From assembly GCF_964340395.1 (NCBI RefSeq), contig NC_135563.1:22504809-22568808 (forward strand): a DNA stretch of 64,000 nucleotides, written 5' to 3'. Position 1 is the first letter of the stretch; each line of letters opens with the position of its first letter. Made by a program: the position numbers and the translations under genes. Below the pieces are notes generated by a model. It was not told where the DNA came from. It saw nothing but the letters and a program-made list of their open reading frames with translations, and searched no databases. The DNA comes from Glandiceps talaboti. Lineage: Eukaryota; Hemichordata; Enteropneusta; Spengelidae. Shown in pieces: positions 1 to 64,000 of this stretch.

Positions 1-161
1 CTCTCACTTAGAAGACTGATGAGAGTAGAACAACACGACATATCTAACATCATAGGTTCCAGTAGGCTGTAAAAAGAAATTAAAATTATGGTTGCAGTCA
101 CAGCTATCAGGGCTGTAAGTCACTAGGTGAAATAAGTCAAATGTTGTTTATCATCATGCAG

Positions 162-3100
162 ACATGGTTGGTATGGAAACAAAAATTTCTACGGAAACGA
201 GAGGAGAAAGATGAAGAGAAGAAAGCAGCTGAGTATTATAAGAATAGTTTGATTTCCAAATGTTTCTACCGAGGATGGATTGAGTATGTTGTACTGAGAA
301 GAGAAAAGACTCAGAAGAAAGGTAAAGTTTTGAGTTAGCAAAATTGAAATGTGTTTATTATGGGAAATGAGTGTTCATTTGGGATTAGTGCATTCATTTG
401 TCTACACTGAGTTTGACACAGTGAATTATTTACCAGTTCATATTACTGCGTGGACCAGAGTCAGCTAGAATCTTCAGTTGTAAAACTGATAAATGTCATC
501 AACTGGGACCAGAGTTGGCGTAAATGAATTCATACTGAAAGGTTAAGCTGACTTAAAACTTAGTTCCAAGCAACAGCTAAACAACCTCCTCACACCAGGT
601 CTAACCATAGCCTGATTGTTGACAACCTTAAACAGTTCACAAATGTCTTTTTAAGTCAGTTTTGACTGAGTTGGCTTAAAGTGTCTAGTGTTATTTAATA
701 GAAAGAATTTTGAGACTTTATGCCACCATCAAATACATTTTCAAACATCTGCCACTTGTAAACAGTCATCCAGAGTGAAACAAATGCTGGTTAATTTCTT
801 TAATGGTTTTATAGCAGACAGACAGACAGACAGACAGACTGACTGACAGACAGAGAGAGACAGACAGACATACCCAATCTCTGTGTTAATGAATTCATGA
901 ATACATGAATGCATGTGGAGTAGTGCATATCCATATTTGTCTGTTTATTTTTATAGCATCTGCTGATAGATTCTACCAGGAGAAATTACTGTCAGGTTGT
1001 TTACAACATTGGTACAGCAGATGGTACAGACGTAGATTACTTGCTGAGAGGGGAGAAGCTCTCGACAATGTTGCTAAGAAGTTGGTAATGAGAAGAGTGT
1101 GGATCAGATGGAGACAATGTATCCTTTAAATAGAGTGGTGAAAACAACATAACCCCCACCCTCACCCCTGGACATGCATGTAATGTAATACAGAATAAAA
1201 TAAGCTGGTGTTACATTTGTTTTAGATGAAGCACACCAATGGATTGAATCAACCATATTGTGTTTTATATATATTATTGAGTTCAGTGGTCTTTCTAGCA
1301 TTATTATGTTATACTCGTTGTAGAGTTTCTGTTGATAGTATCTCAGTCTTTATCTATCACATATGTGCATATTATCTTTCCTGTGGAAACACTTCCTTTG
1401 TAAGTTGGATTTCTTAGCTCCACAGTTAGATGTTCACAATGTAGTGTTCACTATTATCCAGGTAATCACATGCATGAAGTGGGACACTTTGTCCCACAGA
1501 GTTGGACAGAGGGAATTTAAAGTACCATTTGACCTTGACTGACCTTAGATGTAGAACTGTGTGATGACAAAAGAAGAAAGGAACAATTAGCAGATGGACA
1601 TTATCAGCATCATTTATTGGTAAGTGTCACATAGTTGACGTTTGTGATCAACAGCGCCCTCTACTCATAGTAATGCAGTGATGAAAACAAGGACAAAATG
1701 TGGTCTTTTGTTACTTTAGTGAAACATTCTGACACCAGAGGGTAGTGTTTATTTGAAAGTGAAAGCTGTTTGTATTGCTTTTATAGCTAACTTTGACATC
1801 ATATATGCATGTATATCAAAGATAATCACTTTGAAAATTACTATGTTATAGTAGAAAGATTCATGCTTTGATTTGACAGTGTTTTTTCTGCTTTTATTTT
1901 TAAAAAAATCTAAAATTATATCTTCTGGATTTATTAAATGTATTATAAGTTCATAGCAAATAACATATTATACAGCCATTTTGTAAATTTTAATATTCTG
2001 TTCAATTGTATAATATACTTTTTTTTTTTTTTTTTTTACAGAGAATGTGTTTGACAGCTTTAAATTTACACAAAGTGCAACGAAGACTACAAGTAATGAG
2101 GAATCAGATGGCAGTACAACTCTCTCATAAATTGGTAAATTACTTTTCATCTATGATATTATCTGTTTACATCTTGTAAAGGATTATGTTTAGTAAACTC
2201 TAGTTCAATAGAAATTTTAGAAGGGCTTGCCTTCAAGTCTAAGCTGAGAATTTTACTCTGTTACAAGGATTGTGCAGCAGTTGTACAACATAGCTATTGA
2301 CCTTTCCTGTAAAAACTATCAATTGATGGAATCTTGTGTTCTTGATAGAAACTATTTTGTGTTGGCATCTTTCTGCTTGTGAGAAACTTTCCTGTTTAAA
2401 AAACATATTTACTCAATGAAACTTGCTAAAGGGTGTTTAGGTATATAAGTACTGCTCTCTCTACAAGGAGGCATTTGTTTACATGAAAAAACTATACGTT
2501 TGGAGAAGTTCATGTTAATATACTAACTGAAACATACATTTATCAGTAACATTTATGATACCTGTGGTGTGTAGCAGTTAGGCAAACTAAATGTAAATGT
2601 AAATAACTGATGCTATGATATCATTTTTTGAGGAATACACCTAAATATGTCATTTAAACAGTCATATGTTGATAATAAACATTCAAGATGAAAGGAGATG
2701 TTTTTAGCTCTTCTGATTCACTCTGTACAGAAGTCATAATGATAATTTCCTGTTTCTATTGCAGCAAATGAAAAGAACATGGCGTATTTGGTTAGCTAGA
2801 TGTGAACATAATGAAGAACTCAAACTTTTACCTCAATCAAGGAAAGCGTATTCACATTACAGGTAATGAATTATAGGATTACTTGTTATGAACATTTTTA
2901 GGGTGTAAATACTTTTCTTTGATATTTTTATTGTTAAAGCTGTATGCATATTAACAACTTTCATCCCAGTTACTCATTCTCCTTTTCTCAAATCCTCATT
3001 TCTGTAAAAGGTCAAAACAGTTGACAAAGTGGTTTCAGCATTGGACTAAATACATTGAATGGAGACGCCATAGACAGGTAAGGTGTAGTGAGTTGATCTA

Positions 3101-6100
3101 AGATACAAATGCATCTTGGCACCGATTTCCATGAAAATCAAACTTCTTAAGAATCTTTCCAAACTTGACCATTGCAGTGGATTTGTCTTTTCCTTCCTTT
3201 GCCAGCGTATATATGTCTTTTATTTCTTCTTTTGGTAAAATAAAATTGTGTTGAAGAATGTTATCAAAAAACTTGGCTTCATGGAAATGTGTTGCTGTAC
3301 TTTTGAAATAATAATAGACATTTAGGTTCACCATCTTGTTAAGTAAATCAACATGGCGTGTCTGACTGTCTCTAAACTAACAATCATGATAGATTCCATT
3401 GACTTGTTACAACACAGTGTGAACCAGCACTTGCTTCACAGACAGAAACTAGAGAATAAAAAATTTCTTCTTACCCTTCATGTATTCATCAAATTAGTAG
3501 AAAGTACATGATAATACTTGTTAGCACACCAATGATTACAGAAATATGGTATTGATTACTTGTATTGATTACTTCATTTTCCCCAGAACCAATACAATGT
3601 AGCAGATTTGCATTACATCCGTAAAGCCATACCCAAATACTTTTTTAATTGGAGAGTATTTGTACAAATAATGAAAGATAAGCAAGAACTGAATGAAGAA
3701 GCTGTTACCTTTAGAAGGTATGTTACAATATCAATTGACTTCTAGATATCAGAAGGAGTCTCCTCACTTCCAGTCATCAATTTAGAAAGGAAATCTTTTT
3801 TGCTAGAACTAACTTACCTTTATGAAGAAAGGGAGAGAGACAGAGACAGACAGACAGATGGAGAAACACAGAGACAGACAGGACAGCAAGAGACATACAG
3901 ATACAGATGAGCAAATGAGACATAGACAGCCAGTCAGACATACAGACATACATACATACATACATACATACATACATACATACATACATACATACATACA
4001 TACATACATACATACATACATACATACATACATACATACATACATACACACATACATACATTCAGACATACATACATACATACATACATACATACATACA
4101 TACATACATACATACATACATACATACATACATACATACATACATACATACAGATGAGTAGACAGGCAGATAGTGACAGGAACAGAGACAGACAGGTGGA
4201 CATACAGATGAGCAGATGGACAGACAGGTTTAGAGACAGTGTCACAGAAAATGAAAGATAGATGGGAGGATAGATATAGACTTTCAATAAGTTGGACATG
4301 GAAATAGAGATAATATGAATCAGTTGAAAGAGAAAGATGTTGAAAGGGGTAATAATGACTGCAGTGGTAAATTATATGTCTTTCCATGGAGAGTGGAGGG
4401 GATATTTACTCTTCACTATCTATGGTCTTTCACACGTTGTAATCATACTGTTGATAATTTATCCATCAGATCTGTCTTACACAGTAAGTACTTCTATGGT
4501 TGGCTGGCAGCTTATCGTAATAGTCAAGACAACAGAATGATGGAGAGAATGGTAAGTTATCCTACAATCATGACAGTAGTCACGTGTTTTATAATATGGG
4601 AGAGATATTACAATGACTTGTATCAATCTGTCCATCAGTAAATTAATACCTCATTTCCCAGACATGCAATATCTGATTTCATTCAAACCTGGCACAAAGC
4701 TGGCATATCATATGGGACATATGCATATCACTTGTTTCACATTACCAAATTTGACTGAATGGAACCCATATTTGTAGTAAAACTTCAACAAAGAGATCCA
4801 TTTCTTCCACACAGATAAAGTATTTTTAGGCACTCTGTCTTCTCTGCAGAGTTGTTTGTATTTGAGGTAAACTAGGAAAGGAAATGTTTTTATCTTTTTC
4901 TATGATTTATTTACGATTCAAAAGAATTAGGAGTTAGGTTTTTAGTACCATGTAAACAGAACTATGCTTTATATCCTGTCAACCCTGATTTATTTGTTGT
5001 ACAATGAACAGTGTTATTTTTGACCTACTGCAGAAAAATTGCTGTCATTAATTCAGGGGAAATGGTAAAAAAAATAGTATGAAGTCCTTTCTATAAATGT
5101 ATAATGCTGACAAATGTTTATTTCAGGCTATCCTGCATCGTGACAAAGTAATTGTACAAAGTTTCTTTGGAAAATGGAAAAACAGAACTAGAGAATCAGT
5201 GCATGAGTTACAGCAAACGGTGAGATTTTGTATTAAATTTGACAGAAAAAGTAAATGTAACAATACAGAATAATGAAAAAAATGAAACTGTGATATCAAT
5301 GAAAAATTGCAGATCTTCAATACCTAGCTTTAAACATGGATAACATTGTTACATCGGTTGTAACACATACTATTATGAGCTACTACTGTGGAAAGCAAGC
5401 TATCACAAACTACCATAGATGATAGACAAATAGAGGTGTCACTGATAGAAAGATTTCCTCAAGTGGCCACACATTCAACCTCATCATTCTGTGCATACAT
5501 TATCTTGATTACAGGGTGATTAGATGCACATAACCATGGCAACTGCAATCACCCACTTGAGTGTAGTCTACCACATTGAACAACAGTTATAATTGGTGTC
5601 TAAGGTTACTGATAGCTTGCTTTCCATAGTAGTATGTGATAGGTGGGAGCAATATTGATTGGTTCACATTTTATCCAAATTGAAGATGAAATTGTTATCG
5701 CATGAAAAGCTTGAGTTGTCCTTATAATCAACCTTATCATTACATGACGAGACGTGAATAATTTCTGTCTTTTTGTTATTTATATCTGTAGGACATAGCT
5801 CTACATCACTACTACAATCACCTGTGTGTGAAAGCTATGAAAAACTGGAAATTATATCATCAGGACATTATAAATGGGTAAGGACAACATCATTACCAGA
5901 CTGAATATTCCCTTTGACTTGCAAATTTGACATGCCAATGATGCCCCACAACTAATCATGTAGTCTTTCATCAGGGGGTAATACTGGTATGTACTCTTAG
6001 ATACCATAGATTACTGAGTCAAGCTCATTGTACATAATAATTCTGGTGCTCTCCTGGTGTCTATACATGTATACCCATTTGAAATAGGCTACATGATTTG

Positions 6101-9100
6101 AATTATAATAATTGTTATGAAAATTAGTCCCCAAAGTGTGTTGTTTGCAACTATCGCATGAACCATAGAGTTTGGAAATTGAATGTTCTTGTGTAAAAGT
6201 ATCAAGTGTGTTTTTTTCAGTTATGGTTTGGAGAGGAAAGCTGTGAGGTACGACTACAAGAAGACAGTTGGGAAGAGCTGGCAAGCATGGAGACAGGTAA
6301 TATGGAAATCTAAAGAGTCATGTACAGCCTCTTGTAGAAAACTGTCTGTTCTATGGTCAATACATGTATGTTCTGTACAGTCACATTCAGTTAAGCATTT
6401 ATATAACCAATGACTAGAGTGTACACAATGCTAGCAGTGCAAAGTAAGTAAATAGTCAATGACTAGAGTGTACACAGATGTCCTAAAACATTGTTTAGAT
6501 CTCATTGACAGTGAAATGTAATCACAGGATGTGATGCTATCAATCATGTTTTTTGTTTGATTTCTACAGTATATTAAATATCGTCAAGAGAAGAAGACAA
6601 AGAAAATCAAGGCTGACAGCCATTATTGTCAGAAAATAGCACAGAAAGTTTTAGTAACTTGGAAGGTAAGGATTACTAAGTTTGTTGTATTCTGATATTA
6701 ATTTATATGAAATACAATTAATCTTGTATGTCCTGTAATTACAAGAAAACCAAGGTGAGTTTTACACTGATAATACCATAAACTGTCTTCATTGGGTTAA
6801 AGTACACAATATACATACATGTAGTGGGCCAAGTGTTATGAAACAGACTAGGATAGATTGTGCTCAAAGTTCTTCAGTCTTGTAGCGGGGGAGGGGTGGG
6901 GGGGGGGGTACTCTTATCATTTCTAACCCTAATGTTACTTGTCTCCTTCATATTGATTGGCTTACAAATCAGGTTAGGATACATAACGTATATATTGGGC
7001 CCAGTGTTTTTCAGTCTTGCCATGGTGGGTACTCTAATACCATATTTAGGGTACAAGTCGGTCTAGGTTTTATAACTCAAATATTGGACTTGGCATTCTA
7101 CATTCTTGCCAAATCCTTTATAAATTACAACATTTTATAAAATGATAAATACATAAAAATGATATCAACTTACCAAAATAAACACAAGTCTTGGATATTT
7201 TTAAAAACACACTTGTATGTTAGAGAATAGAAGGATTGACAGTTTTTCCATAAACGTGTACATAATATAACATAACATAAAGTAGTGTATCATTAGAGCT
7301 ACAATGAGAGAATTGAATGCTCATGCACTCTGAGTTGTATACATGGCTAGAGGACTAGAATTTTTTCATGCCTTTAAATGTCCTGTTTTTTTTACATTTT
7401 TAGGCCTTTACTAGGAACTCTCTCAGAATCAAGCAATGTGTTGAAGTAAAAGCAGAAACACACAATCAGCAACTATTGAGGTAAGTACCGACAGTATCGT
7501 AGATATAAAGGGGATTAGATGTAATGTACACCATCTTAAATAATCACAGATTTCCATCCATAATGTCTGAACTTGTTATCCCTTGAAACCCGTATTGGAA
7601 TGGTTGTGTATGTTAGTAATCCCCAACAGTTACAAGCTATTATTATCCAGTACTAAATTAACCAACCAGAGAGATCCTTATATGCTGTTTATGTCCAACA
7701 CATTGACCAACCAGAGAGATCCTTATGTGCTGTTTATGTCGATTGACCAACACATTGACCAATTAGAGAGATCCTTGTACACAGTATGTCAACTGTTTTT
7801 CAAACATGGCTGCGTTCAACATAGGGACATTGATCTTGGATTGTCACAGACTTGACAAGGTATTGGTGTTTCCATTTTAAAACTAGTAAACAACACAAAA
7901 ATCAACCCAATTGGTCTGTGTTCCTCATTGAGATGTCAAAAATGTTAGAATGATGTAATATGTAGAGAGTGACAATGCAATACAAATAGATGATGTTTTG
8001 GTGACTTTCAGGTGGGTATTGTGGACATGGTACAATAATGTAAAAACTTACATAGAAGACAAGGCATGTGAAAACAAAGCTGTCAATCACTGGCAGTTAG
8101 TCACCCAGAAAAAGGTAAATATTAATAATGTATATACTCTAAGATTTATAAATATTGCTAGGTTTAAAGTGTTGCAGTAGTACTTTAATAACTGTAATTG
8201 GTCCTAAAATAGCTTTCATATGGTGAGCATTTATTCTCGCGAGCAGCAACCCTCTTATGGAACAGTATACCACTTGAACTTCGTTCATCACCCACTGTTG
8301 ATAAAATTCAAGGACATCAAGACATGTCTGTTTGCAAGAGCTTTCTCTAACTTGTTAGATTGATCTACTATTGTTCCTGTTCAGCGCCATAGAACATTAC
8401 GTCATATTGGATTTTGGCGTTATACAAATTCTTTTAATTAATTAATTGATTGATTGATTGATCGATTGATAAAGCCTGCCCATATAAGGGCCTAGTGATG
8501 ATATAAGATTACTTTATCCATTGCATTTAATATATATTTGTATTCACTTAGTAGATAGACCCTGGGTGGAGGGTCTATGCTTAGTAGAGGTCTATTTACA
8601 CAATGTTAATTATCATATTTACTGATGCTGACATAGTAAAATATCCGTTCAATGATAATAGTTCAACTCTAAAAAAAAAAATTTGTTTATCAAAAAAATT
8701 AAATGAGGAATTGGTAGTATCAGTAAACTACTTTACCTTTTATCCTGCCATGTTGATTTTTCCTAAAGATTACTAGTTTTGAGATGTGATTGCTGAGTTT
8801 TAAATGTTATTTTAATATATTTGAGGTAATATATTACATTTGGTTTGTAGGTGTTGAAAAGTTGGCATGACCTCACTGTTATCCATATCTCGACTAAGTA
8901 CTGCAAACAACAGCAAGTCTTGGAGGCAAGGATTCAACTAGATAAAGGTAGGGACAACCTGTGATCTATACTACCATACATATACTGTAAAACCATGAAA
9001 CAATAACCATGGCAACTCGTGCAGTTATATATGTGTGTAGTAGCATAGAATCACTGTTGACTTGTTCTAAGTGATTCTGCAGACAGGGGTTGTCAGTGGC

Positions 9101-12100
9101 TGGGCACTTAGGTCTTATGTCTCATACCATTATAGTCTGGGTCCAGACCTAGCAATGGCTGGATTTGAAGATTAACCTGGGGGCTGTATGTGAGAAGGAT
9201 GATGCACAGTTTGGCATGATCAAATTCTACTGGTATTTGCGTGGTACTCTGGTTTCCTCTCCCTTCTTTAACAATAGGGCACTGCCCAGTAGTAACCGTT
9301 CAACTAATTTCCATTTATTGTTCATTTTACAGCAAAAGTTGGAAGATTTTTCTATAAATGGGTAGAATGTCATCGTGAGTCAGTCAGGGAGAAAGAACAA
9401 ATGGAGAAAGCAAGACTCCACTGGAGAAGAAAACTGTGTGACAAAACAATAAAAGAATGGAAGGAACATAGACAACTGTCTATCAGAAAACAGGTACAGA
9501 CACAATTTTTTATTTACTGCTAAGCTCAAAGAAGTGACTATGTTCTATACAGGTGCTACTCTCTAAACCAGGAGACAATTTACCATGGTTGTATATCTCT
9601 TCTGTGCTCAGCAAAATTTAAACCACGTGAAATATGGAAATGATTTGTAAACAGAGAGTTGAACTCGTGCCATAAAAGAAAATATCATGGTATTTATACT
9701 ATGATCTGACCTTTGATCTCATCTCTCCTTTCCTATGACATCATTCCATTTACAAATTTTTTAATTTTTTTTCAGCTTCTACAAAAGCAATGCATGTGGC
9801 TTCACAATACAAGAATTCTCGCCTCATATTTCATTCAGTGGAGACAACAAGTAAGTGTTTTAATCCATCTATCAGAAAATGAAGCCAAAGAAAATATGAG
9901 TGAGCTAAGGGGCCTAGTCACTCTTGAGTCACTAGATGAAATAGTAATTACTTTTGGATACTAATTATGTGATTCACATTTTATAATAATCTTTATTTAT
10001 ACCGGATAGTTCTTTAAGTATATAAACACTTGTCTCCCAAGAAGTCCAGTGAGGGCCATCCCTGTTTTCAACGTATACAAGCATTGTTTAAATGAAATGG
10101 TGCATGATACAAGCTGTAATTTGTTCATATAGTTAGCCCAATTTGCATATTAACAAACAGATTGTATATTTGTTATTAGTTTCATATTACCCAAGAGGAG
10201 AACACCAAAACAGCTATGTCATTGTGGCAGTGGTCATTTGTTCTTCAGAGAAAATGTCTGCTAGGTTGGTTTGAACATGCAAAGGAGAAGAAACGTAAAT
10301 CCCAGCGTATTGCTGAGGCGATGGAGCAACGTAGGCAACGTTTGCTACGACGTGGTGTTAGTCAGTGGCTACGGGTTGCAACCGATTTATCAACTGGTAG
10401 AGCTAGCTATGCTGCCCAACAACAGGCCAAGGTAATGTGATGTGTAGCTTTTTATTAAGCAATGTAAAGAATCAGGAATATCAATGGCAAATTAAAATTT
10501 GGAATATTTGCAGCAACAATTATTCAGTTGTTTTTTTAGAAACCATAAACTAGTGTTGAAATTTTCAATGAACTTTGTTGTTGTAGACATTCATAAGCAA
10601 TGCTTATTTACTGACTTTCAGACCCTCAAACCATAAAGGTGAGATCTGCAATAATTCTTCTATAGACCTGATATTTGAACTTCTATAGTGATATTAATAA
10701 AGATATCATTTCCAGTATGTAAATGCAGTATAGTTTACAAAACTTTTCACATTTGAACTACCAGTTCTAATTTTCAGTATTTGATGTCTATTCTACAGCA
10801 TGCCTATGGAACTATGCAAGTTGTATATCGATGTGCTAAACATTGGAAAGAGTGGACTAAAAGAAGAACAGAGCATCAGTTGAAAAGGAACATACCAGCT
10901 CATAGAAAGTTTACTTCCAAGGTCAAACCTTTGGTATCTGGTGTATCACCTGTCAGACCCCCGATTAGACATTCACCACTTAAACATGATGCAAAAGCTG
11001 TAGAAAAGTAAGTTATATTATGTCAACTCTGCAGTCGCCTCATCCCTCCCACCTCCCCCATTGATGGGAAGGATTACAGATCAAAATATTTAAAGTGACT
11101 TGACCTCTGACCTTCAAGTCAAAGTTCATACTGTTAATGCTATAGTATAATGCTTTCTGCCGTACAGAAGTAATTAGAAAAAATTTTGTGTGTAACTTTT
11201 CAAAGAAGATTGAATATAACAGACAGATCTAGATGCCACAAATTGTCTTCTGAAATTAATATTGTCATTGTTTCAACGTGTTATTTTAGTATTGCTCAAA
11301 AAGTGAAATGATTTCATTTCTTGTTTATTTCCAAATGTAAATATTACCTGTGACACCAGAATTGAATAATTTTCAGAATGAAGTACCATGCTCAGAATCA
11401 AGTATTCATTTTCTATGACTTGACATTCTAACTGAGTGTATTGTTTCTCATTGCTAGAGCACTAACAGGACTACATGCAACTCAGAAGACCAGACCAAAA
11501 CCAAGAAGACCTGACTTCCTTGTTGAATCTTTACAAAGAGAAGGTCTGATAACCTCATGGACAAATGACATTGAGATAGGGTAGGTGGATATCAATGATT
11601 TTCAAAATTGAAAGACTATGCTGGATGATATATCTGTAGTGGGGCTAAAAGGAAATATTGATAGATTAAAGTGGCCATATGGATGAGAATTTGGTATTTA
11701 TTTTGGATTTTTATTTGATAAAACAACTTCACTATGTTTTTCTACTTGAAAAAATAATGCGAAAGAACATATACCAAGTCCATGTTCATAACTCAATACA
11801 CAAAGTGCAAAAAGTTTGTTATTGTACGTACAATAACAAACATTTTACACATTGTTTAATGTTTTGCCGTTTATTGAGATGTGAACATGGACTTGGTATA
11901 TGTTATTTCACATTATTTTTTCATGTAGAAAAACATGGGGGACGTGTTTTATCATTTAAAAATCCAAAATAAATACCAAATTCTCATCCATATGGCCACT
12001 TTAAGAGACCTCGTCTCTAGACTTCAATTCATAACAATACACCTTTCTCATCAGTGTATTCCTGTTAAGATGATATAAATGAATATGACAGAACACCATG

Positions 12101-14528
12101 ATGTGTGATTGCAAGTGTGGTATACTTGGGGTATTTACATGAGTGCTAGTAGTGTTCTCAGTGGCATCTAATAATAATATGGAATTCTCACATTCACACA
12201 ACAATATCATGTTCTTCATTTCCAGTAAACCTGTTTGTTTTTTTCCAGTGCTATAGTTCAGTTGAAATTTCATGCCTTTTCTGTTTATTTTGGTAGTGTC
12301 AAAGATAACTTTGAGGAGGTTGATGGTGACTTCACTGCCAAGTCCATGGAGAAGGAAAGTGATGACATGGGACTCAAAGATGAAAGTATGCCAAGATTGA
12401 AACCTAAACCAGTTGCTGTGACTCAGCCACATTGTGATGTCAGCTCAGTTACAGATAGTGAAGGCTCAGCAGTGACTCATCAAAAACCAGCTGTTCAAGT
12501 CAAAGATACACAGCTATTGACTCGTCAAAAGCAAGCTAGTCCAGTCAAAGGCACAGAACCAGATCCCAGAGATGTAGTTTATCCAATGACAACACTGATT
12601 CCACCTGAACAGTTTGCAGCTCCGGTGATGTCACAGGAACCTCACAGACCACAAGAAGATATTAAAAGACGTACACCAGTACCAATAGAAGTCAGTCATC
12701 TGTTATCGCCACCTGTCACTCCAACCAAAAACTTAGGACAGCCAAATGTACATGTAACACCGGTTAAAAGTATATCGTCACCAGCAAAACAAACAACTCC
12801 AACAAAGATGCAAGATTTGTCACCTGTGAGATTTTCTCCAAAAAGTCCAAAGAAAGACAAGCTAGTGTTACTGCCACCATCTGCATTTACAATACCAACA
12901 CCTCACCTACCACCATCACCACCACGACAAACATCGATACATCCCACCGACAGCAGGAGTATAAGGGTGTCGCCTCAAAAGCAAGATGGAGAACCAAGAA
13001 GCCAGGATAGTGTCCTACAAGATGAAGAACCAAGAAGTCGGGATAGTGTCCTACAAGAAGTTCTACAAATCAAACAGCGATTGCAAGAACACCAGTCTAA
13101 TATTCAACAACTCAAGTAAGTTATCAATGATAATTTCTCAGTCTTCTTGTATTTATCACACTATATACAAAAATAATCAAGATATGAGGAGCTTAGAAAC
13201 AGACAAAAATGTAGTCATCAAATTGACTTTATCACTCAGTTGTTCAAACATGAAAAGAAGATTATTATAGATTATCATAGAAAATAATTTATGTACAAGA
13301 TTTTTATCTGCAAGAAATAACCGGAGAACAATACGATGCTATTCCACAATATATTTCTTTGTTCTGTCAAAAAATAGAAGTGACCTAAGGGGCCTTGTCA
13401 CTATGAGTGAATGGAAAAAAAATATTGGTTAATAATAAAACTATAAGCATAATTTATTAAATGATTTATGAAAGATGTGCAAGTTATTATTTTGAACATT
13501 ATGACTCATATTTTGATCATCCCAGAGTGAATTATGTAGACATGACATGCATTGCTTTGGCGTAGAATGACCAGGGTATATGTCCCATATTTTTTGTTTG
13601 AATGTGGCTATCTTGACTTGTGCGTGGTATAATCTGAGTATCTTTTTTTTGGTTTTGTCTTTTAATACTTTTTTTATTATTTGTAATTTGTCCATATTCC
13701 AGTAATTTACAGAAACAGAAGACACAGTTTGAAGGCTGGTTAGATGACCAAACCAATGGAGTTAATGTGAGTCTCAATATGCAGGCAGATATGCAACAAG
13801 TCAAAGAAGAAATCAAAATGGTAAATATATGATATTAACCACACATATTGGTCTGTATTCAAGTATTAAATGGCTATCTATGGCTACAAATACATCTCTT
13901 TCTTTCATATTGTGATTTCACTTATCCATGTGCGCGTCATCTTTTCTGTGGTGTACACTGTAGTTTGTTTACTTTTATCTCTCAATATTATGTTTTTGTG
14001 TTCCATAATAATGGCAATTTTGAACACTTTGACTCATGTTTTGAATACAACAGAACCAATGACATAGATGCACATTGTCATGATGGAGAGCCAACCATAC
14101 TATATATTCCATATTTTTTTGTTGAACCTGGCTGAAGCATAGTATAATACACTGTGTCCAATCTATAGTTGTTGTGTGTGTTGTGTACACACCCAGTGTG
14201 TTTTGAACAGACTCTAAAATTTGTTAAAGATATATATATATATATATAGCTACAAGTACATCTCTTTCTTTCATATTGTGATTTCACTTATCCATGTGCG
14301 CATCATCCTTTCTGTGGTGTACACTGTAGTTTGTTTACTTTTATCTCTCAATAGTGTGTTTTTGTGTTCCATTTATTTATCCATTGAAATACTATATATG
14401 TTTGTGTTTATTTGTGTCTACAGATTGACTCCGAGATTGTTGACCTGTGTAAGAAGATTGCAGATAAGAAGGAAGAAATGAAGCAACTTGCTGATAGAGC
14501 CAATACGTTGATCAGACAAATAAAATGA
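162..14528 (+). CDS. SFI1: SFI1-like centrin-binding repeat protein (5' end outside window)
   Basis: 23 coding exons join with consistent phase and GT-AG sites: 162-321, 957-1118, 1549-1619, 2042-2134, 2765-2862, 3011-3077, 3587-3717, 4470-4551, 5127-5219, 5792-5877, 6221-6296, 6570-6665, 7404-7480, 8012-8114, 8851-8947, 9333-9493, 9776-9850, 10180-10431, 10799-11007, 11458-11580, 12297-13115, 13703-13820, 14424-14528. Together they encode 1,117 residues plus stop. The N-terminal two thirds is a chain of roughly 23-33 residue helical repeats with a Trp near the end of each (for example VWIRWRQ, TWRIWLARCE, FFGKWKNRT, VLKSWHDL, CLLGWFEHAK). This is the signature of SFI1 centrin-binding repeats. 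SFI1 family proteins form long alpha-helices decorated with centrin at centrosomes and basal bodies. The C-terminus is a Pro/Ser/Thr-rich linker followed by coiled coil. The family call rests on repeat pattern and exon architecture; the start codon is not in the window. Confidence 0.85.
814..870. repeat. (CAGA)n microsatellite
   Basis: CAGA/CTGA units in an SFI1-like intron. Confidence 0.85.
3949..4151. repeat. (CATA)n microsatellite
   Basis: About 50 units with one interruption near 4,060 (TTCAGACA), flanked by CAGA-rich sequence. In an SFI1-like intron. It is open in several frames but not coding. Confidence 0.95.
5380..5636. mobile_element. MITE with ~27-bp inverted ends, copy A
   Basis: Ends TACTACTGTGGAAAGCAAGCTATCA and the complement of CTGATAGCTTGCTTTCCATAGTAGTA form an inverted repeat around ~200 bp of non-coding sequence. 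It lies in an SFI1-like intron. A related copy is at 18,799-19,086. Confidence 0.65.
7658..7785. repeat. Three-copy ~50-bp tandem repeat
   Basis: TTGACCAACCAGAGAGATCC…TTATGTGCTGTTTATGTC is repeated three times with drift. In an SFI1-like intron. Confidence 0.75.
8225..8472 (+). mobile_element. LINE 3' end with (ATTG)n tail
   Basis: Broken frame with RAATLLWNSIPLELRSSPTVDK then TCLFARAFSNLLD, the C-terminal end of a LINE reverse transcriptase. It is followed by a short 3' UTR (AGCGCCATAGAA…GGCGTTATACAAATTC) and an AATT/ATTG simple tail at 8435-8472. It is in an SFI1-like intron. Confidence 0.7.
11666..12004. mobile_element. Palindromic MITE with TTAA target duplication
   Basis: The 331-bp element 11670-12000 is an imperfect full-length palindrome centred near 11,828 (TTATTGTACGTACAATAA). 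Its ends are AGTGGCCATATGGATGAGAA and the complement. It is flanked on both sides by TTAA (11666-11669 and 12001-12004), the target duplication of piggyBac-type transposons. It is in the SFI1-like intron before exon 12297. Confidence 0.85.
13880..14372. repeat. Direct duplication in last SFI1-like intron
   Basis: A ~125-bp block (CTACAAATACATCTCTTTCT…TCTGTGGTGTACACTGTAG…TTTTTGTGTTCC) occurs at 13,880-14,006 and again at 14,248-14,371. The part after it (TTTTGAACA…GACTCAT…CCATATTTTTT) resembles 13,490-13,605 in the previous intron. Confidence 0.75.
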
Positions 14529-14586
14529 ACTCATTTAATTCCTGAAAGAAAAAAAGTAATATTATACTACATATTTACTCTGTCAC

Positions 14587-14592
14587 AATAAA
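14587..14592 (+). terminator. Polyadenylation signal AATAAA of SFI1-like gene
   Basis: Canonical AATAAA about 60 bases after the SFI1-like stop codon, giving a short 3' UTR. Confidence 0.6.
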
Positions 14593-14599
14593 ACTGTTT

Positions 14600-15750
14600 A
14601 ACAGTCAGGAAAATATTGTGTCGGTCTGTCTGTCTGTCTGTGCGTGCGTGCGTACATGTGTGTAACTGTTTACAGCTAAAATGATATAGACTTGGTGTTT
14701 CACTAATGTGACATGACATTTTTTACACACACTCAGACAACTTCAAATGCAAAAGAAACAATTACATAGGTGCCGTGCACAGTGGGGATGTAGAAGTAGT
14801 CAAGTTGATATGTTGATTATCAGTTAGAATATTAACAATTGCAAGTCCATGTGTAACGTTTTCATTAGAAGCCTGTTTTTACTGCAGTGTCAAGAATTAG
14901 CAATGCTTATCAGTGTTCAATGTGATAATGGATTGTACCCTTTTTCTCCCAATAACAACCCCCCCCCCCAACCCACCCACACACAATTCCACATGGAGTC
15001 CACAGTAAAACTTGTTGCAAATAAAGAAACAGCACATGTGAGTAAATGAAATACCATAAGCATATGAATAACTATAGCTTGTATTATCTGCACATATATA
15101 TATATGGCCTGCGTGATAATATTAAAGCAATGCTACTTTGTTTCTTTATACAGAGCCACAAAAACAGAAACAGTTTATATGAGTAAACATAGTTCAGTAT
15201 AGATAATGGAAGCTACATATATTATAAGCTATAGTTATTAATGTGTTTATAGTATTTTCATTTACTTAAGCATATTTTGTTTGTTTGTTTGTGTATGTTT
15301 ATTTGTAACAAAGATCCTGGGCTGCCCCAATGACACCATTTTTTTTCTGTTTCTCATTACCCAACTGACCAAAATTTTTTGACATCGAAATTAAAAAAAA
15401 TTATTTTCACCTGCCCATAATATTTTGTGGAGCAGTTGTCTCTGGCAAGAATAAGCAAATGTCTGGACTGTCGATATCATCTACAGTCATGGCAGCAACG
15501 ATGACCTTTGTTCATGAACTGACCATTTCTTTCATGACAGAAGTTATTCAAGTAGGGGGCTGTGAACATGCCAATTGTGTAGAGAAGCTGGAAAAGGACT
15601 TGTTACCAGGAATTCAATAAAAACAAGATATAGAGGGGGGGGAGGAGGAAAAGGGGAGGCAGAAAAAACATGAAGATGATTTTACATTTTTTTTTACTTT
15701 TTTCAAAATTATAAATCGACCTACTTGACCCATAGTTGACATGAAAAAGT
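14600..15750. other. Intergenic stretch between SFI1-like and ATP5PF genes
   Basis: About 1.1 kb with no convincing gene. It contains a short CTGT/GTGC tract (14622-14655), a C-run near 14960, A/T-rich runs and a purine-rich stretch near 15637-15665. The open frame 14849-15049 has no recognisable features. Confidence 0.5.
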
Positions 15751-15912
15751 AATGAAAAAAATAGAGGCCACCCAAGATTGGATTACAGTGGATTGCAGTA
15801 CGGCGATATTAGACAGCGCCCTCTCCGGCATTGATGATGAACAAGCTGGGTCAAAGGTAACCTTGATCGTGCGCCATCTTGGAATTTATTGCTGTCGACG
15901 TGCCGGTAGAAA
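15750..15912 (+). promoter_or_regulatory. Probable promoter / 5' UTR exon of ATP5PF
   Basis: A locally GC-richer stretch ends in a good splice donor (AAAG/GTAAAG at about 15912/15913). It includes GCGCCATCTTGG near 15872-15883, whose complement CCAAGATGGCGC matches the YY1 core often found at promoters of nuclear genes for mitochondrial and translation proteins. The next splice acceptor fitting the gene is the CAG just before the coding exon (16892). The assignment as a non-coding first exon is inference. Confidence 0.4.
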
Positions 15913-16898
15913 GGTAAAGTTATTCTGGCTTATTTGTGATAATCTGCCCTGCAAAGTGGGTTACAATAGCTAGAATGGTTAAATCATTACCTATGGAGAA
16001 TCCTGTCCGTAGTTAATATCAGCTGTCGTGACTGATTCAGTCGTAATCAATAATGTGTATCCCAACATAGCACCCGGCCTCTCCGGTGCAAACTCGTGCT
16101 ATCCTAGAGATTATACACAGTGACACTCTATAAGTATTGCTTGTCTGTGTCGCATCTCTTGCTCGAGGTCTTTAATGCTAGTCAAAATATGGCATCTCAG
16201 TCTTTCAGTTCCATGATCGAAGTATACGGGCCATTTACCGACAAACAAGCAAGTCCATTTCAAATGATCGTTCACGAACTGAATCTGGTCAAAATTTCGA
16301 CGTCAATACCCACCCCTCCTGTGTATTTGAGAGTAGTTGTGGATTATGAAGATAGACTGATTACGATGTACGTCACGGTAGAGTGACACTCTAGCTAGTG
16401 ACATGTATTATTTTTAGATACCAGTTTTTATTGAAATTATTGCTAATCACTTTCTAATATCCTATTATATTTGTAAGTACATTACACTTACAAACCCAGT
16501 GGACACTGTCCCTTTGAAGGTCTTCCGTCTGTGAAATTACAATATTTTTAAAAACCAACTCCAAAACTATCTTTATCTATATGGCCAATTAAGAATCAAT
16601 TACACAGTTTATAAATTAATTGATCTCATTTCTACTGCATGAAAATGTCAGTAAAAATAAATAGTTTTACCATAGTTTGTATGAATTTTTGTCAAGTATG
16701 TTACCATGGTTGGAAAGACCAGAATGGGATTGAGAATATTGTTCTGTTTAGAGAAACTGATATGATCCTCAAGTATTTAGTAGAACTCATTATGCAAAAT
16801 AACACATGTAATTCACTACATGTTGGTTCCACAAACTGTAATATTAACTGGCCTGTTGAAATGTGGTAGTGACTCTTTAATTCATACAACAGGTCAAA

Positions 16899-18558
16899 AT
16901 GTTACTCAGGCTACTTGCTACTAGATCAAGCAGTGTTGGAGCTGCAGTGCTTCAGCAAACAAGACGGAATATTGGAGTGTCAGCAGTTGTCATGCAGAAA
17001 GTACAGCTAGACCCCATACAGAAATTATATCTCGACAAACTTAGGGAATATGCAGCAAAGAGCAAGTAAGTCTCTTGACTTTATCATCAACATCAAGTCC
17101 ACTTCTAACAATAACATTGATTCAAAACAGCTTCTACTGTTGCCGCTCCAAGTTTTAAAACAGAAAAGAGAAATTATGTCAAATGCAAATTGTTTTATAT
17201 GTACACACAACCATAATTTTGGAACATTATTACTTGACAGCATGGCCGTACATGCATAATATTGCACTCACACGTCCCTGACAAAAAAAATTGATAAAAA
17301 CATCTAGCATGAGTTTGCTTCTACTTCAAACAAATGGAATCAATATGTAAGTTGTATTCAGCAGACATATTTGATGTTTACTCAAATACACTGTTATTAA
17401 ATATATAATATAGGTATTAAAATGAAAAGGAAATACTGGTATATAGTCATCATTTTCTGATTATATTTGTTCTTTTTACAGAGCTGCTGGTGGAAAGATG
17501 GTTGATGTAGATGCTGCTGCTGAGAAGGGTATGCAGGATGAAATTGAACGATTGGCCAAAATCTTCGGAGGTGGTGATATGACAAAATTTCCAGAATTTC
17601 AGTTTAAAGGTGGGTTGAAAGTAAACAACATTGTATAAATAATAATTGATATTGAAGTTAGACAACAATGTCTTGAATGTGAGATCAAATACAGTGAATT
17701 TTGCAATACTGTTCAACTTTTCTGTTTGATACAACCATGCAGAAACCAATCAGAAACTGGCCATGCTAGTATTGCTACACTTAAAGATAGCAAGATTGAA
17801 TGAGTACAGTTTCTTGCTGCATTTTGTCCAAGTGAAATGAACTACACATGCCACCATATAGACATCAAATGAACACCGCAAAGGATATTTTACACACCTT
17901 TCATTGGATGTATGATACTAAGAAAAACATTGCTGCATGGAGTTGCAATATATTTACGGTAAATGGTCTATTTCATGTAGACTTAATGTAGCAAAAAATG
18001 AGATCTTGCTATTGAAGTGTGGCATATGCAGTTTCTTGTTGGTTTCTTCATGGTTGTATCAAACAGAAAAGCTGCATGGTAACTGTGAAATTTACTGTAG
18101 ACCTAACTCCTTGTTGTACACCCCTAACATTGCTGATAAGATGTTGGCCAAAAATTTGGCATTCCTGTTCAGAAAATTTCCATAAACTTTTTGATGTGAT
18201 AAATATTAATGTCATTTATAGTGTCTTAAACATTTGTTGCCCACAGTGGTGAAAGTTTACAAGTAATTCTATATTAAGTAGTTTAATGTTGTCAACATTA
18301 AGTTAGAAAATAGTGATTAATTATGATTATGCCAGTACCCAGTATCTTAATGTATGAGGGCAGCCTACTTTGATTATCATCATTATGCAGCCACTCTGAG
18401 TCAGCTGTGTATTTGAGCTTTCTGTGAGTCTCCGATCTTTGGCCTTACTTTATACATATTTCAGTCCTTGTGTGAAAAAACAAACTGTAGTAAAATGCTC
18501 AATTTCTGTCTCTCTATTTCCATTTACAGAAATTGATTTTGATGCACCAAGTAAATGA
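16899..18558 (+). CDS. ATP5PF: ATP synthase coupling factor 6, mitochondrial
   Basis: Three coding exons, 16899-17065, 17482-17609 and 18530-18558, join in frame to 107 residues plus TGA, close to the ~108 aa usual for factor 6. The first ~32 residues are rich in Arg, Ser, Leu and Ala and lack acids (MLLRLLATRSSSVGAAV...), a typical mitochondrial targeting peptide. The mature part begins near VQLDPIQKLYLDKLREY and continues with GKMVDVDAAAEKGMQDEI, KIFGGGDMTKFPEF and the end IDFDAPSK, the conserved core of F6. F6 is part of the peripheral stalk of the F1Fo ATP synthase in the inner mitochondrial membrane. The ATG at 16899 lies 7 bases after an acceptor CAG, so the 5' UTR is spliced. It lies downstream of the SFI1-like gene on the same strand, with no evident functional link. 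Confidence 0.93.
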
Positions 18559-18711
18559 TAGCTGATATTCAGTAGAGAAGTGAAGATGGTGTGTTTGTTT
18601 TGATAATATTGGACTGCATGTCAAGTTTTATTAGTTTCAATTGACTTGTTCATATGAGTTGTTATGCCTGTAAAGTCAAAGTAACTGATATGTAATGTTT
18701 TCAGTGTGAAT

Positions 18712-18717
18712 AATAAA
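18712..18717 (+). terminator. Polyadenylation signal AATAAA of ATP5PF
   Basis: Canonical AATAAA about 155 bases after the coupling factor 6 stop codon. Confidence 0.6.
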
Positions 18718-18798
18718 TGAAAAAATTAGATAAACTCTATCTCAGTGCACAGTATGTTGTACATGTATAGACCCTGAAGTGAACGTAGTTGTTTGTAT

Positions 18799-19086
18799 AC
18801 TACTATGGAAACCAAGCTATAGGCAAACTCAGATGGATACAGTTAAAACTATTGTAGTTGCATGAGGTAGATTACTAAAGTAGGTTAGAGTGGTGCCTTG
18901 GTCAAGCAGATATACATTTAATTAAGATAATGAGGTTGTATGTATGGCCACTTGATGAAGATTTGCTATTGTAGACACCATCATACTGTGAGTAGAATTC
19001 CATCAACAGCCTATGCTAGCTTATATTACTATATTTTTAGTTAGGCACCATCTTAGTTTGCTGATAACTTGCTTTCCGTAGTAGTT
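18799..19086. mobile_element. MITE with inverted ends, copy B
   Basis: Ends ACTACTATGGAAACCAAGCTAT and the complement of GATAACTTGCTTTCCGTAGTAGT match copy A at 5,380-5,636. The interiors share GTGGCC/GGCCAC and GTAGAC-type blocks. It lies just downstream of ATP5PF. Confidence 0.6.
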
Positions 19087-19225
19087 TATGAGTGGTATAC
19101 TTCAAAGTAAAGGTTTATCCCATTGCCACTCAATATGTTGAACATTTAGGAACATTGCTTTATACTCTGACGTTGCAATATGTTGAACACAGATTCAAAG
19201 GGTGGACGAACTGTAGAAATGATAG

Positions 19226-19478
19226 TCTTGGGGGCTTTACTATAATACCACCCCATACAAGAGTCTGGGGACACTTAATCTTGAATCACCTGCTCCACAT
19301 CCCTCTCCTAAAGCAGTGCATTCTGGGAATATATTGCACGCTGAACGATCCAGGTTCCTTCGCGACAGGATTGCTTGTCTCAAGCAACTTTTTTTTTACA
19401 TTATGTTATGGGATTACATTTCCCCAGACTCTTGTCTGGGTGATGACTGGTCTGGTCTTGTAGTAGAGCCCCCCAGTG
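19226..19478. mobile_element. Foldback element next to ATP5PF
   Basis: GGGGGCTTTACTATAATACC…AAGAGTCTGGGGACAC at the left pairs imperfectly with CCCCAGACTCTTGTCTGGG…TAGTAGAGCCCCCC at the right. A ~250-bp foldback. Confidence 0.5.
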
Positions 19479-19544
19479 GTGAGAGTCTGTGTTACCAAGA
19501 TCATACAAATGACACATTTATAAGGGATTTTGAGTTAAGGATGG

Positions 19545-20226
19545 GTTTAGTATCAACCATCACAAATAGCCATGGTTTTAGACCCCCTAACATAGACAGT
19601 TTTGTATCAACCATCATAAATAGCCATGAATTTTAGACCCTCTAACAGACTATTTTTTATCAACCATCACAAATAGCCATGGTTTTAGCCCCCTTTAACA
19701 TAGACAGTTTTTGTATCAACCATCACAAATAGCCATGGTTTTAGACCCCTTTAACATAGACCGTTTTGTATCAACCATCACAAATAGCCATGGTTTTAGA
19801 CCCCCTAACATAGACCGTTTTGTATCAACCATCACAAATAGCCATGGTTTTAGACCCCCTAACATAGACCGTTTCGTATCAACCATCACAAATAGCCATG
19901 GTTTTAGACCCCTTTAACATAGACCGTTTTGTATCAACCATCACAAATAGCCATGGTTTTAGCCCCCTTTAACATAGACAGTTTTTGTATCAACCATCAC
20001 AAATAGCCATGGTTTTAGCCTCCTTTAACATAGACAGTTTTTGTATCAACCATCACAAATAGCCATGGTTTTAGCCTCCTTTAACATAGACAGTTTTTGT
20101 ATCAACCATCACAAATAGCCATGGTTTTAGCCTCCTTTAACATAAAGTTTTTGTATCAACCATCACAAATAGCCATGGTTTTAGACCCCCTAACATAGAC
20201 CGTTTCGTATCAACCATCACAAATAG
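19545..20226. repeat. ~54-bp minisatellite downstream of receptor copy 1
   Basis: About 12 copies of GTATCAACCATCACAAATAG…CCATGGTTTTAG-CCCC-TAACATAGACCGTTTT. Units vary in length by 1-3 bases and fall into two sequence subtypes (GACCCC…GACCG versus GCC(C/T)CCTTT…GACAG). Confidence 0.9.
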
Positions 20227-20539
20227 ACTGTTTTATACACCAAAATGGCATAGGATAAGAAATTGAACTACAATTGTTGGGAAATTCCTTGGGATGGAGG
20301 AATTTTGAATACTACTTTGGTCTTTTAGTCGCACCAGTCAGTCATGACAAGCTTCAAATGACACGACTTGGGTTCTGAGCTGGCTATAGCAACCAATCGA
20401 TCCCCATGCCCCAATGCCATATGATACTACATTCCATGTCTGTTTTGTTGTCAAATAGTCTGAGGAAGTCTATAGTCTATACGATATTTAACGTTAAAAT
20501 TTCATTCAGAAAAAAAACACATCATTTTCAGGGTATACT

Positions 20540-37530
<16,991 letters not shown>

Positions 37531-38929
37531 TATCTTAGTACACACACGCGTTATTCTTTGCAAGTGTGGAGGCGTTTGGCTTGGAACATAAGCTTACTTG
37601 GCAGATGCATGCGACGTTAATATGGAGACTGCATAACAACGACAGACATGACTGTATACATTCGCGATGTGACAACGTGCACTTTAGGACAAAATTGTTG
37701 ACATTCTGTTCAGGCGATTGACAGAATTGTCCACTTTAAGAAAATTTAATATTTAGACACCACACACGGTATTACACATAAGAAGTGATAGTTTAAATTA
37801 AGCTATATGTTAGGAATAATGAGCTGATTCCCCGACGGATATTTACTTTTTAATCGATGTGTGTTTTATATTGTCCGTAACTATGATGATTATTATGTAT
37901 ACACAATGATATTGACTTTTGCAGCAGACTACAATCGATGGCGCCCTGTCAGAACATGCAATTATAGAACATTATACCTGCGAGTTATGACATTCTCCAT
38001 GCATTTATGACAGGCCAGGTAATCATTCTTTGAATAGATGACTGTATTTCTGTCACATTATCTTTACGTTTTGTAGTTGGAGTTCTCCTTGTTGACTTTT
38101 CTGGTATATCACTATGTACCTTATTTTGGATGCACCTAAGTAAGAACATTCCCAGCAAATATCTTACAAATACCATCAAGACTCTTGCTTTCTTTGTACA
38201 AGCTATTCCTTAGATTCTTGATGAAACTGCCAAACCGCCAATCAACTGGATTACCCACAAGTCCCTCTGATTATATTTATTGATTCCTCCATAAGAACAA
38301 TACCTGGTCACTTTGTAACAATGCTGTTGGTTCCTTTTTACAAAGCTAAAGAAAGGTAAAGGTGAGCATTCCACATGGGGACTACAGCGGCTCTCCTTTG
38401 TGTAGCATCGAAGTGAAATCCAATTAATGCTACCGTGTTACTTCAAAAGTAGGCCACTCATAGACACTAATGTTTGTGTATTTAATACCATTTTATTGGG
38501 CTTATTACACAGATAAAGATACATATCTTTTTCAGAAATGGAAATTTCACAGAAACTTTTCTTATTAAAGTTACCAATTTCAAAAACTGTCCACAATTCT
38601 TAAATTGTTTGACTCACTATTTCATTAGATATAATATCGATCACATTGCCTGACATCAAAAGTGGTGTTTCAGAGACATTTTCCTCCTTCTCAAAGTGTC
38701 AAGATTATAATGTATCGTTCTATTATCTTTTGTAAAATCATGTCAGTCAGACATTATAGTGAGGGTGAACAAGAGAAGATAAACATGAAGAATGTAACTA
38801 AATTCACCATTGAACATACGCAATGAGGGAGGATACACGAATAGCCTTTCTGTGTAAATATTGACATTAAGTTTAGTGAAATTTGATGATTAAATCACAT
38901 GTTTGATATCTATAATGACAATGTCTACA

Positions 38930-39045
38930 ATCAAATGACAATACCTACAATCAAATGACAACGCCTAAAATCAAACGGCTACGCCTAAAATCAAATGACA
39001 ACGCCTAACATCAAACGGCTACGCCTACAATCAACTGGCAATGCT
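38930..39045. repeat. ~18-bp minisatellite
   Basis: AATGACAACGCCTAAAATCA / AACGGCTACGCCTAAAATCA units, about six copies, upstream of receptor copy 1. Confidence 0.75.
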
Positions 39046-39209
39046 GACAATACATGAAGAACGGAGAAGTAGAAATACACAAAAGTAGTTATTATTCAAG
39101 AAATAGTATATCAACCTTCAGGATTTCCAATGTTAATTGTTGTGACATATATTATTTAAAGTTCACCGGTATTGCAACATGGAACTGTTTATCCCAGTCC
39201 ATATGGAAT

Positions 39210-40080
39210 TGAGTAGGTAAATGTAGAATCGTTGAAATCGAGTAGGTGAATGTAGAATCGTTGAAATCGAGTAGGTTAATGTAGAATCGTTGAAATCGAG
39301 TAGGTGAATGTAGAATCGAGTAGGTTAATGTAGAATCGTTGAAATCGAGTAGGTGAATGTAGAATCGAGTAGGTTAATGTAGAATCGAGTAGGTGAATGT
39401 AGAATCGTTGAAATCGAGTAGGTTAATGTAGAATCGTTGAAATTGAGTAGGTGAATGTAGAATCATTGAAATCGAGTAGGTGAATGTAGAATCGTTGAAA
39501 TCGAGTAGGTGAATGTAGAATCGAGTAGGTTAATGTAGAATCGAGTAGGTGAATGTAGAATCGTTGAAATCGAGGAGGTGAATGTAGAATCGAGCAGGTT
39601 AATGTAGACTCGAGTAGGTGAATGTAGAATCGTTGAAATCGAGTAGGTTAATGTAGAATCGTTGAAATCGAGTAGGTTAATGTAGAATCGTTGAAATCGA
39701 GTAGGTGAATGTAGAATCGAGTAGGTTAATGTAGAATCGTTGAAATCGAGTAGGTGAATGTAGAATCGAGTAGGTTAATGTAGAATCGAGTAGGTGAATG
39801 TAGAATCGTTGAAATCGAGTAGGTTAATGTAGAATCGTTGAAATTGAGTAGGTGAATGTAGAATCATTGAAATCGAGTAGGTGAATGTAGAATCGTTGAA
39901 ATCGAGTAGGTGAATGTAGAATCGAGTAGGTTAATGTAGAATCGAGTAGGTGAATGTAGAATCGTTGAAATCGAGTAGGTGAATGTAGAATCGAGCAGGT
40001 TAATGTAGAATCGAGTAGGTTAATGTAGAATCGTTGAAATCGAGTAGGTGAATGTAGAATCGAGTAGGTGAATGTAGAAG
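39210..40080. repeat. Minisatellite of 29-bp and 20-bp units
   Basis: Long unit GAATCGTTGAAATCGAGTAG+GTGAATGTA (29 bp) and short unit GAATCGAGTAGGTTAATGTA (20 bp, lacking 9 internal bases). A ~400-bp block is itself duplicated. Downstream of receptor copy 2. Confidence 0.93.
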
Positions 40081-40444
40081 TAAGAAAATATGTATGTGAA
40101 CAGAATAAAATGACATGTTTAATTTTGGCCTTGATTGCGTTCCATATATAGTTCTTCACAAACAAACTATTCTGATTTAGCCTTTCAACAAATTACATTT
40201 TGAGTAGATTTTGTTCTGACAATCTCAGAACAAGGTCCATGCAATACCAATCGAGTCTTAAAACAATGTCCCCAGAAGCCACGAGCAGGATACGTCATAT
40301 GCCCACCAACAATATTTAGGCCACAGATACTTTACAGCAGACTCTTACATGATGTAAACAAAGCATTATGTAAACCAATCCTTTCCAAGAGTTGTTCTAC
40401 ACGACAGTGTTAATTTGCGCTTTGATTCTTTACAGAACATTATT

Positions 40445-43232
40445 TTATGCTTTGCTGGTTGTAGCAACCGTTCCACCGTGCAGGTCAGCCACTAACTGCG
40501 TACTGCTTAACGCTAACTTCATTTTCTTCAACATTTCTTGATTCTACAAGTGATGATAGCAAAACAAATTACGTCTCCAGTTATTTGAAGGGATAAAACA
40601 TGTTGTTTTGTATAAACGTAAGGAATGAATTGTTAACCAATTTCTGTGGGCTGATAGGCGAATAAGCTTACATTGGGAGATTTATATCTGTATTCCATAT
40701 GTCATCGCTAGATTATAATTAAAACCGTCATGACTAAATTTAGGAGATATGAATTTAATTTGTTGGAATAATCCACAACCAGAAGAGATAACTCGTGACT
40801 GTATTAATGTATCATAATACATTTCAAGGGCCCGTCCTAATATTATATGTCATACATTTACTGTCATAGTGCATGTTAGGAAAATGTTGTATTTCTCGCC
40901 AAAAACGACACAAGAAAGTCTACTGCACAATAAACATGACATGACAATTAGTACAATATAGGTATTGTAAGCAGCATTTCTTAAACTACACCTTCAATAT
41001 TTATTGTTAATACTGCGAAATTTTATGAAATGTCAATCATCATTTTTATCTAGTAGTGCATTAAAAGAAGAGTCGGTAAACACTTGTAATAATGTCATTG
41101 TAAGATTCGACTTACAGTTTGAATCTTGTCAGACAGCTCTTGTTTGGCTTTGCGTTCACGAGTACTATCACTTCCTTTGAAATCTCCAGCTAAGAAATTC
41201 CGTTTAGTGGATGACTTTGAAAGTGTTTGCTCTTTAGACATCACAATTATCTGAAAGACAGAAAAAACACATACTACACATTTTTAAGTCACACGCTTGA
41301 TAACACATACTATTCCGTACACAGACAAATTTATTATGCTTGGGACTATGTCCTCTTTAATCGCATTTGGAATCTATGCGCCTATATTTTTGTTCGTATA
41401 TGCGAGTCGTCGTAACCTTTTAATACCTGGGACAGATAAGTTTCCGCCACCTTTCAACCAAGCCGTAATCTGTCTGTCTGTCTGTCTGTCAGGCTGTCTG
41501 TCTTTAAACGTTCTGCGAAGTGGCTGCCTTTCTCCGAATGACTACATGACTCACTCACTCACTCACTCACTCACTCACTCACTCACTCACTCACTCACTC
41601 ACTCACTCACTCACTCACTCACTCACTCACTCACTCACTCACTCACTCACTCACTCACTCACTCACTCACTCACTCACTCACTCACTCACTCACTCACTC
41701 ACTCACTCACTCACTCACTCACTCACTCACTCACCTACCCAACCAACCAACCAACCAACCAACCTGAACACCCATCTACCTGCGTATTTATTTATATACC
41801 ATCTTAAGTTCCCCTGTTTCCTCTCTCCCTTACACATTGGCGTGTAGACACGCGCACACACAAAGATATAAATTGCACATATATAAGACCACTAACCTTT
41901 GGCACATAGACCAAACTCAGCACAGTAGCGTTGACGATCAAGATAGCGCCACCAACGACCAAGAAGACAGCATTTACATTTGTCTGCATCACTATGCCGA
42001 CAGGTGTTGCAATTATACAAGTTACTACGGTAAGATAGACTGACAGTGCGATGTATGGACCTAGAAAAGTGACCACCATTGTTTATTTTGGTGATTTTAG
42101 GATTGGTCAAATTTTGCTGGGTAAGGGGGGGGGGTGTTTTGAAGGAGTAGTATCTTATATAGCTAACTTTTTTTGTTCTAAAGTTGCTACGCACGTCGGA
42201 ATTATGAAGACAGCGTAGGTGTGTTAATCTTAAACAGAAATTCGCAGATAGCTAAAACCTGATAGATGGCCATGGACGACAAATGGAATTCGACACACTG
42301 TATGATTGGAAATGCAGCTAATCCAAACTTACTGTCATTCAGCTCGCTGACTTCTACACTACGAGTTTTCCAAGCAAGTAATGTCCCAAACATGAACAAA
42401 ATCGACTTGTACACCAAGACAGCAAGAAAGAAATACAGCTGGTATTCGGACGAACACAGCTTTGCTACTTGTGTAGTCATTATCTCTAGTGGTGGTTTCG
42501 ATAGATCCATCTATTGGTGAAAATATAAGTATTTATTTGGGGACTTAATATTTAATCAGTAAAACTGATGTAATGGCCTGGAGAATAAGAAATATAACCT
42601 CCACACTTTATTGTTTTTAATTACGCCTTCTCTTACTATTTTCCATTTTCCACTCGGTTGTAAACGTTTCCTGGCATGGCGATTGGCTATGGTAGTGTTA
42701 CCTTTAATATGTCTATGTATTGTTTATCTGTAGCTATATTGACGAAAATACCACTAAAATTCTGAAAGTAGCACATTCTTACCGATGATTCTAGGGAAAA
42801 TGACTCCAGAGACGTAGTATCGACGACAAGTCTTGCGACAAGAATAGCAACATCTACAGCTACCAGAAGCAAAATGAAAAGAATCAGTTTCCCATCTTCT
42901 AAATTCTGTAGGAAAAGAAAAGGAGAGGAATCCTCTGATATCAACTAATGACAGAGACATCGCCAATAAACGTTTGGGTTGACATTTAACCATGACTGTC
43001 AAGGTCAGTATGGAAAGTGTGAACACAAAGTTCACACTCAATAATGATGTAGAATTTTAAATTAATTGAGTCCGTTTGCTGGGAGATTTTTGACGACAAC
43101 TGACAATCAAAACATTAAAGTTCACAATTTGAAAACGACCCAGGATGCAAAATAACCTCTTCTGAACTATTGCAATTTCATTCGTTTGGAGGTAGTTTTG
43201 TTTTGAACTGCACGCATACACACATAGACATA

Positions 43233-43323
<91 letters not shown>

Positions 43324-46300
43324 AAATTGGACTTACTTTGACTGTTTTCATTTTCCTGAGGGCGGTATTGAAAATAACATGTACACGATATGTCTTGGCA
43401 AACAAGGCTCCAAATCCAAGAGACAGTCCAATCCAGATGCATCCTTCGCGAACCTACAAATATGTATAATGTACGAGTAATTTAGAAAGAAGATAATTAT
43501 ACAAAGAATGAAGTAAATTTGTTATATATAATCATTTACACTGACCCTTGAAATTAAACACTCAAATTTTATCAAAAAAGAAATATCTTAAAGTGGTTTG
43601 TGCAAACTGGTCGTAAGGCAGTCTTTAGGGTTTTCAATCAAAGGTTAATGTACACACACATCACCATTTTTTTTCATTTTTGTGCGTGCTGTTTTAAATT
43701 GGTTGATTTTGTATTAACCATGACTTCAACAATAGTAGATTTTTCGGTTCCAAGATGCATTGCGCGAGGAGGACTGCTTTTATGTTGTTACAGTTAGTCT
43801 TGTTTTGTCTACTACATTTGAAATAATATTTTTTTTATCAGGAAATGATGGAAAGACATACTGACCTCTTTGATTATGTGATTTTATATTTAAAAAAGAC
43901 TAAACGCCATCAATGATAGAGAGGGATTTTACAGGTAGACCCAGGGTACAGTCAGGTGACAACCATCCCCCTGAGAAGTGCGTGCAAACCCCTCAGCGCG
44001 TACACAATACACGGTAGTGTATCTTGGAACCGGTAACAGGTCTATTGCGTGGATGGGTAAATTAGAAATTCAATAGTTTTAGCAAGTTTATGAAAAGTTG
44101 AAGTTTCTGAAAACACTTCTTTAAGAGTTCATTTCCGCGCAATATTAAGTTGTGTCAATTTAGCATATCATTTCAATAATAAAGTTGGTTTGTGGAAAAA
44201 AGAACGGGTGAACAAAAATAAGTGGGGGACAAAATATGAAGTTCTCGTACATGAGATCTGAGCAAGACATTACTTCAATTGATCTAAATCGAAGTGGAAG
44301 AAACATGTATTACATTTTTAAAAATCTGAAAAACCTAATTCGTCCAATGTTGATGGTTATTTGGGTTATGTTTACTACTTGCGTAATGCCAAGCGGATTG
44401 ATTTACCTGACAAATCACTGGCATCATCACTAGTGGTACACTAGATAAATCAACCCCAAACAGGACTACACCGAGATTGAGAAAAAGACAACCAATCGGA
44501 ATAAATATGGTTACCATGGCACTGCTTATTCTCATCACTCTATAAAAGAATAAATATTTAAACAGAATTTGATTCTACGTAAAAGTGTGAACATATTTGA
44601 TGTTTTAACCATTAAAGTAAAGTACATAGACATGCTTTCCAAAATTGATTTATCTTTGTCAATGTCATGAATATACAAGTCAAACGATATTGTATAAAAT
44701 GTAGCTATTGCAGAAGCTAATTCCTTTATTCAAATGAAACAGTAACGTCACGGAAAGACATCGTGACAGCTGTACCTATACATTGCATTCGTACCTGTTG
44801 TTTCTGTAGACAATACTCATTCCAATCAAACCTATTGCCATCAACACTTCAATCGTTGTCAGAGAATAAATAACCCAAATGTATACATCTGACAATGTAA
44901 GAATGTTTTCTACATAAGTCACGCCATCTACAGGTGGAGTACCTCCTGTATGTGAAATTGGTAAATTTAAACATGTCAGTCAGTCTAATACATCTTATCT
45001 TGAAGTGTCAATAGTTTCCAATTGCATCTCCCTTTACCGTCATCCCTTGAGGCACTACTTTGGTTATATATAGCACGCCACCACATGAAGATAAATTGTC
45101 ATTTACTCATTGAGCAATAAGAAAACTCTTTATAATATACCGGTAAAAGCAAGCGTCACCTTTGAGATTATGGGCGCGGTCAGGATACCTATTATATTAT
45201 ATACCTGTAAATTGTCAATTGCCAACGGTTAGGTTAGCAAAATGGAGGCTTTTTGCTAGTATTAGCATGAGTACTTGTTCATTTACTGCGGCCTTCAAAT
45301 ATCAATGAATTTACCTCAGCTTCCAGCTTTGGATTTTGGCTTAACATTTGAATATTCATATGTCGTACTAGTAAGTATTTCAATGATATAACAGACACTT
45401 ACATGCATATGGAACTTTACATACAGACATTCATTGAAATAACTAATATTGACGTTTTGCAACGAAAAACTTCAACGCTGTCATTGGTAAGATGAAACTA
45501 TTGAGAAGTATGGTGAAGTTTCAAGTATTCATTTAAACTTATAAACTTCTAATTTCACAGAGTAATTGCATGATTAGGTCAAATCATAAAACCGTTGAAT
45601 ATTTCGGAGGAAGGTCTGTCATTAACAGCATATGGTCTGACAGCAAATTGATAAGTGAGGAGTGTATTAGAGGTTATGGCTAACTCCAAGTAAGGAATGA
45701 ATCATTGAACCAAATCTGTCTACATCTGTTTGTGATTTCTTTGAATCTATGACACAACCTTAATTGACACATTTCCTATCATTGGTGGCTGAAGAAAAAA
45801 GTTGCATGTTGCAAAAACTATGACCGCTATCATATCGCTTCTTATTGGACAATGATATCCAAAGTACAAGAGGTGTATTGGAAATAGTGAACATTGAAAT
45901 CAACGTTAATGGCTTACCTGCCCATTTGAAATCAACAGGCCCATAGTTGCATGACATTTCGTCTGCCAGAATATCATACGAACATACAGTCACTTCTGTT
46001 TCATCTAATAAATATATAAAACTGTTGAATTTGCTGTTAAGACGTTGAGGTAGCTGAACAACCCGTGTTCTTGTATTCATCAGAGATTTGAATTTACCAC
46101 GAATTGCAGATATTGTACATTTTACGTGCTCACTTTTTGCCTAGAATTGAAATCTGGTGACTAGTGAATCGCACTACATTGTAAGGAACATTCTGTGACA
46201 AATTTATAGTGCCAATCAAACAGATTGTGTAATTTTACAATGTAAAATAAATATTTTTTTGAGGGAGGCGTAAAGAGCCCTTGAACAACATAGGAAGTCA

Positions 46301-47310
46301 TTCTTGAGATGACGATAGTAACATCATTTGACCTTTGACTCTTCAAGTCACCTGGTTTGACGAGACTATAAAGACACCTTTTTGCACCTACCCTGGAGTT
46401 GCTCAATTGCATTCGGAGCATAACGGAGACCATTTTCACCAAAGGATATTCTTCCCTGTATTGTGACAGGAAAAGTGATAATGCGGTTCAGGATATGAAC
46501 GTTGATGTAGATAACAATATATCAGTTAACAATTTGTTTTTCATAGTAACAAAGTGTTCGTGAAAGTATTGTATAGACAGGTAGACATCGCCGCCATCTT
46601 GGATCAAAGTAGGAAGCATTGCTGACATTAAAGTATGCGCCTTTGAGGCAGTAAACAATACACACCCCCCGTTACGATAACCCCTCCTCCCTATTTGTTT
46701 TCTAATTTTCACACTATTGTTATATGAAAGTAAAGATCCAGTAAGCTGAAACGATAGTGATACATATGACGTAATATTATTAGACATGGGAATTCAGACC
46801 TTCAATAATTAATAAATGTTTTAACTCCTGACTCTTACTAACAACATACCGTCATTCCATGAACTACAAGTGTCCTCGTCTCCTCCCACACGAGATGTGC
46901 AATATCGGAATCGTTATACATGAACTCGTGTATTCGTTTTCCGTTCTTACTATGCCGCAGAATGTTGTCAGCCGAGTTGAGTGCCAAGGCTATAGTCCAT
47001 ATCATATCATATGAATAGGCATTATAGGAATAGGATTCCAAAATGCTTGCACGGAATGCTTTGTAGAAGTTCATTTCTTCCTCATTTGGTGGCTATCGAA
47101 AGGATAGGATAAAAGCTTTGAAATATCTACATATTTTGAACACTTATGTGAAAATGTGTATCTTTAAATACATTTTAAGTACATATCCTAACCGAGCCGA
47201 TTCGCGTTGTCATTTCGTACGCTAAGATATACAAGAGTAAGCTTTTATTAAGTAAGTAAATTAATATACAAGCTAGAACGTCTGTAAAGAAAAAGCACTA
47301 GTTAAGTTTG

Positions 47311-47382
<72 letters not shown>

Positions 47383-47385
47383 GCC

Positions 47386-47438
<53 letters not shown>

Positions 47439-50400
47439 GCTCTATTGTCTATCTTTTTATATCTGTCAATCTTCGTTTGTAAAATCTAGTTACATTCCTA
47501 CTCACTTTTCCAGTAAAGTTGACGATTTCGACATTGTCAGTGACAGGGAATGGATCCAGTCCAATGTACCCCTTTGTAACATTATCCATTTCTTCAGGTG
47601 TGCAGTCCGTCGGCGCTTTCCTCCACCAATGTGTATAATACCATCCGGGCATAATGTAGACATATTTCGGCCCATACATCCCTTGTTTGTATGCCTATGA
47701 CAAGAATCATTACCACTACTATGAACTATGACCCAAGATAGGTTAATTGTGGTCATGGTCACCATCAAAAATTTGTTACATGGGTCTAAATATTAACGTC
47801 CAGATGAAGTTTTCATAGTTTGCTCTGGAAAAAAACTTTGCACAATAACCTGCAACCACCCGTAATTGGGTGGATGGGTTGTAAAAAAGGACGATTTCAT
47901 ATCAAACGTGAGACCCCCTACGAAGATAAATAAATGATTTGATCCACTTGTTGAAAATTTGACTGCCCCCTTACTTAGGACACGAATTTTCTGAAAATGA
48001 CAAAAAGGGGAAATCGTCTCAAAGATCCTCCTCTGTGTGAAAAAATACTGCTATTTCTTAAAATTCCATTTATCTTCAACATATCTTCCATCAGCCAAAT
48101 AACAAAGAGGAAATATATACAATCGTTGTTTCTTACAGTGTTTTCACAGAACCATATTTCAGGAAAAATGTCACCAAAAACCTGTGTTTAAATGTTTTCC
48201 AAAGACGACAGTGCTTAAATCAGTTACATTTTTGTTAGTCAATGGTCATTCACTACTGTGAAAGATAATAGCACTCACCTTGTATGCTCTATCCTATAAC
48301 ATGTAAACCCATTCTAGCCCTGATTGATAAAAAGACACTAACCACTCTACTCATCTAGGTGTATAGACAGTTACACGTTAGGGTGCCACAACAATATTGC
48401 TATTCAGTCGATACGTTTTCAAGATCTCTGCTTGCATTATTATTAATAAATGATGCTTACCGCACAGAGGAGATTGGCAGATGCCGGTTTATGCAGGCCA
48501 AGAAATGTGATCCTTGTATCGAAGCTCTGAAATATTGGAGGAATACACCTATACATATTTGAAGACAGCTAAGACGGTTTTTGTAATTCAAGAGTAATCA
48601 TTAGTGTTTGATATTTGATAAATCATTAAAGGGGCCATATGGATGACAAATTTGGGATTTATTTTGGATTTTTTTTTATTCATTAAGCAACTCTGCAAAA
48701 AGCTAGAAAGCGACGTTATTGTTCGTAAAATAAACATTTAAAATTATTTGTAAGAATTTAGCATGATACATTTTGGGGAACCAAAGTATACAATGTCGTT
48801 GTAGTTCAAATAGCCCCCAATGACCGAAACGCTTGAAACAGATGAATTTGACATTGATTTCATAAAGTATACATCCAGATGGTACACTCCATCCATTTGA
48901 ATAAATTATTTCTCCGTAATAATAACCCTCTAAGATATAAAAGTAGTCAGAATGTCAAGTCGTTTTTGTAATCACAGATATGAAATATAAGAATATAATA
49001 AAAATACAATTAATATATTCTTTGGCAATATTGGACTTCTCTGTGATTAAAGTAGCGATGTCTTTACCTTCAAAACTCGAATGACATCATCAGCGTTGTC
49101 GGATTTCAGAGATGACACTGATAGGACAGTGACGTTATCATCTTCTAGTAGTCTGATTAACGTTAGCATGGCCTGGGGAATAGAGAATTTAATTATCTAC
49201 AAATACGTTTACTCGCCTTAGAAATTGCATCATCACCAGTTTATATGTATTGAATGATGGAAGATATGAAGACTTGTTTGAATTATCAATGATTTGTTTT
49301 CTGAATATTGCATTGATTAGGTACAAAGGTTCGTTCAAACCAAGATAATCATCGAAAATCTTCTTCTGTCGTGTTTGCAATGAAATTTACTTGTTTGCCG
49401 TTAGCAGATTTGTCCTATAAAGGCAGATATCAAATATACATAGTCTTATATAAGATTACCGTTTATAATTTGATGTATTTGTGAGTGAGAAATGAAACAT
49501 TTTTCCCTCTATGCAAACCCTTATATTATTACCTATACTAGCACATTATCCATTGTTGAAAATCAAGTTGAATTTGGAAAGTGTGACAGCACTTAACCAT
49601 ATCATATTGATACGAAATATCTCATTTGGCGATGCAGTACTAATCAAGTACTGATGCAGTACTGATTAAGTACCGAACCACAGCCTTATGTACTGCATTT
49701 TGCATACCAATTCAAGTAAAAGTTCATTTGGAGGAAAACAGTACATATGTGTATAATTCTCAATAAAGAATAACAAAAGGCTTATTTGGTATAATATAAA
49801 TTATAATATTATAATATGAATTTACAAAAATTAACTGTAATGCACTAAGCCAATAGTCAATTCACACCGCGTGATGAAAGAAAGCTACTTCAATTTTATA
49901 TTCTGATGTTCTGAAATGTATTAATTGGTTTAATATATGATACTGATTTAAGCATTCTGTACAATTAATATCCGAATCGTTATGACCATATAAAGCTAGA
50001 TACAAAGATTGTTATACTGTGCACGAGCTAAGTTGAACAAAAAAATATGGAATATATACTCTGATCGTTCCACGTCAAGACAACGCATGTCTACGTCATT
50101 GGTTCTGTAGTGACTCGATATCTAAATATGTGCCGATTTTTCTTTAATATTACGAGCGTTGGTATAGTTATGTTATTCTCCAATCGTTTTCTTCGTTCAA
50201 CCGGAACATACTTATAGTGACAAAGACCCCTTAGGTCACTCGTATTTTCCTTGGCAGAACGAGGAAAAATATTGGGAATAACATCTAATTGTTTAGGTTA
50301 TGCCAGCTTACTAAATGCCATTTCGATTCACCGTCTTGGATGACGACAGAAACCTTCTTCCAACCAAAATATCTGACAATCGCTCTTTGTGCTTCTGGCA

Positions 50401-51258
50401 AAATATCCGGATAAATTTGTAAAGTGTAATTATAGATCGCTTTGTTGAAAAGACGTTCTGATAATGCCATTGTTATCTAGAACAAAACAATGAATACGAA
50501 CCAAATGAATGTGGTTAGTAAAAGTGTTTGCAATCGGATCTTACATGTATTCATACATCAACATTCTAGAAAGACCATTTACAAAATCAACATCTAGAAT
50601 AGCGTGAGTGGATTCAACTAGAAAGAATCACTTACAATAATGATAACGAGTAAATATGGCCTATTCACTTCACTGTCAACATTGTTATTCCATTCAATAA
50701 AGCCAGTATGGACGTATTAATTGATCTGCAACGTTGATAAATAGTGAACCAAGAGTTATGTTGTATTTAAAACTCATCAAAACTGCAATCACATCTAAAC
50801 TAAATAAATAAAATAAAGTAATTTAAATGTAATCTGTACATGACCTTTGACCTTATTGTAATTGTAGTACGTTCACACGTCTTTGTGTAATATCTTTATC
50901 TACATTTATTTACATCTATTATGACAAACTGGCTTTCATAATGCGTTTTTTGTTAATTCGGGGGTCTTTTATCGATCCATGTTAAATTAATCATAAAGCA
51001 GAAAGACAATAATGTAAGTATTGCTATCCTAGTAAGCCATACTGTTAAATAACTCACCTCTGGTATATTATAATACGGTCCCAGTCGACATAAATCGAAG
51101 GATGTAGTAGAGAACACTGGTCCCCACATGTATACTATTCTTGACCCTTTGTAGACGAAGTTATACAGCGCATTTAACGCCAAACCAATATTTTCCTGAA
51201 ACATGATGAAAGATATACTATTGTGTGTGTGTTTGTGTGTATGTGTGTATGTGCGCGC

Positions 51259-51302
<44 letters not shown>

Positions 51303-54300
51303 TCTTCATCAACATCAACTTCAGAAATGGAGGTTCAGACCAAGAAATATGATGTATACCTGGCGTGCGAGATCAATTTAAAAATAAATGCATACACATA
51401 GACAAACCTAGATGTCAGTGTCACTGATAGCATTTCTGAATGCATCAGGAGTTGTTTTGTGTACAAAATCGTCAGGAAGATGATTCCAACTTCTGTAAGA
51501 ATACAAATAATAATCGTATTTCGATGCTGGTATGTGATGGGCTAAAGTGTTTTCAGATCGTGAGTGATATGTACTCGATGTTTTGGTTGAAATCAATGTA
51601 CTTAAAGAGAATTGTTGAAAGCAAACAGCTAGGTCAAAAGTTCGTGTTCCTTTCCTGCTAAACAATTATATAATTGCATCATTTGGAATTTCTTCATCTG
51701 GAATTTAGTTTTTATACTTTTTATGCTTGTTTTACATCTTAAGCGACTCTGATCACTGATATAGGCTCAGTTTAATCCAGGTTAAGTTAGTGAAATGATA
51801 AATTCCTTTAATAAGCATATTTTTGAGAGACGCTGGATTTTCCATAGCCATGAGGAGGTTGGCGATATCAACGTAGACTCTGTATCACTAATGAAAAATG
51901 GAGCGTTATAAAAAAAACCTCATAAACTTTAATGTGCTGATTGGTTGTTCAGAAGAGGTTGTCGAAATATAGACAGACTATACATTTCTGATAGCAAACG
52001 GGGATAGCTTTTAAAAGGTGAACAATGATATCAAATCTCTTTACTATCAAGTGAATTTTTAAAGAATTTCAAAATGAAACTTGAGCCTATTTATCATAAA
52101 AGCCTTCCTACAGGCACCATAGATTGCTAAAATGACATGAAAGATTTGGAATTTGGCAGAGATAATTTTAATATTGATAGAAAGAAAGGAGGGGTCGCAT
52201 CAAAGGTTTCTTCGAAGACAAGCAACATAAAGCAGACATTTTATATCTGCAAAAATGTTCTCGAGTCTCAAGGCCTGTCTTTCTTATCACAGCCAGTTGT
52301 AGAGCAGTCCTTCAAGTAACGTCTTGATGTCAAATTCTGGTTTTCAACAACTACAATAATCATGTATATTATTTCGGAAGAACTGTATACAACGCATAAA
52401 CAGATCACTTTTTTGGTTCTAAATTTTCAATTGGGATGATAAATGTTATTCAGCAAATAACTGTGATGTAATTGAAATGACGGTAACAAAAAGACAATGC
52501 GCCCATTTTTTGTTTGAAATTGAAACGTCGTGATGCATTCGTCACAAAAGAACACAGACAACTGAATGAATGGCGAACGACGGCTTTTATCTTCTTCTTT
52601 GTTCAATTGGACATTTTTTTATCATCAGCAAGCCCGGGTCGTACTAAATTATCAATAATGACTAAAAGAAAGTCTTTAAACAACACATGTTATTCATAAA
52701 TTTGTATCGTGAGTGATATTTTGTTTACATTTATCATTACTTGATGGCAAAAAGTCAGTCAAATGCATTATAAGACACTCCGTGGTCACTACTGAGAAAT
52801 ACAGTCAAGAAAGTATGGACTGAAGAGATATCTTTATGAGAAAAGGCGAATAAATGTAATGAATACTAATATATATAACAGTGGAATCGACATTTGTATC
52901 GATTATTTGCCATACATCACTAATCTGTAACGTTAGGAAGACATAATTTCTGGGTTCTACGCAAGATAGTGGGTTCTAGGCAAGGCAGTTGCCCCCGCCC
53001 CTTTGCCCTTGGGCCTACTGCCCCCCTCCCAACCAAAGGACTTACAATGTACCAACATCAACATATATAGTCTACCTAATATGATACATACATACATGAC
53101 GTCACACCATTTCGTTCGAAGGTATTATTTATGGTTCTTTCACATATCTAATGTTGACCTGCAAGACTGCCAAGATTGTCAGTATTAAAGGTGAACCTTA
53201 TTGCTAACTGGGTTTCGTTATCTTTAACTATGAGGCTTATTTTTACTAAGACAAGCCATGCCATTATTTCATTTTTACCTTCCGCAAGAGAAGGTCATAG
53301 TATGGTGATGTGTGTGTAAGTGAGTGTGTACGTGCGTGTGTGTGTGTGATGATAGCAAAGCACATCTTTCCACTATAGCTTGAAGTAGTTTTTAATTTCA
53401 AAATGTGTATAAATAATTAACATTTGCATAATTAATGAAACATGCAAATTAAGAAGTATACCACTTGTGGTAGCTCAGAATTTTATTGTGATTATGTGTA
53501 TAAGATTTTATGCTTTTCCTCTTAGGGCATTCAGTTTACATTTGTGACGGTTTTACATTTTCTGACATATGAATCACTTTGCATGTCAACGTGAACCCCA
53601 TTCTTACCAAACAAAATAATCTGATAAAAGTCTGGTGTTTATCACCTACAACAGTACTATATATGCAATGAGGAAATTGAAAATCAATAAGTAATTATAC
53701 CATGATATGAATCTGCGGGTAAAATTCATTTTTATTTGCTATTTTCTCACTTCATCATTGTCACAAATGATATCAGAAACTATTGGTATTGAGAGTGATT
53801 TTATTTTTCATTTAAGTTTCTATCCATTGATAAAAATGTCAATTATGAATTGTATTTAGTCTCTAACAACGAATTGAAAACTACATTTTCTTCCTTTTAT
53901 AAGAAAAAAAAACATGATTTGGTTGATAAAAGCAAGTCTCGTCGACGATATGATTAAAAGCATCATTGGTTTTTAAATGGTGCAAAATGGCCAAGTCATC
54001 AGTTTCCTTAATATTTATGTCCTGCAAAGGAAAAGCCCCTACTGCTACCATATTTACACGTATCTGTAATGATATGTCCATATTTAAAGATAATTTTGTT
54101 TGGTAATCATTAACATTACACTGCAAGATAGACAAACATTTGAGCAATGTACTGGGAAATACTTGTCATGACATTTTCATGCAAATCCTTGACAATTTGT
54201 TTTGTATAGTATAACATGATCTCCTTTAGGCAAAAAAAATGGGTTGGTTCCAGTTACCCGACCCCATCTAGTTTTTTCACTGCCAATCCTAAATGTTTTC

Positions 54301-57300
54301 GAGAAAAAATAATAAAATCGCGAAAATTATAAAGGCTCGCGAGAAATAGTGGATGCGGAAACTTACATCAACTTAAGAAAAAACCAACACATTTATGAAA
54401 AATAAAATAAAAAATATATCTACCCCACCTATTCTTAAATTGAACTTATTGGGAACAACAAGGCCAGGGTTTCAATGTTGGGATCTCGCATTAAGGCAAA
54501 AAAAAAGAAATGGTTCTGGTCATGTCTTTTTTCCAAAAACGGTGCGACGACGCGAATTTTTTTTCCTTTCAATGTTAGTATATATACATATGTATTCCGT
54601 GTTGCACGTAGGCATATAGGAAACTTACTGTTATTAGAACCTGATCGCTTAACAAAGGAAAACTGAAGGAACTGCAAGATACTTTGAAATTGTGGCCTAA
54701 ACGTAAACATATACACTTTTTGTCATTAAACCTTAGCATTTGGGTGTGTGAGACACACACAATTCTTGTTTGAGACACACACAATCCTCGTGCGGAACAC
54801 ACACAATCCTGGTCATAAGACCTTAGCATTTGCTTTTTTGTGCAACAATTTACTCTAAAACAGGACACATCATAAGATGCGCCAGTTCCAGGCGACAAAA
54901 CAAACAAGCCAGTCGAAACCACACCAACTTGTGTCTGCATCAACTCTCATTGACGGAACCCTTGATGTCTTCTGTTTTAGAGTAAATTGTTGCAGAAAAT
55001 CCCCAAATGCTAAGCTCTTCTGACCAGGATTCGGTGTGTTTCGAACACCTCAATTCTGGTCATAAACCTTAGCATTTGGTTGTTTTCTGCAACAATTTAC
55101 TCTAAATCAGCACACATGAAAGGACCGTCAACACGGATTGACAGTTCGGGTAGTCTATATGACGGATGTTGTCGGTGACCAACATCCTGTACAACTCTGA
55201 CTCAGTTCAAGGGCGCCAATCTAAGCCCACTCTCTAAGTTGTTGCGTGTTATATTAGACATACAAGAACACTCGTAACTTCTATATATCATGTCTCTTTT
55301 CCAAGTACAAGTGCTTTACAGAGGCAAACGTCGACAATTCTACACAAATGGCTTCAACTCGTATGATGAACTCGATTACCTGATACGGACAAATATTCCA
55401 TCCCTGGGTACGTGTGAGTACCAAGTACAGTATGAGAACGACGAAGGTATTGCCATAACGCTATCACAGTCATGTTTGATGGACATTGTAGACCTCAAAC
55501 GCTGTGCATTCTCAGTCGTGGATGCCGAATATCGAAGAATAAAGATATCTGTTGTCGAGGGATATTCACCCATGAGTAACCCACCGGGTATCAGTTTGCA
55601 GCAAACACCCACGACTACCAATACTGCACCGGGTCAGAAACCACAAACAGAAGTGGACATGCGTTCTCATTCCCGTAACTCGCGTTCGAATGCAAAGCGA
55701 CTCAGGTTTGACCATGACGAGCCGGACATAAATGAAGAACCCGAGAGGCCAACTTTAGAGAGGGACAAGTTTTCTGGCTTTGACTTTAAAACCCCGTTGC
55801 AAAGTGAAATTAATGAAATTGAAGAGGATGTTTTCAATTTGGAAGAGGAGATGAAAATAGCGGAAAGAAAGCTTCTTGATGTAAACAAACAGTATGCGAC
55901 GGCTACGGAGTTTGGAAGTGGAAACAAATGTAGTAAGTGTCACCTCAGGGAAGGCCATACACGAAGTAATTGTCGGAATGGTCGATGCATTTCGGCTGCA
56001 GTTTGCGGAGATCTTTCCAAACACAGGGATGAAAAAGAAGAAGTGACAGAGCTTGCTAAGAAACGCGATAACTTGAAGAAAGAATTACAGAAGAAACGAT
56101 CTGAACTATTGGACAAAATCAAATTACAAGAGAATCTTCATAGCTCGTTCGAACGTCGTATCGAAGCAGCGCTCATTAACAGCAACAAGGACAGATATCT
56201 TTGCGAAACATCCATTGGACCGCGACCAAGAAAACAGGTCTTAAATTGTGATATTGCGATTCTGAAGAGTCACTATCACGGCAGAGTGCCATCTAATTTG
56301 GATGAAGAATCGTTGAAGTTTGGACGTATCATACACCGCTTTGATGTAGACACTGGACGCACTGTACGAAAGGACACAGCGAGAGAGAGGTTGAAAAAGG
56401 AGGGGATCGTATATCCTTCGGTAGGAGATGATGACATTGGATCTGAAAGTGACACTATTGCCGAAAAGTATCGTGATACTACGGACAATGTAAGTCATCA
56501 AAGTACTAGTACGAGTAAACAACCACCATCACGGCCAACGTGCGTATTCAACAGCCGCGATACACCTCTATTGAATCACGGCCCACAAATGATGCATAAC
56601 CCAGCCCCTTACCAGTATACTCCGCCCTACTCCTATCCAACACCAATGCAGTATCCGAATACATCACAACAGCCTTGTTTACAACCACAGAATGCCTACT
56701 ATAGTAACCAATACGCCAATTTCCCATCATACGATTATGATGCTACAAGACGACCAACTGAACCACCTTCGTTTGGCCAAAATAATGCGCCAAGATACCA
56801 GTACCAATACCAGTGATTGAACGAACGTGGAACATTGAACTGTCAGCCTCATAAGAACTTATACATGTATTTTTTATCACATTACATTTTACAATGCCAT
56901 TTTCAACCATATTTAAGTTTCATCATAGCCCTCGACGGTTTTAGTTGCTTATACTGTGCAGGACATGTTAACTTTGCATTTGTTCCAGTTCACTTACACG
57001 TTTTGCATTACCTCTAGGACACTTCAGCAGTTCACATATTTAGCAGTACGTAGTGACAAAACAATTTCAAACAATTTGATGAAGAGTACGAGTATGACCT
57101 GTCTTGATCATAGTTCAAAATTTCAAAAACGTCACATTCAAACTGTGCTTTAGATTAGTTAACACTAGGCGTAGTTGAATGCCTATATTTCACTAGGATT
57201 GTTACACTCCATTTTTCGAAGTTCTATCGAATTGAATGACATTACATTTTCCAAATCATAACATACAATAATTGTAAGCGAGAACAACAACATGTACTAG

Positions 57301-60300
57301 CCTATGTTCTAGCAGGTGGTAGTAGATACCGGTATATACTAGATTAAAGCATATCACAAATAGAGTTGCATAGTGAGGATCAAAACGATTTGATAATTGT
57401 ATTCATAATCATAGTGTCAATTGATTTCAAAACAGCCACAACAAATCACATGGATTTGTAATTACATGTAGTAATGCTGTTCAAGTTGGTTGCAGTTACT
57501 GTTATAACTTATACAAGTGTAATACAAAGTAAAATAAAGTTTCCTCAAGTTAAACCCAATTGCAATGTGTATGTCAGAAATGAGTTTTGATTATTATTGC
57601 TCCTGTTGTCAAGTAATGGTTGAATTACTAATAAAATAAATTGCCAATTGACCTATTAAAATTCTATTCATAATGCAAAAAAAAAAAATTAGAAGTATAT
57701 TTAAAATACCCAAAACAATTTTGCCTTTATTCATCAAGTGCCAAACTTTAAATTTGAATTTTAGACTAACAGTAGAAAATATAAAATTTGTTCATACATA
57801 CATACATACATACATACATACATACATACATACATACATTCATTCGTCTTAGTTATATGTTGTGTTCATTACACTTTGTAATACTATCAAAATATGTGAA
57901 CACAGCAATAACAAAACAAAAACAACACGGAAACTGGTTAGGTAGTTCTCTTTTTGGAATAGGTGGTGGTCCTGAAAAGGACCGTTTGGTTTGTGCCTTA
58001 TATTAGGCCATATTTAGATACCCAAGGTGTCGGAAATAGCCATGAGTATCACCGGCTGTAATTTCAGACACTGCATCGTGGATCGCAACGTGTATGTTAC
58101 GATGGATGAGGTTTTTGTAGTATGGTTGCGGCAAAATCTTTTTTATTTTACTGAAACAGTTTTCAGCGGGGTTCATCTCAGGTGAATACTTGGGTGTAAA
58201 AATATAGTCGATATCTTGAGCAGCCAGCCATCGTGCTAAAGTCTTTGCTTCTTGGCTGTGATGGATAGGAGCATTGTCTATCACCAGTATATCACCGGGC
58301 CCCAGTGCCGACAATCCTACGTGTGTTACGGTATCAACGCACTCCCCGATGAAATCCAAAAAAGTGGCTGAATTTGATGCACCATCTAGTGTAGAAACAT
58401 GCATGACACCGTTAAGACCCATCAATAAATTTAGAGTAACATTGGGTGATTGGTGGTATCTGACGACTTCTACACATTTCTCACCAATAAGAGAATGTCC
58501 GCGACTACGATAGGCAATGTCTCTTACTTTGAACCCAGACTCATCCATGAATTTCAAGCGATGAGGGTCACACTGATGGAGAAGATCTATGAAATCTTGT
58601 GTATATATCATATTCTCATTGGTAAACCTTTCCATCGCCATACGATTTATCTTTTTATAGGTCCATTTACCACCAGTCAGTCGATCACGCACGGTACGAT
58701 TTATCGTTGAAGCACTGACGCGAACTAGGGAATGCTGTTCGAAACGGGCCTTCACCTCTGCTGTTGTGGCCGAGGGTTGTTCTGATTTGATGGCTTCAAT
58801 ATACTCCACGTCGACATCCAACAGTTTTCTCGTACGTCCTACACGTTCTGTCTCAGGAGTGACTGTCCCGTACTGACACCACTTCAACCATATGTTCTTT
58901 ACTGTAGTGTGGTGTAAACGATATTTTTTTGCAACTTGTATAAAAACTCCGCGTGGTGATATGGCCATCGCACGAAGTCCGCCGCGTTCTTCTATTTCTT
59001 GCACCACCAAAGACCTCAAATCTTTTCCAGTCGCTTTACCCACATCATATCGTCTTCCATGTGCACTAATCTTGCTCATTTTCTGTCTCGTTGACAACTC
59101 GGCACAGGTACGGTGTATACAAGGAATAAAGACAAACGTGCAACATGAAAGTATGGGGTATAGCGGGTTTAAATTAGGCGCGAGAAATATCCGGGATGGT
59201 CACCGAAAACACTGTCGCGTAGACCGTCTACCGACTGCTCGAGCCCTCTCTTCCACGTTGAAAGCGGCATCTTTTGATGGTCATAAATGCTTAGCATTTT
59301 GAGACTTAGTGTCAACAATTTACTCTGTTCGACAGACCAGAAGTTTGTGTGTCTCAGACGCCACACATTGTGTAAAGCAGGATGCTTTGAAGAAGTCGCC
59401 TCCGACTAACGCATCTTTTGATGTGTTCTGTTTTAGAGTAAATTGTTGCATAAAACGTCAAATGCTAAGGTCTTATGACCAGGATTCAGTGTGTCTCAAA
59501 CAAGGATTGTGTGTGTCTCAAACAAGAATTGTGTGTGTCTCAAACACCCAAATGCTAAGGTTTTATGACAAAGCAGAAATTACAGCGGTTAGTTAGCAAA
59601 TCAAATTGGGCGGCAAAAGTAATATGCGGTGGTCGAACATTCTTGCAGCGGCTTATAGATTTAATGAACACTTTACAACATCAATCACATCATGTGCGGA
59701 TAAATCAACAAGCGGCAGTGGATATACAATGGTGGGTAAACCTGTGCAAAGTCTTTAATGAAACATCCTTTTTCATCGAAAGTGAACCGTTACCCAAACA
59801 GGAATTTGTCACCGACGTGGGTGACTGGTTTCATACTAATTGGCAAGTGGACTTTCCTGACAATTCTCAAATGCACATTAATAACAAAGAACTTTTCACT
59901 CTTTTACTCGCATATAGACGGCAAATCCTTCCGTAAGGGCAAGTGTATATAGCAGCAACAATCTAGGACTTTGCATGCCCTTACGGAAGGCATTCAATTT
60001 ATGTCTGGTCGAATGTGCTGTAGGAATAGGTTCACAAATAGCAGAGCCTACTCTTCTAGTTTCTGTTGCAAACATGGGTTATGTCGTGAACGTTACAATG
60101 AATTTTGATCTATATGACTCAACTACTGCATTATGATTCTATCGAAAACCAGTGTTCACATTGTGACGATGATTGGCAGTTTATTTCTATTACATTCATC
60201 AATCAACGTAAACAATTGTTCCCCAAACGCGCAGTTCAAATATGGATCAGGAAAGTGGCAATAGTCAGCGGAGGATTTCAATAATCCAATTATGTTTTCA

Positions 60301-60820
60301 CTTTAGTTAGTAAACGTAGAAATCCAAACTTGTAACCTTCTGGATGAAATTTGAAATGTCTATATCATTAGTCAAACATACATATAGATATATATGCCAA
60401 CTGGGGAGTTTGCTCTCATACTTGATCTGATGTATACCAGTGAGGGCTTATGAAACTGTGAAATCCTTGAGAATATACAAGGCTAAGAAATGCGGTGCAA
60501 TACTAGAGATGTTTAAGAGAATAGTAGCTGGAAATGGATTTTCAGTAAAAAAAAAGAAGTGATCATTAACATTATCTTACAACGCCGTCTTTCATAATTG
60601 GTCTCCAAACCATCTTCATGTCATAGTCGTCCAAAACTCCCGTACTGTTGTTGACGTGTTCAATAGCTCGCTCAGCATATTTCAAAAGGCCTCCATAAAA
60701 ACCATCGTAGTCGTGTGGAAATAGCCCACCGATGTACAGAGGTGTCTTTCCATCTGCAATCTTGCTAACGTTACATAGAATGAAGAAAACAGTCAAAAAT
60801 GGCACCGACGAAAGCTTCAT
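40445..60820 (-). CDS. GABA-B receptor-like class C GPCR, copy 2
   Basis: Seventeen minus-strand exons in coding order: 60581-60820, 51058-51195, 50312-50476, 49068-49172, 48461-48526, 47506-47694, 46850-47092, 46392-46455, 45918-46004, 44795-44945, 44407-44539, 43337-43453, 42783-42905, 42333-42510, 41897-42060, 41116-41250, 40445-40543. They give 798 codons plus TAA. Exon number, order, phases and most lengths equal copy 1; exons 1, 3, 7, 9, 16 and 17 differ only by whole codons. Features are a signal peptide (MKLSSVPFLTVFFILC), Venus-flytrap domain, seven membrane segments (TM5 block LAWKTRSVEVSELNDS) and a coiled-coil tail. An upstream ATG at 60835 is in frame; the MKL start is conserved between copies. 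This is a recent-to-moderate tandem duplicate, head to tail with copy 1. Intron 1 is over 9 kb and holds nested transposons. Coupling and ligand are inferred only from family. Confidence 0.88.
41549..41763. repeat. (ACTC)n then (CCAA)n microsatellite
   Basis: About 46 ACTC units followed by about six CCAA units, in intron 15 of receptor copy 2. Confidence 0.95.
43235..43321. repeat. (CA)n microsatellite
   Basis: About 42 CA units, starting 15 bases past the exon 12 donor of receptor copy 2. Copy 1 has (CAGA)n at the same place. Confidence 0.95.
47311..47439. repeat. (CTGT)n microsatellite in receptor copy 2 intron 6
   Basis: About 32 units with one CTGC variant, 67 bases past the exon 6 donor. 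Position and motif match copy 1. Confidence 0.9.
48626..48700. mobile_element. Partial copy of the TTAA MITE (one arm)
   Basis: TTAA followed by AGGGGCCATATGGATGACAA…TTTGGGATTTATTTTGGATTTTT, clearly related to the end at 11,670. The matching opposite arm is not found, so this copy is truncated or diverged. Confidence 0.6.
51258..51300. repeat. (TA)n repeat with GT flank
   Basis: TA units preceded by a GT-rich stretch (51,222-51,257), in intron 1 of receptor copy 2. Confidence 0.9.
51408..51665 (-). pseudogene. LINE reverse transcriptase C-terminal fragment
   Basis: Minus-strand frame of 85 codons ending YRSWNHLPDDFVHKTTPDAFRNAI, the W-N-x-L-P…F-x-x-x-L signature at the C-terminus of many LINE ORF2 proteins. 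It lies in intron 1 of receptor copy 2. The upstream part is not recognisable. Confidence 0.6.
51700..54650. other. Large part of receptor copy 2 intron 1 without recognised features
   Basis: About 3 kb of AT-rich intron. It holds a C-rich patch (52,985-53,035), a short GT tract (53,310-53,350) and the unassigned minus-strand frame 53,881-54,147 (88 codons, no domain seen). Nothing in it supports a gene. Confidence 0.45.
54662..54716 (+). pseudogene. DIRS-like retroelement RT fragment, left of transposon insertion
   Basis: Reading from about 54665, the frame gives LKELQDTLKLWPKRKHIH, the segment preceding the conserved LQ-L-GKLNWAA block of tyrosine-recombinase (DIRS/Ngaro-type) retroelements. 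It is cut by the transposon and continues at about 59573 on the right. Confidence 0.55.
54717..54890. repeat. Left terminal inverted repeat of two-ORF transposon
   Basis: Inverted match to about 59400-59573. It contains two or three tandem copies of a GAGACACACACAATTCTTGTTT-like motif, then ACCTTAGCATTTG and CAACAATTTACTCTAAAACAG. Sub-terminal copies of these modules recur in both orientations at 54961-55115. Confidence 0.75.
55290..56816 (+). CDS. Transposon accessory protein: PB1-like, zinc knuckle, coiled coil, Y/Q-rich tail
   Basis: A single uninterrupted 508-codon ORF. Residues 1-90 look like a PB1/ubiquitin-like fold: basic residues early (RGKRRQF) and YENDEGIAITLS-QSCLMDI, resembling the acidic OPCA motif of PB1 domains. 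Residues 125-160 are basic/acidic and disordered, with a possible nuclear signal (NAKRLRF). Residues 170-200 and 248-290 are coiled coil. Between them is a Cys/His cluster: C214, C217, H223, C228 (C-X2-C-X5-H-X4-C), then C233, C239 and H245. This resembles gag-type knuckles but with one extra spacer residue. Residues 430-508 are rich in Tyr, Gln, Pro and Asn, a prion-like low-complexity tail. It probably binds nucleic acid and self-associates (inference). It lies within the transposon's inverted repeats and faces the transposase gene. I do not recognise a named family. Confidence 0.75.
   Translation: MSLFQVQVLYRGKRRQFYTNGFNSYDELDYLIRTNIPSLGTCEYQVQYENDEGIAITLSQSCLMDIVDLKRCAFSVVDAEYRRIKISVVEGYSPMSNPPGISLQQTPTTTNTAPGQKPQTEVDMRSHSRNSRSNAKRLRFDHDEPDINEEPERPTLERDKFSGFDFKTPLQSEINEIEEDVFNLEEEMKIAERKLLDVNKQYATATEFGSGNKCSKCHLREGHTRSNCRNGRCISAAVCGDLSKHRDEKEEVTELAKKRDNLKKELQKKRSELLDKIKLQENLHSSFERRIEAALINSNKDRYLCETSIGPRPRKQVLNCDIAILKSHYHGRVPSNLDEESLKFGRIIHRFDVDTGRTVRKDTARERLKKEGIVYPSVGDDDIGSESDTIAEKYRDTTDNVSHQSTSTSKQPPSRPTCVFNSRDTPLLNHGPQMMHNPAPYQYTPPYSYPTPMQYPNTSQQPCLQPQNAYYSNQYANFPSYDYDATRRPTEPPSFGQNNAPRYQYQYQ
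57533..57538 (+). terminator. Possible polyadenylation signal for the transposon accessory gene
   Basis: AATAAA about 720 bases after the accessory ORF, within the AT-rich spacer separating the two convergent ORFs. Confidence 0.35.
57794..57839. repeat. (CATA)n microsatellite
   Basis: About 11 units inside the two-ORF transposon, between its convergent genes. Confidence 0.9.
58003..59097 (-). CDS. DDE transposase, IS630/Tc1/mariner type (DD37E)
   Basis: Intact 364-aa ORF. Residues ~30-145 contain two helix-turn-helix segments (VAKKYRLHHTTVKNIWLKW, then RVSASTINRTVRDRL) joined by a basic linker (ERVGRTRK), the usual bipartite DNA-binding region. The catalytic core has D185 in LKFMDESGF, D274 in ILVIDNAPIHHS and E312 in YSPEMNPAENCFSKIK. 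The spacing of 37 residues between D274 and E312 makes it DD37E. The D-E-S-G and S-P-x-x-N-P-x-E motifs are those of the DDE_3 family, which cuts and pastes DNA through the terminal repeats. Completeness suggests it could still be active. It lies about 300-470 bp from the right terminal repeat, transcribed toward the accessory gene. Confidence 0.9.
   Translation of the reverse strand: MSTRQKMSKISAHGRRYDVGKATGKDLRSLVVQEIEERGGLRAMAISPRGVFIQVAKKYRLHHTTVKNIWLKWCQYGTVTPETERVGRTRKLLDVDVEYIEAIKSEQPSATTAEVKARFEQHSLVRVSASTINRTVRDRLTGGKWTYKKINRMAMERFTNENMIYTQDFIDLLHQCDPHRLKFMDESGFKVRDIAYRSRGHSLIGEKCVEVVRYHQSPNVTLNLLMGLNGVMHVSTLDGASNSATFLDFIGECVDTVTHVGLSALGPGDILVIDNAPIHHSQEAKTLARWLAAQDIDYIFTPKYSPEMNPAENCFSKIKKILPQPYYKNLIHRNIHVAIHDAVSEITAGDTHGYFRHLGYLNMA
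59400..59573. repeat. Right terminal inverted repeat of two-ORF transposon
   Basis: Reverse complement of the left end, with the same order of modules: GTTTTAGAGTAAATTGTTGC, CAAATGCTAAGGTC, three GTGTGTCTCAAAC repeats, then the terminal AAATGCTAAGGTTTTATGAC. A further partial copy of the module lies inside at about 59279-59330. Confidence 0.75.
59565..59936 (+). pseudogene. DIRS-like retroelement RT/RNase H fragment, right of insertion
   Basis: Open frame of ~120 residues with KLQRLVSKSNWAAKVICGGRTFLQRLIDLM, matching the conserved GKLNWAA-VV-GGRTFLRRLIDL block between the reverse transcriptase and RNase H domains of DIRS-type elements. It continues with TDVGDWFHTNW and NNKELFTLLLAYR, the start of RNase H (D near the start, then E). 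It ends at a stop in CCGTAAGG. The first residues lie in the transposon end, so the true element sequence starts near 59573. No recombinase domain is visible, so this is a dead fragment. Confidence 0.7.
59927..59990. repeat. Perfect 15-bp inverted repeat (hairpin)
   Basis: CCTTCCGTAAGGGCA at 59927-59941 and its exact complement TGCCCTTACGGAAGG at 59976-59990, with a 34-base loop. It coincides with the end of the RNase H-like frame. Confidence 0.7.
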
Positions 60821-60835
60821 TTTCCTAGGACACAT

Positions 60836-63535
60836 TTTGGAATGGACGCAGAATGTTCACTGTATTTTAACGAGTTGCTCAACGGCAAATGAGTGTCTAC
60901 CTCAGGTTTAGTGATAGTGATTTTTATCTACTACGTCACAGCTAGCAGCTTAAGGAAATACTCATTATCTGTGCGGGAGGGAGTGCCTTGGCAATTGAAG
61001 GAGGGGTACTGGACAACCTAGAAAGTTGTGGGTTTGCAAAGGGACTTGTCAAAGTGACACAATAGTTTGGCAAAAAAAAACTTTCATTAATTGCAATGAC
61101 AGTAATTGGGTAATTAGTGTATTAATTTATATGGAACATGCTAATTTGGTAAGTTTCATCTCAATCGTGCACAACATAAGCAGAATAACGCAAACGGTCA
61201 CACTCATTCATTTTGTAGAGTGAATGATTTCGAATAATTGCGTCCCATGCTATTCGACCGTCGCTCACATGTGTAAAGAGAAGCGAACAGCTTCAATTTG
61301 CTTCTCGGGTTGTTTTCTTTGGAGAAATGATTTTTTTTTAATCATGAAAAAAACATTTGTATTTTGAACAAGGAATGATATTGGCATTTTATTATTTGAT
61401 ATTTTGTCGCAACATATATTTATTGATTGTTCATTTCTTAGTATACGTGTATAGTAATTTAATTCTTTTTACCTTGGAAAGAACAGCGTTTGGTGACACT
61501 GAAAGTAACATAGTCAGCAATAGACATCGGGTTCTATATTTTGATATTGAATTATAAACATTTAGTATGGCGATAATATATGCTTTATTGATTAACTGTC
61601 TAATTTAGTGTCAGTTGAAATATGCGTAGTTGTGTGTAAGTATGGCAAGCCGTTTTACTTTTTATTCGGTATTGATGTTATCATCAAATATTTGATATCA
61701 TTATTTGATGATATTGATTATTTGATGATATCAGCAAAGCATTTGAAGATATCGTTAATTCATTTAATGATATCATCAAATAATTTCGTGGTATTTCTGT
61801 TTAATGATATCATTTACACCAAATATGGTATTTAGTGATATCATTAAATATGACCGCTTCTGATCGTATTCTAGCCACCTAAACTTGCCATGCGAGACTG
61901 TCAGGTCTGACACTTCAGTTGTTTTAGAACGAACAGACATATCATAAAATTTGATGATATCATGAAATAATTGATGATATCATCAAGCACAGAATAAAAA
62001 GTAAAATGGTTTGCCATATGTACCCACTATCTAGGGTAAAGACACTGTAAAACAATGAAAATGCACATGTGACGGCAAAACATGTTCTTAATTTCACATC
62101 ATAGTATAGTATGTTCATTCTTTCTCCTACAAGTGATGACAACGAAATCTTATAAAACAGGCTAAATATGTCTTTCATTGAACCAAAACAAAAGACTGTA
62201 TAATATTTAATTCCTACTAAGTGCGTCATGCGCAGAAATTCCTCCATGGCAAAACTCATCGACGTCATTAAGGAGTTCATAGTATTGTAGTGATGCAGGA
62301 GATATGATTATTATGTCATCATTGGAATATGCACATCCATTTTGCCAAGTGAACTTTGAGGCCCGTCATAGATAAAGACGGAAAGTGAGCTTTCGGAAAG
62401 GAATCAATAGATGGGTCACCAATAATGTTAATTAAAGAAATAGAGACATTTTCATAAACATTTTCATAGTCATTTCAAGATTGTAAATCACCTGCAATTA
62501 CTTGCTATTTCTTAGAAACATCAAGTTGTTCTTGGGTCTTTATAGGGTATCTTTGCTATGTGTAATTGCCTCATGTATGTCGGCAGAAGTGATCATTCAT
62601 GGTTGAATAATGAATATTTATTATTCATAAGTGCTTATTCCCTTCAGTGTAAATCGTTCCTCATCAATCAATCAATCAAACAATTATCGATGACTTTGAA
62701 TCGTCGTTATTACGTTTGGTTAGATTCAGAGAAGTATCGGAAATTTTACTGGTCGTTGAATTTTTATTCAGACATCAGGTAGACGCCCTCATAGCTAGTT
62801 ATTGGAAAACGTATGATTTGTCATATAGCCTCACATCTAGTTAATCGTACAGCCAATCTTTAACTAGCACAGAGTGGATTGTAAATCTCTTAGTGTCTTT
62901 ATCATGTATCAAATGTCACTCTTTTCCAATTGTCACTTCAGTGTAAAACTCATTACCTACTTAGAAATATTATTAGCATGGTCTTTTGGCTTTTACATTA
63001 TCTTTGTTCTGTTCAAATGTGCTTTGAATCAATATCTCTATTTGCTTCTACCACTGTACAAGATGTATATGTGAGACATGAAGACATAGAAATGCTGATA
63101 GTACAGTATATAGAACAAGGGAAACATGCACGTGCATACATAGTTTCCATTGGGTGAACTATATAATGAATAATGACACAATGGAATCTTTATGAATACC
63201 AAGGTATTTCCAGTTCTTCCAAATATTATTTGTTACTGGCATTACTTTAGTGGTTCCAATGCCTCAATCCAATACAAATAGTATATAACCTGTAGTGTGA
63301 ATTTCTGGATTGCATTCAACACAGTTATGATTCTCACCCTTTTGGCAAAAGTCCACTGGTAATGAAATATAGCATTGACAGAATAAAGTTAACACAATAC
63401 GGACATATAAATCCATAATGTGATCAAGAGAAAGCATTGTAGCTCATCTAGTTCTGATGGTGGCTGGTGTGAAATATATACATCATTTAGTCTCAGGATA
63501 TGATAATGACATCTTTAAAATGTGTTCTCACAAAG
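60836..63535. other. Upstream of receptor copy 2: no gene recognised
   Basis: About 2.7 kb expected to contain the receptor copy 2 promoter. Apart from the inverted repeat at 61,632-62,032, only short AT-rich open frames without domains or clear splice patterns are seen. Confidence 0.5.
61632..62032. repeat. Inverted repeat rich in GATATC palindromes
   Basis: The left arm (AAGTATGGCAAGCCGTTTTACTTTTTATT…, ~61,638) matches the complement of the right arm (…AATAAAAAGTAAAATGGTTTGCCATATGT, ending ~62,023). The arms and interior contain many TGATATCA / GATGATATCATC palindromes. Likely a foldback element. No ORF. Confidence 0.65.
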
Positions 63536-64000
63536 CTATACGGTAGGGGGAAATATCAAGTCCTAAACAAAGCTATACTGTAGGGGAACATATCAAGTCC
63601 TAAACAAGGCCATACTGTAGGGGAACATATCAAGTCCTAAACAAGGCCATACTGTAGTGGAACATATCAAGTCCTAAACAAGGCCATACTGTAGGGGGAA
63701 ATATCAAGTCCTAAACAAAGCCATACTGTAGGGGAACATATCAAGTCCTAAACAAGGCCATACTGTAGTGGAACATATCGTCCTAAACAAGGCTATACTG
63801 TAGGGGGACATATCAAGTCCTAAACAAGGCCATACTGTAGGGGGACATATCAAGTCCTAAACAAGGCTATACTGTAGGGGGACATATCAAGTCCTAAACA
63901 AGGCTATACTGTAGGGGGACATATCAAGTCCTAAACAAGGCTATACTGTAGGGGAACATATCAAGTCCTAAACAAGGCTATACGGTAGGGGAACATATCA
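63536..64000. repeat. 37-bp tandem array running off the window
   Basis: About 12 copies of CTATACTGTAGGGGAACATA-TCAAGTCCTAAACAAGG, with GGGGA/GGGGG/GTGGA variants. One unit near 63,778 is shortened. It continues past the end. Confidence 0.93.

Follow-up and report, generated by a model that had tools for sequence, protein, structure and literature searches.

The window, a 64,000-nucleotide stretch of the Glandiceps talaboti genome, contains a TA-target DNA transposon at positions 54714-59572 that encodes a DD37E transposase of the IS630 type and a convergent 508-aa protein, ORF1. Relatives of ORF1 are paired with the transposase throughout deeply diverged families, and both proteins diverge in step. 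Since many distantly related elements of this genome carry the two genes jointly, the second one seems to be functional in the element and no passenger. The original prediction of a two-gene IS630/Tc1/mariner-type transposon is borne out by matches to NF033545 and DDE_3 above their cut-offs, two open frames, and inverted ends. Its assignment of the second gene to the element also holds, as ORF1 relatives occur with the transposase in distantly related families. The same association contradicts the proposal that ORF1 was newly acquired by the window element.

The element is 4.9 kb long, and its two-gene relatives are 4.2-6.0 kb. Both frames are open, with ORF1 at 55290-56816 on the forward strand and the transposase ORF at 58003-59097 on the reverse strand. 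One end lies upstream of each gene, and the genes converge on an intergenic region with putative convergent poly(A) signals, AATAAA matches at 57533, 57630, and 57635 (+) and at 57731 (-). The longest stop-free run is 512 codons, whereas none of 300 dinucleotide shuffles exceeds 181, which rules out chance open frames as the source of the ORFs. The terminal inverted repeats score 118, and the best of 60 shuffles reaches 12.

The left terminal inverted repeat (54714-54896, +) carries GTCATWARACCTTAGCATTTG twice, at a distance of 90 bp, with 22-bp tandem repeats in between. An imperfect palindrome made of more terminal-motif copies lies directly inside it (54950-55131) and contains an 83-bp patch. 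The right terminal inverted repeat (59395-59572, -) has lost its tip bases and is seen in intact form in the sister copies L067 and L068. Inverted ends of ~170 bp had been noted; the arms (54719-54896 and 59395-59572) span 178 nt at 89% identity, and the boundaries needed correction at both sides. Other genomic copies place the left end proper, CACTTTTTGTCA, at 54714, with TA before it (54712-54713). At the right, the window reads ATGACAAAGCAG, whereas intact copies have ATGACAAAAAGTG followed by TA. The outermost right bases and the right TA are absent from the window copy, its right tip having been deleted after insertion. A zero-length target duplication, suggested by the window alone, was dropped once other copies showed the true end.

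The insertion site is inside a reverse-transcriptase/RNaseH-like remnant, presumably DIRS. The translated flanks read ...LKLWPKRKHI at the left and TKQKLQRLVSKSNWAAKV... at the right, and the right part of the remnant has no Pfam match. L067 and L068 have TA at either side. Of the 21 short copies in which both ends are exact, 20 do too, and the other is flanked by GA/TA. Among the relatives, TA is present at both ends of L078 and L084, and L077 is compatible with it. L074 has TA at the left only, and L046 of the same family has it at the right. The duplication could not be made out in L075 and L076.

The 590-Mb host genome was searched for further copies. L067 encodes two proteins identical to those of the window and retains both ends intact. 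It differs from the window copy by small indels and 23 substitutions, 19 within the 83-bp patch and 4 elsewhere; one, in ORF1, is synonymous. The left end occurs in 27 further genomic copies, and the 21 that were resolved are deletion derivatives of 1.48-1.79 kb. Ends without a full ORF1, one half of the refuting observation named beforehand, therefore exist, but those resolved are all such derivatives. Transposition of the family is recent and extends to its short deletion derivatives. Recent activity, as originally predicted, thus holds for the family, as seen in L067 and the derivatives; the window copy itself is probably immobile because its right terminus is truncated. Among close copies, dN/dS is only mildly below 1 or uninformative.

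The transposase ORF begins at a TTG codon, and its first ATG, at 59079, gives a protein of 358 aa (58003-59079, -). Counted from this ATG, the catalytic residues are D179, D268, and E306. These are the residues predicted as D185, D274, and E312; the DDE triad and the D-E spacing of 37 stand, and the numbering is revised. The profile check proposed for the transposase supports the assignment, with 121.6 bits to the IS630 family NF033545 (cut-off 100) and 81.8 bits to Pfam DDE_3 (cut-off 28.6). The catalytic residues are invariant in an alignment with four bacterial IS630 transposases, the only outgroups of the transposase tree; alignment A1 does not include the relatives L003 and L006. Six elements have a D-D-E triad with a spacing of 37, and in L083 the spacing is 38. 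Single-protein and alignment queries of IMG/VR viral contigs found no relatives of the transposase or of ORF1. There were also none of the transposase in GTDB species genomes or phages, and none of ORF1 in GTDB species genomes, plasmids, or phages.

ORF1 (55290-56816, +) has relatives elsewhere in the host genome at 27-41% identity. Its residues 5-59 (55302-55466, +) make up a putative PB1-like domain, with a PF00564 match (E 0.011, 16.1 bits) below the gathering cut-off of 23.6. The aligned ORF1 relatives of L074 (32.6 bits) and L075 (32.0 bits) are both above this cut-off. The PB1 match of L076 is below it at 12.4 bits, and the head of L078 is a SAM domain above its cut-off. Two of the six ORF1s, L076 and L077, have no convincing head domain in Pfam, and L077 has no PB1 match. 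An AlphaFold2 model of residues 1-100 has the order strand-strand-helix-strand-strand-helix at low confidence (pLDDT 50.5). In a Foldseek search with this model, PB1 chains rank 1, 2, 4, and 5 at insignificant E-values of 0.34-1.1, the best of them at 0.34-0.55, and nothing was found at E <= 0.001.

The core of ORF1 is a Cys/His signature at residues 214-248 (55929-56033, +), composed of C214, C217, H218, H223, C228, C233, S235, A236, C239, H245, and E248. All 11 positions are invariant in six of six aligned intact ORF1s, and the signature is predicted to bind zinc. It is flanked by two predicted long helices, residues 169-209 and 243-300 (together 55794-56189, +), for which AlphaFold2 without an alignment gives a pLDDT of about 90. 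The full-length model made in this way has a mean pLDDT of 47 and is uninformative beyond the two helices. The tail of the protein is low-complexity and P/Y/Q-rich. Pfam matches to TSGP1, HOATZ-like, and kleA_kleC are weak, fall under their own cut-offs, and were set aside. ORF1 had been described as gag- or ORF1p-like, which is apt for its architecture only, as searches of Pfam and the PDB revealed no Gag or ORF1p homology. The CxxCH...C signature also differs from the CCHC knuckle, with C217-x5-H223 here versus C-x2-C-x4-H-x4-C. A retroelement origin of ORF1 was rejected, since no homology was found.

The pairing of the two genes was followed through the host genome. Transposase matches that reach 1040 nt or more number 16 (38-100% identity), and each lies no more than 6 kb from an ORF1 relative, 15 of these identified by genome search and one by profile. 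The four matches of 927-930 nt (29-30% identity) each have a convergent second gene. Kinship of this gene to ORF1 is suggested by the Cys/His motif, which was read in one of these loci, L083; the ORF1 profile match in this group is weak and biased (E 0.0027) and was not below 1e-3 in another search. Seventeen of the 20 pairs are convergent and three divergent. The pairs are not independent and were counted as about nine lineages. Among the 34 of 107 transposase matches that were tabulated, 21 have an ORF1 match within 6 kb; the remaining 13 include fragments, the four 29-30% loci, and L084. DDE_3 matches have an ORF1 match within the same distance in 22 of 54 cases. The five divergent elements that were retrieved in full (L074-L078), and L084 as well, all have inverted repeats surrounding both genes, and these repeats differ among the paired lineages. 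ORF1 identity follows transposase identity with a Mantel r of 0.84, a value reached in 4 of 720 permutations.

The window copy likely represents an old two-gene lineage of autonomous, IS630/Tc1/mariner-related cut-and-paste transposons, and ORF1 would be a multimerising, nucleic-acid-binding cofactor. Each terminal repeat may act as the promoter of its own gene. The transposase would bind the repeated motif in the ends and then cut and join. ORF1 may multimerise through its PB1 head (SAM in one branch) and coiled coils, bind nucleic acid through the Cys/His module, and organise or deliver the complex of transposase and ends. By analogy, it would be a functional counterpart, and no homologue, of mudrB in MuDR or the Myb-like protein of Harbinger. 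A broader reading is about evenly balanced and put forward tentatively. Here the elements would form their own old branch at family or superfamily level with an obligate polymer-forming zinc-type protein. The head would be exchangeable (PB1 or SAM) around a constant Cys/His core and transposase, which would give DNA transposons an equivalent of the modular ORF1 proteins found in retroelements.

It is very improbable that the element is a chance composite, in which a one-gene transposon captured a host gene in Pack-type fashion. One-gene members are the rule in Tc1/mariner (PMC10379824), which speaks for such an origin. It is rejected because it is contradicted by the pairing, with ORF1 relatives beside the transposase in about nine lineages with differing terminal inverted repeats. 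An intact stand-alone host homologue of ORF1, as the original prediction proposed to seek, was not found among the 39 checked of 127 ORF1 matches. Those of the 39 without a listed transposase are fragments or have stops or frame breaks. A role for ORF1 outside transposition proper is unlikely but less so. ORF1 would then shield the element, e.g., against host silencing RNA or chromatin factors that it sequesters or counters, so that carriers survive longer. The zinc signature, polymerising-type heads, and P/Y/Q-rich tail would be in keeping with a condensate-forming protein that binds RNA or chromatin. The Cys/His part also weakly resembles CDCA7, a protein linked to DNA methylation, but this match (E 0.021) is not significant by the usual standard and is kept as a hint only. 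A transposase partner is at least as good an explanation for the close pairing of the two genes and their parallel divergence.

A separate question is whether the group is already catalogued, as DD37E/L31 (Mariner-31_CGi-like) or as another Repbase group with a described two-gene structure. This is possible, with the balance somewhat against it. L31, of which few sequences are known, has the DD37E signature and falls outside Tc1, mariner, and pogo; the passages on it in the cited paper mention no second gene (PMC7325037). A search of the open literature turned up no description of such a second gene, which is weak evidence.

Tc1/mariner-type elements are textbook one-protein transposons. A lineage of this broad group that has kept a second gene through deep divergence would be a natural setting in which to learn what such a partner contributes, whether pairing of the ends, delivery to the nucleus, choice of target, or shielding from silencing. 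PB1 and SAM are both head-to-tail polymerising domains. Their exchange at the same place predicts that polymerisation matters and not the particular domain. The finding would also put a name to zinc-motif proteins of one family that animal gene sets may list as host genes without explanation.

The window family shares a related DDE transposase, a TA target-site duplication, and terminal inverted repeats with the IS630-Tc1-mariner (ITm) group. Bacterial IS630 elements (NF033545) also use a TA target, and the DDE residues align with those of four plasmid-borne transposases at 25-27% identity. In those aligned, the stretch from the second D to the E is three residues shorter, and the bacterial elements have one gene as far as annotated. 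The rule for Tc1/mariner is a single intronless transposase ORF and a length of 1-3 kb, with exceptions (PMC10379824). With two genes and 4.9 kb, the window element falls outside the narrow sense of this rule, and the exceptions weaken that distinction.

The DD37E groups MS/Mosquito, TRT, L18, and L31 have the DD37E signature and TA duplication in common with the window element. MS elements, found in several invertebrate phyla, are about 1.3 kb and are described as having one ORF of about 340 aa (PMC10379824), versus two ORFs here. Ciliate Tec and TBE elements are IS630/Tc1/mariner-related and DD34E, with three ORFs; in TBE, the transposase is joined by a zinc-finger protein and a small ORF (PMC7325037). 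By these descriptions they likewise place several genes in an IS630/Tc1/mariner-related element. The window element is distinct from them in its DD37E triad, two genes, and non-ciliate host.

Sleeping Beauty (5cr4) is the only notable PDB sequence match (E 8e-6), with the catalytic D and E aligned over transposase residues 190-317 only. It differs in being DD34E with one gene. The repeat layout of the window left end is similar to the IR/DR ends of Sleeping Beauty as generally known, and such a layout was not found in the five divergent two-gene relatives. MuDR and Harbinger each have two genes, a transposase and a partner (mudrB and the Myb-like protein, respectively). In MuDR, the genes converge, and terminal inverted repeats of about 200 bp act as promoters. 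Both systems differ from the window element in belonging to other transposase superfamilies, with other target duplications and unrelated partner proteins.

The element at window 54714-59572 is almost certainly a two-gene transposon. Between its inverted ends lie ORF1 (55290-56816, plus strand), which encodes an accessory protein of 508 aa, and an IS630-type transposase gene (58003-59079, minus strand), which encodes 358 aa when read from its ATG at 59079. Poly(A) signals are located mid-element, at 57533, 57630, and 57635 on the plus strand and at 57731 on the minus strand. The original prediction of two intact frames on opposite strands within inverted ends holds: the 512-codon stop-free frame compares with a maximum of 181 in 300 shuffles of the element, and the inverted-repeat score of 118 with a maximum of 12 in 60 shuffles. 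Its assignment of the transposase to the IS630/Tc1/mariner type was confirmed by profile search, with 121.6 bits for the IS630 model (curated cut-off 100) and the DDE_3 cut-off also passed. Residues D179, D268, and E306 are invariant in an alignment with four bacterial IS630 proteins (25-27% identity).

The host genome searched comprises 590 Mb in 47 contigs, including the window itself. A search with the first 301 bases of the element brought up 486 first-look candidates; 40 were scored, each aligning over all 301 bases at 93-100%, and 30 were cut out (L007-L036). In the 30 cut-out copies, the element starts with CACTTTTTGTCA, preceded by TA. Three are full-size, the window copy among them. 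Both exact ends lie inside the piece in 21 of the other 27; these are 1480-1791 bp long, 20 of them have TA/TA flanks and one GA/TA, and short derivatives retain pieces of ORF1 relatives. The short copies are therefore internal deletion derivatives, mobilised in trans. Copies of these ends that lack a complete ORF1 do exist, but the 21 short ones are such deletion derivatives; in L068, a third copy of the window family, ORF1 is broken. A region of contig C22 (16946500-16960000; L068, L071, L072) holds two window-family copies spaced ~6 kb apart and oriented alike; their transposases score equally, and ORF1 is broken in one and partial in the other.

The sister copy, L067, is 4885 bp long and lies 2.3 Mb away on the same contig; its right end is ATGACAAAAAGTG, followed by TA. 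It differs from the window copy by 23 substitutions across the element, some small indels, and a 24-bp difference within a CATA repeat. At the protein level the two copies match completely in both genes; ORF1 carries a single synonymous change and the transposase none. An imperfect palindrome just inside the left end (54950-55131) spans 55000-55082, where 19 of the 23 substitutions cluster, a pattern suggestive of conversion, or of flipping between the palindrome's arms. Outside this patch, four substitutions in about 4.7 kb indicate very recent movement. The proposed recent activity stands for the family; the window copy itself lacks the outermost bases of its right end together with the TA on that side. 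Its flanks read as one interrupted gene (...WPKRKHI / TKQKLQRLVSKSNWAAKV...), at 54640-54711 and 59565-59936, presumably a DIRS-type reverse-transcriptase/RNaseH remnant, for which there was no Pfam match. With CATATA-ACAAAGCAG taken as the empty site, which was not found, two ACAAA repeats would account for the missing right tip by a 12-bp deletion between them. A minus-strand frame at 60572-60835, with a signal-peptide-like start and a presumed resemblance to GABA-B-type receptor ectodomains, is probably a host exon.

Pairing was assessed by comparing the positions of ORF1 matches (n=127) and transposase matches (n=107) in the host genome. Of the transposase matches reaching 1040 nt or more (16 in all, 38-100% identity), 15 lie within 6 kb of an ORF1 match. 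Beside the 16th, L084, an ORF1 was recovered by a profile built from six ORF1s (E 8e-15). Four further transposase matches (927-930 nt, 29-30% identity) have no ORF1 match nearby. In L083 (G000:C4:594500-600500), the one of these fetched, a convergent neighbour frame reads CRTCHHRGHK...C...YCG...H. Downstream of this Cys/His piece are stops resembling an intron, then a frame of 263 aa and a tail rich in P; ORF1s of other lineages are intronless. A genome search with the 263-aa piece placed it beside all four. Kinship of this second gene to ORF1 is tentative, because the six-ORF1 profile match was weak and strongly biased (0.0027) and a second profile search gave nothing under 1e-3. A second gene thus accompanies 20/20 long transposase matches (17 convergent, 3 divergent), in about nine lineages. 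Counting fragments, 21 of the 34 transposase matches tabulated (of 107) lie within 6 kb of an ORF1 match. For DDE_3 matches in the genome the count is 22/54, and 15 among the best 16. DDE_3 matches absent from the listed transposase matches, such as C17:14261501 and C15:24116546, have no ORF1 nearby, and the pairing therefore belongs to this transposase clade.

Roughly ten almost identical copies of a single decayed two-gene element, interrupted by stops (L055-L064), occur at C20 ~2.7-8.9 Mb and C21:70178, nearly all on one contig. Most of their ORF1 matches share the same TGA and TAG, with transposase remnants close by. These look like products of segment amplification, not transposition.

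Five divergent relatives fetched whole, 4.2-6.0 kb in size, keep both frames open within inverted repeats of 117 bp (L074), 98 bp (L075), 146 bp (L076), 103 bp (L077), and 203 bp (L078). Flanking TA can be read on both sides of L078 and L084, and L077 is compatible with it; L046, L081, and L082 support it for the family of L074, and L075 and L076 gave no clear TA pair. A search for the window family's IR/DR-like repeats found none in the divergent relatives. Pairwise identities of ORF1 core and transposase correlate across six elements (r 0.84, equalled or exceeded in 4/720 label permutations). The transposase tree fully supports a split between eight proteins of this genome, with C4_0.60 on a long branch, and four bacterial ones; its references being bacterial, it bears on this split and not on whether the two-gene set is one clade among eukaryotic families.

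ORF1 was originally proposed to be gag- or ORF1p-like, and homology did not bear this out: Pfam and PDB searches matched the whole protein to no known family, Gag and ORF1p included. All six aligned ORF1s share 11 invariant positions in a short stretch (C214, C217, H218, H223, C228, C233, S235, A236, C239, H245, E248), with a long predicted helix on either side. At the N-terminus, PB1 scores exceed the Pfam cut-off of 23.6 in L074 (32.6 bits) and L075 (32.0), and fall below it in the window copy (16.1) and L076 (12.4); L077 has no Pfam PB1 match there. L078 has a SAM domain in this place (SAM_2 26.7 bits, cut-off 20.5). The ORF1 tail is P-, Y-, and Q-rich.

The window family shows a DDE transposase, TIRs, a TA target, recent movement, trans-mobilised derivatives, and a stable second gene. 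In the proposed working, each TIR would serve its own gene as promoter, the poly(A) signals lying between the two genes. The transposase would bind a repeated terminal motif, cut, and join. The ORF1 protein may multimerise through PB1 or SAM plus coiled coils, bind nucleic acid through its Cys/His module, and aid assembly or delivery of the transposition complex. That it is a transposition cofactor is slightly favoured.

The group is not claimed to be undescribed; text searches of the accessible portions of open papers, with Repbase outside their scope, found no description of this second gene. The Tc1/mariner rule is one intronless ORF and 1-3 kb (PMC10379824), pogo elements can carry 'one or two ORFs encoding transposases' (PMC7386202), and the TBE and Tec elements of ciliates contain three ORFs (PMC7325037). 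Also described are an Ectocarpus Tc1/mariner transposase with a gained domain, accessory genes in other superfamilies (PMC12477816), and a small DD37E(L31) family (PMC7325037). The D-E spacing is 37 in six two-gene elements and 38 in L083, whereas in the four bacterial IS630 proteins it is 3 shorter than in the window transposase. Among solved structures, the sole clear match of the window transposase is Sleeping Beauty (E 8e-6).
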